Source: Dechloromonas aromatica (nom. nud.) (GTDB taxonomy: Bacteria; Pseudomonadota; Gammaproteobacteria; Burkholderiales; Rhodocyclaceae). Taken from it: 64,000 nt of DNA. Below, piece by piece: positions 1 through 64,000 of the stretch. Position 1 is the stretch's first letter. Each line of letters begins with the position of its first letter. The notes under the pieces are model-generated. The model was given only the letters and a program-made list of their open reading frames with translations. It made no database searches and was not told where the DNA came from. The stretch covers positions 124,001 to 188,000 of the forward strand of contig JAFIHA010000027.1 of NCBI GenBank assembly GCA_017848965.1, written 5' to 3'. Made by a program: the position numbers and the translations under genes.

Positions 1-2
1 TG

Positions 3-584
3 TGCTGCGGCCAGATGCTGGCGAGCAAGGGCATGGCCGCCGAGGCCGACGCCATGGCCGACCAGCTCACCGCTGCGCTGCTGAAAGCTTCGGACAACGG
101 CCGCCTGCCGGTGGTGATGGACGCCAGCGCCTGCTCGGCGCGGATGCGCACGCACCTGGCCGGCAAGCTGCAGGTCCATGATTTCCACGAATTCGCCCAC
201 GACGCGCTGCTGCCGCGTCTGGTCATCCGCAAGCAAAGCGCACCGGTCGCCCTGCACGTCAATTGCAGCGTCAAACGCACCGGCGCCGACGGCAAGCTGC
301 GTGCCCTGCTCGCCGCCTGCGCCGAACAGGTGATCGAACCGTCGGAAATCACCTGCTGCGGTTTCGGCGGCGACCGCGGTTTCGTCGTCCCGGAACTCAA
401 TCGCCACGCCTTGCGCCACCTGCACGACAGCGCCAACGAAAAAGCGCTGGCCGGCTGTGCCTGCGGCGTTTCCACCAATCGCACCTGCGAGATCGGCCTC
501 TCCGCCGAAAGCGGCATCACCTACCGCTCGGTCGCCTACCTGCTCGAAGCGTGCTCGCGCAAGGAGGACATCATGGCTTGCTGA
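3..584 (+). CDS. FAD/Fe-S D-lactate dehydrogenase-type protein, C-terminal part
   Basis: This is the 3' end of a larger gene that runs off the left edge; the frame is open from base 3. It carries two CCG-type cysteine motifs, CCGQM at the very edge and CCGFGG around base 355, as in the C-terminal heterodisulfide-reductase-like domain of two-domain FAD plus Fe-S lactate/glycolate dehydrogenases (quinone-linked, membrane-associated oxidation of D-lactate to pyruvate). The tail has CEIGLSAESG and further cysteines. The FAD and 4Fe-4S domains would lie outside the window. The lactate permease gene follows 132 bases downstream on the same strand, which supports lactate rather than glycolate as substrate; that choice is inference. 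Confidence 0.8.
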   Translation, partial: CCGQMLASKGMAAEADAMADQLTAALLKASDNGRLPVVMDASACSARMRTHLAGKLQVHDFHEFAHDALLPRLVIRKQSAPVALHVNCSVKRTGADGKLRALLAACAEQVIEPSEITCCGFGGDRGFVVPELNRHALRHLHDSANEKALAGCACGVSTNRTCEIGLSAESGITYRSVAYLLEACSRKEDIMAC

Positions 585-716
585 GGGGGAAAAGACACGC
601 CGGAAGCGAGGTACCAGCTCGCGCCCGGCGTCGAGACAATGCCCGAATTGACAGCGCCGTGAATGACAACTCAAGCGGCGGCTGCCTGACTACTTTTTGT
701 TATAAGGAATAATTGT

Positions 717-2537
717 ATGACCTGGCAAATGAATGTCGATCCTTTCGACAACATCGGCCTGTCCGCGCTGGTCGCGGCCCTGCCTATCGCCTTTCTCTTC
801 TGGGCGCTCGCCATCAAACGCATGAAGGGCCATTTCGCGGCCCTCGGCGGTACCGGCATCGCCTTCCTGATCGCCATCTTCGTCTATGGCATGCCGGTCG
901 ACCTGGCCGCCTTGTCCACGCTGTACGGCGGCGCCTTCGGCCTCTTCCCGGTGTGCTGGATCGTCATCACCGCGCTCTTCATCTACAACATGTCGGTGAA
1001 GACCGGCCAGTTCGAAGTCATCAAGAACTCGCTCGCCTCGATCTCCGACGACCGCCGCCTGCAGGCGCTGCTGATCGCCTTCTCCTTCGGTGCCTTCATC
1101 GAGGGTGCGGCCGGCTTCGGCACGCCGGTGGCGATCACCGCGGCGATGCTCGCCGGCCTCGGCTTCAACCCGTTGTACGCGGCGTCGATCTGCCTGATCG
1201 CCAACACGGCGCCGGTCGCCTGGGGCGCCATCGGCATCCCCATCGTCGTCGGCGGCCAGGTGGCCGGCATTCCCGATCTGGCGCTCAGCCAGATGGTCGG
1301 CCGCACCTTGCCCTTCCTCAGCTTCCTGGTGCCGCTCTACCTGGTCATCCTGATGGCCGGCTGGAAGAAGGGCCTGGAAGTCTGGCCGGCCTGTCTGGTC
1401 AGCGGCGGTTCCTTCGCCATCGCCCAGTACTTCTCGGCCAACTCGCCGCTCACCGCGCCGCTGCTGCCCGACCTGATCGCCTCGATCTCCTCGATCGTCT
1501 GCACGGTCGCCTTCCTCAAGTTCTGGCACCCGAAGGAAAGCTGGCACTTCGCCGACGAGCCGAAGCGCGAAGGCAAGGCCAAGCTGCTGTACACCGGCGG
1601 CCAGATCTTCCGCGCCTGGGCGCCGTTCATCATCCTCTCGCTGTTCGTCTGCGCCTGGGGCATCAAGCCGGTCAATCAGGCGCTCGACCAGATCACCAAG
1701 ACCGTCTTCAACTTCGCCTTCCCGATCGCCGGTCTCGACCAGATGGTGATCGACCAGGCCGGCAAGGCGAAGGCCGCGGTGTACAAGTTCAACGTGCTGT
1801 CGGCTGCCGGCACGGCGATCCTCTTCGCCTGGTTCTTCTCCATCGTCGTCATGGGCGCCTCGCTGAAGACCGCCGGCGGCGTCGCCCGCGACACGCTGGT
1901 CACGCTGAAGTGGCCGATCGTCACCATCGCCACCATCCTCGGCTTCGCCTACATCATGAACTTCTCCGGCATGGCGATCACGCTCGGCTACGCCGTCGCC
2001 ACGACCGGCGTCGCCTTCCCGTTCTTCGCCGCGCTGCTTGGCTGGCTGGGCGTCTTCATGACCGGTTCCGACACCTCGACCAACGCGCTGTTCGGCAAGC
2101 TGCAGGCGGTCACCGCCGAGAAGATCGGCATCGACCCGGTGATCACGATGTCGGCCAACACCTGCGGCGGCGTCTGCGGCAAGATGATCTCGCCGCAGTC
2201 GATCTCGGTCGCCACCGGCGCCACCGGCATGGTCGGCCGTGAATCGGAAATCTTCCGCTTCACCTTCAAGCACTCGATCGGCATGGCCGTCGTCGTCGGT
2301 GGCATGCACATGCTGTGGGCCTACGTCTTCCCGGGCATGGTGCCGACCTACGTCAAGCCGGTCGCGGCGGCCGCCGCTGCTGCCGCCGGCGCCGTGCAGG
2401 CGGCGGTCAACCCGGTCGGCCTGATGTGGCTGGGGATCTTCGTCGCCATCATCACCTGCGTCACCTTCCTGGCCCGCCGCCTCGGCGCCGACCTCGAAGC
2501 GCCCGCTGCCGGCCACGACGAAGTGCATTTCCACTAA
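717..2537 (+). CDS. lctP: L-lactate permease family transporter
   Basis: A 606-residue, highly hydrophobic protein of the LctP/LldP lactate permease family, which imports lactate (and glycolate) with protons across the inner membrane. Many membrane segments are visible, and the conserved stretches FGAFIEGAAGFGTPVAIT and SDTSTNALFGKLQ are family hallmarks. It is somewhat longer than the usual roughly 550 residues, partly because of an Ala-rich loop near residues 545-560 before the last membrane segment. The ATG at 717 is preceded by AAGGA at about 704-708, which supports the start. It lies just downstream of a lactate dehydrogenase-type gene, so uptake and oxidation are probably co-expressed. 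Confidence 0.93.
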   Translation: MTWQMNVDPFDNIGLSALVAALPIAFLFWALAIKRMKGHFAALGGTGIAFLIAIFVYGMPVDLAALSTLYGGAFGLFPVCWIVITALFIYNMSVKTGQFEVIKNSLASISDDRRLQALLIAFSFGAFIEGAAGFGTPVAITAAMLAGLGFNPLYAASICLIANTAPVAWGAIGIPIVVGGQVAGIPDLALSQMVGRTLPFLSFLVPLYLVILMAGWKKGLEVWPACLVSGGSFAIAQYFSANSPLTAPLLPDLIASISSIVCTVAFLKFWHPKESWHFADEPKREGKAKLLYTGGQIFRAWAPFIILSLFVCAWGIKPVNQALDQITKTVFNFAFPIAGLDQMVIDQAGKAKAAVYKFNVLSAAGTAILFAWFFSIVVMGASLKTAGGVARDTLVTLKWPIVTIATILGFAYIMNFSGMAITLGYAVATTGVAFPFFAALLGWLGVFMTGSDTSTNALFGKLQAVTAEKIGIDPVITMSANTCGGVCGKMISPQSISVATGATGMVGRESEIFRFTFKHSIGMAVVVGGMHMLWAYVFPGMVPTYVKPVAAAAAAAAGAVQAAVNPVGLMWLGIFVAIITCVTFLARRLGADLEAPAAGHDEVHFH

Positions 2538-2545
2538 GCAAGACC

Positions 2546-2569
2546 GCCGCCGGGGCCCACCCCGGCGGC
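2546..2569 (+). terminator. GC-rich hairpin between lctP and ppc
   Basis: A perfect 10-bp inverted repeat (GCCGCCGGGG and its complement) with a 4-base loop starts 9 bases after the lctP stop. No T-run follows, so it is not a classical intrinsic terminator. It could stabilise the lctP mRNA 3' end or assist termination. Confidence 0.5.
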
Positions 2570-2642
2570 ATTGCCCGCCCATGAGCGGCGGACAACTGGC
2601 TACAATCGCCGCTGTTTCGTTTTCTTCTCCCCGGGAATTTCC

Positions 2643-5405
2643 ATGTCTGATTCCGCGTCCGATCCGCGCAAGGACGAACCCCTGCGCACCGATATCCGCC
2701 TGCTCGGCCGCCTGCTCGGCGACACCGTGCGCGACCAGGAAGGCGACAGCGTCTTCGAAACCGTCGAAAAGGTCCGCCAGACCGCCATCCGCTTCGCCCG
2801 CGACGGCGACCCGGCGAGCCGCGCCGAACTCGCCGCGCTGCTCGATCCGCTGCCGCGCGACACCACCCAGGCCGTCGTCCGCGCCTTCAGCTATTTCCTG
2901 CAACTGGCCAACATTGCCGAAGACGAACACCACATCCGCCGCCGCCGCGCCCACGACCTGGTCGCCGCGCCGCCGCGCGAAGGCAGTCTGCTGTTCGCGC
3001 TCGACGCGCTGGCCGAATCCCGGGTTTCACCCGCAGCCATCGCCGATTTCTTCGCCCACGCGCTGGTCGCCCCGGTGCTCACCGCGCACCCGACGGAAGT
3101 CCAGCGCCAGAGCCTGCTGCGCAATCACCGCGACATCGCCCGCCTGCTCGACCAACGCGAACGCCTGCAACTGACGCCGGAAGAGGAAGCCGACAACGAA
3201 CTGGCGCTGGCCAACGCCATCCTCACCCTGTGGCAGTCGCGCATGCTGCGCCCGACCCGGCTCAAGGTGATCGACGAGGTCAAGAACGGCATCAGCTATT
3301 TCAAGGAAACCTTCTTCAGCGAACTGCCGCGCCTCTACATCCAGGCCACCGAACAACTGCAGAAACGCTACCCGGAACAGCGCTGGGCGCTGCCGCCCTT
3401 TTTCCGCGTCGGCTCGTGGATCGGCGGCGATCGCGACGGCAATCCCTTCGTCACCGCCGACATCCTGCGCGAGGCGCTGCGCCTGCAATCGGCCGCCGTC
3501 ATCAACCACTACCTCGACGAAGTCCATGAACTGGGCGGCGAGCTGCCGCTCTCCGAACTTCTCGTCGACATCACCCCGGAACTGCGGGCGCTCGCCGAAA
3601 GATCGCCCGACCGCTCGCCGCAACGTATCGACGAACCCTATCGCCGCGCGCTGTCCGGCATCTACGCCCGCCTCGCCGCCACCGCCCGCGCCCTCGACCA
3701 TGTCGAGCCGGTGCGCCACGAAATCGGCCAGGCCGAGCCCTACGCCAACCCGGGCGAATTGCGCCACGAACTGAAGGTGCTCGCCAGCTCGCTCAAGCTC
3801 AACGGCGGCGCCCGCCTCGCCGGCGGCCGTCTGCGCCGGCTGCTGCGCGCCGTGCAGGTGTTCGGCTTCCACCTGGCGCCGATCGACCTGCGCCAGAATT
3901 CCGAAGTGCACGCCCGCACCGTCGCCGCCCTGCTCGCCGCCGCTGGCCGCTGCCCGGACTACGAGGCGCTTTCCGAAAACGAGCGGATCGACCTGCTGTG
4001 CGCCGAGATTGCCTCGCCGCGCCCGCTCTATTCGCCCTGGCTGAACTACGACGAGGAAAGCCGCGGCGAACTGGCGATCTTCTTCGCCGCCCGCGAACTG
4101 CGCGAGAAATACGGCAGCGCTGCCCTGCCCAACAGCATCATCTCGAAGACCGACGGCGTCTCCGACCTGCTCGAACTGGCGCTGCTGCTCAAGGAAGCCG
4201 GGCTGCTGCGGCCGGGCCCGGAACCGGCGCTCGACGTCAATATCATCCCGCTCTTCGAAACCATCGAGGACTTGCAGAAGAGCGCCGCCATCATGGACTG
4301 GCTGTTCGCGCTGCCCGCCTACCGCCGCCTGGTCAGCGCCCGCGGCGACGAACACGAGGTCATGCTCGGCTACTCGGACAGCAACAAGGACGGCGGCTTC
4401 CTGACCTCGGGCTGGGAGCTTTACAAAGCCGAAATCCAGCTCGCCGAAACCTTTGCCGAACACGGTATCCGCCTGCGCCTGTTCCATGGCCGCGGCGGCT
4501 CGGTCGGCCGCGGCGGCGGTCCGTCCTACCACGCCATCCTGGCCCAGCCGGCCGGCGCCGTTTCCGGCCAGATCCGCCTGACCGAACAGGGCGAAGTCAT
4601 CTCGACCAAGTACGGCAACCCCGACACCGGCCGCCGCAACCTCGAAGTGCTGCTCGCCGCCACCCTGGAAGCCAGCCTCACCGACCACGAAAACCGCGTC
4701 GAGCCGGCCAGCCAGTTCCACGGCGTGATGGACGAACTGTCGCAGCGCGCCTTCCGCGCCTACCGCGGCCTGGTCTATGAAACCCCGGGCTTCACCACCT
4801 ACTTCCGGCAATCGACGGTGGTTTCCGAAATCGCCTCGCTCAACATCGGCAGTCGCCCGGCATCGCGCAAGGCTTCCGAGCGCATAGAGGACCTGCGGGC
4901 GATTCCCTGGGTCTTCTCGTGGGCGCAATGCCGGCTCATGCTGCCCGGCTGGTACGGCTTCGGCAGCGCCGTCGACGGCTGGCTGGCGGAAAACCCCGAT
5001 GGTCTGGCGACGCTGCGCCGCATGCTCAAGTCCTGGCCCTTCTTCCAGAGCCTGCTCTCGAACATGGACATGGTGCTGGCCAAGACCGACCTCGCCATCG
5101 CCTCGCGCTATGCCGAGCTGGTCGCCGACAATGAGCTGCGCGAACGCATCTTCGGCCGCATCGTCGCCGAATGGCAACTGACCCGCCGCCACCTGCTGGC
5201 CATCCTCGAACAGGACGATTTCCTCGCCGACAACCCGATGCTCAAGCGCTCGCTGCAGCTACGCGCACCCTACATGGACCCGCTCAACCACCTGCAGGTC
5301 GAACTGCTCAAGCGCCACCGAGCCGGCGACGGCGACGAGCGCGTCGCCCGCGGCATCCACATCACCATCAACGGCATCGCCGCCGGCCTGCGCAACAGCG
5401 GCTAG
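2643..5405 (+). CDS. ppc: Phosphoenolpyruvate carboxylase
   Basis: A protein of about 920 residues that carboxylates PEP to oxaloacetate, replenishing the TCA cycle in the cytoplasm. Signature motifs are present: [11 protein letters not shown] with the catalytic His (near residue 170), [27 protein letters not shown] and the glycine-rich [13 protein letters not shown] loop. The C-terminus (LRNSG) is of the usual allosteric-site type. The start MSDSASDP at 2643 was chosen because the upstream extension is not family-like. The gene sits between lactate permease and the PEP-synthase regulator, a grouping consistent with growth on lactate where PEP and oxaloacetate must be balanced. Confidence 0.96.
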
Positions 5406-5419
5406 AATCCCCCGCCATC

Positions 5420-6238
5420 ATGCCCAATCCGATCAAACGCACCGTATTCTTCATCTCCGACGGCACCGGCCTCACCGCCGAAGCCCTCGGCCACAGCCTG
5501 CTGACCCAGTTCGAGGACGTCGAGTTCCGGCAAATCCGCGTCCCCTTCCTGGACAGCATCGACAAAGCTCAGGAAACGCTGCAGCGCATCAACGCGCAGG
5601 GCGAAGCCGACGGCATGCGGCCGATCGTCTTTACCACGCTAGTGAACCAGGACCTGGCGACGATCATCCACCAGGCCGACGCCTTCTGCCTGTCCTACTT
5701 CGAAACCTTCCTCGCCCCGCTGGAAGTCGAACTCGGCCGCAAGTCCAGCCACACCGTCGGCCGCTCGCACGGCACGGCGGAAAGTTCGGAATACAAGAAG
5801 CGGATCGAGGCGATCAACTACACGCTGGCCCACGACGACGGCATCACCGACCGCGACCTCGAGGAGGCCGACGTCATCCTGGTCGCCGTCTCGCGCTGCG
5901 GCAAGACGCCGACCTCGCTCTACCTGGCCATGCAGTTCGGCCTGAAAGCCGCCAACTTCCCGCTGATCCCGGAAGACTTCGACCGCGGTCGTCTGCCCGG
6001 CACGCTGGAAAAGCACCGCGGCAAGCTGTTCGGCCTCACCATCCAGCCCGAACGCCTCCACCAGATCCGCGAGGAACGCCGCGCCGGCAGCAAATACGCC
6101 GCGCTACCGAACTGCCGCTACGAGATCGCCGAGGCCGAAAAGATGATGCGCCGCGAAGGTATCCGCTGGCTCGACTCGTCGACCAAATCGATCGAGGAAA
6201 TCTCGGCCACCATCCTGCAGGAGCTCAACTTGAGATAA
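5420..6238 (+). CDS. ppsR: PEP synthase regulatory protein (kinase/pyrophosphorylase)
   Basis: A 272-residue DUF299 protein that reversibly phosphorylates a threonine on PEP synthase, using ADP to inactivate it and phosphate-dependent removal to reactivate it. It begins with [17 protein letters not shown], the typical family N-terminus, and holds the P-loop-like [10 protein letters not shown] near residue 160. It starts 14 bases after the ppc stop, so the two are probably cotranscribed. The partner ppsA is not in the window, although ppsA is often adjacent in related bacteria. Confidence 0.93.
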
Positions 6239-6273
6239 CGGATCTCAGCCAACCTAGCAAGAAGGGCTCTTTG

Positions 6274-7401
6274 TCAGTACCGACACCAAGGAAGGGGCGG
6301 TTTAGCAACCGAACTTGAACCATGATTCAGAATTTCGACAAGGTAATCTGCTCCTGCGTTTACTCCGAGATTCTTCGTGCCCCACTCGGCCAGACGCGCC
6401 CTTTCTCGCCCTGATTGCCTCCCCCTTTTAACCATATCTCGTAACAAACAGGTCAGTTCGCTTTCGTCTCCACTACGAAACACCCCACCAACCCCGCTTG
6501 CCTTGACAACCTCGGCCGATCCACAGGCATCGCTACAAATCACGGGAGTGCCCACCATAAGCGCCTCCGAAACCACAGCCCCCCAACCATCGTGGATACT
6601 TGGCAGCACGAGGCAGTCCGCTTGTTCAACAAGCTGAGCGACTTCAGTCATTAATACCCGGCCGACCCAGCGCAGGCAATCCCGACCTAGAATGGTTTCT
6701 GCGGCCAGCTTTAACTCGTCCTCCAAAGGACCTGAACCGACAACCATAAGTTCAAAATTATCCAGATTGGCTCTCGCCAAACTTGAGATAAGCAAACCCA
6801 CGCACTTAAGCTCAATAAAACGGCCAACAAATACAAAACGAAACAAACCTTCCCGATCAACATCAGGCTTCTGCTTGTTAATGGACTCTGGCAGAAAATA
6901 TGCAAAAGGAAAAATTTTTTCTTCCAAAAACCCCTGTTGCTTCAACCAATTTGGCGTACGGTAACCAATGGCAAGCACCCCAGAAATGCGATGCTTCCAC
7001 AAAAAAAACAATCGCCTATACACAATCCTCTTTAATACGCCTCGCCAGCCTAAATCGTTAGCCTTCTCCATCAAGGCCCAGTGAGATATGCCATTTTGAG
7101 CAAACGTTTTCTGGGCATACTGGATTAAACCGTTAGCACGAATTCCATGGCAGATATGAACTGAATCCTTCGGCGCTTGGGAGGCTAGTTTTATGGTCTC
7201 AGCCTTAGTAGGCGCGTAAATCAGCCTTGCATCTCCCAAATCCGGGACAACCCAACCAAGCTCAACACGCTCAAGCGGAATCGATTCTTCCGTAACGAAA
7301 ATAACACTGTAACCACGATCAGCTAACGCTGCCGCTAGCCCCGCAATATGCGGGTTGGCAAATTTAAACCAAAACCAAATCTGTTTACTTCTATTATCCA
7401 T
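6274..7401 (-). CDS. Glycosyltransferase, GT4-like
   Basis: A 375-residue GT-B glycosyltransferase with a Rossmann-like C-terminal half. It contains FVGRFIELKCVGLLISSLA around the interdomain linker, and a donor-binding stretch with HDGWGAVVSEALMVGTPVICSD, equivalent to the EX7E region of family GT4. It would add a sugar to the lipid-linked EPS repeat unit on the cytoplasmic face; donor and acceptor cannot be read from the sequence. It is the last gene of the minus-strand EPS biosynthesis block, separated from the dehydratase gene by about 360 bases that hold a broken epimerase fragment. Base composition is more AT-rich than in the flanking ppc and ppsR genes. Confidence 0.85.
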   Translation of the reverse strand: MDNRSKQIWFWFKFANPHIAGLAAALADRGYSVIFVTEESIPLERVELGWVVPDLGDARLIYAPTKAETIKLASQAPKDSVHICHGIRANGLIQYAQKTFAQNGISHWALMEKANDLGWRGVLKRIVYRRLFFLWKHRISGVLAIGYRTPNWLKQQGFLEEKIFPFAYFLPESINKQKPDVDREGLFRFVFVGRFIELKCVGLLISSLARANLDNFELMVVGSGPLEDELKLAAETILGRDCLRWVGRVLMTEVAQLVEQADCLVLPSIHDGWGAVVSEALMVGTPVICSDACGSAEVVKASGVGGVFRSGDESELTCLLRDMVKRGRQSGRERARLAEWGTKNLGVNAGADYLVEILNHGSSSVAKPPLPWCRY

Positions 7402-7575
7402 TTAGACCACACACATGATATCTCCGCTAGCGCCTCCGCACTCGCTTAGCATAATAACCTGAATCCAAGCATGTTCATTCTGAGGTCATCTCTCAGGGCG
7501 GTAGCATTCCGCTTAACGTGCAAGCTGGCTTTGGCGGTATGAGTGTTGTCGGAGCGGATGATGTTGAGGATGATT

Positions 7576-7764
7576 TCATGAGCAGCGACAAATTTTATCG
7601 AGCAGAAAGGCTGGCATGCGGCCAGCAATCTGCTCAATCCTGTCGCGCAAGCGCCGACCACTGTTACTCTGGTTGTCCAAAACCAGGACGGATTCACCAC
7701 ATCCCAGCAATTCAACCACAGAACGGGAGCCGATATAACCCGCTCCGCCAGTAACCAGACTCAA
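7576..7764 (-). pseudogene. UDP-glucose 4-epimerase (galE) N-terminal remnant
   Basis: The first 60 or so codons match the GalE N-terminus: LVTGGAGYIGSRSVVELL, then VLVLDNQSNS and a RIEQIAGRMPAF segment. The frame then leaves the family and stops. The only start is a TTG overlapping the TGA of the dehydratase gene. An intact GalE has about 340 residues, so this is a truncated remnant. The remaining bases to 7402 hold no recognisable gene; a reading frame over 7446-7604 encodes a peptide that I cannot assign. Confidence 0.7.
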
Positions 7765-9809
7765 GCCACCTTGGGCAACGCCTGGCGCTCGGCGTAAATC
7801 AGGTCGCAGATACGGGCTTCCGGACGATAACCGATCACCAGTTCCTGGATACGCGCCCGGACAACCGTGTAGTCGTCACTCTTGATCGCATCAATGGTCG
7901 ATTGCAGCTTCTGCTTCAACTCATCCCAGGAAATGTAAGCTTCCTGAGCGCGCATGATCATCTGGTGTTGCGTCGGCAGAACATCGTCACCGATCAACAA
8001 TTCCTCGTAGAGCTTTTCACCGGGACGCAGGCCGGTGAACACAATCTCGATATCGCCGTTGGGATTCTCGGCGTTGCGCACGGTAAAACCGGAGAGGCGA
8101 ATCTTCTTTTCCGCCAGTTCGACGATCTTTACCGGTTCGCCCATGTCGAGAACAAACACGTCGCCACCCTCGCCCATCGATCCCGCCTGGATCACCAGTT
8201 GCGCCGCTTCGGGAATGGTCATGAAGTAGCGCGTGATCTCCGGATGGGTCACCGTCAGCGGCCCGCCGTTTTTCAACTGCTCGCGGAAAACCGGAATGAC
8301 GGAACCGGAAGAACCCAGCACGTTGCCGAAACGCACCATCGTAAACCGCGTCTGATTGCGTACCCTGACCTGACCATAATCGCGGAACAGCGCCGGCTGC
8401 GGCTCGCGCGCCAGCGCCTGCAACACCAGTTCCGCCATGCGCTTGGTACAGCCCATGATGTTCGTCGGGCGCACCGCCTTGTCGGTGGAAACCAGGACAA
8501 AATTCTGCACGCCGGCCACCATGGCCGCCTGCGCCGTGTGCAAGGTGCCCATCGTGTTGTTGAAGAAGCCCTCGGCCACGTTGTACTCGACCATCGGCAC
8601 GTGCTTGTAAGCCGCGGCGTGGTAAACCGTATTGACCTGCCAGGTCTGCATCACGTCCAGCAAGCGCCCGAAATTGCCGACCGAGCCCAGGATGGGGATC
8701 AAGCGCGTATCCAGGGAACGCTCCCGGATCAAATGCTCCAACTCGCCATGAATGGCATACAGCGAATACTCCGAATGCTCGAAGAGAATCAGAATTCGCG
8801 GCGCGCTGGTCATCACCTGGCGGCAAAGTTCGGAACCGATCGAACCGCCGGCACCGGTGACCAGCACCACCTGCTCGCGGATGCAATGCTCGAACAGGGC
8901 GGTGTCCGGCGCCACCGGCTCCCTTCCCAGCAAATCGCAAATATCGACTTCCTGGAAATCATTGACCTTCACGCGGCCGCTGGCCAGATCCATGAACCCC
9001 GGCACCGTGCGCACATGCAGGGGAAATTTACCGAGTTCGTTGAGAATTTCCCGCCGCCGGTTACGGCTGACTGAAGGCAGGGCCAGCAGCACTTCCTTGA
9101 CCCCGGTGCGCTTGATCATCTCGCCAATCTGCTGGCCAGAAAACACCGGGGTCCCGTCAACGGCGCGCCCGACCAGATCGCCATCGTCGTCGAGGAAAGC
9201 CACCGGCTGCATCTCCCGGCCGATGCGCAGTGAAGTCAAAAGCTGCTGCCCCGCACTGCCGGCGCCGTAGATGGCAACACGCGGCAACTCGGAGACATGA
9301 TTGGCCTCGACACGCGTGGAAACGGTCTGACTCAGGAGAACGCGCATCGCAACCCGGACACCGCCGATCATCAGGAGTGCGAATGCGCCATAAAGGATGG
9401 GCAATGAACGCGGCACCACCCAAGCTGGAGATTGCCCCCGCCAGAGAATCACCAGTGCCAATATCGCAGCGGAGAGAAAAACCGACTTGAACACCGTGAG
9501 CAAGGCCCGCGCACCAAAATAGCGAACAACTGCGCGATACATCCCGGCAACAACGAAAATCGGGATCGTAAATAGTGGCACCGAGATGAACAGCCAGGCA
9601 TGGCGCCCAAGAGGATCAATGGGAAAGGCCGTATCGAAACGAACAAAAAGTCCGAGCCACAAAGCCACCCAGATCAGTACCACATCAACCGCAACCTGCA
9701 GACCTCGCTTCTGTCCCCAGGAAAGCTTCAGCAAAGGATGACAAAACCCACCGCACCTACTTACCTGGTCACCTTCTATTTTTGCGTTCTTGTCCAAAGC
9801 CGAGCTCAT
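7761..9809 (-). CDS. Membrane-bound UDP-GlcNAc-type 4,6-dehydratase (WbpM/PglF/CapD-like)
   Basis: A 682-residue polysaccharide biosynthesis protein with about four N-terminal membrane segments (residues 25-150), a CoA-binding-like Rossmann region and a C-terminal extended SDR domain starting at VVLVTGAGGSIGSELCRQ. The catalytic segment STDKAVRPTNIMGCTKR has Met where most SDRs have Tyr, as known for WbpM-type enzymes. These convert UDP-GlcNAc to the 4-keto-6-deoxy sugar. With the downstream DegT-type aminotransferase and PglD-like acyltransferase it makes a plausible route to UDP-N-acetylbacillosamine or a close relative. The product assignment is inference. Confidence 0.9.
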   Translation of the reverse strand: MSSALDKNAKIEGDQVSRCGGFCHPLLKLSWGQKRGLQVAVDVVLIWVALWLGLFVRFDTAFPIDPLGRHAWLFISVPLFTIPIFVVAGMYRAVVRYFGARALLTVFKSVFLSAAILALVILWRGQSPAWVVPRSLPILYGAFALLMIGGVRVAMRVLLSQTVSTRVEANHVSELPRVAIYGAGSAGQQLLTSLRIGREMQPVAFLDDDGDLVGRAVDGTPVFSGQQIGEMIKRTGVKEVLLALPSVSRNRRREILNELGKFPLHVRTVPGFMDLASGRVKVNDFQEVDICDLLGREPVAPDTALFEHCIREQVVLVTGAGGSIGSELCRQVMTSAPRILILFEHSEYSLYAIHGELEHLIRERSLDTRLIPILGSVGNFGRLLDVMQTWQVNTVYHAAAYKHVPMVEYNVAEGFFNNTMGTLHTAQAAMVAGVQNFVLVSTDKAVRPTNIMGCTKRMAELVLQALAREPQPALFRDYGQVRVRNQTRFTMVRFGNVLGSSGSVIPVFREQLKNGGPLTVTHPEITRYFMTIPEAAQLVIQAGSMGEGGDVFVLDMGEPVKIVELAEKKIRLSGFTVRNAENPNGDIEIVFTGLRPGEKLYEELLIGDDVLPTQHQMIMRAQEAYISWDELKQKLQSTIDAIKSDDYTVVRARIQELVIGYRPEARICDLIYAERQALPKVA

Positions 9810-9901
9810 GAATTACGTTCGGGTTAGCATTCTAGCATGCAGACTCAAATGTAAAGAACTGTCAATCCATCGCTCAGCAGAAACCACACCAATGCTCGAA
9901 A

Positions 9902-11077
9902 TCAGCAGGTGGCACGAGCCATGACATCGCGCAACACCTCTCCGGCCTTACCAATCTCCACATCGCTCAGGGTGGGATGAACCAACATCATCAATGCCGT
10001 CTCGCCAAGCTCATGTGCCACCGCCAAACCGGGCTCGGGCCGCCAACCGGTTCCATCAAAGGCTCTTTCCAGATAGACCTCGGAGCACGAACCGGAGTAA
10101 CACGGAACTCCAGCCGCATTGATTTCCGCCATGATGCGATCACGGGACCAGCCCACCCCCAGCATCTCGGGACGAACGAACATATAGAACTTGTACCATG
10201 CATGTTCCACCTCGGCAGCCGGCAACGGCACCCGCAACGCCGGACAAGCCTCAGCCGCATCAGCCAATCGTAGTGCATTTGCTTTGCGGGCTGCATGCCA
10301 CTCAGGCATCCGCGACAGTTGTATGCGACCAATCACCCCCTGCAACTCCGTCATCCGCCAGTTGGTGCCGAACGACTCGTGCACCCAGCGAAAGCCCGGC
10401 GGATGTTCACGCTCGTACACGGCATCCCAGGATTTGCCATGGTCCTTGTATGACCAGGCTTTTTTCCACCAATCGCGCCGATTCATCGTCAACATGCCAC
10501 CCTCGCCACCTGTGGTCATGATCTTGTCCTGACAGAAGGACCATGCCCCGAAGTGGCCTATCGAGCCAACCGCCCGCCCCTTGTAGCGCGCGCCATGCGC
10601 CTGGGCGCAATCCTCAATGACGTACAACCCCTTTTCCTCAGCCAGCGCCATGATCTCATCCATCTCGCACGGCCAACCGGCCAAATGCACACAGATGATC
10701 GCCCGCGTACGCGGAGTCAGAACCGCCCGAACGGTATCAGCCGTAATGTTCTGGGAATCGCGATCCACATCGGCGAAAACCGGTACAGCCCCGGCCGTCA
10801 CGATGCTGGAGGCCGAAGCCAGGAAGGTACGCGAGGTCACCACCACTTCGTCGCCCGGACCGATATCCAGGACTTTCAAGGCCAGATCAAGTGCCAACGT
10901 ACCGTTTGCCAGAGCAATCGCGTACTCGCTGCCACACCAGGTCGCAAACTCTTTCTCAAACTCGCGGCATTCCTGGCCCGTCCAGTAATTAACTTTGTTC
11001 GAAAGCAAGACACGCGAGATTGCTTCGGCCTCTTCCTGTGTAAAACTTGGCCAAGGGGAAAACGGGGTATTCAACAT
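9902..11077 (-). CDS. DegT/DnrJ/EryC1/StrS family sugar aminotransferase
   Basis: A 391-residue PLP enzyme of fold type I. The PLP-lysine region reads SFCQDKIMTTGGEGG, and VIEDCAQAHGARYKG holds the PLP-contacting Asp, both typical of nucleotide-sugar aminotransferases. It probably aminates the 4-keto sugar made by the adjacent dehydratase, the step PglE performs in bacillosamine synthesis. The ATG at 11077 is followed at once by a family-like N-terminus (PFSPWPSFTQEEAEAI). The gaps on either side are short (92 and 77 bases). Confidence 0.88.
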   Translation of the reverse strand: MLNTPFSPWPSFTQEEAEAISRVLLSNKVNYWTGQECREFEKEFATWCGSEYAIALANGTLALDLALKVLDIGPGDEVVVTSRTFLASASSIVTAGAVPVFADVDRDSQNITADTVRAVLTPRTRAIICVHLAGWPCEMDEIMALAEEKGLYVIEDCAQAHGARYKGRAVGSIGHFGAWSFCQDKIMTTGGEGGMLTMNRRDWWKKAWSYKDHGKSWDAVYEREHPPGFRWVHESFGTNWRMTELQGVIGRIQLSRMPEWHAARKANALRLADAAEACPALRVPLPAAEVEHAWYKFYMFVRPEMLGVGWSRDRIMAEINAAGVPCYSGSCSEVYLERAFDGTGWRPEPGLAVAHELGETALMMLVHPTLSDVEIGKAGEVLRDVMARATC

Positions 11078-11154
11078 GAAAAAACCTTTTAAATCATTTC
11101 TAAAAACCGACCATCAAAGGGGGCTAGAAACCTAAAATCATTGAAAAACTCTGT

Positions 11155-12006
11155 TTATGCACTGTAATCGAAAAAACCGTTTCCGGTTTTCCGGCCGAGC
11201 AATCCACCTCTCACCATTTTTCTCAATAAGGGATGAGCTCGATATTTTGGGTCGCCTGTTTCTGAATGCAACACTTCCATGATTGACAGGCACACATCAT
11301 TACCAATCAAATCAGCCAATGCTAGCGGGCCGATTGGATGATTAGCACCATTACACATTGCGGAGTCGATATCCATAGCGGAGGCAACCCCTTCGGCCAA
11401 TACCCCAATCGCTTCATTGATCATCGGAATTAACATTCTGTTCACAACAAATCCCGGCGCTTCGTTTACAAAAACAGGCTTTTTACCAAGGGCGACAGAG
11501 AAGTTGTAGGCAAACTGTCTAGTTTCTTCCGAGGTAAGTATCCCGGAAACGATTTCAGTTAGCGCCATGACTGGTGCTGGATTGAAAAAATGAAGACCGA
11601 TAACGTTAGCGGGATTACGCGTTACCGAAGCAATTTCAGTAATAGACAACGATGAAGTATTTGATGCCAAAATAGAATTGCCGCAAGCATGAATAGATAC
11701 TTCTCTGAAAATCGCCTTCTTCACCGCCATCTGCTCGGCAACTGCTTCAACAATCAAATCTGATTCCGCCAGATCATCATATTTCAAAGCAATTTTGATT
11801 TTATCTTTAAAACAATCAAAATCGGAGCTCGAAATCCTGCCTTTCTCAAGCAAAGATTCCCAGCGCTTCAGCACCGAGCGCAAGGCAATTTCGCCTTTTT
11901 CGAGGGCGGATACTTTCCAGACTACTGCGTCAATTGATGAAGATTGAGCAAATAACTGTACAAGCCCCGTTCCCATCGTACCTGAACCAATAACCACAGT
12001 TTTCAT
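11155..12006 (-). CDS. 3-hydroxyacyl-CoA dehydrogenase family protein in the EPS locus
   Basis: A 283-residue protein with an N-terminal NAD site ([18 protein letters not shown]) and the helical C-terminal domain of 3-hydroxybutyryl-CoA dehydrogenases. It includes the region [12 protein letters not shown], the catalytic His in [11 protein letters not shown], and [12 protein letters not shown]. The family oxidises or reduces 3-hydroxyacyl-CoA with NAD(H). Its place between a sugar aminotransferase and a sugar N-acyltransferase suggests it may supply a 3-hydroxyacyl group (for example 3-hydroxybutyryl) for an amino sugar; that is inference. The ATG at 12006 lies one base from the stop of the upstream acyltransferase gene. 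Confidence 0.85.
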
Positions 12007-12007
12007 G

Positions 12008-12673
12008 TCACCCCCTCTGCAAAGGCCGCGCAGGATTACCAACCACAGTGATTCCAGCAGGAACATTTTTAGTCACTACTGCCCCCATGCCAATCACCGC
12101 ACCGCGACCAATGACGAGAGGATTACCCGGCCGCCCTTGTCGAAGAATTGCTCCAGTTCCGATGTAGGCATGATCTTCGATCACCACATTACCATTGCAA
12201 CACACCGAGGGTGCAAAAGTTACGTAATCACCAATCACACAGTCATGCGCTACATAGCTATATATATTGGCATGAAACCCGCAACCAATCTTGACATTAG
12301 AAGTAATCGTCACAAAAGGGGAAAGGATGGCCCCATCTCCAATATCCACCGCGTCCATTAGTACAACATTGTTCGCAACAGCACTAAAAAACTTGACCCC
12401 GGATTCAGAACATTTGCCAGCAAGCTTTTCTCGAATCCCACCGTCCGCTATCGCGAGCACAACGAAGCGGTCAGCGGCCTCTTCTTCGACAAACTCCTTA
12501 AAACAGAGTACTTTGTGCCCATTAATTGACGAGCTTTCCGGATTGTCATCAACAAAATATATACGATCAGCGGAAACACCGGAAGATTGCAATTGTGCAC
12601 GGACAACAGGCATAACCTCCCGCCCAAATCCGCTCGCCCCATAAACTCCGTAGATATTATTTTTCACAACCAA
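12008..12673 (-). CDS. PglD/NeuD-like sugar acyltransferase (left-handed beta helix)
   Basis: About 220 residues: an N-terminal Rossmann-like PglD_N region ([17 protein letters not shown]) that binds the nucleotide sugar, then hexapeptide repeats forming a left-handed beta helix and ending in [22 protein letters not shown]. The presumed catalytic His is in [12 protein letters not shown]. PglD acetylates the 4-amino group of UDP-4-amino sugars, and this copy fits the dehydratase and aminotransferase beside it. The acyl donor might be acetyl-CoA or, given the adjacent hydroxyacyl-CoA dehydrogenase homologue, another acyl-CoA. No ATG is available near the start; TTG at 12673 or GTG at 12667 is likely. 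Confidence 0.87.
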
Positions 12674-12712
12674 GTCCAGAAAAATTATTAAAACAATAGT
12701 TGGATTTCACAA

Positions 12713-13516
12713 CTAAAAAACGTCCGACATTATCAATTCACGACGAAAATCAGATCCACTGTATTTCTCATCGAAAATACGAAACCCAAACTGATAATCA
12801 AACAACCCAATTTCGCCAGAATCAGAATTAGAAAAACTCTTGTCAAGCAGAACTCGATATATCGCATCAGATTCCATCGACAACAACCCAGACGAATCAA
12901 TATGTAAGACATTCCAACATCCCTGGTACTCCTTGAGCACAAGCCCAGGTTCTCTTTTTATCGTCACCCCTGGCATTGCAAGCCGCCATTTTTCTTGCGC
13001 CTCATCAATGGAGTCCCATTCAATAACAGCGCTCTTCAGCAAAGCTGCCTGCAACTCAGGATTATCAAGAATTTCGCTTCCGGAAAAATCGAAGACACGA
13101 TCTGGAACCAAAAGCGTCCAGCCGAGATTTTTTATAAAACCAGGCGCCGAATTCGCGTTCGGAAAACCATAAACCATCGACGCCCCATCAGCTTCGAGCA
13201 TCGAATAAACCCGCTTGGCCAACTCGGTGAATAGCCCCTTCCCTCTACCATCCGGATGAACCATGGTCGTCATCGAACGATAGGCAATGAAAGAGTTCCC
13301 GCGAAAATTCAAGCGAGTGGGAAGAACTGCATAATGCCCGAGTAATTTCCCATTTTCATAAAAGAGTGAAACGTATGGATCGCCTACTGGATTATCGATA
13401 TAAAACCAACGCCACTCATCGCGGGATAGTGGTTTTCCGAACGAGTCCAGGAAAAGCTGACTAATTTCCTCTTCCTTGTCGAGAAGTGTATTTTTATCCT
13501 TGATATCGAAATACAT
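12713..13516 (-). CDS. GNAT-fold acyltransferase
   Basis: A 267-residue protein with GNAT-family features: a central MTTMVHPDGRGKGLFTELAKRV segment matching the acetyl-CoA pyrophosphate loop (RGxGxF/G), and GFPNANSAPGFIKNLGW in the second half. GGAG about 8 bases upstream supports the ATG at 13516. In EPS loci such proteins often acylate amino sugars. The substrate is unknown. The gene is AT-rich compared with its sugar-transferase neighbour. Confidence 0.72.
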   Translation of the reverse strand: MYFDIKDKNTLLDKEEEISQLFLDSFGKPLSRDEWRWFYIDNPVGDPYVSLFYENGKLLGHYAVLPTRLNFRGNSFIAYRSMTTMVHPDGRGKGLFTELAKRVYSMLEADGASMVYGFPNANSAPGFIKNLGWTLLVPDRVFDFSGSEILDNPELQAALLKSAVIEWDSIDEAQEKWRLAMPGVTIKREPGLVLKEYQGCWNVLHIDSSGLLSMESDAIYRVLLDKSFSNSDSGEIGLFDYQFGFRIFDEKYSGSDFRRELIMSDVF

Positions 13517-13531
13517 CAAATAGTCTCCAAA

Positions 13532-14161
13532 TCAGTTTTTTTTATTGGCATGCTGATCGTAACGGGTTGCCGTCGCCTGCCCGGGCATAGAAATCCCTTC
13601 TCGCCCCAGGACGACGGGAATTGTCTTCAGAAAAATTTCGAGATCCATCCTGAAACCGAAGCGCCGGACATATTCGACATCAAGAGAAAATTTCTGATCC
13701 CAATCCAGGGAATTCCTCCCCCGAATCGCAGGAAGACTGGTAATTCCAGGAATCGCTTCAAATCTCTCCGGATACTTTTCAAGTAGTTGTGATTTGTACG
13801 CCGGAAGCGTTGCTCGGGGACCGATAAAACTCATTTCTCCCTTCAGGATGTTAACAATCTGCGGAAGTTCATCGAGACTCGTACTGCGCAACAAACGTCC
13901 GAAGCGTGTCAGCCTGACTTCATCCGGCAAAAGCTCTCCATCCGGACCACGAGCATCGGTCATCGAGCGGAACTTGTACAACCTGAATTCTGTGGCACCT
14001 CGACCAAGGCGAGTTTGCGAAAAGATCACCGGCGATCCGAGTTTCAAACGAACCAATATAGCTACGACAAGCAACAATGGCCAAAGAAGCAAAACGATCC
14101 CAAGCGCCAGCGCTAGATCGCAAGCGCGCTTACCGAACTTCCCCCAAAAACCGTTGCGCAT
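13532..14161 (-). CDS. PglC-like initiating sugar-1-phosphate transferase
   Basis: A 209-residue monotopic phosphoglycosyl transferase. It has one N-terminal re-entrant hydrophobic helix (residues 12-37), the [10 protein letters not shown] basic motif, the catalytic Asp-Glu pair in [11 protein letters not shown] and [10 protein letters not shown]. The short form, lacking the extra membrane helices of WbaP, is like PglC, which moves phospho-N,N'-diacetylbacillosamine onto undecaprenyl phosphate. This agrees with the bacillosamine-type genes next to it and makes this the likely first step of repeat-unit assembly at the inner membrane. Its start overlaps the stop of the deacetylase gene (TAATG). 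Confidence 0.92.
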
Positions 14162-14838
14162 TAAATGCTCTCCCTTAGCAAAACGAAAGCTTCTGCCGCT
14201 TCAACACCGATATGGGTACCGCGAACACGTGCCAAGGCCCGCAACGCCTCAATTGAACGCGGCAGATGATCGGCTTGAAGTTGGGAAGCATAGCGCCTCA
14301 TCGCATCGAGCTTTTTTTCCAAAGAATCGGAAATATCAACGAAGACATTCGGTTGAAATGGAGGCACAAGATAGGGAGGAGCAAGGTGGGTCTCGGACAG
14401 CGTCTCATAAGCCAAAACCCGCTTGACTTGACGCCCCATTTCGAGATATGGACGACATGCGACAGTCGCGGCGTATGCAATCGCATGATGATCTTGATGC
14501 AAATCGTGAGAAAACGGTATGTAGACCTCTTCGGGTTGAACCTCTTTCAGAACGCTGGTCACAACCTGATTGATTCGCCAAGCCGGCACATTATCCAGAC
14601 AAGCTGCTGGCAGCTCTCGAAAAAGCAAATCCGCTACTCCGAGCCCAGCACAAGCTTCCTTTGCCTCCCCACGAATGCGGTCCCACATTGCCGGCTCCCA
14701 AAGAGGATGCTTATCCTCCCCATGCCCGGTCAAGACAGCGACAACAACTCTTTTGCCCTGATTCGCAAAGCGGGCGATAGTTCCCCCCATGCCCAAAACC
14801 TCATCGTCGGCATGTGGCGCCAATACGAGAATCGTCAT
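14161..14838 (-). CDS. PIG-L/LmbE family deacetylase
   Basis: A 225-residue zinc-dependent N-deacetylase. The N-terminal [14 protein letters not shown] matches the family AHPDDE metal motif with Ala in place of Pro, and the second metal site is in [14 protein letters not shown] enzymes deacetylate GlcNAc-type sugars or lipid-linked intermediates. Here it probably removes an acetyl group from a 2-acetamido sugar, opening it for another acyl group. The start at 14838 was preferred over 14856 because a strong AGAGGG site lies about 5 bases upstream. It sits between the WbuB-like transferase and the PglC-like gene. Confidence 0.88.
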
Positions 14839-14865
14839 GTTCCCTCTTCCTTTCAAACCCGCGAA

Positions 14866-16089
14866 TCAACGACGGTCTCGGGCAATACCTGAAAAAATTC
14901 GCTTAAAACGCGCTACACCTGCCGAGAGGGATAACTCCCGCCAGTAATAATCCTGTCCGGCCTTGCCCATTGCTGCCAGTTCACTGCTCGACATTTTTGC
15001 GAGCGCCATTGCTGCTTCAGCAATGGAATCCGGATTCTCGGAAAGCGCTGTCAGTCCGCATCCTGCAACATTGACCAAATCTGCAGCGTCACCGCTCACC
15101 GCCATCAGGACTGGTTTCCCTGCCGCCATGTAAGCCTGTGTCTTGGATGGAATCGTAATGTGATAAAGCTCGTCGTCCTTCAGATGAACCAGCAGGGCAT
15201 CCGCAGCCTGCAACACCGCGCCGACTTCCGCCATCGGCACGCGTGGCAGGAAAAGTACATTCTCAAGCCCACTGCTTTGGGCCTGTTCTTTGAGCAACTC
15301 GCATTCGGTACCGCTTCCCAGAAAAACAAAACGAATCTTGGGGGCCATATCCCTAACGATTTCAGCAGCTCTTAGCACGGATGCCAGCCCTTGCCCCTTG
15401 CCCATCGTCCCGGCAAACAAGATGTTAAAGCCCTCGGGCAGGATGCTAGTACGTTCGCCAATTTCCGCCGCGTTGAATATTGACGACTCATCGCACCAGT
15501 TATAGATCACCTCGATTTTTCGCTCGTCAACACCACGGCTGGTCAGGAGATTCCGGAACCCCGGAGATAGCACGACGATTTTGTCCACCGTTCGGTAAAC
15601 CCACTGGCAGACTCTCTCCACCACCGCAAGAATTTTCTCGTTGCCCAACATACCTGATGCTCGCAAGCTGTCAGGCCACATATCCTGGATGTCGTAAACC
15701 ACCGGAATACGCCGAAGCAACCTGACAATGCCCGCAGCAACCCCGACAGTTAACGGCGGATGATAGGCATAAATCACGTCAGCCCGACGTGCTCCGAAGA
15801 GGGTATAGAACAACAGGGAAGCTGAAAAACTCAGGTAATTGGCAATGCGTCGGATAGCAGAAGAATCATGGCTCGGATAAAGCGGCACCCGGGTGATTCT
15901 CACGCCATCGATTTCCTCCCGCTGAATCGCTCGAACACGATAACCTGGATATAGCTTGCCTCCCGGGTAATTCGGGAAACCCGTCACCACCTCAACCTCA
16001 CACCCTTGGCGCATCAGTTCTCGCGCAAAAGCCAAGCCTTTGGGAACGGGTTCCGGATCGAACCATTGGGTCAGCAACAGAACGCGCAC
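14866..16089 (-). CDS. WbuB-like glycosyltransferase, family GT4
   Basis: A 407-residue GT-B enzyme resembling WbuB, the L-FucNAc transferase of E. coli O26. The N-terminus is VLLLTQWFDPEPVPKGLAFA, followed by YDIQDMWPDSLRASG and a glycine-rich donor loop (FAGTMGKGQGL). The UDP-L-FucNAc genes fnlC, fnlB and fnlA lie immediately upstream in the same direction, which supports L-FucNAc as donor. It starts with GTG at 16089, 3 bases after the fnlC stop, so the genes are probably translationally linked. Confidence 0.88.
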   Translation of the reverse strand: MRVLLLTQWFDPEPVPKGLAFARELMRQGCEVEVVTGFPNYPGGKLYPGYRVRAIQREEIDGVRITRVPLYPSHDSSAIRRIANYLSFSASLLFYTLFGARRADVIYAYHPPLTVGVAAGIVRLLRRIPVVYDIQDMWPDSLRASGMLGNEKILAVVERVCQWVYRTVDKIVVLSPGFRNLLTSRGVDERKIEVIYNWCDESSIFNAAEIGERTSILPEGFNILFAGTMGKGQGLASVLRAAEIVRDMAPKIRFVFLGSGTECELLKEQAQSSGLENVLFLPRVPMAEVGAVLQAADALLVHLKDDELYHITIPSKTQAYMAAGKPVLMAVSGDAADLVNVAGCGLTALSENPDSIAEAAMALAKMSSSELAAMGKAGQDYYWRELSLSAGVARFKRIFSGIARDRR

Positions 16090-16092
16090 GTT

Positions 16093-17229
16093 TCAGTACC
16101 GCTTCCAGACCACCCGATTCACGTAATCGGTATAGCTGTGGATGATGCGCAGCACCTTGTCGGAGACATTGGGCATGCTGTAGTCCGCGACCAGGCGCAG
16201 GCCACGGGTTTCGCCGCGCGGCTGTGTCTGGAGGATGGACAGCCCCTGGCGGACGCGCTCGACTTCCAGGCCCACCATCATCACGGCGGCCTCTTCCATG
16301 CCTTCCGGGCGTTCGTGGGCTTCGCGCAGGTTGAGCGCGGGGAAATTGAGGATCGACGATTCCTCGTTGATCGTTCCGCTATCCGACAACACCGCCTTGG
16401 CCGAAAGCTGCAGTTTGACGTAATCGTGGAAACCCAGCGGCTTGAGCAGGCGCACCATCGGGTGGAACTTGGCGCCCGTTGCATCGACGCGCTTTTGCGT
16501 CCTGGGGTGCGTCGAAACGATGACCGGCAGGTTGTAGTCTTCCGCCACCGCGTTGAGCACCGCAACCAGCTTGGAGAAGCAGCGCTCCGACTCGATGTTC
16601 TCTTCGCGGTGGGCGCTGACCACGAAGTAGCCTTCCGGCTGCAGCTCCAGGCGCTGCAGTACATCCGACGCCTCGATCCGCGGCCGGTAGTGATTCAGGA
16701 CTTCGAACATCGGGCTGCCGGTCTTGATCACCTGGTCGGGCGCCAGACCTTCACGCAGCAGGTAGTCGCGGGCGATGGTGCTGTAGGTCAGATTGATGTC
16801 GGCCGTGTGGTCGACGATACGACGGTTGGTTTCCTCGGGCACGCGCAGGTCGAAACAACGATTGCCGGCTTCCATGTGGAAAATCGGGATCTTGCGCCGC
16901 TTGGCCGGGATCACCGCCAGGCAGCTGTTGGTATCGCCCAGCACCAGCATCGCTTCCGGATTCTCGGTCGCCAGCACCTGATCCACGGCGATGATCAGGT
17001 TGCCGATGGTATGCGCCGCGCCACTGCTGCCGCTCGCGCTGTTCAGGAAATGATCCGGCTTGCGCACGCCCAGGTCATCAAAGAAGACCTGGTTCAGCTC
17101 GTAATCGTAATTCTGCCCGGTATGCACCAGCACGTGCTCGCAATGCTCGTCGAGGCGCGCCAGCACACGCGACAGGCGAATGATTTCCGGCCGGGTACCG
17201 ACCACGGTCATGACTTTGAGTTTTTTCAT
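16093..17229 (-). CDS. fnlC: UDP-2-acetamido-2,6-dideoxy-L-talose 2-epimerase (WecB-like)
   Basis: A 378-residue non-hydrolysing UDP-HexNAc 2-epimerase. It begins [20 protein letters not shown], then [15 protein letters not shown] and the long epimerase fold with [10 protein letters not shown] and [10 protein letters not shown]. The neighbouring fnlA and fnlB genes place it as the last step, converting UDP-L-PneNAc to UDP-L-FucNAc, rather than as WecB making UDP-ManNAc. The start at 17229 is the first with family-like sequence. Confidence 0.92.
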
Positions 17230-17255
17230 CGTTATGCGTTCGAAAAGTGATTTGT

Positions 17256-18383
17256 TCAGAGCGGCGCAGCAAAAGTATCCGGATGCTCGCGGTCGAAGAT
17301 TTCGTTGGCCCACAGCATGACGACCATCTCGTCATCGCCGACATTGGTGATGTCATGGGTCCAGCCGGGAACCGTCTCGACGATCTCCGATTTCTCTCCG
17401 GATGTGAACAGCTCGTAGCACTCGCCGCTCTGCATGTGACGGAACTTGAAGCGCGCCTTGCCCTTGATGACCAGGAACTTCTCGGTCTTGGTGTGGTGAT
17501 AATGCCCACCGCGGGTGATCCCCGGATGTGCCGTGAAGAAAGAAAACTGGCCGCAATCCGGCGTCTTGAGCATCTCGACGAAGACACCCCGCGCGTCGCC
17601 ATGTTGCGTCACCGGGTAGGCAAACGCCTCCTTAGGCAGATAGCTGACATAGGTGGAATACAGGGCGCGCACCAAGCCCGTGCCGACACGCTCGGTAATC
17701 AGCGTATTGCGACTTTCCCGGAAGGAGCGGATCAGTCCGGCCAGCTCGCCAACCGTCGTCGAGTACTGCGGCGTCACCGTGACAAAGCCCTCCGGCGTGA
17801 ACTGCGGATCGGCACCGTCCATCAACTGGATGAAACGGGAGACGACATCGTCGATATAAACCAGAGTGACAGGCGCCGCCGGATCGTTGACCTGGATCGG
17901 CAGATCGCGGGCGATGTTGTGGCAGAAAGTGGCCACCGCCGAGTTGTAATTCGGCCGGCACCACTTGCCGAAGACATTCGGCAAACGGAAGAGATAAACC
18001 GGGAACCCGAACGCCTGACCGGCGTTGCGCAAGACCTGCTCGGCCCCCAGCTTGCTCTGCCCGTAAGGGTTGTCGCGATCCGCCTGGATCGACGAAGTGT
18101 AAATCACCGGAATCGCCTTGCCGCCTTCCCGCACCGCACGGCCGACCGCTTCGCACAATACCGACGTCAGGTCGGTGTTGCCGGTCACGAACTCCTGCGG
18201 ATCCTGCGGGCGATTGACGCCAGCCAGGTGAAACACGAAATCGACACCGGCCAATTTGGACGGCAGGTCATCCAGGCTGTCCTCGCGTTCGAAGGAAACC
18301 ACCTCGACATCCTTGCGTTCCGCCAGGAACAACTGCAGGTTCCGGCCGACAAAGCCGGCTGCCCCAGTGATCAGCACCTTCAT
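17256..18383 (-). CDS. fnlB: CapF/FnlB bifunctional reductase with C-terminal cupin
   Basis: A 375-residue protein with an N-terminal extended SDR domain ([31 protein letters not shown] with the YxxxK pair) and a C-terminal cupin domain ([18 protein letters not shown]) that binds metal, the fusion typical of CapF. The cupin epimerises at C3 and the SDR reduces C4 to give UDP-L-6-deoxytalose-NAc. It lies between fnlA and fnlC, with a 4-base gap to the fnlA stop. Confidence 0.94.
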
Positions 18384-18387
18384 CGGA

Positions 18388-19431
18388 TTACTCCTCGGCA
18401 ACCGCGTACTCGCCGCGGGCAATCTTCTGCATGAAATCGAGCTTCAACAGCAACTTCTTCATCCCCTCGACATCGAGCCGGGTCGTGTTGTGCGAGTTGT
18501 AGTCCTCGCCGTGCGCCGTCTGCGTCAGGCGTTGTTCGCCTTGATCCACGTACTTCGAGTAATTCAGATCGCGACCGTCCGGCGGCACGCGGAAATAATC
18601 GCCCATGTCTTCCGCACAAGCCATTTCCTCGCGGCTCAGCAGCGCTTCGTAAAGCTTCTCGCCGTGGCGGGTACCCATGACATTCACCGGATGTTCCGGC
18701 TTGCCCATCAGTTCGAGAACAGCGCGAGCCAGGACATCCACCGTAGCCGCCGGCGCCTTCTGCACGAAGATGTCGCCGTTGTTGCCGTGTTCGAAAGCGT
18801 ACAGGACGAGATCAACCGCATCGGCCAGCGTCATCATGAAGCGCGTCATCGTCGGATCGGTGATCGTGATCGGCTGACCGTTGCGCACCTGATCAACAAA
18901 CAAGGGAATCACCGAACCACGGGACGCCATCACGTTACCGTAACGGGTACCGCAAATGACCGTCCCGGTACCTTCCAGATTACGACTGGAGGCCACCATG
19001 ACCTTTTCCATCATCGCCTTGGAAATCCCCATGGCGTTGATCGGATAAACCGCCTTGTCGGTACTCAGGCAAACCACGCGCTTGACGCCGGCATCAACGG
19101 CGGCCGTCAGAACATTCTCCGTCCCCAGGACATTGGTGCGCACCGCCTGCATGGGATGGAATTCGCAGGAAGGAACCTGCTTCAGCGCCGCAGCATGGAA
19201 AACGTAATCCACGCCACGCATCGCCTGCGCAACGCTGTGCGGATCGCGAACATCACCGATGTAGAACTTCAGCTTGGCGTTGTTGTAACGCTTGCGCATG
19301 TCGTCCTGTTTCTTTTCGTCGCGGCTGAAGATTCGGATTTCCGAAATATCGCTCTGAATAAAACGTTTAAGCACCGCATTACCGAAAGAACCCGTGCCAC
19401 CAGAAATCAAAAGCGTTTTTGATGAAAACAT
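18388..19431 (-). CDS. fnlA: UDP-GlcNAc 4,6-dehydratase/5-epimerase (CapE/FnlA)
   Basis: A 347-residue SDR that turns UDP-GlcNAc into the 4-keto-6-deoxy L-sugar, the first step of UDP-L-FucNAc synthesis. Motifs: LLISGGTGSFGNAVLKRF at the N-terminus for NADP, and STDKAVYPINAMGISKAMM in the active site with Met in the usual Tyr place, as in FlaA1 and CapE. GAGG 9 bases upstream supports the ATG at 19431. With fnlB and fnlC it forms a complete pathway in order of action. Confidence 0.94.
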   Translation of the reverse strand: MFSSKTLLISGGTGSFGNAVLKRFIQSDISEIRIFSRDEKKQDDMRKRYNNAKLKFYIGDVRDPHSVAQAMRGVDYVFHAAALKQVPSCEFHPMQAVRTNVLGTENVLTAAVDAGVKRVVCLSTDKAVYPINAMGISKAMMEKVMVASSRNLEGTGTVICGTRYGNVMASRGSVIPLFVDQVRNGQPITITDPTMTRFMMTLADAVDLVLYAFEHGNNGDIFVQKAPAATVDVLARAVLELMGKPEHPVNVMGTRHGEKLYEALLSREEMACAEDMGDYFRVPPDGRDLNYSKYVDQGEQRLTQTAHGEDYNSHNTTRLDVEGMKKLLLKLDFMQKIARGEYAVAEE

Positions 19432-19477
19432 AAAATCCACCTCAAAAAATCCAAAAGACTCTGCAAAATTTCAAATA

Positions 19478-20575
19478 TCAACGGACAGATGGTCGAGAAA
19501 CAGTTCGCCAAATACCCAAATATCTCGCAAAAACTGCTTCTATAGAGTAATCCCTATATGCTTTATCTCTAGCCAACTCACCGATTCTCCGCCTTGAAGT
19601 TGAATCATCAATTAAATCCCTGAGTGCCGACGCCAAAGCAAGACTATCCCTGGGAGGAACCAAAACACCTCTACCGTCGCCAATCATCTCTGGAATTGCC
19701 CCTACCGATGTTGCAACGATAGGTAAACCAGAAGCCATCGCTTCGATGACGACATTTGGAAAACCTTCAGTATAACTAGGCAAGACAAACACCTCTGCCA
19801 TGCGCATTATTTCAATCGCCTGAGAATGCGGTTTTCCGCCAACAAATTCCACATCGTCAGTATCGCAAATCCGACGTAAGCCGGAAATAAAATCCGTATC
19901 GCCTGGCCCAACAACAACCAAGCGCCACCCTTCACTCCGAACCAATTTCCATGCCTCAATCAACTCGACGACTCCCTTAGTGGGAATCACCCAGCCCAAA
20001 TAAACCACCGTCTTTCTGTCATCTATCGCTGAAGGCCGACTTTCACATGAAAAATCAGATGGATCAAAACAGTTGGGTATCAATTCGATCGGAACTTTTG
20101 GCAAACATCTTGAAACCGTATCAAAAGTTGCTTGATCAATAGCAATAACGCGCGAAGAATATTGCGCGGCACGTTCAAATCCACGCCATTCAATGTTTTT
20201 TACAAGCGACAACTCCGGCAAACGCCCAAATCTAATGTGGTAAACGACCGGAATTCGGAATATATTTCCTATGAAGACAACTGCTAAATCTCGTATCAAG
20301 CCGAGTTGCCCGGAAGTCGTCATGTGCAGGACGTCTGGCCGCCAAAAAATCACACAGATCAAAACTCTAAATATATCGCGTAAAAGCTGAAACCCACCGA
20401 AAACAACGCGCTTCCATCTAGCAAGATCGTGTACCTCACGCCAACGAGTAGCTGTATCAACAACCCGCAACGATATATCCGGTTGAGTTCTTGAATAACC
20501 ATCAACCAACTGAGTCCAGTGGCTAATACCACCGTAAGGAGGAGGCAACGGTGAAACGAGACAAATCTTAATCAT
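19478..20575 (-). CDS. Glycosyltransferase, family GT4
   Basis: A 365-residue GT-B glycosyltransferase. The N-terminal [19 protein letters not shown] is the acceptor-side loop common to GT4 enzymes. The C-terminal half has [20 protein letters not shown], and [20 protein letters not shown] holds the EX7E residues. It starts inside the end of the upstream acyltransferase gene (8-base overlap). Substrates are unknown. The sequence is AT-richer than the fnl genes downstream of it. Confidence 0.88.
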
Positions 20576-21188
20576 AGGGTCTGATCGCCCTCGGCAACAT
20601 TTCAAACCCCTCGATACACTGATGCAAATAATCTCTGGTTAATCGAGCAGCCTCCGGGTAACAGGCCTTTTCGTGTTCGATAATATCCTCGACCCCCCAT
20701 CTAAACCTAATAATCTTAGCCGGATTTCCCGCAACAATTGCATAAGGAGGAATTGACTTGGTTACAACTGAGCCCGCGGCAACAATCGCCCCACGTCCTA
20801 CTTTGACGCCCCTCAGAATAATAGCTTGAGCGCCAACCCAAACATCGTCCTCGATGATCACACCAAGGTCTTCGTTCCCGGATTTATCGTGGACATGCGC
20901 CATGACCGCCCCGGCTATCGATATATTGTGTCCACCACCAACGACGGTGACTTTTGGACCAAACATAACGTAGCTACCGATTCTAACCACAGATTTATCC
21001 GCCAAAATCGTCGCTTGCAAGCCAAGGCTGACATCATCACCAACAGTGATATTTCCAAACGAATAAATTCCTGCCGGATCAAAAACAAAGTTCTTCCCGT
21101 ATTTATTGAAAAGCGGCCTCATAGCCAACATGAGAACACGCCTCCAAATTCGGCGTACGAGGTAAATAAGCGTCGCCAAAACTCTCAT
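20568..21188 (-). CDS. Hexapeptide-repeat O-acyltransferase
   Basis: A 206-residue left-handed beta-helix acyltransferase of the WcaF/LacA type. Repeats run through [17 protein letters not shown] and [20 protein letters not shown], ending in [18 protein letters not shown]. The catalytic His is probably the one in VGGGHN or in VMAHVHDK. It would O-acetylate a sugar of the repeat unit. The ATG at 21188 overlaps the stop of the preceding glycosyltransferase gene (ATGA), which decided the start. Confidence 0.86.
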
Positions 21189-22354
21189 TTCGCGCAAACC
21201 TTGTTAATAAATTCACGTAGCTGTTCAACATATGCATGACTGCAGAAAAAATCTCTAGCGGTATTCGCGGCAGCGTTTCGCATACTGCTTATGGTCGCAT
21301 AATCCATCGCCAGCAACCGCTCAATGGCAACCGAAAAGCTTTCCTCCGTGAAGCCAGCGCAAACAATTCCGTTCTCGCCATCACGCAAATAGCTTCCCAA
21401 ATCACTTGTCAAATTAGCAATCACCGGGGTACCGACAGCCATGCTCTCCACAAATTTCGTAGAAAACCCAGCTTGAGCGAAGCGCTCCGGAACCCTCAAA
21501 AGCACACTAAAATCCGCACTTGCCAACCTCTCGGATACATTCTGCTGGGGAACCCGACCTACGACTTCAATATTCGCTGGCAACTTTCCCGCAAAATTAT
21601 TTTCAACGTCTTTTTGCGAAGGCCCAATAATCTGCAATACAATTTTCTCGGGATCGGTTGTGACTCGGCAAAGGCCACGCATAACAACGCCAAGCAAATC
21701 CTTTTTCCCCGGCGTGCCGGCATATATAACTCGCAGCCCCCGCTTTGAATTGTTCGTTCCAAAGTCATGGCGAACACTTTCAACCAAAGGGGGGACTCTT
21801 GTAGTGACGCAACTTCCGGAAAAATATTTTTCGAGAAACGATGAGATAGCGATTACCCCTTGACACCTCGGAAAATACCACCTCATTGCGAGCTCAGAAC
21901 TCAAGTGGAATGGCCCGAACCGCCCTCCAATCATATGAGCCCCATCGTACCACTCCACTACATCTGCGATTACTGGAATGGATTGAGCATTTGCCCAGCG
22001 CTGAACACGATACATGAACGGGGAAAGTCCCCCATAAGTAATGATGCATTTTGGCTTCGTGGGTTGTTTTTCGAGCCAACTAACGGTTGCTTTTCCTTGA
22101 TCCAAAAGAGCTAGTTTAATCTTGCTAAATTTAGATGCATGCTCGTCAGGAACTTCTCCTGAACCTTCAAAATAGATACCTGAACCAGAGGGAACATCAA
22201 CCAATAGACTCTTACCCGGTAGATACCTCCCACTGCCTACAACCACGTCGTAGCCACACTCCAAAAGAGAACGCGCCACCCCATAAACACGGCGCGACCC
22301 TGGCTGCCCCCAAGGAAAAGCAAAGGGGCCAACGTAAGCAATCCATTCCCGCAT
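21185..22354 (-). CDS. Glycosyltransferase, GT4-like
   Basis: A 389-residue GT-B protein. The N-terminus has the acceptor loop [20 protein letters not shown]; the C-terminal half has [20 protein letters not shown], then [19 protein letters not shown] at the donor site. It is probably one of the repeat-unit glycosyltransferases. The gene lies after wzy in the same orientation and is linked to the acyltransferase by an ATGA overlap. Donor and linkage cannot be read from the sequence. Confidence 0.83.
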
Positions 22355-22412
22355 AAAATTATAACGATAATAACTAATTATTTAACAAATGCCATACCAT
22401 TAACAAAACCAA

Positions 22413-23525
22413 TTAATGACTACCATGAGCCGATAATTTATTTTCGATCAGATATGATGAAAACCATCCAAACAAAAGCCAAGATGCAAATGACACTTCC
22501 CAAACCCCGGTAAATGCAATAGGCAGCCATGAAAAGAACAAAACAATCCCAAGAGAATTTTTATTAAGCCGACCATACCGAAAAAGCTTAACGAAAAATG
22601 CAAACAGACAGAGCAAATACCAGAATAACCCAACCAAACCAACTTCTGTAAAAACACTCAAAAATGAATTGTGAACCGAAATCTTAGACAGACTAAGATT
22701 TTCAAAATTCCCAGGACCGATCCCAAAGAAAATATTTCCAAGCCCAAAATCCAAAGCCTCTGCCCATGCATCATAACGCCCGGAACTGATATCGCCAGAC
22801 GAGTCATCACCATAAACCAATCGGTTTTGAATGTAATCTGGCAACTCAAAATAAGCCCAATACACCAAAATCGCAGCGAGCGCGACAAAAACGATCCCAA
22901 ATAACGGCCTTTTTCGAAAGTAGATAAAAAGCCACAGCAGAGTTACAAACAGAAGCGAAATAACAGCCCCTCTCGATCCCGTTTTTAAAACCCCACCAAA
23001 AAACAACCCCATCAAAATAACAGAGACCAAAAACCGAGGCACCCGGTACTGAGCGACCGCAAGCCTAGCAAGCTCCGTATCCAAAGCAAAAACAACCGCA
23101 CCTGCCATCGCGATACAATACGCAACATAGTTAGCATTTAACCCGAACAAACTGGCCCGAATACTATCATCAAGAACCAACATAACAGAAGCCGCAGCAG
23201 CGCCTGCAACATAAAAAAAACCAACAACAACCCTATTGAATCTGTTAGCGCAAAAACGCCCAACAAAGATCAGGGCAACAGAACACAACAAATAAAGACT
23301 TAAAACGGTAGTATTACCTCCGTCATTTAAATACCAAGAAATAACAGAAACACCCGACACAAAAACTATCGCGATTTCGTAAGGATACAAACGCAGCCAC
23401 GATGTTTTAAAAAAAATCAACAGCAAGGCAAAATAAAAAGAAATAAACGCATAAACAGAAATCAAAGGCAGGGCCGTTACTAATAAAAAAGGTAAACCAA
23501 GCAATCCGCTAAAAATGGCCCTCAT
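22413..23525 (-). CDS. wzy: Wzy-type O-antigen/EPS polymerase
   Basis: A 370-residue integral membrane protein with roughly ten hydrophobic segments and, near residues 275-300, the O-antigen ligase/polymerase-like stretch GIGPGNFENLSLSKISVHNSFLS (a Wzy_C-type periplasmic loop). It would polymerise lipid-linked repeat units in the periplasm. It overlaps the wzx stop by ATGA. The coding sequence is very AT-rich for this genome, as is common for Wzy and Wzx genes acquired by transfer. It could in principle be a ligase, but the adjacent flippase and co-polymerase favour a polymerase. Confidence 0.85.
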   Translation of the reverse strand: MRAIFSGLLGLPFLLVTALPLISVYAFISFYFALLLIFFKTSWLRLYPYEIAIVFVSGVSVISWYLNDGGNTTVLSLYLLCSVALIFVGRFCANRFNRVVVGFFYVAGAAAASVMLVLDDSIRASLFGLNANYVAYCIAMAGAVVFALDTELARLAVAQYRVPRFLVSVILMGLFFGGVLKTGSRGAVISLLFVTLLWLFIYFRKRPLFGIVFVALAAILVYWAYFELPDYIQNRLVYGDDSSGDISSGRYDAWAEALDFGLGNIFFGIGPGNFENLSLSKISVHNSFLSVFTEVGLVGLFWYLLCLFAFFVKLFRYGRLNKNSLGIVLFFSWLPIAFTGVWEVSFASWLLFGWFSSYLIENKLSAHGSH

Positions 23526-24733
23526 TTCTCGACCTTTGCTTTTAATTTAAAATTCTTTATTGCAACAAAAAACAATAAAAATATAGCAATATTTTGAAAC
23601 ACACCAACCGCCGTACTAAGGTAAAGAGCTTCTCGCCAACCATCAGCAATTTTAAAAACAGTTAAGACAATGACAAAAACAAAAATCTCAACCATGAGCT
23701 GCCATAACTGCAAGCCATACACTCTGTACATTTGTCTAACTTTTAACGAAGCAAGGTAAGCTGAAACCCAAACAGACACAACGGAAATCATATCTATACT
23801 TTCCAACCACTTTTCTTCAAGAACCAACTCCAATATTGGAACCAAAATTATCACATAACCAACCAAAACCACAATAAAAACAACAATAGCCTGAGACAAA
23901 TTCTTTAAAAAACCAAAATCACAATCCCCTCTTGAATCTGCCAAGACCTTGAGCAGAACCGCCGAGACAGATGTTGCAATTAATACGCTGGGCGCCCAAG
24001 AAATCTTAAATGCGAAGGCATAACTCCCTCCAATAGCAGACCCAAATTGGGTAGAAAAAAAATACAACGGGGTCATTAAGACAAGAACTGAAACAGACTC
24101 CTGAATAGTTCCAGCAAAACAAAATTTTCTATATTCAAGCCAAATACACTTTGCAGCTTCCTTAACTTTACGAAGGGCCCTGTAATAGTACGTTTTAAAA
24201 AAAATCAGTCGAACCAAGCTTTCTCCAAGCAGGTAGCCAATCAACAAACCTGAATGCTTAAAACTCGCCCCTATAAAAAACTGCCCCATAGGAACAAATA
24301 CAGCCCTAGCAAAATTAAACTTTGCACTTACTCGAAAAGCTCCAACCCCAGAATAATATCCAGAGATCAAATTCGCGGAGCCAATCACCAAAACCGCAGA
24401 TGAAATCCAAAACAGCTTCTCCATATCTTCCACAGAGAAACCCATTAGCCAAAACCACAGTAAACTTGCCACCCCACCAAAAAAAACCCACGCAGAAAGC
24501 CAAAGCAAGCCAACAACTAGAGCAGGTGCTCGCTTTTCTTCATCAAGAAGAACAATGCATGTTTGCAATTGAGAAGTTGCAAAGACAACCAGAATAGTCG
24601 CCAGCGAAACAACCTCTCCAAATAATCGAAAGGCCTCTAAATCATAAACATTAGCCAATAACGGCTGCATTACAAACTGTATTAATTGCCCAAAAACAGA
24701 GGCAACAAACAACCAAGAAACATTTTTAAGCAT
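23522..24733 (-). CDS. wzx: Wzx-type repeat-unit flippase
   Basis: A 403-residue polytopic membrane protein of the MOP/polysaccharide-transporter superfamily with about twelve hydrophobic segments. It begins MLKNVSWLFVASVFGQLIQF, the usual PST N-terminus. It would flip undecaprenyl-linked repeat units to the periplasm. ATG at 24733 is used because the codon at 24745 is TTG. It is AT-rich like wzy. Upstream to the epimerase gene (24734-24905) is AT-rich intergenic DNA that may hold a promoter; I cannot define one. Confidence 0.86.
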   Translation of the reverse strand: MLKNVSWLFVASVFGQLIQFVMQPLLANVYDLEAFRLFGEVVSLATILVVFATSQLQTCIVLLDEEKRAPALVVGLLWLSAWVFFGGVASLLWFWLMGFSVEDMEKLFWISSAVLVIGSANLISGYYSGVGAFRVSAKFNFARAVFVPMGQFFIGASFKHSGLLIGYLLGESLVRLIFFKTYYYRALRKVKEAAKCIWLEYRKFCFAGTIQESVSVLVLMTPLYFFSTQFGSAIGGSYAFAFKISWAPSVLIATSVSAVLLKVLADSRGDCDFGFLKNLSQAIVVFIVVLVGYVIILVPILELVLEEKWLESIDMISVVSVWVSAYLASLKVRQMYRVYGLQLWQLMVEIFVFVIVLTVFKIADGWREALYLSTAVGVFQNIAIFLLFFVAIKNFKLKAKVEK

Positions 24734-24905
24734 TAAAACCGCCAAGAAGTTTCCATTTTATTAAAAACAAACGATCCAATTTAAAACTTTAACAAAATTA
24801 ACCGCAGTTTACTTTGCCGCAAGCTTATACACGTATGCTTTTACCAACCCCCAAATTTTATATCAACAAAAATATTTGCAATTATTTATTTTTGATAAAT
24901 TAGTA

Positions 24906-25940
24906 CTATTTCAACTGCAAAAACTTTACATACCAAGGCATCGCCTCCGCGACACCCTGCGCGAAGCGGTACTGAGGATGATAGCCAAGCAAATTTGCCG
25001 CTTTAGAAATTTCGGCCTGCGAATGGCGCACATCGCCCGCACGGAATTCACGGTAAATTGCCGGTTGAGAATATTCGACGCCATTCTGGGCGAGCGTCTC
25101 TTTCAAGGTTCCGAACAATAAATTCAATGTGGATCTATCGCCGACAGCAACGTTATAAACCTGATTTCTGGCATCGGAAGCGGTAGCGGTGGCAGCCAAC
25201 AGGTTGGCTTGAACCGCATTTTCCACATAGCAGAAGTCGCGACTGGTTTCGCCGTCACCATTGATATAAACAGTTTCACCCTGAATCATCGCAGCAGTCC
25301 ATTTTGGAATCACTGCTGCGTAAGCGCCATTGGGATCTTGCCGTTTGCCAAACACATTGAAGTAACGCAAACCGATGGTCTGGAAGTCATAGCACCGGGC
25401 AAATACATCCGCGTACAACTCGTTGACGTATTTGGTTACCGCATACGGAGATAGCGGCTTGCCGATGCGGTCTTCTATCTTGGGAAGTCCAGGATGGTCT
25501 CCATAGGTTGAACTGGAAGCCGCGTATGTGAAGCTCTTTACGCCGGCATCGCGAGCAGCAACCAGCATGTTGAGAAAACCATCAATATTCGTGCCATTGG
25601 AGGTAATCGGGTCGTTGATCGAGCGAGGCACCGAGCCAAGCGCCGCCTGGTGCAGGACGTAATCGATTCCCGCACAGGCCTCCCGGCAGTCGTCCAGCTT
25701 GCGGATATCGCCTTCAATGAAGCGGAAACGCGCCCACTGCTCAGCACTGACCAGAGTCTTTACTTCATCCAGGTTGCGCTGATGTCCGGTGGCGAAATTA
25801 TCAAGCCCGACCACGGTTTGGTCCAGGAGCAGCAGAGTTTCAAGGAGGTTACTGCCAATGAATCCAGCAACACCGGTAACGAGCCAGACTTTGGGGTTTT
25901 GCGGAAGGTTCGCCCGCAGAATTTCGTATTGTGTGCTCAT
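24906..25940 (-). CDS. UDP-GlcNAc/GlcNAcA C4-epimerase (WbpP/TviC-like)
   Basis: A 344-residue extended SDR. The N-terminus has the extra helix before [19 protein letters not shown] that marks WbpP/TviC enzymes, then [11 protein letters not shown] and the YxxxK pair in [13 protein letters not shown]. WbpP interconverts UDP-GlcNAc and UDP-GalNAc (or the uronic acids). The adjacent WbpO/TviB-like dehydrogenase makes UDP-GalNAcA or UDP-GlcNAcA a likely product of the pair. The dehydrogenase gene ends 10 bases upstream of this start. Confidence 0.9.
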
Positions 25941-25949
25941 GATTTTCGC

Positions 25950-27230
25950 TTACAGGCGCAGGTCGGATTGGTTGGCGTCCAGAACGTACTTGAGATCGTA
26001 AAGGACATGATTGTTCGGCTTGCCGAAGGCACGTATGCCTTCTGCTCCCAAGGCCTTGAACTGATGATGCGCAACAGCGACGATCACGGCATCGTAGACT
26101 CCCGCTTGCGGCTGACCAATCGGGGTAATTCCGTATTCATGCTCGGCTTCGGCTCCGTCAATCCAGGGGTCGAACACATCAGCCTTGACGTTGTATTCAG
26201 CGAGTTCCTTCAGGATGTCCACAACGCGCGTGTTGCGCAAATCCGGGCAGTTTTCCTTGAAGGTAAGCCCCAACACCAGAACGCGCGCACCATCAACGTG
26301 GATGCGGCGCTTGGTCATCGCCTTGACCAGTTGGGAGACGACATACGCTCCCATGTTGTCGTTCAGGCGGCGGCCAGCCAGGATGATCTCCGGGTGATAG
26401 CCAATCGATTGTGCCTTGTGGGTGAGGTAATACGGATCGACGCCAATGCAGTGCCCGCCAACCAACCCGGGACGGAACGGCAGAAAATTCCATTTCGTAC
26501 CAGCGGCCTGCAGAACTGCCTCGGTATCGATACCCATCTTGTTGAAAATCAGCGCAAGCTCGTTGATCAGCGCGATATTGACGTCACGCTGCGTGTTTTC
26601 AATAACCTTGGCGGCCTCGGCAACGCGGATGCTCGGCGCCTTGTGTGTTCCAACAACGATGATTTCGCGATACAGGGCATCGACTAGATCGGCAACCTCC
26701 GGCGTAGACCCAGCGGTCACCTTCTTGATTGTCGTGACGCGATGCTCTTTGTCGCCAGGATTGATCCGTTCTGGACTGTAGCCGGCGTAGAAATCGGTGT
26801 TGAACTTCAGACCGGAGGCTTTCTCCAGCACCGGCACACAATCTTCTTCGGTGGCACCGGGGTAGACCGTAGACTCATAGATGACGACATCGCCGCGTTT
26901 CAGCACCTTGCCGATGGTTTCCGATGCTTTGACCAAGGGCGTCAAATCAGGGCGTTTGTGTTCGTCGATCGGTGTCGGCACGGTGACGATGAAGACATTG
27001 CAGTTACGCAAGACTTCCAGATCGGTGCTGTAACTCAAATGGGACGCTTGCCCGAGTTCCTCGGGCTCGACCTCCAGGGTGTGGTCCTGACCGGATTGAA
27101 GTTCAGCAACACGTTTGGCGTTGATGTCGAAACCAACCACGCTGCGTTTTTTGCCGAACTCGACGGCAAGTGGCAAACCAACGTATCCAAGGCCAACAAT
27201 TGCGAGTTTTACGCTTTCCAGTGTCAACAT
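25950..27230 (-). CDS. UDP-N-acetyl-hexosamine 6-dehydrogenase (WbpO/TviB-like)
   Basis: A 426-residue nucleotide-sugar dehydrogenase. N-terminal NAD site [18 protein letters not shown], and catalytic Cys in [18 protein letters not shown], followed by the C-terminal UDP-binding domain ([19 protein letters not shown]). It oxidises C6 of UDP-HexNAc to the uronic acid in two NAD-dependent steps. The [11 protein letters not shown] sequence is the form seen in WbpO/TviB rather than in UDP-glucose dehydrogenases. ATG at 27230 is the first start with family-like sequence. Confidence 0.93.
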
Positions 27231-27296
27231 ATTTGCTTGATGGTTAATTGTTAAAAATAATAAATCTATCCGATTGCAGCGTTTGGCTGCCACACA

Positions 27297-27647
27297 TCAG
27301 CCAGGCAGGACGTTATCTTGCTCCTGTTTCAACGATTCGATCTCCGCTTTCAACTGCTCATATTCAAGCATCTTGCGCTTCAGAAAGGACGCGGTAAGCG
27401 CCGTTTTTTCCGCGATTCCGCTTGGCGTCAACAGATAGGAATAGGCCAGTTTTTTTTGGCTGTTCTGGAAGTTCTGCAGCTTGATCAAGCCTTTGTCGAG
27501 CAATGCCCGGATGCAGAAATTGACCTTGCCAAGGCTCACCCCCAGTCTCTCTGCCAATTCGCGCTGGCTCAACTGCGGGTCGTCCTGCAACAAACGCAGG
27601 ATGCGAAAATGGACATCGTCCTGCTGAGTTCGTAGTCGTTCGGTCAT
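27297..27647 (-). CDS. EPS-associated MarR-family regulator
   Basis: A protein of about 116 residues with a winged helix-turn-helix (LSQRELAERLGVSLGKVNFCIRALLDKGLI) and a C-terminal coiled-coil tail (MLEYEQLKAEIESLKQEQD). It matches the MarR-like family found beside EPS loci in proteobacteria. It probably controls the divergent EPS operons from the intergenic region at 27648-27789. The start is uncertain: ATG 27647 or an upstream one at 27677; neither has a clear ribosome site. Confidence 0.83.
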   Translation of the reverse strand: MTERLRTQQDDVHFRILRLLQDDPQLSQRELAERLGVSLGKVNFCIRALLDKGLIKLQNFQNSQKKLAYSYLLTPSGIAEKTALTASFLKRKMLEYEQLKAEIESLKQEQDNVLPG

Positions 27648-27789
27648 GCGGCGAAGTGCGTTCAAAAACGAACGCATTCTAACCCGGAGATATTCAATCC
27701 AGATACCAAAAAAAGCGCAAGGACAGAAAATTGTTCGAATTCCGACATCCTAGTGTGTAAAATTTAGGGCTTTTCACCTCCCCGATGCC

Positions 27790-28230
27790 ATGTTTAACAA
27801 AATTCTAACCGTATGCGTCGGCAACATCTGCAGAAGCCCCACCGCGGAGATACTGCTGCGCGCAGCACTCCCGGAACCGGAGCATCAAGTCTCCTCGGCT
27901 GGCGTAGGCGCGCTGGTTGGCAAAGGTGTCGAAGCAACGGCCGCCAGCCTGCTGAAAGCCCATGGCCATGCCACCGACAAGCATGCGGCACGCATGCTGA
28001 CCCGGGAGATGCTGCGCCATGTCGATCTCGTTCTGGCTATGGAAAAACCACACATTGAGCATATACTCTCGATCGCGCCAGAAGCCCGGGGTAAGGTCTT
28101 CCTGCTCGGCAAGTGGCAAAACGAACGCGAGATCGCCGACCCCTATCGTCGTGGCGAAGCCGCCTTTGCCCTGGCCTACGATCAAATCGCCGAAGGCGTT
28201 GCCGCCTGGGCAGCCCGCATTAAACGTTAA
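27790..28230 (+). CDS. wzb: Low-molecular-weight protein tyrosine phosphatase (Wzb/Etp type)
   Basis: A 146-residue phosphatase. The P-loop at the N-terminus, VCVGNICRSPTAE, has the catalytic CX5R Cys and Arg, and the general acid Asp lies in DPYRRGE near residue 117. Such enzymes dephosphorylate the tyrosine tail of the BY-kinase co-polymerase, encoded just 17 bases downstream here. It is the first gene of the plus-strand export operon. Confidence 0.93.
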   Translation: MFNKILTVCVGNICRSPTAEILLRAALPEPEHQVSSAGVGALVGKGVEATAASLLKAHGHATDKHAARMLTREMLRHVDLVLAMEKPHIEHILSIAPEARGKVFLLGKWQNEREIADPYRRGEAAFALAYDQIAEGVAAWAARIKR

Positions 28231-28247
28231 CTGACCTGAACCGATAC

Positions 28248-30503
28248 ATGCAAAATCAGACTGTGCTCAAAACCGAAGCGCCGGAAGGCGATGAAATCGA
28301 TTTGCTCGGCATGCTTGGCACGCTGATCGACAACAAATGGCTGATCATTGGCGCCACCGTGACTTCCATGGCTGCCAGCCTGGCCTATGGCCTGCTGTCC
28401 ACACCGGTCTACAAGGCCAACGCACTCGTTCAGGTGGAAAAGAAGTCCAGCGGCCTTACCGGCCTGGATGACCTCGGCGCCGCCCTCGGGCGGGAATCCA
28501 AATCGGTGACGGAAATCGAGCTGATCAAGTCGCGTACAGTGGTCGGCAAGGCGGTCGATGAACTGCATCTGGACCTGATCGTTTCTCCCAGGTATTTCCC
28601 GGTGATTGGCAAGACGATTGCCCGCCGTTTCACGCCAACAACCGAAAAACCATTGAACGAAGCCTGGCTGGGGCTGGAATCCTATGCCTGGGGAGGAGAA
28701 GAGCTGCTGTTGGAACAATTTGACGTTCCAGCCGACTTGTTGAATAAGCCCTTGCTCCTGCGCCTGACGGCGAAAGACGAATTTGTCGTCCTTGATGACG
28801 ACGAAAACGAACTATTGCGCGGCAAAGTCGGGCAAATGATCAGCCAGGACGGCTTCTCCGTGCTTGTGAAAGAATTCAAGGCCCGCTTGGGAACCGGTTT
28901 GGGCGTTGTCAGAAAGCCCCGCCTGGAGACCATTCTCGGGTACCAGCAGATGCTCCAGGTGTCGGAACGCGGCAAGGATTCCGGCATTCTCAATCTCGCC
29001 CTTGACGGGATCAGTCCGCAGAAGATCACCACGATCCTCAACGAAATCAGTCAGCAGTTCGTGCGCCAGAACATCGAGCGCAACTCGGCGGAAGCGGCCA
29101 ACAGCCTGGTCTTTCTCCGTGAGCAACTGCCCAAGGTCAAGGAAGATCTGGATCGTGCCAGCAACGAATTGAACGCTTACAAGAAAAAATACTCGTCACT
29201 GGACGTCACCGTTGAAACACAGGGCGTGCTGCAGCAATCGATCACCCTGGATGCCCAGTTGACCGAGCTGAAGATGCAGCAAGCGGAGCTGGATCGGCGC
29301 TACACCAAGCAACACCCCACCTACAAGGCACTGCTGCAGAAGATCGGCGAACTGACCCAGAAGCGCGAACAACTCTCTGGCAACATCCGCAACCTGCCGG
29401 AAAGCCAGCAGCAGATTCTTCGCCTGACCCGAGACGTGCAGGTCGGTACGGAAATCTATTCGCGCATGCTGAACAAGATCCAGGAACTGGACGTCGTTCG
29501 CGCCGGCACCATCGGTAACGCCCGTATCATCGACGAGGCCGCGGTGGATACCCGAGCGCCGGTCGCCCCCAAGAAAGCCTTGATCCTGGCCGTCGGCACC
29601 TTGCTCGGCGCACTGCTCTCTTCCGCCTTCGTCCTGGCGCGGCGCGCCCTCAACCGTGGCGTGGAAAACCCGGAAGACATCGAGAAGCTCGGTCTGCCGG
29701 TGTACGCCACCGTGCCGCTTAGCGAAACCCAGCGCGACTACGAAGAGGCGATCAAACGCCAGCGCAAACGCGGTGAGAGCACCAGCGACCACGTTCCGCT
29801 GCTATCCGAAGCCCACCCGCATGACCTCGCCGTGGAAGCACTGCGCAGCCTGCGTACCAGCCTGCATTTCGCCATGCTGGAAGCCACCAACAACCGGATC
29901 ATGATTTCCGGCCCCAGCCCCGGCATCGGCAAATCCTTCGTTTCCGCCAACCTGGCCGCCATCATTGCCCAGAGCGGGCAGAAGGTACTGCTGGTCGACG
30001 CGGACATGCGCAAGGGCCACCTCCACCGCATGTTCGGTACCGGAGTGGAAAACCAGGGCCTTTCCGGCCTGCTGGCGCGCGACTTCAGCTTCGAACAGGC
30101 AGTCCATACAACCAACGTGCCGGGCCTGAGCTTCATCCCGCGCGGCCAGATTCCGCCCAACCCCTCCGAGTTGCTGCTGCACCCGAACTTCAGTGCCTTC
30201 CTGGATGAAGCCAGCAAACGCTTTGACTTGGTGATCGTCGATACTCCGCCACTGTTGGCGGTGACCGACGCCGCCATTGTCGGTCGTCTCGTTGGCACCA
30301 GCCTGATCGTCACCCGTTTCGGCGTCAACCCGGCGCGCGAGATCGACATCACCGTCCGCCGCTTTGCCCAGAATGGCATCGCGATCAAGGGAGCCATCTT
30401 CAACGGCCTGGAAAAACGTGCCTCGGCGTATGGTCGTTATGGCTACGGCGGTTACGGTTATTATCAGTACGAGTACCACAGCAACAAGAACACCAAGTCC
30501 TGA
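28248..30503 (+). CDS. wzc: Wzc-type polysaccharide co-polymerase and tyrosine autokinase
   Basis: A 751-residue inner-membrane protein: short cytoplasmic N-terminus, first membrane helix near residues 30-50, a large periplasmic Wzz/GNVR region with coiled coil, second membrane helix near 440-460, then a cytoplasmic BY-kinase. Kinase motifs: Walker A SGPSPGIGKSFVSANLA, A' VLLVDADMRKG, Walker B LVIVDTPPLLA. The C-terminal tail is a tyrosine cluster (YGRYGYGGYGYYQYEY), the autophosphorylation site. It sets chain length and couples polymerisation with export, and is counteracted by the preceding phosphatase. Confidence 0.95.
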   Translation: MQNQTVLKTEAPEGDEIDLLGMLGTLIDNKWLIIGATVTSMAASLAYGLLSTPVYKANALVQVEKKSSGLTGLDDLGAALGRESKSVTEIELIKSRTVVGKAVDELHLDLIVSPRYFPVIGKTIARRFTPTTEKPLNEAWLGLESYAWGGEELLLEQFDVPADLLNKPLLLRLTAKDEFVVLDDDENELLRGKVGQMISQDGFSVLVKEFKARLGTGLGVVRKPRLETILGYQQMLQVSERGKDSGILNLALDGISPQKITTILNEISQQFVRQNIERNSAEAANSLVFLREQLPKVKEDLDRASNELNAYKKKYSSLDVTVETQGVLQQSITLDAQLTELKMQQAELDRRYTKQHPTYKALLQKIGELTQKREQLSGNIRNLPESQQQILRLTRDVQVGTEIYSRMLNKIQELDVVRAGTIGNARIIDEAAVDTRAPVAPKKALILAVGTLLGALLSSAFVLARRALNRGVENPEDIEKLGLPVYATVPLSETQRDYEEAIKRQRKRGESTSDHVPLLSEAHPHDLAVEALRSLRTSLHFAMLEATNNRIMISGPSPGIGKSFVSANLAAIIAQSGQKVLLVDADMRKGHLHRMFGTGVENQGLSGLLARDFSFEQAVHTTNVPGLSFIPRGQIPPNPSELLLHPNFSAFLDEASKRFDLVIVDTPPLLAVTDAAIVGRLVGTSLIVTRFGVNPAREIDITVRRFAQNGIAIKGAIFNGLEKRASAYGRYGYGGYGYYQYEYHSNKNTKS

Positions 30504-30566
30504 GGCTTGGGTATTCCATCTATTTATCCTAGAATTCGTTTTCCAACCATCCTGACGGAGTCTCCT

Positions 30567-30977
30567 ATGCGTAAAATCCTCCCCCTGCTCGTGGCCGCCG
30601 TTTTCGCCACCTCCACCGCCTTTGCCCAAGCTCCGGCACTGACCCCGGAAAAGCGCGCCGCCCTGAAGGCGAAGCTGAACGCCGACATGGGCGCGGATGC
30701 TGGCTGCCAGACGGTCACCAACCAATGTCTGGGCAAGTATGGTCTGGTCAGCCAGAAGGACGCTGCCGGCCTCTTCGAACTTTCCGATGACGCTGTCGCT
30801 GCCGCACTGACCGAATCCGGTTCCCTCGGTACCGCCGGTACCGCCGGCGTCAGCGCTGGCACCGTCGGCATCGTCACCGCAGCATTGGTCGCGATCCTTG
30901 CCGCCAGCAGCGGCGGGAACGGCAGCAGCGGCACCACCGGCACCACCGGTACCACCGGCACCACCGGTACCAAGTAA
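30567..30977 (+). CDS. Small secreted protein with Gly-Thr-Thr repeat tail
   Basis: A 136-residue protein I do not recognise. It has a signal peptide (MRKILPLLVAAVFATSTAFA, cleavage after AFA or AQA), a central region with two cysteines (GCQTVTNQCLG), a hydrophobic Gly/Ala-rich helix (VGIVTAALVAILAASS), and a C-terminal run of GTT repeats ending in GTK. GGAG at about 30557 supports the ATG. It sits between the BY-kinase and the Wza-like exporter and ends at a hairpin. The helix and repeat tail recall small envelope-anchored EPS accessory proteins, but no function can be given. Confidence 0.8.
   Translation: MRKILPLLVAAVFATSTAFAQAPALTPEKRAALKAKLNADMGADAGCQTVTNQCLGKYGLVSQKDAAGLFELSDDAVAAALTESGSLGTAGTAGVSAGTVGIVTAALVAILAASSGGNGSSGTTGTTGTTGTTGTK
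30931..30974 (+). repeat. 9-bp coding tandem repeat (GTT repeats)
   Basis: About four and a half copies of a 9-base unit, GGYACCACC with Y alternating C and T, at the 3' end of the small secreted protein gene. It encodes consecutive Gly-Thr-Thr triplets. The unit is in frame, so copy-number change would lengthen or shorten the tail without a frameshift. Confidence 0.85.
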
Positions 30978-31002
30978 ACACACCCTCCTGCCATTCAAAA
31001 AT

Positions 31003-31024
31003 CCTCTGCGGGCAACCGCAGAGG
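31003..31024 (+). terminator. Hairpin upstream of the Wza-like gene
   Basis: A perfect 9-bp stem, CCTCTGCGG with its complement, around a GCAA tetraloop, followed by TCGTTTTGTG with a short T-run. It lies 26 bases after the small protein's stop and just before the exporter gene. It resembles a weak intrinsic terminator. The 3' arm ends in GAGG, the only Shine-Dalgarno-like sequence upstream of the exporter start. Confidence 0.65.
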
Positions 31025-31042
31025 TCGTTTTGTGTATTGCTG

Positions 31043-32167
31043 ATGATCAATCTACGCCTCTCCGCTGTTTCCGCACTCTCCTTCTTGATTCTCTCTGGAT
31101 GCGCCTTGGCGCCGGGGCAGCATTTTGGATCGTCATCTTTTCTCGGTACACCAACGGCGGACAATGGGGACATCGAAGTCATCCCGATCACCCCGAAGCT
31201 GCTCGCGGTGCAGAAATCCACAGCGGTTCCGGCGGTTTCGACCGCCCTGCCGGAAGAACTCCTGAAGTATCAGCCGGCGCCTTACCGGGTTGGCATTGGT
31301 GACGTCCTGCAGGTAATCGTCTGGGACCACCCGGAACTGAGCGCACCCGCCGGTCAGCAGCAGCAGACTGAAGCCAACGGGCGCCAGGTTCGCCACGACG
31401 GCACGATGTTCTTCCCCTTCGTCGGTGCCCTGCCCGTTGCCGGCAAAACCATCAGCGAAATTCGTGACGCCTTGACCAAGAAGCTCGCGGCATGGGTCGA
31501 AATGCCGCAGGTCGACGTCAACGTCATCCGTGTCAACAGCGCCAAGGTCACCCTGTCCGGCGCCTTTGAGCGCCCCCAGGAACAAGCGATCACCCAGGCG
31601 CCGCTGACCTTGCTGGCCGCCATCGGCAATGCCGGCATCAAGACTCAGGATGCGGACCTTACCGCGTTGACGCTGAAGCGCGACGGCAAGGATTACCCGA
31701 TCGACCTCGACGCCTTGAGCCGTGGCCAGACCAACCAGTTCGACAAGGTTTTCCTCAAGGCTGGCGACCACCTTCACCTGGCCTACAACGACAGGCGCAA
31801 AGCCTATGTCCTCGGCGAAGTCTCCCGTCCCGGCAGTTTGGTCTTCAAGACCAGCACACTGCCACTCTCCGACGTCATCGGGCAGGCGGGCGGCATTCGC
31901 CAGGATACGGCCAACGCCGATGCGGTGTACGTGATCCGCGGTGCGGTAGGCGATGGACCGGCACCGATCAAGGTCTATCAACTCTCCGCGCGCACCCCGG
32001 TTTCCATGGCGCTGGCGTCGCATTTCGAGGTACAGCCGCAGGATGTCGTCTTCGTCGGTCCGGCTGGCATCGTGCTTTGGAACCGCTTCCTGTCGCAATT
32101 ACTGCCGACGGTCCAGACGTTCTATTACGGAACGATCAGCGCTAGAGAAATCCGGGACAATCAGTAA
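31043..32167 (+). CDS. wza: Wza-like outer-membrane polysaccharide export lipoprotein
   Basis: A protein of about 374 residues with a lipoprotein signal (LSFLILSGCALAPGQ; lipobox Leu-Ser-Gly-Cys). It has a Poly_export domain (YRVGIGDVLQVIVWDHPEL and VRHDGTMFFPFVGALPVAGKT), then SLBB domains (VTLSGAFERPQEQAI and AYVLGEVSRPGSLVFK). It would form the outer-membrane channel for the polymer. The start is uncertain: ATG 31043, or TTG 31037, which is better spaced from GAGG at 31021-31024. Confidence 0.92.
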   Translation: MINLRLSAVSALSFLILSGCALAPGQHFGSSSFLGTPTADNGDIEVIPITPKLLAVQKSTAVPAVSTALPEELLKYQPAPYRVGIGDVLQVIVWDHPELSAPAGQQQQTEANGRQVRHDGTMFFPFVGALPVAGKTISEIRDALTKKLAAWVEMPQVDVNVIRVNSAKVTLSGAFERPQEQAITQAPLTLLAAIGNAGIKTQDADLTALTLKRDGKDYPIDLDALSRGQTNQFDKVFLKAGDHLHLAYNDRRKAYVLGEVSRPGSLVFKTSTLPLSDVIGQAGGIRQDTANADAVYVIRGAVGDGPAPIKVYQLSARTPVSMALASHFEVQPQDVVFVGPAGIVLWNRFLSQLLPTVQTFYYGTISAREIRDNQ

Positions 32168-32171
32168 GGCC

Positions 32172-32831
32172 ATGAACCTCGCTGTTCTGGCTTTGCTACC
32201 GGGGTTGCTGCTCGGTCTATCCGGCTGCACCCAACTGGGGCAAGCGACCATCGAGACGATGGGTGAGGCCGTCACTTCCCGCAGTGCCAAGACACCGGTA
32301 CAGGCGGAAGTTGACGCCACTCCCTTCGCCAAGCTCTGGCTGGAAATCCCCGAACTCGGCTCGGCCATCATGGTGCTTGGCCGGAGCGTGGATAACCGGC
32401 GTTTCTGGGCGACCTCATCGCAGCAGGTTCTGGTCGAAAGCGATGGCCTGGTCGTTCGCAGCAGCGGCTTGCCGCAGAACCTGAGCGCCAGCCGTTGGGA
32501 GGGCTTCAATCCTTTCGCCCATGGCCTGCATCGCCTGCCGCAAAATGCCACGGCCGCTCGTATTGTCGACTGGATGCCGGGTTACTACGCCGGCGTGCGC
32601 CTGCTGACCCGCTATTCGCGGCCCCAGGTCACCGCCATCGACATCAATGGCGTTTCTACGCGCGTCATGTACGTTGAGGAGCATCTGGTGGCGGAAGCCC
32701 CGGCCAGATTCCGCGCAACCAATTATTTCTGGGTCGATCCGGACAATGGCAAGGTGCTGCGCAGCGAACAGCAATTGACGCCGGAACAGCGCATCCGGAC
32801 CACCTTGCTCAAATCCTGGTGGGGGCGTTGA
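32172..32831 (+). CDS. gfcB: YjbF/GfcB family lipoprotein
   Basis: A 219-residue lipoprotein (signal ending LLLGLSGCTQ) of the YjbF/GfcB family from group 4 capsule and colanic-like EPS operons. It has the family segment KLWLEIPELGSAIMVLGR at residues 50-75 and ends in ELKSWWGR-type residues (LLKSWWGR). Its molecular role is poorly known; it is periplasmic or outer-membrane anchored. It overlaps the next gene by TGATG. Confidence 0.82.
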   Translation: MNLAVLALLPGLLLGLSGCTQLGQATIETMGEAVTSRSAKTPVQAEVDATPFAKLWLEIPELGSAIMVLGRSVDNRRFWATSSQQVLVESDGLVVRSSGLPQNLSASRWEGFNPFAHGLHRLPQNATAARIVDWMPGYYAGVRLLTRYSRPQVTAIDINGVSTRVMYVEEHLVAEAPARFRATNYFWVDPDNGKVLRSEQQLTPEQRIRTTLLKSWWGR

Positions 32832-33628
32832 TGCGCAATTTTTCTCTCCTGCGCCACGGACTGCTTTCCGTCCTGCTCTGTCTGACCGCGGCCCGCGTTC
32901 AGGCGGCGCCCCAGATCGAAGTCGAGATTCAGGGCAAGGTCCAGTATCCCGGAAAATACACCCTGCCCGAAGGTTCGCGCCTGCTCGACCTCGTCCTGCC
33001 GGCCAGGGCGCTTGCCGATGCCTATTTGCCCGGCGCCGCCTGGTTGCATCAGGACAGCCTGCTGGCACAACGCAAGCTCAAGGCTGGCTTGCTGTTCGAG
33101 CTGGGGTCTCATCTCACCGCCGCTGGCTTGCAACCCACCGGCGGGGAAAGCGTTGCCCTGTTGCAGCGCTTGCGCGGCTGGGTCGCTGCGCAACCGGTTT
33201 CCGGTCGCCGCCTGGTGAACATGGATCCGATCGACATCGAACTGCAACGCCAGAACAACCAGTTCCTGAAGAACGGCGATGTGGTGCGTTACCCTGCCCG
33301 CCCGACCTGGGTCATGGTGGTTGGCGCAGTACAAGCGCATTGCCGGATTTCCTTCACCCCGCTGATGCGTGCCAGCGACGCGCTCCAGACCTGCCCCCGC
33401 CACCCGGCAGCCGACCCAGATTGGATCGACGTCATTCAGCCGGACGGTCATCTTACCCGTGTCGGTATCGCGGCCTGGAACAACGAGCCCTCGCCGCAGC
33501 TGGCGCCTGGTGCCTTTGTCCTGGTCCGCGTTGCCGGTTCCAATGGCATGGACGCAAGCGGGCTGAACGCCGATCTGGCCAATTTCATTGCCACCTTGCC
33601 CTTGCCGCTGGAAGAAGCAGGCCAATGA
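32831..33628 (+). CDS. gfcC: GfcC/YjbG family capsule assembly protein
   Basis: A 265-residue exported protein: signal peptide with a cleavable ARVQA-A end, then an SLBB-like beta-grasp region (IEVEIQGKVQYPGKYTLPEG) that resembles part of Wza. GfcC is periplasmic and needed for group 4 capsule. The ATG at 32831 overlaps the preceding TGA. It ends overlapping the start of the YjbH gene. Confidence 0.8.
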   Translation: MRNFSLLRHGLLSVLLCLTAARVQAAPQIEVEIQGKVQYPGKYTLPEGSRLLDLVLPARALADAYLPGAAWLHQDSLLAQRKLKAGLLFELGSHLTAAGLQPTGGESVALLQRLRGWVAAQPVSGRRLVNMDPIDIELQRQNNQFLKNGDVVRYPARPTWVMVVGAVQAHCRISFTPLMRASDALQTCPRHPAADPDWIDVIQPDGHLTRVGIAAWNNEPSPQLAPGAFVLVRVAGSNGMDASGLNADLANFIATLPLPLEEAGQ

Positions 33629-35736
33629 CGCTGCGCGCCCTGTTCCTGGCGGTTCTCGCCGCCTACTCCGCAAACGGCCTGGCCAACGTTGTGCCGCCGA
33701 CACTTGGGGATTTTGGTGGTGTCGGCTTGATGCAAACTCCGTCGGCCCGGATGCTACCAGCCGGTTCGGTGGCAATCGGCACCTCGAAGGTCGAACCCTA
33801 CGGCCGTCTGGCCATGACACTGCAACCTTTTGACTGGCTTGAAGCGGTATATCGCTACACCAGCGTTTCCACGGTTAAATATGCTGCCGATCCCACCGGC
33901 AAGCAAAGCAACAAGGACAAGAGCTTTGACCTGAAGGTGCGGCTGACACAGGAAACCCGGCGTCTGCCGGAAATCTCCGTCGGCTTGCGCGATATTGGCG
34001 GTACCGGGCTTTTCTCCGGTGAGTACATCGTCGCCAACAAGCGCTGGAACGACCTGGACTTCAGCCTGGGACTAGGCTGGGGCTACATGGGCAAACGCGG
34101 CGATATCGAGAACCCGCTGGGCTGGATTTACAGTGGTTTTCGCGATAGGCCGTCAAGTTTCGATTCACAGGGTGGTAAGGTCGCGCTCACCAGCTTTTTC
34201 CGCGGCCCAGCCGCGCTGTTTGCCGGCGTGCAGTGGCAAACACCGTGGAAGCCCCTGATCCTCAAGCTGGAATACGAAGGCAACAATTACAAGAATGAAA
34301 CAGGCGGCCCCACGGTCAAGCAGGACCGACCCTTCAATATCGGCCTGACCTACCGCCACAGCGATTACCTGGCTTTCAACATCGGCTGGGAACGTGGCAA
34401 CACGCTGTTGTTCGGCATCAACTTCACCGGCGATTTCAGTCCCCGCCGCGGCGTGCCGCGCAAGGTTTCCGATCCGGCGCCGGTGCCGGTTCGTCCGGAC
34501 AACAGCCGTCCGGCGATCGCCAACGACTGGCCGGAGATCGTTCGGCAAATTGAAGACAATGCCGGGATCAAGGTACAAAAGATCACTCGGCGTAACCGTG
34601 AGCTGGTCGTCAAGGGCGAACACAAGCGCTACTTGTACACCGCTGCCGCACTCGGCCGCACGGCCCGTATCATCGACGCTCAGGCCGCCGCCGATATCGA
34701 CTGGATCACGCTTTCGGAAACGCACAGCGGCGTGCCGGTGCTCGAAACCTCGATCAAGCGCGATACCTTCCGCAAGACCCTGCAACAAGACGCCTCTCTG
34801 GGCGATTTGAGACGGACCGTCGAGCAGGTCAATACCCTGCCGAGACGCGAGGAGGAAGTGTTCGCGAAAAAGGATGAGGTCGAGTTCGACTGGGGTTTCG
34901 CCCCCGGCTACAACCAGAATCTGGGCGGGCCGGATGCGTTCGTGCTGTATCAATTGACGGCCAACCTCGATGCCCAGTTGCGTCTCTCGGAAAACACCTG
35001 GATCGATGGCTTGATGAGCTTCAACTTGTACAACAACTTCGACAAGTTCAAGTACACGGCCCCGAGCAACCTGCCCCGCGTCCGGACCTATCTGCGGGAG
35101 TACATGATCAGTTCCGACGTGATCATGCCGCGCCTGCAACTGAATCACGTCAAGCGCATGAACAGCGACTGGTACGCCATGGCCTACGGCGGTTTCCTGG
35201 AATCGATGTACGCCGGCGTCGGTGGCGAAATCCTCTATCGTCCGCTGAACAGCAACCTGGCCCTGGGCTTCAATCTCAACTGGGTCAAGCAGCGGGGCTT
35301 CAAGCAGGACTTTGCCCTGCGTGATTACTCGGTCGTGACCGGCCATGCCTCGGCCTATTTCCGCAACATCGTGCCGACCTTGGCGCCCGGACTGAACCTG
35401 ACACTCAGCGCCGGTCGCTACCTGGCCAAGGACTTGGGCGTGACTTTCGACGTTTCCAAGGAATTCGACAACGGCGTCCGCATGGGGGCCTGGGCCACCT
35501 TCACCAACGTCTCCGCGGAGCAATTCGGCGAAGGCAGTTTCGACAAGGGTTTCTACATCTCCTTGCCTTTCGACCTGATGACCACGGCCTCAACGCGGCG
35601 CTGGGCGAATATCGTCCTGCAACCGCTGACCCGCGATGGTGGCGCACGGCTGAATCGCGGCCCGACGCTCTACGAAATCACCGAGGGTCGCAACGTGGAC
35701 TTCTTCCACAAGAACTTCTCGAGCATCCTTCAATAA
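33625..35736 (+). CDS. gfcD: YjbH/GfcD family outer-membrane protein
   Basis: A 703-residue YjbH-domain protein with signal peptide (LFLAVLAAYSANGLANV) and the hallmark GDFGGVGLMQTPSARMLPAG at the start of the mature part. Repeated amphipathic beta strands run through the length, and it ends in a strand like an outer-membrane barrel protein. YjbH/GfcD partners GfcB/C in secretion of EPS, recently modelled as a pair of beta barrels. It is the last gene of the plus-strand operon; no intrinsic terminator is evident downstream. Confidence 0.88.
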   Translation: MTLRALFLAVLAAYSANGLANVVPPTLGDFGGVGLMQTPSARMLPAGSVAIGTSKVEPYGRLAMTLQPFDWLEAVYRYTSVSTVKYAADPTGKQSNKDKSFDLKVRLTQETRRLPEISVGLRDIGGTGLFSGEYIVANKRWNDLDFSLGLGWGYMGKRGDIENPLGWIYSGFRDRPSSFDSQGGKVALTSFFRGPAALFAGVQWQTPWKPLILKLEYEGNNYKNETGGPTVKQDRPFNIGLTYRHSDYLAFNIGWERGNTLLFGINFTGDFSPRRGVPRKVSDPAPVPVRPDNSRPAIANDWPEIVRQIEDNAGIKVQKITRRNRELVVKGEHKRYLYTAAALGRTARIIDAQAAADIDWITLSETHSGVPVLETSIKRDTFRKTLQQDASLGDLRRTVEQVNTLPRREEEVFAKKDEVEFDWGFAPGYNQNLGGPDAFVLYQLTANLDAQLRLSENTWIDGLMSFNLYNNFDKFKYTAPSNLPRVRTYLREYMISSDVIMPRLQLNHVKRMNSDWYAMAYGGFLESMYAGVGGEILYRPLNSNLALGFNLNWVKQRGFKQDFALRDYSVVTGHASAYFRNIVPTLAPGLNLTLSAGRYLAKDLGVTFDVSKEFDNGVRMGAWATFTNVSAEQFGEGSFDKGFYISLPFDLMTTASTRRWANIVLQPLTRDGGARLNRGPTLYEITEGRNVDFFHKNFSSILQ

Positions 35737-35771
35737 ATAGCCCTGGCCCCAATCGGCACAGGGAGGAGCCA

Positions 35772-35933
35772 TTAACGACCTAGCTCATCGTGATGGCGCG
35801 CGTCATCGCAGATGGCAAGGGCGTAGTCGCCGATCAGGTGTTCAGCCAAGGCCTCGCCCTGCGCCGCCAGCGCTGCCATGAGAATCACATTTGGGAGCAA
35901 ATTCCGCCCGCCTTTCAGGCCCAGCCCTGCATC
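35772..35933 (-). pseudogene. Asparagine-synthetase-like fragment (decayed second cyclase?)
   Basis: An open frame without a good start until ATG 35879 encodes about 54 residues. GEALAEHLIGDYALAICDD aligns residue for residue with GLDCVQYLMGDWSFAIWDD of the lasso cyclase at 37134-39050, and the preceding LGLKGGRNLLP resembles its LGLVNHQSLP. Both belong to the N-terminal glutaminase-like domain of Asn synthetases. The frame stops at 35774, so only a small piece remains, sitting at the kinase gene's end in another frame. Confidence 0.55.
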
Positions 35934-36808
35934 ACCAGGTCCACAACGTCATGAAGCGTGGGCTCATCCAACGGACGGACGATGCGGGTCATCTGCAACT
36001 GCGGCGCCAGACTGTTCACACGCGTCATATGGTCAGCTTGCAGGCCCAATGTGGAAACGAACATCGGCCGATATGTGTGTTTCAACAGAGTAGTGATGCG
36101 ACGCGTCCCGGCAATAGACTCTGCCCTGACTGTACCGCCCTGCTGGGTCACCAACTCGTAAAGACTCGAAAGCCTGAGGGGCTCGGAACATACGGGCAAA
36201 TCCACATAATACTTGTCCATGTCCGGCAGAATCTGATGGACTGGCGGCAATCCCAGTTGCGCCAGGGCATGCCCCCACAGCTTGGCCCTTGCCAACCCCG
36301 GGTACACCCAAGCCTGCCCCTGCTCGTCAAATTGTATAGCCGAGACATCATCTGCTACGCAAGGCACGCCCCTCTGCGCCAACGCAGTCAGCGTGGTGGA
36401 TTTCCCCGCCCCCGAGTCGCCGCAAATCACCGCAGCCCCACCGTCTGGCTGCCGAACAGCAGAACCATGCAAGGGCAAAATACCCCGCATGTGCAACACC
36501 CCCCCCACTGCCGAACCCAAAAGATACGCCTGAACTGTCTGAGGATCAGCCCCCTCCAACTTGTGCACCGTGATGGCATCCTGACGGATGAAAAATTGCG
36601 CTACACCAGGTACGCTAAAGACAGCTTGCCCTCGTTCAGGGTACGAGAGCCCGGACAACCAATCCGCATCTGACGACCGCAAGGAACCCGCTTCAATGAC
36701 CACCTCACCAGCACCCACAGGTACATCTGACGATGGCAGGGCAATCTCACCCCAGGTCGCGCGACCTCCGTCACAACGCCACATCAGTCCAAAGGCAGCG
36801 AATTGCAT
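35915..36808 (-). CDS. HPr-kinase-like protein, probable lasso peptide kinase
   Basis: A 297-residue protein with an HPr kinase C-terminal-like fold: Walker A ICGDSGAGKSTTLTALAQ near residue 145, then CVADDVSAIQFDEQGQ and a VYPGLARAKLWG stretch. It lacks the PTS context of true HPr kinase. Homologues in lasso clusters (ThcoK, PadeK) phosphorylate the C-terminal serine of the precursor; the candidate precursor here, encoded upstream, ends in Ser. GGAG about 10 bases before ATG 36808 supports the start. A terminator-like hairpin separates it from the precursor gene, so it may be expressed less. Confidence 0.85.
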   Translation of the reverse strand: MQFAAFGLMWRCDGGRATWGEIALPSSDVPVGAGEVVIEAGSLRSSDADWLSGLSYPERGQAVFSVPGVAQFFIRQDAITVHKLEGADPQTVQAYLLGSAVGGVLHMRGILPLHGSAVRQPDGGAAVICGDSGAGKSTTLTALAQRGVPCVADDVSAIQFDEQGQAWVYPGLARAKLWGHALAQLGLPPVHQILPDMDKYYVDLPVCSEPLRLSSLYELVTQQGGTVRAESIAGTRRITTLLKHTYRPMFVSTLGLQADHMTRVNSLAPQLQMTRIVRPLDEPTLHDVVDLVMQGWA

Positions 36809-36835
36809 CTGTCAGGACTCCAACAAGCCATATGC

Positions 36836-36861
36836 AAAAAAAAAGCCGGTCGAAACCGGCT
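36836..36861 (-). terminator. Intrinsic terminator between precursor and kinase genes
   Basis: On the minus strand AGCCGGT-TTCG-ACCGGCT forms a perfect 7-bp stem with a UUCG tetraloop, followed by nine Ts. It lies 21 bases after the precursor stop and 28 bases before the kinase start. It is a convincing Rho-independent terminator and probably sets the ratio of precursor to kinase mRNA. Confidence 0.9.
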
Positions 36862-36881
36862 ATCGATCTGGTCGACAAAAA

Positions 36882-36995
36882 TCAGGAAAGTACACCGGCA
36901 TCCGTCAAACCTGGGCCGCCTGCCTCCGTCTGCTCGGCTACATCGATTACTTTCAGCTCAGGGGCTTCCCAGACTTGTTTGTTTTGCGCTTCCAT
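36882..36995 (-). CDS. Candidate lasso peptide precursor
   Basis: A 37-residue peptide starting at ATG 36995, with GGAG 6 bases upstream; the longer frame to 37082 would need a TTG start. The leader holds VWEAPELKVIDVAEQT, which fits the YxxPxLxxx(G/D) recognition motif with Trp for Tyr, and a Thr at the penultimate leader position. The predicted core is AGGPGLTDAGVLS: Ala1 and Asp8 could form an 8-residue macrolactam, leaving a 5-residue tail ending in Ser. Paeninodin likewise starts AGPG and is Ser-terminated. If the core begins one residue later, the ring would have 7 residues. It lies directly downstream of the cyclase gene. Confidence 0.78.
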   Translation of the reverse strand: MEAQNKQVWEAPELKVIDVAEQTEAGGPGLTDAGVLS

Positions 36996-37133
36996 AGAGA
37001 CTCCATTTAAAGATGTACAAACTGGCCAACGGGTCGTGACGACGTCATCAGCGATACAAATAGAAGAATTAAGTTGCTTCAAACCAAGCTCGAACCGGCA
37101 ACATCAAGGAGGACTCTAGCATGGAAAGTGGCA

Positions 37134-39050
37134 TCACAAGTCAGCTTGTCGGAAAAAGAGGGCAGTCTGTACCGCGCGCCCAAATGCATGCAACGAAACC
37201 AAGTTTTTCATTTCGCCGCCAACTATGGAATTAGCAGTTTTCCGGATGCGGCTGAAATCCAGACAGCTTCCGATCGGCAGCTTGGCTGCATCTTCAAGTA
37301 CTTCCTGAATGCTGGCTGCCTCGGTCTGGTAACGGGCCAACACATCCGCACTTTGCAATCCTTTTGCTTTGCAGGAAAGCACAGAAGCCGGTAAATGGGT
37401 CCTCATACCCTCCCGAATCAAGCCCCGCATCCGGCCACGAGCCCAGAAAGCGGCATCGGGCACACGCCAGCAAAACTCCACCAACCTCCGGTCGCGCGTT
37501 GGGTCGCGAACGTCCAATCCGTGGCTTGCCCCAGACTCCATCCAGAGTGCACCTCCCATGTCTTGAATGAATAGCCCCTGCCGAAAGTCCTGCAACCACT
37601 TGGCTGCCGCATCACCTTTGTCAACAAAGCTTGGATCATGATCGGCATCTTGCATTCGCTGCAACAACTTCAAAGACGTCGCAAATTCCGGATGGATGAA
37701 GGAATAGTCCGCCCAAGGTTGTGGGCCAGAGGCACGCCAGCGTTGCCAGCCAGACCACGCAGGCCAGACGATGGGCTTGATGATTCTGCGCTTGATCCCC
37801 GGCCATAACCCGGGCTCTTCCTGCCGGAGAGCGCCCCACACAGCAGGAACCTTACCTGAGCGCAACAAAGGCCACAAACTGCCATGCCCTGCATACGAAA
37901 CCGTAGCATTGCCCATCTGCCCCATCAGAAGGACTTTTGCGCCCAGCGCATGGGCCTGTTGCTGAATGTCGTACAACCAATAGTAATGGCAGGCTGCATT
38001 TCCAGGTGCATCATGAATCTCCAGCGCACGCGCCATACCCCACAAAAGCGTTTTATCTTCGCTGCGAACGGGCACCACTTGTGTATTGCCAACATGGTCT
38101 GCAGTGGCTTGTGCAAGCGCCAGTTCATTGCCTGTGCGCGAGGGTCCTGCCAGGGCCGGTTCGTACAAGGGAGCATGCACGAATGCCGTCAGGGATTGAC
38201 CAAGTGCTTGCAGTCTAGGCGCCGCCAACGACACCACGGAACCGGAATCGAGGCCACCACTGAGGGTGGCAGCCACCCTCCCTCCACCGATCCGAAGGCA
38301 CTCGCCCACTACCTCGTCGTACAAGGTCACAAAATCTGCATAGCAGTCTTCCACCCGGTCGTATCGCAAAAAACCGAGTTGCTCGGGCTGCCACCAACGC
38401 CGAATCTGCAATGCCCCTTGGCGCATCAGCAGCATCTGCCCTGGCAGGATTTTCTTGATGCCTCGGTAGAGGGTTGCATCGCTCACTTCGGGATCACCAT
38501 ACATGGTGAGAAAACCAGCCAACACCAGCGGATCCAACTGCCGCTGAAAATCCGGATGAACCAGAATGGCCTTGATGCCATTGCTGAATACAAGCTTTTT
38601 GCCGTCCCACCAGTAATACACCCCAGTGTTACCGCTGGCGTCCCTGGCAATCATCAGGGTCTGGGTAGTGTCATCCCATATGGCAAAGCTCCAGTCCCCC
38701 ATCAGATACTGAACACAGTCCAGCCCGTATTGACGATAGGCCTCAAGAATCAGCCGACTGTCCGGCAACGACTGGTGATTGACCAAACCCAGCCGGGCGC
38801 AAAGTTCGCGGCGATTGTCCAGACGGACCCTGGCAGCCAGTATGTGCGGCCCATCTTGCAGTGGCAATTGCTCGCTTTCGTCCTCAGCCGTTACCTTGAG
38901 GAGTCGACCAGCCAAGGCCAATGAACCATGAATGAGCTGCCCGTGAGCATCTGGCCCCCAAGCAGCCATCGCGCGATCCATGCTTGCCAGCGCTACGGCA
39001 TCAGCTGGTGCTTGATTGGACTGGAAGATGCCGAAAAAGGCTCCGCTCAT
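37134..39050 (-). CDS. Asparagine-synthetase-like lasso cyclase
   Basis: A 638-residue protein with an N-terminal glutaminase-like domain (DSRLILEAYRQYG, MGDWSFAIWDD) that lacks the Cys2 nucleophile (it begins MSGAFFG), and a C-terminal AMP-forming domain with the PP-loop ATLSGGLDSGSVVS and DVRDPTRDRRLVEFCWRV. In lasso systems such proteins adenylate the ring Asp/Glu side chain and close the macrolactam with the core N-terminus. ATG 39050 overlaps the stop of the PqqD-like gene (ATGA), and the precursor gene follows about 140 bases downstream. Confidence 0.9.
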   Translation of the reverse strand: MSGAFFGIFQSNQAPADAVALASMDRAMAAWGPDAHGQLIHGSLALAGRLLKVTAEDESEQLPLQDGPHILAARVRLDNRRELCARLGLVNHQSLPDSRLILEAYRQYGLDCVQYLMGDWSFAIWDDTTQTLMIARDASGNTGVYYWWDGKKLVFSNGIKAILVHPDFQRQLDPLVLAGFLTMYGDPEVSDATLYRGIKKILPGQMLLMRQGALQIRRWWQPEQLGFLRYDRVEDCYADFVTLYDEVVGECLRIGGGRVAATLSGGLDSGSVVSLAAPRLQALGQSLTAFVHAPLYEPALAGPSRTGNELALAQATADHVGNTQVVPVRSEDKTLLWGMARALEIHDAPGNAACHYYWLYDIQQQAHALGAKVLLMGQMGNATVSYAGHGSLWPLLRSGKVPAVWGALRQEEPGLWPGIKRRIIKPIVWPAWSGWQRWRASGPQPWADYSFIHPEFATSLKLLQRMQDADHDPSFVDKGDAAAKWLQDFRQGLFIQDMGGALWMESGASHGLDVRDPTRDRRLVEFCWRVPDAAFWARGRMRGLIREGMRTHLPASVLSCKAKGLQSADVLARYQTEAASIQEVLEDAAKLPIGSCLDFSRIRKTANSIVGGEMKNLVSLHAFGRAVQTALFFRQADL

Positions 39051-39319
39051 GAAAAACTAACGATACCGTTGTCATTCATTCTTTGGAGAAAAATGTCCAT
39101 ATCTTTGGCAATGAGTTCCTGCGGGGCATCATATTCTTGGACCAGTGCCTGCAACAAATCCCCTCGGGTTTTCGGTTGTTCCAGCAATTTCCAAATTCTT
39201 GCAGCCGTTTTTTCCATTCCGTAATAACAGCCACGCTCGATGCTCATCAGTACGACCTCCTGATCCAAGATGCTCTCCAGAAGCTCCGGGTTGCGTGAAA
39301 GGACTGTGCTGTTTTCCAT
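39047..39319 (-). CDS. PqqD-like RiPP recognition protein (lasso B1)
   Basis: A 90-residue PqqD-family protein, the stand-alone RiPP recognition element that binds the leader peptide. It has the winged-helix core around MSIERGCYYGMEKTAARIWKLL and an acidic C-terminal helix (LIAKDMDIFLQRMNDNGIV). In lasso systems B1 delivers the precursor to the B2 peptidase and the cyclase. GGGG 7 bases before ATG 39319 supports the start. It is the first gene of the cluster; 251 bases separate it from the glmS stop, with no recognisable gene. Confidence 0.88.
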   Translation of the reverse strand: MENSTVLSRNPELLESILDQEVVLMSIERGCYYGMEKTAARIWKLLEQPKTRGDLLQALVQEYDAPQELIAKDMDIFLQRMNDNGIVSFS

Positions 39320-39570
39320 GAATTACCCCATTTCACCAAACTGTTAATCGTGCACTAAAAAATCAACGAACTGGCGCAACAATCGCTGGTAAGTATGGGC
39401 GCAATATTGGCAGGTGACGCACCGGGCACTCGGGTCGCAAGCCATCAATCCGGCCCCCTGACCTGGCGCCGCCAATTGCCCCATTTTTCGCAACACCTAC
39501 CCAGTTGCTCAGACTGCCTTTAGGACTTGACTCTTGAGACCATCTAGCCTTTCTTTTTTCAAGTCCCGCC

Positions 39571-41394
39571 TTATTCGACGGTGACCGATTTGGCCAGATT
39601 CCGTGGCTTGTCGACATCCGTCCCCTTGACCAGCGCGGCATGGTAGGAAAGCAGTTGCAGAGGAATGACATGCAGGACGGGCGAAAGCTGTCCGTAGTGC
39701 TCCGGCAGATGCAGGATATGCACGCCGTCGCTCTCGGCGATTTCCGAGCCGGCATCGGCAAAGACATACAGTTCTCCGCCACGGGCGCGCACTTCCTGCA
39801 GGTTGGATTTCAGCTTCTCCAGCAGTTCGTCGTTGGGAGCAACGGAAATCACCGGCATCTCGGCATCGACCAGGGCCAGCGGGCCATGCTTGAGTTCGCC
39901 GGCCGGATAGGCTTCGGCGTGGATGTAGGAGATTTCCTTGAGCTTGAGGGCACCTTCCAGGGCGATCGGGTAATGCCGGCCACGGCCCAGGAACAGCGCA
40001 TCCTTCTTGTTGGCGAATCGTGCCGCCCAGGCTGCGATTTCCGGCTCCAGCGTCAGCACCTTGCCGACGGCGACCGGCAGATGGCGCAGTTGTTCGAGAT
40101 GGCAGCTTTCATCCTCGCTGCTCAAGCGGCCTTTGACCTTGGCCAGGACAAGGGTCAGCAGGAATAGCGCAACCAGTTGCGTGGAGAAGGCCTTGGTCGA
40201 GGCGACACCGATTTCCGGGCCGGCACGGGTGATGAAGCGCAGCGCGGATTCGCGAACGATGGCAGATTCCGGAACATTGCAGATTGCCAGCGTGTTCTGC
40301 TGGCCCTGGCTCTTCGCATACTGCAGCGCGGCCAGCGTATCGGCGGTTTCACCGGACTGGGAGATGGCGACGACGAGTTGCCGCGGATTCGGCACCGAGG
40401 TCCGGTAGCGGTATTCGCTGGCGATCTCGACGGTACACGGGATGCCGGCGAGGCCTTCCAGCCAGTAGCGGGCAGTCATGCCCGAATGAGAGCTGGTGCC
40501 ACAGGCGAGGATCAGCACGGAATCGATACCGGCCAGGAGTTCCCCGGCTGCGGCCCCGAAAATGCCGGGCTGGATGGTCTTGCTGCCGCCGATCATTTCC
40601 AGGGTATTGGCCAGCGCTTCCGGTTGCTCGAAGATTTCCTTCTGCATGAAATGCTGGTAATGGCCGAGCTCAACGGCGGCGGCGGAGAGTTCGGAAACTG
40701 TGATCGGCCGGACGACAGGCTGGCCGTCGCCACTGACGACCCGCACCGACTTGGCGGTCAGCTCGGCAACATCACCGTTTTCCAGGTAGATCATGTTGCG
40801 CGTCACCTGCAGCAGCGCGGAGGCATCGGACGCCGCATAGTTGCCCGCGTCGGAAACCCCGAGCAGCAAGGGCGAGCCTTCGCGGGCGACGATGACGCGC
40901 TCCGGGAAATCGAGATCGATGACGCCGATGGCATAGGCGCCGATCAGTCGCTGGCAGGCCTGCTGCACCGCCACAAAAAGGTCGGGTTCGGTGCGCAGGA
41001 TAAACTCGATCAGGTGAGCAATGCTTTCGGTGTCGGTATCGGAAGTGAACACGTAACCCTGCCCGCTCAGTTCCTGGCGCAAGGCTTCGTGGTTCTCGAT
41101 GATCCCGTTATGAACCACCGCGATTTTCCCGGAAACATGGGGATGCGCATTGCGTTCGGAAGGAACGCCATGGGTGGCCCAACGGGTATGGGAAATGCCG
41201 ACCGAAGCGCTCAACTCGGCGGCCGCTTTTTCAAGTTCGGCAACCCGGCCCACCGAACGTACCCGGGCAATTTTGCCATCGGCGATGACTGCGAGCCCCG
41301 CGGAATCGTAACCGCGGTATTCCAACTTCTTGAGTCCTTCCACCAGAACCGAAACGATACAACTGCCAGCCGCCGCTACAACGATGCCACACAT
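39571..41394 (-). CDS. glmS: Glutamine-fructose-6-phosphate aminotransferase
   Basis: A 607-residue enzyme that makes glucosamine-6-phosphate for UDP-GlcNAc. It starts [10 protein letters not shown] with the glutaminase Cys2, followed by the GYDSAG segment and two SIS domains (CGTSSHSG and [10 protein letters not shown]), and ends NLAKSVTVE with the conserved catalytic C-terminus. Length is standard. It feeds UDP-GlcNAc to cell wall, lipid A and the EPS sugars in this window. No riboswitch-like region was recognised upstream. Confidence 0.96.
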
Positions 41395-41586
41395 CCTGCC
41401 ATTTCCTTTCGAGTATTCCGATTATTCAACATGCGTCCAGCAAACCACTCCATCTTCCCCTCTGAAACCAGGCAGGAAAACATATTGCACCGCACCATAT
41501 TCCATGACCGAAAGATATCACAACCTGCTCGCCAGCCTGCCGGAAAAGTGCCGTAAAACCAAGGCCATCAGCCGATTTTCGGGGAA

Positions 41587-41925
41587 TTAGCCAAGCTTTC
41601 TGCTGGCCAGCAACAAGCCGCTGGCGATTCCGATCGCATCGGCCAGAACATCCCAGACACTGGCGCTGCGTCCTGGCACAAACCACTGGACGACTTCGAT
41701 AGTGAGGCCAAAAGCAATCAGCATGGAAACGACAAATGGCCGTGAAATCCGCCAGAACGTGGAAAGGCCCACGGCCAGAACGAGAAAGGCAAAGACATGT
41801 TTGGCCTTGTCGTTGAAGCCATCGACCGCGGCGATCTCGCTCGGTATGACAGACAGCCAGCAAATCGCCAAAAAAGCAATGACGGTGGCACCTCGCCCTA
41901 TCCTGTTGATGACTGTCATCTGCAT
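41587..41925 (-). CDS. VanZ-like small membrane protein
   Basis: A 112-residue protein with about four membrane segments and the VanZ-like signature FNDKAKHVFAFLVLAVGLST followed by EVVQWFVPGRSASVWDVLADAIG. The family is of unknown function outside the teicoplanin-resistance VanZ; similar proteins often lie near EPS genes. It has its own short intergenic region on each side (about 60 and 190 bases), in which I see no other feature. ATG at 41925 or 41919 could be the start. Confidence 0.82.
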   Translation of the reverse strand: MQMTVINRIGRGATVIAFLAICWLSVIPSEIAAVDGFNDKAKHVFAFLVLAVGLSTFWRISRPFVVSMLIAFGLTIEVVQWFVPGRSASVWDVLADAIGIASGLLLASRKLG

Positions 41926-41983
41926 GCAAATCTGCCCGAACGCGAATCGGGCATTCTAGCCGTTTCGCCCAACGAACTGACGG

Positions 41984-43387
41984 CTAGGGAATGCGAACCT
42001 GCGTCTCCGGAAATCTTGCGTGCAGTTTTTCCATCAAGACCTCCTTGGCCCGGCGATCACCATGGACCAGACGGATTTCCGCCGGCTGGTGGCGCATACG
42101 CCCGACGAAGCGCAGCAGGTCGGCCTGGTCGGCGTGCGCGGAATACGCCGCGATGCGGTGAATGCCGGCGCGGATGCTGTGGCGCTCACCGTCGAGTTCG
42201 ACATAGCCGCCGCGCGGTCCGTATTGCTGGATGGCGTGCCCGGGCGTTCCGGCCGCCTGATAGCCGACGAAGACGATGTCGTGCCGGGCGTCGCCGATCA
42301 TGGCTTTCAGGTAATTGACGATGCGCCCGCCGGAGCACATCCCGCCAGCGGCGATGACGACCGCCGGGCGGGCGCTGCGCGCCAGGTAGGCGACGGTTTG
42401 CAGATGCTCGTCGTGACCGTCCACCGTATAGAGCTGTTCGAAGGCCAGGGGGTGGCGACCGCTGGCGGTGCGGCGGCGGGCTTCGGCGTCCCACAGGTGA
42501 TGCAGGCGGATATGTGCCTGCGTCAGACGCGCCGCCAGCGGGGAATCGACGATGATCTCCAGCGCCGACCAGTCGGTTTCCGCCGGCTGCTTTTTCGCGC
42601 TGGCGATGACATGCTCCAGGTCGTAGAGGAGTTCCTGGGTACGCCCGATGCTGAAGGCGGGAATGAGGACGCTGCCCCGGTTACGCAGGGCGCGTTCGAT
42701 GGTTTCCTGCAGTTGCCGGCGGCGCTGCTTCCGATCAACGTGCAAGCGATCGCCGTAGGTGCTTTCGAGGACCAGCAGATCGGCCCGCCATGGCGAACGG
42801 GGTGCCGGCAGAAGCGCGCTGTGGGGAGCGCCGAGATCGCCGGAAAAGACGATACGCCAGTCGCCTTTGTCGGAACCCGTTGCCAGTTCGCCGCTGAGGC
42901 GGACTTCGACGAAGGCTGAACCGAGAATATGCCCGGCCGGGTGCAGCTTGATCTGCCAACCGGGAAGCAAGGCATGCCAGTGCTTGTAGGGCAGCGCCAC
43001 CAACTGGCCGGCGATTTGCTCCAGTATCCGCCGGATCAGGCGTTGGTCCGACGTCACGCCGACCTTCATCGCATCCTCCAGCATCAGCGGCAGCAGTTCG
43101 GCACTCGCCTCGCTGCACAGGATGGGGCCGCGAAATCCGGCCGCCAGCAGGTAGGGCAAACGGCCGAGATGATCGATGTGCACATGGGTGATGACGATGG
43201 CCCGGATGTGGTCTACGGGAAAGTCGATTGCCGGCGTGCCGGCCGAACCGCCCTCGGCGGACACCTCGGCCCCCTGAAACAGCCCGCAGTCGACGAGAAT
43301 GGCCGTGCCATCCCGGGCGCGCAGTTCGTGGCAGGAACCGGTGACGCCATCGACGGCACCGTGGTGCAGCAACGTGTAATCGTTCAT
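41984..43387 (-). CDS. Beta-CASP metallo-beta-lactamase ribonuclease-like protein
   Basis: A 467-residue MBL-fold protein with the metal motif THVHIDHLGRLPYL (HxHxDH) near residue 70, ESTYGDR, the beta-CASP domain with GRTQELLYDLEHV, then AAGGMCSGGRIVNYL and a C-terminal RMMBL-type region (YSAHADQADLLRF, LVHGD). Relatives are RNA-processing nucleases of the CPSF-73/RNase J superfamily. GGAG before ATG 43387 supports the start. It follows the PKS operon by about 110 bases in the same direction, but no link to polyketide synthesis is evident. Confidence 0.88.
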   Translation of the reverse strand: MNDYTLLHHGAVDGVTGSCHELRARDGTAILVDCGLFQGAEVSAEGGSAGTPAIDFPVDHIRAIVITHVHIDHLGRLPYLLAAGFRGPILCSEASAELLPLMLEDAMKVGVTSDQRLIRRILEQIAGQLVALPYKHWHALLPGWQIKLHPAGHILGSAFVEVRLSGELATGSDKGDWRIVFSGDLGAPHSALLPAPRSPWRADLLVLESTYGDRLHVDRKQRRRQLQETIERALRNRGSVLIPAFSIGRTQELLYDLEHVIASAKKQPAETDWSALEIIVDSPLAARLTQAHIRLHHLWDAEARRRTASGRHPLAFEQLYTVDGHDEHLQTVAYLARSARPAVVIAAGGMCSGGRIVNYLKAMIGDARHDIVFVGYQAAGTPGHAIQQYGPRGGYVELDGERHSIRAGIHRIAAYSAHADQADLLRFVGRMRHQPAEIRLVHGDRRAKEVLMEKLHARFPETQVRIP

Positions 43388-43497
43388 TGCGTTCTCCGGG
43401 GAAGAAAACGGCAATGATATTTGCATTTTTCATGCGGCGCGATTCGGCTGGCGAATTGCTGCCGCCCTCGGGCGAAGCGCAGACTACGGAGTACTGC

Positions 43498-44784
43498 CTA
43501 CGGCTTCACGCCTACCCGCAGCCGGGCGCTGCCCAGCGCTGCCAGCGCCCGCTCCAGTGACTCAGCGCCATGCCCATGGTGAATGCAGAAGACCAGGCGT
43601 GCCTGGCACTCGTCGACCGCCGGGGAAACCAGCGGCAGTGCCTGGATTCCCTGGCCCGCCAAGTGCTCGGCGAACGCCAGGACCGTCCCGGAATCGCCGA
43701 GGATGAGCGGAATCACCGCCTGCCCGGCACAGGCGCCGGTGGCGAAACCCTGGGCATGCACGCCGGCCAGAAACTGCCTGGCGTTTTGCCGCAGCAACGC
43801 CGGGCGCGCCGGTTCGCTGCCCAGGATGCGCAGCGCCTCGCGCGCGGCGGCGGCCATCGCCGGCGCCAGCCCAACGCTGTAAACGAAACCCGGGGCCGAA
43901 TATTTCAGCAGGTCGATCAGCGCCCGGCTGCCGGCGATATAACCACCCGCCCCGGCCAGTGCATGCCCGAGGCTGCCCGACCAGAAATCGACATCGTCGC
44001 CGGCCAGCGCCCAGTGCTCGCGGCTGCCGCGGCCGCCTTCGCCGAGCACGCCCAGCGCATGGGCGTCATCGATCATCAGGAAGGTCCGGTAACGCCGTTT
44101 CAGGGCGACCAGGCCCGGCAAGTCACAGATGTCGCCGGCGACCGGGGACAGTCCGTCAGCGACGATCAGCACCCGCTCGTAATCGCCGCGCACTCCGGCG
44201 AGCAGTTTTTCCAGCGCCGGCAAGTCGTTGTGCGGAAAGGCCCGCCGCGTCGCGCCGGCCAGACGGACGCCCTCAAGTACGCTGAGATGACAGAACTGGT
44301 CATGGACGACAAGATCCCGCGGGCCGAACAGATGGCCGATCGTCGTTTCGTTGCCGGCATAACGGCTGACAAAAACCAGCGCATCGTCCACTGCGTAGAT
44401 TTCCGCCAGCGCCGCTTCGAGTTCGCGCAGCAAGGGGCGCTCGCCGGCCACCAGACGACTGGCCGAGACCGAACTGCCGTATTGATCGACGGCCTGCTTG
44501 GCCGCTTCCCGGACGCGCGGGTCGCTGGCCAGGCCCAGATAGTCGTAGCTCGCGAAATCGCCTTCTCCCTGCCCCGGAGCAAGTGCCGGTTGGCTGGACT
44601 GTAGCGACGAGACGATCTGCCGATAGGCAGGAAAGGCATCGAAGCGACAGAACTGGTCGATATCCGGTGACGCAGCGGACGGACTTGGCGCGGACGTAAC
44701 TTCGCCGGTTTCCCGGCGGGCGGCAAAGCGTTTGACGAGTTTCTCCCGAAGATCGCCGGCGAGAACGGACATGGGCTTTTTCAT
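43498..44784 (-). CDS. Degenerate alpha-oxoamine synthase lacking the PLP lysine
   Basis: A 428-residue protein of the BioF/KBL/SPT family (fold type I PLP enzymes joining acyl-CoA or acyl-ACP to an amino acid with loss of CO2). The PLP-lysine motif is altered: SGSLGHALAGAGGYIAG has His at residue 274 (codon 43963-43965) where active members have Lys. Other motifs are weakened too: DDAH instead of DEAH, no SMDGD, and SRYAGN in place of SGHATN. It is co-encoded with a second, intact copy 4 bases upstream. Such a Lys-less subunit paired with an active one is known from LCB1/LCB2 of eukaryotic serine palmitoyltransferase. Start chosen at 44784. Confidence 0.85.
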   Translation of the reverse strand: MKKPMSVLAGDLREKLVKRFAARRETGEVTSAPSPSAASPDIDQFCRFDAFPAYRQIVSSLQSSQPALAPGQGEGDFASYDYLGLASDPRVREAAKQAVDQYGSSVSASRLVAGERPLLRELEAALAEIYAVDDALVFVSRYAGNETTIGHLFGPRDLVVHDQFCHLSVLEGVRLAGATRRAFPHNDLPALEKLLAGVRGDYERVLIVADGLSPVAGDICDLPGLVALKRRYRTFLMIDDAHALGVLGEGGRGSREHWALAGDDVDFWSGSLGHALAGAGGYIAGSRALIDLLKYSAPGFVYSVGLAPAMAAAAREALRILGSEPARPALLRQNARQFLAGVHAQGFATGACAGQAVIPLILGDSGTVLAFAEHLAGQGIQALPLVSPAVDECQARLVFCIHHGHGAESLERALAALGSARLRVGVKP

Positions 44785-44788
44785 GGTT

Positions 44789-46084
44789 TCAGCGGCAACG
44801 GGCAATCTCGTCGAGTGTGTGATCGATCTGGGTCTGCGTATGGGCGTAACAGATGAAGAAACGCAGGCGCGCCAGCCTCTCCTCTACCGCCGGATGGATG
44901 ATCGGTTGCACGCTGATTCCTTGCCGAGCAAGTTTCTTTGAGAGACTGACCGCCTTCAGCGAACTGCCAGTAATCAGAGGAACGACGCAGTAGCCCTCGG
45001 AGAGTCCGGTATTCATGCCACGGAGTCGAGCCTGTTCGAGAAAATAGTGGCCCGCCGCACGTAACTGCTCCAGCCGCCAGGGCTCATCGAGCATGATCCG
45101 GATGACCGCCGATGATGCTGCCGCCAGCGCCGGCGCCAGACCGACGCTGGCATTGTAGCCCGGTGCCGCGTAGCGGATCAGGTCGACCAGCGCCTGCTCG
45201 CCAGCGATGAAACCGCCGCAGCCGGCGAACGATTTGCTCAGGGTACCCATCCAGATGTCGACGTCACCAGCCGGCACGCCGCAGTGTTCGTGAATACCCC
45301 GACCGCTGCTACCCAGCACACCGAGCGAATGCGCCTCGTCGACCATCAGGAAGGCGCGGTGCCGCCGCTTGATTTCGACAAAGCTCGCCAATGCCGGCGA
45401 ATCGCCGTCCATGCTGTAGAGCCCTTCGATCACCACGAGCACCCGCTCAAAGTTGCCCCGGATTTCGGTAAGCAGGCGATCCAGCGCGGCGGGATCGTTA
45501 TGGGGAAAGGCGCGGCGCGTCGCTCCCGAAAGACGGACACCTTCGATCACGCTGTTATGGACCAACTGGTCGTGAATGATCAAATCCTTCGGTCCGAACA
45601 GGAAACCGATGGTATTGACGTTGGTGGCGTGGCCGCTGGCGAAGGTCACCGCGTCATCGACGCCGTACAGGCCGGCGATCGCGGTTTCCAGTTCGCGCAC
45701 CACGGCCACCTCGCCGGCCACCCGGGGCGCGGCCGCCAGCGAGGTACCGTAACGGTCGATCGCCGCCTTGACTGCGGCACTGACGCGGGAATCGCCGGAA
45801 AGGCCGAGGTAGTTGTAGCTCGAAAAATTGAGCATGCTCCGTCCGCCAACCGTCGTCGTCGCGCCTGCCACGCCCTCATGGCAAATGAAGTAAGGGTCGT
45901 CGATCCGCAACTTTTCCGCTGCAAGACGAAACAATGCGATTTTGGTATAGCCGGGAAACTTGTCGATCCGATAGAACTTTTCCGGTACGTCGAGTCCGCC
46001 ATCAGCCACCATCGGCCTTTCGCCCGTATTTTTGGCCAAATGGATGGCTGTCTCCTTGCTGCGCCCCGCCGAGAAAATTGCCAT
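44789..46084 (-). CDS. Alpha-oxoamine synthase (PLP-dependent acyltransferase), active copy
   Basis: A 431-residue PLP enzyme of the 8-amino-7-oxononanoate synthase/KBL/serine palmitoyltransferase family. Key residues are in place: MGTLSKSFAGCGGFIAG with the PLP Lys at residue 284, MVDEAHSLGVLG (Asp249, His252), GLYSMDGD and SGHATN. It would condense an amino acid with a thioester, here probably the chain on the upstream PKS ACP, releasing CO2 and an alpha-amino ketone. It starts 3 bases after the PKS stop, so the two are probably translationally coupled. A biotin-synthesis role is unlikely: no bio genes nearby. Confidence 0.9.
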   Translation of the reverse strand: MAIFSAGRSKETAIHLAKNTGERPMVADGGLDVPEKFYRIDKFPGYTKIALFRLAAEKLRIDDPYFICHEGVAGATTTVGGRSMLNFSSYNYLGLSGDSRVSAAVKAAIDRYGTSLAAAPRVAGEVAVVRELETAIAGLYGVDDAVTFASGHATNVNTIGFLFGPKDLIIHDQLVHNSVIEGVRLSGATRRAFPHNDPAALDRLLTEIRGNFERVLVVIEGLYSMDGDSPALASFVEIKRRHRAFLMVDEAHSLGVLGSSGRGIHEHCGVPAGDVDIWMGTLSKSFAGCGGFIAGEQALVDLIRYAAPGYNASVGLAPALAAASSAVIRIMLDEPWRLEQLRAAGHYFLEQARLRGMNTGLSEGYCVVPLITGSSLKAVSLSKKLARQGISVQPIIHPAVEERLARLRFFICYAHTQTQIDHTLDEIARCR

Positions 46085-46087
46085 GGG

Positions 46088-49000
46088 TCAGGCTTTCCCC
46101 TGCAAATCATTGACCACCGACTCCAGGATTTCCGGTGCAATATCCTGCGCATGCTGCGCCGCCATGCCGGCCGCCGTGCTGGCAAGATCGTTGACCTCGC
46201 CACCACCGCCGAGACGCTCGACGATGCGCTCGGTGACGCGATCGACGGTCGGCCCCTCGTTCAGCATCATCGCCGGCACCTGGACGCCGAAGCGCTTTTC
46301 CAGACCGAGGGCGAGTTCGACGCCCATCAGCGAATCGAGGCCGAGGTCGTGCAGCGAACGGCCGGCGTCGATCCGCTCGGGGTTGATCGCCAGCGTCTGC
46401 GCGACTTCCTGGGTGACCAGCGAACGCACCAGTTGCCTGACCTCATCCGGCGACTTGCCTTCGATCAGGCTGCGGAAGTCCTCGAGGTTCTCCGGACCGC
46501 TCGCCGCTTCGTCACCGTTGCGCCAGAGCGCGGCGAAACGCGGGCTGTGACTGGACGGCAGCAGGCGCGCCAGCGTCGGCCAGTGGAAATCGGCCAGCGC
46601 CAGATTGGGGCTGCCGGCGGCGAGCACTTCGCCGAGCATGGCGAGCGCCGTTTCCACCGCCAGCGGCGCCGCACCGAGACGGCTGGCGAGGCTGTCCTTG
46701 ACCGCCTGGTTGCGGGTCAGGTAACCGGCATCGCCGATCGGCCCCCAGCCGACGCAGGTCGCCGGCAGGCCGCTGCGGCGACGCTGCACGGCCAGCGCCT
46801 CGAGCCAGGTGTTGGCGGCGACGTAGGAAGCCTGCCCCGGGTTGCCGATGCTGGTGGTGATAGAGGAGTAGAGGACGAAATGCTCGAGCGGGCAGTCGCG
46901 CGTCAGTTCGTGCAGATGCCAGGCGCCCTTGATCTTCGGTTCGAGGACGCGGGCGACACGCTGGGCGTCGAGGTTGCCGAGCAGTGCATCGTCGATCACC
47001 ATCGCCGCGTGGAAGATCCCCTTCAGCGGCGGCAGGTCGGCCAGACCGGCCAGCATTTGCGCTACCGCGGCACGGTCGGCGACGTCGCAGGCGACGATGC
47101 GGACACCGGCACCAAGCGCTTCCAGTTCCTGGCGAACGACTTCGGCCCCCGGCGTCTCGGCGCCGCGCCGGCTGACCAGGACGAGCTGGCCTGCGCCATG
47201 GCTGGCCAGCCAGCGGGCGGTTTCAAGACCGAAACCGCCGACGCCGCCGGTCAGCAGGTAGCTGCCGGCAGGATCGAACTGCGCCACATGGCGCTGCGCA
47301 AACTGCGGCTGGGCATCGACCCGGGCGTCCTCGAAGGAGACGACGACCTTGCCGATCTGCCGTGCCTGCTGCATGTAGCGGAAGGCATCGACCACCTGTT
47401 CCGCCGGGAAGACGCGTGCCGGCAGCGGCGTCAGTACGCCCTCGCCGAACAGCGCCATGACTTCGCCGAACAGGCGGGCGGCGAGCGCCGGGCGAGCGAT
47501 CAGCAACTGGTCGGCGTCGATGCCGAAATAGCTGATGTTGTCCTTGAACGGGCGCAGGCCGATCGGCGTGTTCTCGAAGAAATCGCGCTTGCCGAGTTCG
47601 AGGAAGCGCCCGAAGGGACGCAGGATCTGCAGGTTGCGGCGGATCGCTTCGCCGGCCAGCGAGTTGAGGACGACATCGACGCCCTCGCCGCCGGTCAGCG
47701 CCAGGATGTCCTCGGCGAAAGCCAGGCTGCGTGAATCGAGCACATGGTCGGCGCCGAGCAGTTCGACGAAGAGGCGCTTCTCGTCGCTGCCAGCGGTGGC
47801 GAAGACCTCCGCGCCGAGATGGCGGGCCAGTTGCACGGCAGCGATGCCGACGCCACCGGCGGCGCCATGGATCAGCACACGTTCGCCGGGTTGCAGGCGG
47901 GCCAGCTCCTTGAGCGCGTAATAGACGGTGAAGAAGACGGTCGGTACCGTCGCCGCGGCGGCGAAGGACCAGCCGTCGGGAATCGGCATCAGCGCATCCT
48001 CGCGGGAGATGACATGGCTGGCGAAGCAGGCCGAACCGAAGCCCATCACGGGATCGCCGGGCCTGAAGCCGGTGACTTCGCTGCCGACCCGGCTGACCAC
48101 GCCGGCAAACTCCAGGCCCAGACTGGCGCCGGCGAAGCCGTGCTCGACCGCCTCGTCGGGCAGGAGGCCCATGACGTACATGATGTCGCGGAAATTGAGG
48201 CCGGTCGCCCGCGGGCGGACCTCGATCTCCTTGGCGCCGAGCGTCGCGGCCGGCGTCTGCAGCCAGAGCAGGTTGCGCAACTGGCCGGGAACGCGGAAAT
48301 CGAGGCGGTAGCGGGATTCGCTTTCGGCAGCGGCCGGCGGCGCGGCGACCTGTGTCGCGCGCATGCGCAGCACCTGGCGCCCCGACGAACGCAGGATGAT
48401 CTCGCTTTCGCCATCGGGCTGCGTCAGTTCGGCGCCCAGCGCGGCGACATCGCCAGTCAGCGGGCAATCGATCAGTTGCAGCTTGAGTCCGGGCATCTCG
48501 TTCATGACCACCCGCGCCAGTCCCCAGACGGCGGCCAGCGCCGCTTGTACCGGCAATTCGTCGGCCAGCCCGTCGACCGGCGCCCCACCGCCGAGCAACA
48601 GGTGCAGTTGCGGCGCCGGGCTACGCGCGGCAAGCTGATGGACCAGTTCGAAGAAGGCCAGCGTCGGTCCCGTATCGTCGGCTGCAACAGCGGCCGGCAG
48701 CCAGACAATGTGCGCCGGGCTGGCGGTGGCCGGCAGTTCGCTGGCAATTTCCACGTTCTTGCCGCTGGCGGCCAGTGCGGCCTGCAACGCGACAACGCCG
48801 GTGGCAGCCGGATCGGCAGCGAGCAGCAGCCAGTGTTCGGCGACGGCTGGCGGCGATTCCGGCGCTGGCTCGCCTGCGCGCGCGCCGCCTTCGGCCAGCA
48901 ACAGGTAGCTGCCGGCAGCGAGGTCGGCGGCGGCCGGTTCGTACCAGAGCCGGCAGGTGGCAAAACCGCTGCCTTCGAGCAGTGTCTGCCAGGCGCCGGC

Positions 49001-52000
49001 CCCGGGCAGCTGGCGGCCCGCAGCGAGCAGGCCGGCGGCCGGATCGGCCGCCCGTTCGCTGATGGCAAGCAGGCCGCCCTCGGCCAGCACGCCCTGCAGC
49101 ATGTCCAGCAGCGCGCGCGGGTTGGCGCTGGCCGACAAGGCATGGCGCAACAGGATGAGGTCGAAATCACCGCCCTGTAAGGCCGCGGCGTCGAGACGCG
49201 CGGCCTCGGCATCGAGCGCGGCGACCTGCACCCAGTCGCGCTCCAGGTAATCGCGGCTCAGGCGGTCGCGGATTTCCGGGTCGGCCTGGGCGATCCAGTA
49301 TTCGATGCCGGTGGCGTCGATGGCACCGGCGATCTGGCGCGGAATCGTCGTCGCGCCGGCGGCGATTTCCAGAACGCGCAGGCGGCGCGCCGGGTCGCGT
49401 CGGCGCATCGCCTCGACGACCAGGGTTTCGCAGGCGACGCGGCTGGCCAGGTAACTCAGCGAATCGTCGTGCAGGGTTTCCCATTGCGGGCTGCGCGCGA
49501 GCGCGGCAGCAAGCGCACCGGCATCGCCACGCCCGGCCAGGACATCGGCCAGCCGGCTGCCGGCGACGGCAAGCAGGATCAGCTCGGCCAGGCTGTCCGG
49601 GTACTCGGCAAGCAGAGTGCGCCAGATTTCGGCTGGTGCCGGCAAGGCATCGGCATCGAGTTCGGGAACGCCGTCATCGATCTGCAGCAGTTCCTGACTT
49701 TCCAGCAGAGTCCGTGTCCAGGCGAACAGGGCCCGCTGCGCATCGCTGGCAAAGCCCTCGCCGGCAAGGAAGCGCCCGGCATCCTCCGGGGCCTCGCGCA
49801 GCAGCCCGGCCATCGCCTGCAGCGCGTAGGCGGTGACCAGCGCGTCGAGCAGCGGCAGGGCTTCGCCGATAGCCGACTGGCGCTGCAGGCGCGGCTCCTG
49901 GGCAAGCAGCGCCCGGTCGAGGATGGCCGCCCAGTCGGCGCCGCCAGGGAAAGCTGCCTGGCGGGTTGCCGACGGATGCGCCGCCAGAGTCGGCACGATT
50001 TCCCAGGCCGCCGGTGCCGTCCGCCCTTCCCGGCGCAGTGCCGCCGAACGGAAGCGGCAGCCGGCAAGGCGGGCGACGCACTGGCCGGCGGCGTCGAACA
50101 GTTCGAAATCGACAAGCACCGAACGCAGGCTGCGCTTGCGCAAGTAAGTACGGAATGCGACGACCGGTCCAGCGCCGAGGCGCAGTTGCAGGCGACCAAT
50201 CTTGACCGGTAGCGAGGGAACACCGTTGCCGGACTCAATTTCCGAACGTTGAAAATCGAGCAGCGACTGGAAGCAGACATCAAGCCGAGCGGGGGGCAGC
50301 AGCCAGGCGTCGGTTTCGCCGCTGGCGACGAACTCGCCGCTCAACCGGGTATCGTCGTGGCAGGCACGAGCCAGGCCACGGAAATCGCCGCCATAGTCGA
50401 GGCCGAGTTCACTGGCCAGCCGGTAGTGGGTGTCGTGATCGATTTCGGCAACCGGGTCGATGGCGAGCAGCGGACGCGTCGTCAGCGCCACGCTCATCGT
50501 ACCGAGCAGGCGGCCGGCGGCGTGCAGCGACCATTCGTCCTCGCTCAGCCGTTGCCGGCTGCGGATCTGGAAACTGCCGTCGCGCTGGTTGAGGTCGAAG
50601 CGGATGCAGCGTCCATGGGCTTCGTCGAAGACCACCGGCGAAATGATGTCGAGCTGTTCGACCTCGATGCTGTCGCCGCCGTAGAACTGCTGCGACGCGG
50701 CCAGCGCCATCTCGACGTAGGCGGCGCCGGGCAGGACGACGGCACCGCCGACGCGGTGGTCGGCCAGCCAGCGGTCCACGCGCGGATCGAGCAGGTTCTC
50801 CCAGGCCGCCGGGGCGTCCTTGAGCACCCAGCCGAGCAGCGGATGAACGCGGTCGCGCTCGATCAGTCGGTAGCCCTCGGTCGAACTCTCCAGCCAGAAA
50901 CGTTCGCGCTGCCAGGGATAGAGGGGCAGATCGACAAAACGCCCGGCCACCGGGAAAACGGCCTCCAGGCGGCGGACACCGCCGAGCACTTGCAAGCGCA
51001 GGACAAGTTCCTCAACTCGGTCCACGCCATCGTCGTTCTTGCGTAGCGAAGGCAGCAGGCGGCCCTGAACCTTGGCCGCCGCCAGGCATTCCTTGAGGTA
51101 GCGCTGGAGGATGGCGTTGGGGGAAATCTCGACGAAGACGTTGGCGCCGGCAGCGGCCATGGCCGTGATGGCGTCGGCAAAGCGCACCGGCTGCCGGATG
51201 TTGTCCCACCAATAAACGGCATCGAGCGGTTTGACGCAGGCCTGCCCGGTCACCGTCGAGAAGAACTGCGTTCCCGAAACCAGCGGCTGCGGCGCGAAAC
51301 CTGCCAGCGAGGCAAACAGCATCTCGCGCGTCGGCTCCATTGCCGCGCTGTGGAAGGCGTAATCGAGGTCGAGCAGTCGGAAGGCGGCGCCGCGCGCGCG
51401 CAACAACGGCGACAATTGTTCGAGCGCGGCGAGCGGGCCGGATACGGTAAGGTTCTGCGGACTGTTGATGCCGGCAACTTCGATGCTGTCCAGGCCGTGC
51501 TCGGCGAGCAAGGCACGCAGGCTTTCCTCGCCGATGGCGACGGCGGCCATCCGGCCGGCGCCGCGGGTCAGCGCCTGGGCGGCGCTGCGGGCGCAGATGA
51601 CGCGCACCGCTTCGTCGCGGCTCAAGGCGCCGGCCGCCCAGGCGGCGGCGATTTCGCCGACGCTGTGGCCGGCAGTGCAATCGGCGACGATGCCCTGCTC
51701 GCGCAACAACACGGTCAAGGCGTACTGCAGTGCGAACAGCGTCGGCTGCGCGACCCCGGTGTCGTCGAGACGAGCCGATTCGGCACCGGCCTGCAATTCG
51801 CCGAGCAAGGAAATTCCCGACTGCGCCTGCACCGGCGCTTCCAGTTCCTCGATCAGTTGCCGGAAGCGCGGGCTTTCGGCAAGCAGCATCTGCCCCATGC
51901 CGACCCACTGCGAACCGTTACCGGCATAGATGAAGGCCAACTTGCCGGCCACCGCTGGCGCTTCGTCGACCACGACACCGGCGGCTTCGCCGCTTCCAGC

Positions 52001-53533
52001 GTAGCGCTGGAGAAGCTGTACGGCCGCTTGCCGGTCGTCAATATGTACGGCCAGACGGTGTTCGAGCCAGTCGCGGCGGTGCGCGGCGCACCAGGCGAGA
52101 TCGTAGCTATCGACCGGCTCGGCGAGGCGCGCCGCGTAAGCAGCGGCCAGCGCACGCAGGGCGGGCACGCTGCGCGCGGAAAGGACGAGCGGCAAACCCG
52201 TTCCTGCTGGTGCGTTGGTGGCAGCGGCGTTTGGCCGGAACTCTTCGAGCAGCACGTGGGCATTGGCACCGCCGAAACCGAAGGAATTGACGCCGACCAT
52301 GAGCGGCTTGCGGGCAGCGCGTTCGGCGAGCGAATACGGTGCATCGACTGCGTGCAGGTGCCAGCCAGCGAAGTCGATCTTCGGATTGGGCGTTTCCAGG
52401 TGCAGCGACGGCGGCACTTCCCGGTGCTTGAGCACGAGCAGCGCCTTGACCAGCCCTGCCATGCCGGAAGCCGGCTCGAGGTGGCCGACGTTGGTCTTCA
52501 CCGAACCGATCGGCAACGGATCGGCGGCGGCCCGCGCCTGGCCGTAGACGGCGCCGATGGCGGCGGTCTCGATCGGATCGCCGATCGCGGTGCCGGTACC
52601 GTGGGCTTCCAGATAATCGACGGCAGCAGGGTCGAGGTCGTGACGGGCCAGCACCTGGCGCATCAGTTCGACCTGGCCGTCGATGCTGGGAATGGTCAAC
52701 CCGGTCTTGCGACTGCCGTCGGCATTGACGCCGGAGCCACGGATCACGGCGTGAATCCGGTCGCCGTCGGCGATTGCCTGGGACAGCGGCTTGAGCAGCA
52801 GGAGTGCCCCGCCCTCGCCGCGGACATAGCCATCGCCGCTGGCGTCGAAGGTCTTGCAGCGGCCACCGGCGGAGAGCATCGAGGCCTTGGTGAAGCCGAT
52901 GAAGGGATGCGGATGCAGCAGGATGCTGACGCCGCCGGCCAGAGCCAGCGACGCCTCGCCGGTACGCAAGGCGGTGCAGGCGTGATGCAGCGCGACCAGC
53001 GACGAGGAGCAGGCGGTATCGACCGCCAGCGACGGCCCATGCAGGTCGAAGACGTAGGAAAGCCGGTTGGCGGCGATACTGAGCGTGTTGCCGGTCATCG
53101 AATGGGCGCCGAGGACGGCGACATCGTCCATCGAACGGCTGGCGTAATCATTGCTGGAAATCCCGACATAGACCGCGCAATCGCTGCCGGCCAGCTGACT
53201 GGCCGGGGTACCCGCGTTCTCCATCGCTTCCCAGGCCAGTTCGAGCAACAGGCGTTGCTGCGGGTCGAGGCTATTTGCCTCGCGCGGTGAGATGCCGAAA
53301 AAGGCGGCATCGAATTCATCGATCCGGGAAAGCACACCAGCGGCAAAAGTGATGCTGCGCCCCGGCTCGCTGCGCTGCGGATGCTGCAGCCGTTCGGTTG
53401 CCCAGCGGGATGCGGGAACCTCGGTAACCAGGTCACGGCGGCCGGCAAGCGCCTGCCAGAACTCCGTTTCGTTGGACATATCCCCTGGGAAACGGAAGGC
53501 GACCCCGACGATCGCAATGTTGTCGTTGTTCAT
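46088..53533 (-). CDS. Highly reducing type I polyketide synthase
   Basis: A 2481-residue single-module PKS, apparently iterative. Domains in order: KS 1-430 (Cys175 in DTACSSS, His311, His351); AT 530-860 (Ser624 in GHSVGE; YAFHS at 725-729, malonyl type); DH 895-1165 (His926 in DHRVGGAVVLP, Asp1085); methyltransferase-like region 1225-1540 with degraded SAM motif (LEIAAGATT, 1388-1396); structural pseudo-KR 1565-1735; ER 1745-2070 (HGAAGGVG); KR 2088-2330 (TGGVGGFG, Ser2224, Tyr2237; VIDD suggests B-type); ACP 2365-2445 (Ser2401 in LGLDSL). No thioesterase: release is probably by the downstream oxoamine synthases. The domain order resembles fungal HR-PKS and mammalian FAS. Confidence 0.95.
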   Translation of the reverse strand: MNNDNIAIVGVAFRFPGDMSNETEFWQALAGRRDLVTEVPASRWATERLQHPQRSEPGRSITFAAGVLSRIDEFDAAFFGISPREANSLDPQQRLLLELAWEAMENAGTPASQLAGSDCAVYVGISSNDYASRSMDDVAVLGAHSMTGNTLSIAANRLSYVFDLHGPSLAVDTACSSSLVALHHACTALRTGEASLALAGGVSILLHPHPFIGFTKASMLSAGGRCKTFDASGDGYVRGEGGALLLLKPLSQAIADGDRIHAVIRGSGVNADGSRKTGLTIPSIDGQVELMRQVLARHDLDPAAVDYLEAHGTGTAIGDPIETAAIGAVYGQARAAADPLPIGSVKTNVGHLEPASGMAGLVKALLVLKHREVPPSLHLETPNPKIDFAGWHLHAVDAPYSLAERAARKPLMVGVNSFGFGGANAHVLLEEFRPNAAATNAPAGTGLPLVLSARSVPALRALAAAYAARLAEPVDSYDLAWCAAHRRDWLEHRLAVHIDDRQAAVQLLQRYAGSGEAAGVVVDEAPAVAGKLAFIYAGNGSQWVGMGQMLLAESPRFRQLIEELEAPVQAQSGISLLGELQAGAESARLDDTGVAQPTLFALQYALTVLLREQGIVADCTAGHSVGEIAAAWAAGALSRDEAVRVICARSAAQALTRGAGRMAAVAIGEESLRALLAEHGLDSIEVAGINSPQNLTVSGPLAALEQLSPLLRARGAAFRLLDLDYAFHSAAMEPTREMLFASLAGFAPQPLVSGTQFFSTVTGQACVKPLDAVYWWDNIRQPVRFADAITAMAAAGANVFVEISPNAILQRYLKECLAAAKVQGRLLPSLRKNDDGVDRVEELVLRLQVLGGVRRLEAVFPVAGRFVDLPLYPWQRERFWLESSTEGYRLIERDRVHPLLGWVLKDAPAAWENLLDPRVDRWLADHRVGGAVVLPGAAYVEMALAASQQFYGGDSIEVEQLDIISPVVFDEAHGRCIRFDLNQRDGSFQIRSRQRLSEDEWSLHAAGRLLGTMSVALTTRPLLAIDPVAEIDHDTHYRLASELGLDYGGDFRGLARACHDDTRLSGEFVASGETDAWLLPPARLDVCFQSLLDFQRSEIESGNGVPSLPVKIGRLQLRLGAGPVVAFRTYLRKRSLRSVLVDFELFDAAGQCVARLAGCRFRSAALRREGRTAPAAWEIVPTLAAHPSATRQAAFPGGADWAAILDRALLAQEPRLQRQSAIGEALPLLDALVTAYALQAMAGLLREAPEDAGRFLAGEGFASDAQRALFAWTRTLLESQELLQIDDGVPELDADALPAPAEIWRTLLAEYPDSLAELILLAVAGSRLADVLAGRGDAGALAAALARSPQWETLHDDSLSYLASRVACETLVVEAMRRRDPARRLRVLEIAAGATTIPRQIAGAIDATGIEYWIAQADPEIRDRLSRDYLERDWVQVAALDAEAARLDAAALQGGDFDLILLRHALSASANPRALLDMLQGVLAEGGLLAISERAADPAAGLLAAGRQLPGAGAWQTLLEGSGFATCRLWYEPAAADLAAGSYLLLAEGGARAGEPAPESPPAVAEHWLLLAADPAATGVVALQAALAASGKNVEIASELPATASPAHIVWLPAAVAADDTGPTLAFFELVHQLAARSPAPQLHLLLGGGAPVDGLADELPVQAALAAVWGLARVVMNEMPGLKLQLIDCPLTGDVAALGAELTQPDGESEIILRSSGRQVLRMRATQVAAPPAAAESESRYRLDFRVPGQLRNLLWLQTPAATLGAKEIEVRPRATGLNFRDIMYVMGLLPDEAVEHGFAGASLGLEFAGVVSRVGSEVTGFRPGDPVMGFGSACFASHVISREDALMPIPDGWSFAAAATVPTVFFTVYYALKELARLQPGERVLIHGAAGGVGIAAVQLARHLGAEVFATAGSDEKRLFVELLGADHVLDSRSLAFAEDILALTGGEGVDVVLNSLAGEAIRRNLQILRPFGRFLELGKRDFFENTPIGLRPFKDNISYFGIDADQLLIARPALAARLFGEVMALFGEGVLTPLPARVFPAEQVVDAFRYMQQARQIGKVVVSFEDARVDAQPQFAQRHVAQFDPAGSYLLTGGVGGFGLETARWLASHGAGQLVLVSRRGAETPGAEVVRQELEALGAGVRIVACDVADRAAVAQMLAGLADLPPLKGIFHAAMVIDDALLGNLDAQRVARVLEPKIKGAWHLHELTRDCPLEHFVLYSSITTSIGNPGQASYVAANTWLEALAVQRRRSGLPATCVGWGPIGDAGYLTRNQAVKDSLASRLGAAPLAVETALAMLGEVLAAGSPNLALADFHWPTLARLLPSSHSPRFAALWRNGDEAASGPENLEDFRSLIEGKSPDEVRQLVRSLVTQEVAQTLAINPERIDAGRSLHDLGLDSLMGVELALGLEKRFGVQVPAMMLNEGPTVDRVTERIVERLGGGGEVNDLASTAAGMAAQHAQDIAPEILESVVNDLQGKA

Positions 53534-53591
53534 GTGCTTTTTCTCTTATATCGCGAGCGAGCGCCAAAACCCGCCTCCTCGACGAGGCAAG

Positions 53592-53625
53592 CTTTGAGCT
53601 TTGCGGTAATAGTACCCGCTCAAGC
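53592..53625 (-). promoter_or_regulatory. Imperfect inverted repeat upstream of the PKS
   Basis: In the 115-base gap before the PKS, GCTTGAGC-GGGTA and TACCGCAAAGCTCAAAGC face each other around CTAT, an interrupted palindrome about 60-90 bases before the start. It may be a regulator site or a hairpin. No clear -35/-10 pair was identified. Confidence 0.35.
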
Positions 53626-53648
53626 GCCCCGCTTCCAACGAAACGCCT

Positions 53649-54419
53649 TCAAGTCAGACGCCGCCGCACCATTTCAAACAGGCAGACGGCCGCTGCCGCG
53701 CCGACATTGAGCGATTCGACGGCGCCCGGCATCGGAATCCGGATGCGCAGCCCGGCGCGCTCGATCAGCGCCGGGCTGACGCCTCGTCCTTCGGCACCGA
53801 ACACCCAGGCGAGCGGCCCGGCCCATTGCGCGGCGTAGAGCGAAGTGGCCCGCTCGAGCGTGGTCGCCAGCGTCGTTCCCCGGTAGACGTCCATGAAATC
53901 GGCGAGGTCCCGGTCTTCATGGATGCTCAGGACAAAATGCGCGCCCTGCCCGGCACGCAGGACTTTCGGCGACCAGGCGGCGGCACAGCCGGCGGACAGC
54001 AGCACCTGGCCGACGCCGGCGGCAGCGGCGCTGCGCAGCAGGCTGCCGAGGTTGCCGGGGTCCTGGACGCCATCGAGGAGGACGGCATCAGCGTCGGGAT
54101 CGGGAGCCACCGCTGGCTGCGGCGTGTCGACGACGGCGAGCAGGCCGCTCGGCGTATCGACGATACCCAGTTCGCGCATCAAGGCGTCGCCGATCACCGT
54201 GCAGTCTCGGCCAGCGAGCCAGTCGGCGATCTCGCCGCCGCTCAGCGCCGATTCGGCGACCACCAGATCGCTCAACGGGCCGCGCTGCGCTTCCCAGGCC
54301 TGCGCCAGATGCAGGCCGTCGAGCAGCGTCCGTCCCCTCTTCTTGCGCTCGCGACCGGATTCGGCCAGCCGCTTGAGCTGCTTGTAGTAGGCGTTGTCGC
54401 GTGACTGGATCAGCTTCAC
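53649..54419 (-). CDS. SpoU/TrmH family RNA 2'-O-methyltransferase
   Basis: A 256-residue SPOUT methyltransferase: an N-terminal substrate-binding domain ([21 protein letters not shown]), then motif 1-3 in [32 protein letters not shown] and [22 protein letters not shown] near the C-terminus, forming the SAM-binding trefoil knot. It methylates a ribose in rRNA or tRNA; the exact target cannot be read. The start is GTG at 54419, overlapping the rnhB TGA. Confidence 0.92.
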
Positions 54420-55006
54420 AGCAGCGACAACTGACGGGCGACCGGGGCGAAGCTCCGGCGATGCACCGGCGACGCGCCATGCGCTTCGAGGGCGGCGAAA
54501 TGCGCCGGCGTCGGATAGCCCATGTGGCGGTCGAAACCATAGTGCGGGTACTGCTCGTGCAGGACGAGCATGCCGGCGTCGCGGACAGTCTTGGCGAGGA
54601 TGGAGGCGGCGGCGATCGAAGCGATCTTGCCGTCGCCCTTGACCACGGCCTCGGCAGGCATCGGCAGGCGCGGACAGCGGTTGCCGTCGATCAGCGCCCG
54701 TTCCGGCGCCACGGCGAGCCCGGCGACGGCGCGTTGCATGGCGAGCAGGCTGGCGTGCAGGATGTTGAGGCGGTCGATTTCCTCGACGCTGGCTTCGGCC
54801 ACCGCCCAGGCCAGCGCCTTCTCGCGGATTTCGACGGCCAGCGCCGCGCGCCGCCGTTCGGAGAGCTTCTTCGAATCGTTGAGACCAAGGATCGGCCTGG
54901 CCGGGTCGAGGATCACCGCGGCCGCGACGACCGGCCCGGCGAGCGGTCCGCGCCCGGCTTCATCGACGCCGCAGACGAGACCTTCGGGAACGATCAGTTC
55001 AGGCAT
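54416..55006 (-). CDS. rnhB: Ribonuclease HII
   Basis: A 196-residue RNase HII that removes RNA from RNA-DNA hybrids. Motifs: [17 protein letters not shown] with the first catalytic Asp-Glu, [12 protein letters not shown], and DGNRCPRLP. The ATG at 55006 lies 13 bases inside the end of lpxB, the usual arrangement; the longer frame upstream has no family sequence. Confidence 0.94.
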
Positions 55007-56142
55007 TCGATCACCGCCTGCGCCGCCTTCTCGGCGGTGTTCTGGCGCAACTGCAGGTGGAGGTCGGTGAACGCCGCTTCGATCGCCGTTGCTGCCTCTT
55101 CGTCTTCGTAAAGCTTGTTCAGCGCTTCGGCGAGGTTGTCCGGAGTCGCCTCGTCCTGCAGAATTTCCGGCACCACGAAACGGCCGCAAAGGACGTTGGG
55201 CAGGCCGACGTAAGGCAGGTAGGCCATGCGCTTCATCAGCCAGTAGGAGAATTTGGCGATCTTGTAGGTGATCACCATCGGCCGCTTGATCAGCGCCGCT
55301 TCCAGGGTCGCCGTACCGCTGGCGACGAGGGCGACATCGGCGGCGCCGACGGCGTCCTGGGCGTGGCCGAAGAGCAGGCGGAAGGGAATGTCCGCCGCCT
55401 GGCAGCGATGGATGGCGGCTTCGAACTGCAGCCGGGTCTCGCGGGTGGCCAGCGGCACGACGAAGACGGCGTCGGGCTGGTAGCGCTCGCGGATCAGACG
55501 CGCCGTCTGCACGAAGGTGTCGGCCATGGCGCCCAGCTCGCCCTGACGGCTGCCGGGCAGCAGCGCGAAGATCGGCAGGGCACGCGGCAGGGCCAGTTTT
55601 TCGCGGACCGCCTGGCGGCTGGTTTCCAGAGGAATGCTGTCGGCCAGCGGGTGGCCGACGGAACTGACAGGGATCCCCGCCTGGTGATAGAGCGGCGGCT
55701 CCATCGGAAACAGCGCGAGCACCCGGCAGACGGCCCGAGCGATCTTCTTGATCCGCTTGCCCCGCCAGGCCCAGATCGAGGGACTGACGTAATGGATGGT
55801 GGGAATCCCGGCCGACTTGAGGCCCGCTTCGAGGTCGAGGTTGAAATCGGGCGCGTCGATGCCGATGAAGATGTCCGGCCGCTGCTCAAGCAGGCGCTTC
55901 TTCAGTTTGCGGCGGATGCCGGCGATTTCCCGGTAGTGTTTGAGCGCATCCCAGTAGCCCATGACCGATAGCTTGCCCATCGGCCACCAGCAGTCCATCC
56001 CCTGCCCCTGCATGCGCGGACCGCCGATGCCGTAGAAGACGGCATCGGGCAGGCGGCTTTTCAACGCGGCGATCAGGTGGGCGCCCAGAAGGTCGCCGGA
56101 AGCCTCGCCGGCCACCAGGGCGATACGAACCACGGCCGTCAT
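54994..56142 (-). CDS. lpxB: Lipid-A-disaccharide synthase
   Basis: A 382-residue GT19 enzyme joining UDP-2,3-diacylglucosamine and lipid X to lipid A disaccharide at the inner membrane. It starts [24 protein letters not shown], and has [28 protein letters not shown] and [10 protein letters not shown]. The ATG at 56142 lies one base after the lpxA stop. Confidence 0.96.
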
Positions 56143-56143
56143 G

Positions 56144-56914
56144 TCAGCGAATGATGCCGCGGCGGGATTGCGCAAAGAAGTCGACGAACAGTTGCAATTC
56201 CGGATGCGTCCCGGCCTCGTCGACCAGCTTGGCCTTCGCTTCCTCAAGCAGCAGACCGGACTTGTAGATCGTCCGGTAGGCGCGTTTGAGCGCCATGATG
56301 GCGTCCGGACCGAAGCCGCGCCGCTTCAGGCCTTCGACGTTGATACCGTAGGGCTGGGCGGTGTTGCCGGCGGCCATCAGGTAGGGCGGGACGTCCTGCA
56401 GGATGACGGAACTGACCGCGGTCATGACGTGGGCGCCGATGTGGCAGAACTGATGCACCCCGGTGAAACCACCGAGAATGGCCCAGTCACCGACGACGAC
56501 ATGGCCGGCGAGCGAGGCGTTGTTGGCGAAGGTGCACTTGTTGCCGACCTGGCAGTCGTGCGCGATATGCACGTAGGCCATGATCCAGTTGTCGTCACCG
56601 ATGCGGGTGACGCCGGCATCCTGAACGGTGCCGACGTTGAAGGTGCAGCTCTCGCGGATCGTGTTGCGGTCGCCGATCTCGAGACGGGTCGGCTCGCCGG
56701 CGTATTTCTTGTCCTGCGGCACTTCGCCCAGCGAGCAGAACTGGAAGATGCGGTTGTCGCAACCGATGCGGGTGTGGCCGGTGATCACGACATGCGGTCC
56801 GACAACGGTGTTGTCACCGATCTCGACGTGCGGCCCGATGATCGAATAGGCGCCGATTTCGACATTGGCGCCGAGGCGTGCGCCCGGATCGACGATGGCG
56901 GTCGGATGGATCAT
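56144..56914 (-). CDS. lpxA: UDP-GlcNAc O-acyltransferase
   Basis: A 256-residue left-handed beta-helix enzyme adding 3-hydroxyacyl from ACP to UDP-GlcNAc, the first step of lipid A synthesis. It starts [24 protein letters not shown], has the catalytic His in [18 protein letters not shown] and a helical C-terminus. Standard length; one base separates the fabZ stop and this start on the opposite side. Confidence 0.96.
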
Positions 56915-56915
56915 G

Positions 56916-57350
56916 TCAGAGGTCCCGCTTGGCGCACATCAGCTTGGCCGAGGCGGCGAGCTGGCCATCGACCCGGGCTTCAGCGACGTACTTCCAGATG
57001 CCGCGCATCTGGCGCTCGATCTCGACATGCAGGTCGAGACGGTCGCCCGGCATCACCGGCCGCTTGAAACGCGCGTCGTCGATGCCGGCAAAATAGAACA
57101 CGGTATCCGGCGACGGCTTTTCTTCCATGGTCTTGAACGACAGGATGCCGGCCGCCTGGGCCAGCGCTTCCATGATCAGCACGCCGGGCATGACCGGATG
57201 GTGCGGAAAGTGACCGACGAAAAAGGGTTCGTTGATGGTGACGTTCTTGTAGGCGTGGATGGACTTACCCGGGACGAGATCGACGACGCGATCGACCAGC
57301 AGAAAGGGATAGCGGTGCGGGAGGTGCTCGAGAATCTGGTGAATATCCAT
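56916..57350 (-). CDS. fabZ: 3-hydroxyacyl-ACP dehydratase
   Basis: A 144-residue hot-dog-fold dehydratase for fatty acid synthesis. It shows [13 protein letters not shown] and the catalytic His in [19 protein letters not shown] with the Glu nearby. Its place between lpxD and lpxA is the canonical arrangement: it competes with LpxA/LpxD for 3-hydroxyacyl-ACP. Confidence 0.96.
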
Positions 57351-57355
57351 TTTTT

Positions 57356-58399
57356 TCAGTCCTTTATATTATTTTCTTTAAGTAGTCTCTCAAGTTCGGA
57401 AACTCGCTCCGCCAGTTTGGACAAACGTCGGATATGCGCCGCATTGCGCACCCAGTCGTCGTGGCTATCGAGCGGGAAGACCCCGGTATAGCGCCCGGCT
57501 TCCTTGATGCTCTTCATCACCAGGGTCCCCGCAGAAACCGTGGTTCCAGCCGCCAGCTCGAGGTGACCGGAAATCATGCCGGCACCACCGACGACGCAGT
57601 GTTCGCCCAGGGTGGTACTGCCGGCAATCCCGACGCAACCAGCCAGGACGCTGTTCTCGCCAATCTGGCAGTTGTGGGCGATCTGCACCAGGTTATCGAT
57701 CTTGCAGCCGTCGCCGATCAGCGTATCGTCGAGCGCACCGCGATCGATCGTGGTGTTGGCGCCAATCTCGACATCGTTGCCGATGCGCACTACGCCGGTC
57801 TGCGGAATCTTGATCCAGCGTTTGCCTTCGGGCGCGAACCCGAAACCGTCAGCGCCGATCACCGTACCGGAATGGATGATCACCCGCTCACCGAGCTGGC
57901 AACCGTGATAGACCGTGACATTCGGATAGAGCACGCTGCCGCTGCCGATGCTGACCCCGTCGCCGATCACGCAACCGGCATGGACGACGACATCCTCGCC
58001 CAGGGTCACACCGCGACCGATGCTGACCAGCGGCCCGATGGCGGCGCTGGCCGGCACGGCGGAATCGACCACCGCGCTGGCATGAACACCGGAAAACCCG
58101 GCTGCCAGGGGATTAAGCAACGAAGCCACGCGCGCGTAATAGGCATAGGGGTTGCCAGTGACGATGCGCGGCCCGGCAAAATCGGCAGCGGCGTCAGGCC
58201 CCAGGATCACCGCGGTGGCACGACAGGAACGCAATTGCGCCCGGTATTTCGGGTTGGCCAGAAAAGCGATCTCGCCTTCTCCCGCCGTCGCCAGCGTGGC
58301 GACGCGAAAAATGCGGATATCGCCCGCCCCAAGCAAGTCGCCGCCCAGTTGGGCGGCGATCTCGGCTAGCGTCAGCGAATGGGCTGCGGTATCCGGCAT
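57356..58399 (-). CDS. lpxD: UDP-3-O-acylglucosamine N-acyltransferase
   Basis: A 347-residue LpxD, with N-terminal uridine-binding domain (residues 1-100), left-handed beta helix with hexapeptide repeats and catalytic His in [16 protein letters not shown], and a C-terminal helical extension. It adds the N-linked hydroxyacyl chain in lipid A synthesis. ATG 58399 overlaps the skp stop (ATGA), which decided the start over the preceding GTG. Confidence 0.95.
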
Positions 58400-58905
58400 C
58401 ACTTGCCGTCGGACAGCGCCTTGATGACGCGATCGGTGACGTCCAGACGCGGGCTGACCCAGACGACATCCTGCAGGATCAGGTCGTACTTGTCGGTATC
58501 GGCAATCTGCTTGATCGCCCGATTGGCCTTTTCGATGATCGCGGCGTTTTCCTCGTTCTGGCGCAGGTTGAGGTCCTCGCGGAACTCACGCTGGCGGCGC
58601 TGGAACTCACGCGACAGATCGCCCAACTCCTTTTCCTTGGCGCGGCGTTCCGATTCGCCCATCGTCACCCCGTTCTTTTCCAGGGATTCCTGCAGGCCCT
58701 GCAACTGCTTGGCCATGCGCTGCAATTCCTGGTCACGCCGGGAGAACTCGCTTTCCAGCTTCTTGGCGGCCTTCTGGGCGGCCGGCGCCTCCCGGAAGAT
58801 GCGCTGGGTATCGACGTAACCCACCTTGAGTTCGGCGGCTCCAAGCCCACCAACGCTCAAGAGGGACATCAGGGAGGCGACTGCAAAGGTTCTGGCTTTC
58901 AACAT
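58399..58905 (-). CDS. skp: Periplasmic chaperone Skp/OmpH
   Basis: A 168-residue OmpH-family chaperone with a signal peptide (ending [16 protein letters not shown]) and long charged coiled-coil helices through the middle that form the tentacles of the trimer. It keeps outer-membrane proteins soluble in the periplasm for BamA. It lies between bamA and lpxD, the conserved order. Confidence 0.93.
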
Positions 58906-58917
58906 GAGACTCCTGGA

Positions 58918-61194
58918 TCAAAAAGTGGTACCCAACTGGAACTGGAAGGCTTCCTTTTCATCGTCATCCTTCTTGTTCAGCGGCGTACCGATACTGAATT
59001 TCAACGGTCCGATCGGCGACACCCAGGACGCCGTCACCCCGGTTGAATAACGCAACTCCCCGAGGTCGAACTTGTCGCCCGAAGCGTACACCTGGCCGGC
59101 ATCAAAGAACAGACCGACGCGCGCGGTTCTCTCGAAACCCGGCAAGCTCCACAGCAGTTCGGCGTTACCGACGATCTTCCGGTTGCCACCGAGATGGTCA
59201 TCGCCATCGAGGGTACCCGAAGTCCCCAGCGTGCTGGTCTTGAAACCGCGTACCGAGTTCACCCCACCGGCGTAGTAGTTCTTGAAGAAGGGCAAGTCCT
59301 TGCCACTATACCCGCCTGCATAGCCAAGATCGCCATTGAGCATCAGCGTGAAGCGCTTGGACAAGGGCAGGAAATGCTGGATCTGGTAATTGGCGCGGTA
59401 ATAGGTCAAATCACCACCGGGCAGACCGACTTCCAGACTGGCGCGCTGGTAGGTGCCCTTGGTCGGAAAGAAGAAGCTGTTCTTCGTATCCTTGGCCCAG
59501 GTCAGGGTCAGCGGAATCGAGATGTTGGTCTTGCCGAAATCCGCGACATACTTCTTGTAGTAGCTCGGACTGCTGTCGTATACATCGATGCTCGTCGTAT
59601 CCGCCGCAACGCCGAAGGAGAAGGATTGATACTCGTCGATCGGGAAACCGAAACGGATACCACCGCCGGTGGATTGCGACTTGTAGTAGGCAAGATCGGT
59701 TGAACTGGTATCGGTCGTCCGGTGATAGACGTCGAAGCCCTGACTGACACCATCCGGCGTGAAATAGGGATTGGTGTAGGAAACCGAATAGGTCCGGTTG
59801 GATTTCGAGGTATTGACCTGCAGACCGACGTTGTTGCCGCTACCCATGAAATTGTTCTGGGAAATCGCCCCGGAGAGGATGACTTTGTCGGAGCTCGAGG
59901 TACCTAGGCCGAGCATCAGGTTGCCGGTCGGCTTCTCGGTGACGTTCACATTGACGTCGAGCTGATCGGTCGTTCCCTGCACCGGGGGGGTCTCGACGGC
60001 AACTTCGGTGAAGAAACCAAGGCGGTCGATGCGCTCCTTCGAAGACTGGACCTTCTGCGCATCGTACCAGGCGCTCTCCATCTGCCGCATCTCGCGGCGC
60101 ACGACTTCGTCGCGCGTCTTGGTATTGCCGGTGACGTTGATGCGGCGCACATAAACCCGCTTGCCGGGATCGACGAAGACGGTGAAGTCTACGAGATGCT
60201 TCTCCCGGTTGATCTCGGGCGAAGCATTGACGTTGGCGAAGGCATAGCCTTCAGCACCCAGACGATCAACGATCGCCTTGGTCGATTCGTTGAGCTTTTC
60301 CCGCGAGAAGACATCACCGGGACGCACCGAAACCAGTTTGCGCAATTCCGTTTCGGGAATCGTGAAATCGCCGGCCAGTTTGACTGAGGCCACCTTGTAG
60401 CGTTCGCCCTCGACAATGTTGAGGGTGATGTAGACGTCCTGCTTGTCGGGCGAAATCGAGACCTGGGTGGACTCGACGTTGAATTCCATGTAACCGCGAT
60501 CCAGGTAGAAGGAACGCAGTTTTTCGATGTCGGCGGAAAGCTTCTGGCGGGAATACTGGTCGTTCTTGTTATACCAGGTCAGCCAGCCCGGCGTGGTCAG
60601 TTCGAACAGCGACTGCAGTTCCTTCTCCGGGAAGGCCTTGGCGCCGACGATGTTGATCTGGCGAATCTTTGCGGCATCGCCTTCGACGATGGTGAAGTTG
60701 ACGCCAACCCGATTGCGTTCAAGCGGCGTCACCGTCGTCGTGATCCGGGCAGCATACTTGCCGCGCGTCAGGTACTGCCGCTTGAGCTCCTGCTCCGCCT
60801 TGTCGAGCAAGGAACGGTCGAAGATGCGGCCAGTGGCGATACCGACTTCCTTGAGCGCCTTGATGATCGCGTCTTTTTCGAATTCCTTCATGCCGACGAA
60901 ATCGAGCGAGGCGATCGCCGGCCGCTCCTGCAGGACGACGACCATGACATTGCCTTCGACGTCGATCCGCACATCCTTGAAGAAACCGGTGGCGAACAGT
61001 GACTTGATGGCCTGTGCCGCTTTTTCGTCGGTGAAGGTTTCGCCGACCTTGACCGGCAGATAACTGAACACCGTCCCCGCCTCGGTACGCTGGATACCCT
61101 CGACACGGATGTCCTTGACCACGAACGGGGAAAAGGCCAGCGCGGGCATGGCAAACAGACCGGCAATCAGGGCTGGCAACAGGGATTTTTTCAT
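58918..61194 (-). CDS. bamA: Outer-membrane assembly factor BamA
   Basis: A 758-residue Omp85 protein: signal peptide (MKKSLLPALIAGLFAMPALA), five POTRA repeats to about residue 420, and a C-terminal 16-strand barrel with GVNSVRGFKTS (the VRGF loop in L6) and a terminal Phe (FQLGTTF). It inserts beta-barrel proteins into the outer membrane. It follows rseP by 2 bases and precedes skp. Confidence 0.96.
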   Translation of the reverse strand: MKKSLLPALIAGLFAMPALAFSPFVVKDIRVEGIQRTEAGTVFSYLPVKVGETFTDEKAAQAIKSLFATGFFKDVRIDVEGNVMVVVLQERPAIASLDFVGMKEFEKDAIIKALKEVGIATGRIFDRSLLDKAEQELKRQYLTRGKYAARITTTVTPLERNRVGVNFTIVEGDAAKIRQINIVGAKAFPEKELQSLFELTTPGWLTWYNKNDQYSRQKLSADIEKLRSFYLDRGYMEFNVESTQVSISPDKQDVYITLNIVEGERYKVASVKLAGDFTIPETELRKLVSVRPGDVFSREKLNESTKAIVDRLGAEGYAFANVNASPEINREKHLVDFTVFVDPGKRVYVRRINVTGNTKTRDEVVRREMRQMESAWYDAQKVQSSKERIDRLGFFTEVAVETPPVQGTTDQLDVNVNVTEKPTGNLMLGLGTSSSDKVILSGAISQNNFMGSGNNVGLQVNTSKSNRTYSVSYTNPYFTPDGVSQGFDVYHRTTDTSSTDLAYYKSQSTGGGIRFGFPIDEYQSFSFGVAADTTSIDVYDSSPSYYKKYVADFGKTNISIPLTLTWAKDTKNSFFFPTKGTYQRASLEVGLPGGDLTYYRANYQIQHFLPLSKRFTLMLNGDLGYAGGYSGKDLPFFKNYYAGGVNSVRGFKTSTLGTSGTLDGDDHLGGNRKIVGNAELLWSLPGFERTARVGLFFDAGQVYASGDKFDLGELRYSTGVTASWVSPIGPLKFSIGTPLNKKDDDEKEAFQFQLGTTF

Positions 61195-61196
61195 CG

Positions 61197-62564
61197 TTAG
61201 CCGCCGAACAGGCGATTCAAGTCGTTAAAAAATGCGAAAGCCATCAAGCTGAACAAAATGGCGAGTCCGAACTGTTGTCCGATTGCCATTGCCCGCTCCG
61301 AGAGGGGCTTCCGCCTGACGACTTCGATCATATGATACATCAAATGCCCGCCATCCAGCACCGGGACGGGAAGCATGTTGAGCACCCCCAGGCTGATGCT
61401 GATCAGCGCCATGAAACGGACATAATAATCGATCCCGAGCTTCGCCGTCTGTCCGGCGTAATCGGCGATCGTCACCGGCCCCGACAGGTTTTTCCAGGAA
61501 ACCTCGCCGGTCAGCATCTTGCCCATCATGCGCAGGCTGAAGATCGACTTGTCCCAGGTTTCGAAGATCGCCTTGCGCCCTGCGTCAATGACGCCGTAAC
61601 GGACGAAGGCACGCAGTTCGCGACGGCTTTCCGGGGTTTCGGCAACCGCCACGCCGATGCGGCCGATCCGCTGACCGCCTTCGGAAGCTTCGTCGGGAGT
61701 GACAGCAAGCTGCAAGCTGACGCCCTGCCGCTCGATGTCGAAACGCAGGCTGCGCCCTGCCGCTTCACGGACGGCAAGCACCAGCGCCTGCCAGTTGGCG
61801 AGCGGACGACCGTCGATCGCCAGCACGCGGTCGCCCTCCATCAAGCCGGCCCTGGCACCGGGTCCGCCATCGACCAGGCGGCCGATGACCGCCGGCAGGT
61901 CCGGACGATAGAAGCGCAAGCCGAGATGCACCAGCGGATCGCCCTCCCAACCCTCTTCCCGCACCGCATCGAGCGCCAGAACACGAGTGCGGGCGACGCC
62001 GTCGGCATCGACGACATCAAGTGCGATTTGCGCGCGCGACGCAGCTAGCTGCAGGAGTTGCCAGCGAAAATCGTCCCAGGTCGCCACCGTCTCGTCGTCG
62101 ATGCGCATCACCTGATCGCCGCCCCGGATACCGGCGGCGGCGGCGGGCGTCGAGACAGCCGGCGCACCGAGGACGGGCAGCAGTTCGTTGGTGCCGTGCA
62201 GAAAAACCGCCCAGTACAGGAAGATGGCCAGCAGGAAATTGGCCAGCGGACCGGCAGCAACGATCAGGCTGCGCCGACCGACCCCCTGCCGGTTGAAGGC
62301 ACGCGGCAGTTCTTCCGCCGCCACCTCGCCTTCCCGTTCGTCGAGCATCTTGACGTAGCCGCCCAGCGGCAGGGCGCTGACCGCCCACTCCGTGGCATCG
62401 CGCCCGAGACGCCGCTGCCAGAGAACGGGGCCGAAACCGATCGAGAAGCGCAAGACCTTGACGCCGCACCAGCGCGCGACGATGTAATGCCCGAATTCAT
62501 GGACGACGATCAGGATGCCCAATGCCAGCGCGAAGGCGGCCAGAGTCAGCGGCAGATCGCTCAT
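61197..62564 (-). CDS. rseP: Site-2 intramembrane zinc metalloprotease
   Basis: A 455-residue inner-membrane protease with the zinc motif [16 protein letters not shown] near residue 22, two periplasmic PDZ domains (around 115-200 and 205-290), and the second metal motif [15 protein letters not shown] near residue 395. It cuts anti-sigma-E after DegS in envelope stress and clears signal peptides. It overlaps dxr by ATGA. Confidence 0.94.
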
Positions 62565-63748
62565 GCGAAACGCCCGTCGGCCACCATGACGCCCGCCAAC
62601 TGCCGCGCCCGGGCGTCGGCGGCGATGACGTCGTCGAGGCTGCCCTCGGGACCGGCCGGCAAGGCGGCGAGGACAGCTTCGTTGAGGCGGGCAATGCCGA
62701 GGAAAGACAAGCGCCGATCAAGGAAAGCGGCCACCGCCACCTCATTCGCCGCATTGAGGATGGCCGGCGCCGTCCCACCTTCGCGCAGCACATCGTAGGC
62801 GAGTTGCAGGCAGCGGAAACGCTCGAAATCGGGGGCGAAGAAGTCGAGTCGCCCGACCTTGAACAGATCGAGCGGCGCGACGCCGGCGGCGATACGCTCC
62901 GGCCACGCCATGGCGCAGGAAATCGGCGTGCGCATGTCGGGGTTGCCGAGTTGAGCCAGCGTCGAACCGTCGACATACTGGACCGCAGAATGGATCACGC
63001 TCTGCGGATGGACGACGACCTGAATCATCTCCGGCGACGCATCGAACAACCAGCGCGCTTCGATGACCTCCAGCCCCTTGTTCATCATGGTCGCCGAATC
63101 GACCGAAATCTTGCGCCCCATCACCCAGTTGGGATGGGCGCAGGCTTGTTCCGGGGTCACGGCACCAAGGTCGGCCAGCGCCACGTCGCGGAACGGACCG
63201 CCGGAAGCGGTGAGCAGGATGCGCTCGACGCCGACTGCCGCCAGGCCGCGCGTGAAATCGGCGGGCAGCGCCTGGAAAATCGCGTTGTGTTCGCTATCGA
63301 CCGGCAGTAGGCTGGCGCCGTGTTGGCGGACGGCGTGCATGAAGAGTTCGCCGGCCATGACCAGCACCTCCTTGTTCGCCAGCATCACCCGCTTGCCGGC
63401 GCGTGCTGCCGCCAGCGTCGGCGCCAGGCCGGCGGCGCCGACGATCGCCGCCATCACCGCATCGACTTCCGGCAGCGAAGAAAGCTTGATCAGGGCATCC
63501 ACCCCGTGTCGGACTTCGGTGGGCAAACCGGCATCGCGGCAACGGCCGGCGAGTTCGGCAGCCAGCGCCGCGTCGCGCATGACGGCGAAAGGCGGATGGA
63601 ATTCCCGGCATTGCTCGAACAGGGCATCGACCTGGGTATGCGCGCAAAGCGCAAAAGCCCGGTAGCGGCTGGGGTGGCGACGAATGACGTCGAGGGTGCT
63701 GGTGCCGATCGAACCGGTCGATCCGAGGACGGTGATGTTCTGGGTCAT
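62561..63748 (-). CDS. dxr: 1-deoxy-D-xylulose 5-phosphate reductoisomerase
   Basis: A 395-residue MEP-pathway enzyme making MEP from DXP with NADPH. It starts [22 protein letters not shown], has [26 protein letters not shown] (metal site) and TASGGPFRD. Standard length. The start overlaps the end of cdsA (ATGA). Confidence 0.96.
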
Positions 63749-64000
63749 CCGCGATAGATTACCAGCAACCAGACGAGCGCGATCAGCGGCAGCGTCGACG
63801 TCAGGCTGTCGATGCGATCGAGCACGCCACCATGCCCGGGCAACACGTTGCTGCTGTCCTTGATGCCGGCCTTGCGCTTGAGCAAGGACTCGAACAAGTC
63901 ACCAACAATGCTGACTGCGGTCACCGCCAGCAGGGCGAGCCCCCAGAGCGGCAAGGCAACGACGCCGTCGAGAAAATAGTGGCCGAGCACCAAGCCATAG
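63745..64000 (-). CDS. cdsA: Phosphatidate cytidylyltransferase, C-terminal part
   Basis: The last 85 residues of CdsA, running off the right edge in an open frame. The family signature is complete: [19 protein letters not shown] followed by [13 protein letters not shown], then a final membrane segment. CdsA makes CDP-diacylglycerol from phosphatidate and CTP in the inner membrane. The rest lies beyond the window. Confidence 0.93.

Follow-up and report, generated by a model that had tools for sequence, protein, structure and literature searches.

A polyketide synthase adjoining a lysine-bearing and a lysine-less alpha-oxoamine synthase: a candidate amino-lipid pathway in Dechloromonas aromatica

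A gene trio in the 64-kb stretch of Dechloromonas aromatica DNA analysed here (the window) encodes a polyketide synthase (PKS) and two alpha-oxoamine synthases (AOS1 and AOS2), the second of which has histidine in place of the PLP lysine and valine in place of the carboxylate-binding arginine. Judged from its domains and residues, the trio probably builds a sphingolipid-like amino lipid. We give a probability of about 0.56 to the reading that AOS1 and AOS2 form a heterodimer with one live active site that releases the PKS chain, born of a duplication and convergent with the eukaryotic LCB2/LCB1 pair; the pair was found in one genome. The chemistry of a PKS with an AOS is not new, and the lysine-less twin is.

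Results

The three genes follow one another on the minus strand in the order PKS, AOS1, AOS2 (Table 1). The gap between PKS and AOS1 is 3 bases (46085-46087); between AOS1 and AOS2 it is 4 bases (44785-44788) if AOS2 starts at the ATG at 44784. A TTG at 44805 is a possible alternative start of AOS2, which would give 435 aa (43498-44805). The open reading frames, coordinates and gaps are those that an earlier note on this DNA had reported, and matches as strong as those seen, 1e-30 to 1e-85, are not chance.

Table 1. Positions of the trio and of its features in the window
Feature	Position	Strand	Size or residues	Remarks
PKS	46088-53533	minus	2481 aa	ORF check; coordinates confirmed
AOS1, catalytic alpha-oxoamine synthase	44789-46084	minus	431 aa; PLP lysine K284, arginine R408	ORF, Pfam, NCBIfam, residue alignment
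AOS2, lysine-less AOS1 paralogue	43498-44784	minus	428 aa	From ATG at 44784
PKS C-terminal tail behind ACP	46091-46168	minus		Variant of AQHGE-like motif; candidate docking element
AOS1 partner-side loop	45704-45751	minus	Residues 112-127	Changed relative to relatives, including S119 to A and R120 to P
AOS2 partner-side loop	44434-44481	minus		Kept much as in single-copy relatives
AOS1 codon for PLP lysine	45233-45235	minus	K284	
AOS2 codon at PLP lysine position	43963-43965	minus	H281	Numbered from TTG
AOS2 codon at carboxylate-binding arginine position	43591-43593	minus	V405	Numbered from TTG
AOS2 N-terminal segment	44713-44784	minus	Residues 1-24	Present in AOS2 but lost from AOS1; possible docking helix

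Pfam found KS, AT, DH, ER, KR and ACP domains in the PKS, with methyltransferase-like matches below cut-off between DH and ER and no thioesterase, and the PKS motifs are intact, which bears out the earlier description of a single-module highly reducing PKS without thioesterase. The methyltransferase also appears to be dead, as had been proposed: its glycine motif has degenerated in this PKS as well as in 11 of 12 relatives compared, and the remaining one (L022) is gapped there. We take the AT motif to be of the malonyl kind. The PKS is mildly diverged, at 59-63% identity to six PKS of the genus (L071, L099-L103), the other five of which are 63-73% identical to L099. Many relatives share an AQHGE-like motif in the PKS tail behind the ACP, and this motif is altered in the PKS of the trio.

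Upstream (5') of the trio lie spoU, rnhB, lpxB, lpxA, a FabA/FabZ-type gene, lpxD, an OmpH-like gene and a BamA-like gene, and downstream (3') a beta-CASP metallo-hydrolase, then glmS. The metallo-hydrolase gene (41984-43426), just downstream of the trio, gave NCBIfam matches below cut-off to aCPSF1 and a Cas14-type model, and the other match in the same genome is 38% identical. A search for spoU, rnhB, lpxB, MBL, glmS and asnB in 46 large stretches of relatives returned a single weak spoU match. Promoters and terminators at the locus did not exceed what shuffled sequence yields, and neither Rfam families nor tRNA were found in the window. A Wzx/Wzy-type polysaccharide cluster (glycosyltransferases, epimerases, UDP-sugar dehydrogenase, O-antigen-ligase-like and Wzc-like genes) occupies positions 6274-30503; its G+C content, in 2-kb windows, is 0.405-0.616, lower than that of the trio (0.630-0.711).

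Both AOS1 and AOS2 have the class I/II aminotransferase fold (Pfam), and their best NCBIfam matches are the BioF, KBL and SPT models, all below curated cut-offs. Active-site residues are present in the PKS and, of the two AOS, at least in AOS1. Across 100 other AOS loci, the lysine is found in all, the arginine in 99 (the remaining locus is not covered there) and the loop arginine in 95. These lysine and arginine columns rule out AOS1 and AOS2 as two equal enzymes. The earlier phrase "two oxoamine synthases" is misleading, because the second lacks both the catalytic lysine and the arginine. One AOS-fold subunit with the PLP lysine and one without it is the composition of heterodimeric SPT.

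In our tree, the two copies fall in one clade (98/92) with seven of the eight other AOS of the genus, L069 grouping outside. They are sisters at 93/63, which is weak support, and both branches are long (1.03 for AOS1 and 2.18 for AOS2 vs 0.085-0.31 for those seven AOS). When one copy was removed, AOS1 remained a member of the genus clade (98/92), and AOS2 fell on the side of a 93/82 split that contains the genus. The tree omits L007, and for long or fused rows it uses the C-terminal 450 residues. Against bacterial AOS, AOS2 reaches scores of up to 425 bits, and against SPT subunit 1 chains 139 bits; the grouping of both copies with the AOS of the genus, in a tree built without eukaryotic rows, gave no sign of common descent with the eukaryotic LCB1/LCB2 split. 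The AOS2 frame is open over 428 codons and its third codon positions diverge more than the first and second. None of 300 neutral simulations run to equal divergence was stop-free for AOS2, a simulation that overstates the expected stops because all divergence is placed on one branch. On these grounds we think it unlikely that AOS2 is a plain pseudogene.

We compared the pair at active-site positions of two kinds. The own-side set comprises nine residues named for S. multivorum SPT in excerpts of PMC10196870 (F114, H138, S185, D210, A212, H213, T241, S243 and K244) and Arg390 of S. paucimobilis SPT, taken from excerpts of PMC6148460 and placed by residue spacing and motif. The partner-side set (S81, R82, F83, L84, M271, F272, S273 and A274) comes from the PMC10196870 excerpts as well, and the residues named there were all mapped by alignment. 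The partner-side label derives from asterisk gaps in that text, together with PMC3794620, in which N100 comes from the opposite subunit, and PMC5519370, in which a serine of the second subunit lies at the PLP; R82 is inside the named partner-side loop and is not itself marked in the excerpts. The residue table of relatives covers the 81 of 91 loci with at least 44% identity, and the lysine, arginine and loop-arginine counts given above use all 100.

The losses of the two copies look complementary at these aligned positions. Own-side changes number 0/10 in AOS1 and 6/10 in AOS2, and partner-side changes 5/8 in AOS1 and 0/8 in AOS2, where a kept residue is the commonest one in relatives (Fisher test on the 11 changes, p=0.002, or p=0.005 without R82, framed after the pattern had been seen). 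Among the five changes in AOS1, the F83 site varies widely in relatives and the M271 site varies among V, L and I; among the six in AOS2, Tyr for F114 also occurs in 9/81 relatives. The segment with the equivalents of the acyl-tunnel residues Tyr27/Phe28 is present in AOS1 and missing from AOS2. This pattern would fit a single working site assembled from the AOS1 lysine and the AOS2 loop. Over all 161 conserved columns, in a control that used 32 chosen single AOS, changes number 18 in AOS1 and 35 in AOS2; 4 columns are changed in both vs 3.9 expected, and column-wide mutual avoidance of losses was not seen. With 18, AOS1 is close to the single-copy relative that has diverged most (17), members of the genus having 0-6. 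Because of this control, our confidence in the heterodimer is slightly lowered.

The N-terminus also separates the copies. Scored against a profile built from the N-termini of 25 stand-alone AOS, AOS2 gives 21.5 bits and AOS1 1.4 bits; the best of 100 shuffles reached 5.4 and 3.1 bits, respectively, and the 25 relatives, each left out in turn, scored 13.3 to 67.8. The open frame of AOS1 is just 432 aa, and there is therefore no room for an earlier start. The segment kept by AOS2 may bind the PKS tail.

No tandem AOS pair was found in a second genome in our draws from the order, genus, family and class. An AOS match was present in 26/399 genomes for the order, 9/76 for the genus (at E <= 1e-70), 18/297 and 28/395 for the family and 16/369 for the class, the draws overlapping and each including the genome of the trio (G000); outside the genus, at most 4-5 candidates per genome were scored. 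Likewise, 0/100 other loci had a second AOS near the first in the stretch examined, which covered at least 1000 downstream bases in 96/100. Two genomes (G750 and G1033) have two AOS each, on separate contigs, and all four carry the lysine. A PKS-like match accompanies 69 of 91 AOS loci in the stretch examined. The AOS forms the C-terminal part of the PKS in two domain-scanned Myxococcota loci (L010, L011) and bears an N-terminal ACP in two domain-scanned Acidobacteriota loci (L015, L019), which supports direct chain hand-over.

More broadly, the AOS ends long ORFs in myxobacterial loci L009-L011, L014, L016-L018 and L028, seven of which overlap a PKS-like match and one (L014) does not, and it ends ORFs of 501-524 residues in acidobacterial loci L015, L019, L020 and L024; four of these twelve loci were domain-scanned.

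The earlier note had seen no telling neighbour genes. This holds in the genome of the trio, but in relatives the PKS-AOS genes sit with capsule export genes. Within the genus, all 8 of the other genomes with an AOS have a KpsE-family gene (E <= 1e-20), which shares the contig of the AOS, and 0/67 genomes lacking an AOS have one. Because linked genes descend together, a p-value on this count should not be read literally. The genome of the trio has the lipid genes without a detected capsule exporter: there was no KpsE at 1e-6, with a query that finds its targets in the 8 genomes of the genus, and no KpsT at 1e-25, with a query used without positive control. Across the order, KpsE was found in 19/24 stretches, 7 of the 24 being members of the genus already counted. 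The loci with a KpsE/BexC/CtrB-family gene near PKS-AOS are L071-L078, L099-L107, L109 and L110, with KpsM in 19/19 and KpsT in 18/19. Of the five stretches without KpsE, three carry in its stead an SDR and an LtaS-like gene, a combination also seen in L004-L007 (Halomonas group). Ancestrally, the PKS-AOS product may reasonably be supposed to have been a sphingoid-like lipid carrier for capsule.

An SDR and an LtaS-like putative phosphotransferase lie near PKS-AOS in L004-L007, L079, L080 and L108. The LtaS match is weak (1.6e-4); the gene might be what supplies the phosphoglycerol head group described for the sphingolipids of strain MYb115. No KDS-reductase-like SDR was found in G000 at E <= 1e-35, the query being the SDR from a relative's cluster and not SgaC, the KDS reductase that accompanies SgaAB; the same query matched in 3/6 genomes searched, one of them (G423) without AOS.

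Discussion

From the genes, their residues, phylogenetic placement and distribution, we infer a dimer, its docking, its substrate and its product as follows. The acyl chain that the PKS would assemble on its own ACP is predicted to be unbranched and largely reduced, and an AOS1-AOS2 heterodimer with one live active site would release it. AOS1 would provide the lysine-bound PLP, the acyl-tunnel residues and the arginine, and AOS2 the partner-side residues of the AOS1 site, with the N-terminal segment of AOS2 docking both subunits at the PKS tail. A sphingoid-type amino ketone would then form by decarboxylative condensation of the chain with an amino acid, for which the analogy with SgaB suggests serine. 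The pair would have arisen when the PKS-linked AOS of the genus was duplicated in tandem, each copy subsequently losing what it no longer needed. The fuller proposition, that this is an independent and recent obligate heterodimeric single-site AOS, made of a catalytic and a lysine-less docking or activating subunit, which acts on a PKS-bound chain in a lineage where PKS-AOS has become uncoupled from the capsule locus, we hold tentatively, at slightly short of even odds.

Compatible with the heterodimer, and in our view possible though doubtful, is a lipid product that carries or anchors a surface polysaccharide and is not a free membrane lipid or signal. The KpsE counts in the genus and the order, the Wzy-type cluster at 6-31 kb of the window, and the rhizobial rkp-1 products, said in excerpts of PMC4881576 to produce a specific carrier lipid through which capsule is secreted, speak for such a role. 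The failure to detect KpsE and KpsT in the trio's own genome argues against it, as does the one characterised product of which we know, which consists of sphinganines and phosphoglycerol sphingolipids (PMC12134224, excerpts).

The heterodimer must also be weighed against an AOS1 that works by itself as a homodimer, like SgaB, and leaves AOS2 as a duplicate that is dispensable, in slow decay or of regulatory use at most. One AOS evidently suffices in relatives, none of the 100 other loci having a second in the stretch examined, and SgaB shows activity when purified alone (PMC12134224, excerpts); the longer branch of AOS2 and the number of conserved-column changes in AOS1, close to that of the most diverged single-copy AOS, point the same way. 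We nevertheless consider this unlikely, given that AOS2 keeps an intact frame with coding-type divergence and that AOS1 has lost an N-terminal segment and several partner-side residues, all of which relatives retain.

We assign a very low probability to AOS2 being an enzyme in its own right, with histidine at the lysine position, PLP or PMP chemistry and a second product or step. ColD is reportedly a PLP enzyme that uses His instead of Lys, and AOS2 retains the residues that hold the PLP ring (equivalents of H138, D210, A212 and H213), but its equivalents of the phosphate-side T241 and S243 are changed along with the arginine, and the acyl-tunnel segment is missing. Use of an unrelated acyl-CoA by the AOS pair, the PKS chain being released otherwise, would accord with the acceptance of acyl-CoAs by SgaB in vitro (PMC12134224, excerpts) and with docking in the trio being conjectural, and is made highly improbable by the PKS-like matches at most AOS loci, the existence of PKS-AOS and ACP-AOS proteins and the gaps of 3 and 4 bases.

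Should the heterodimer be real, a bacterial AOS would have divided into one catalytic and one non-catalytic subunit, and the single-copy relatives in the genus would represent the "before" state. No bacterial two-subunit or lysine-less AOS is announced in the titles or abstract openings of the literature surveyed. The frequent association of PKS-AOS with capsule export genes in the order also ties the PKS-made sphingolipids described in 2025 to the older rkp/wcb capsule genes; a literature search on the combined terms found no paper linking the two, and the main text of PMC12134224 makes no mention of capsul*, wcbR, rkp or polysaccharide.

Several known systems can be likened to the trio by description. 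The earlier note drew its comparison with fumonisin FUM1/FUM8, in which the chain of a highly reducing PKS is reportedly released by an AOS. There is also a bacterial precedent: according to excerpts of PMC12134224, SgaA (PKS) and SgaB (AOS) of Pseudomonas fluorescens MYb115 make C24-C28 sphinganines, SgaB has SPT activity, and 6,101 homologous clusters are reported. As in SgaAB, where an iterative type I PKS adjoins an AOS and the acyl chain is condensed with serine, the trio has a single-module reducing PKS with an AOS directly downstream; the difference lies in one active AOS there and two unlike AOS here. Release of a reducing-PKS chain by an AOS as an amino ketone, as the earlier note had proposed, thus has a published precedent, and what fits it less well is the second AOS without the lysine. 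The note had also named a match to a described cluster of known product as telling against it, and that is partly the case, because the published SgaAB cluster works by the proposed chemistry.

The genes rkpG and wcbT presumably encode AOS-like proteins. Their type I PKS companions rkpA (rhizobia) and wcbR (Burkholderia) belong to capsule gene clusters (PMC3908369, excerpts); the trio differs in having no detected capsule exporter and a duplicated AOS, one copy of which is lysine-less.

The eukaryotic SPT heterodimer, called unique among AOS family members in excerpts of PMC6148460, resembles the pair in joining one lysine-bearing and one lysine-less AOS-fold subunit (LCB2 and LCB1). It differs in that the AOS of the trio adjoin a PKS, are both derived from the AOS of a bacterial genus and are only conjecturally a heterodimer. 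Because both copies derive from the genus's own AOS, we regard the resemblance of AOS1/AOS2 to LCB2/LCB1 as convergence, and the pair, if it is a heterodimer, would let one ask why eukaryotic SPT carries a lysine-less subunit: through degeneration after duplication, or through a gain such as docking or control.
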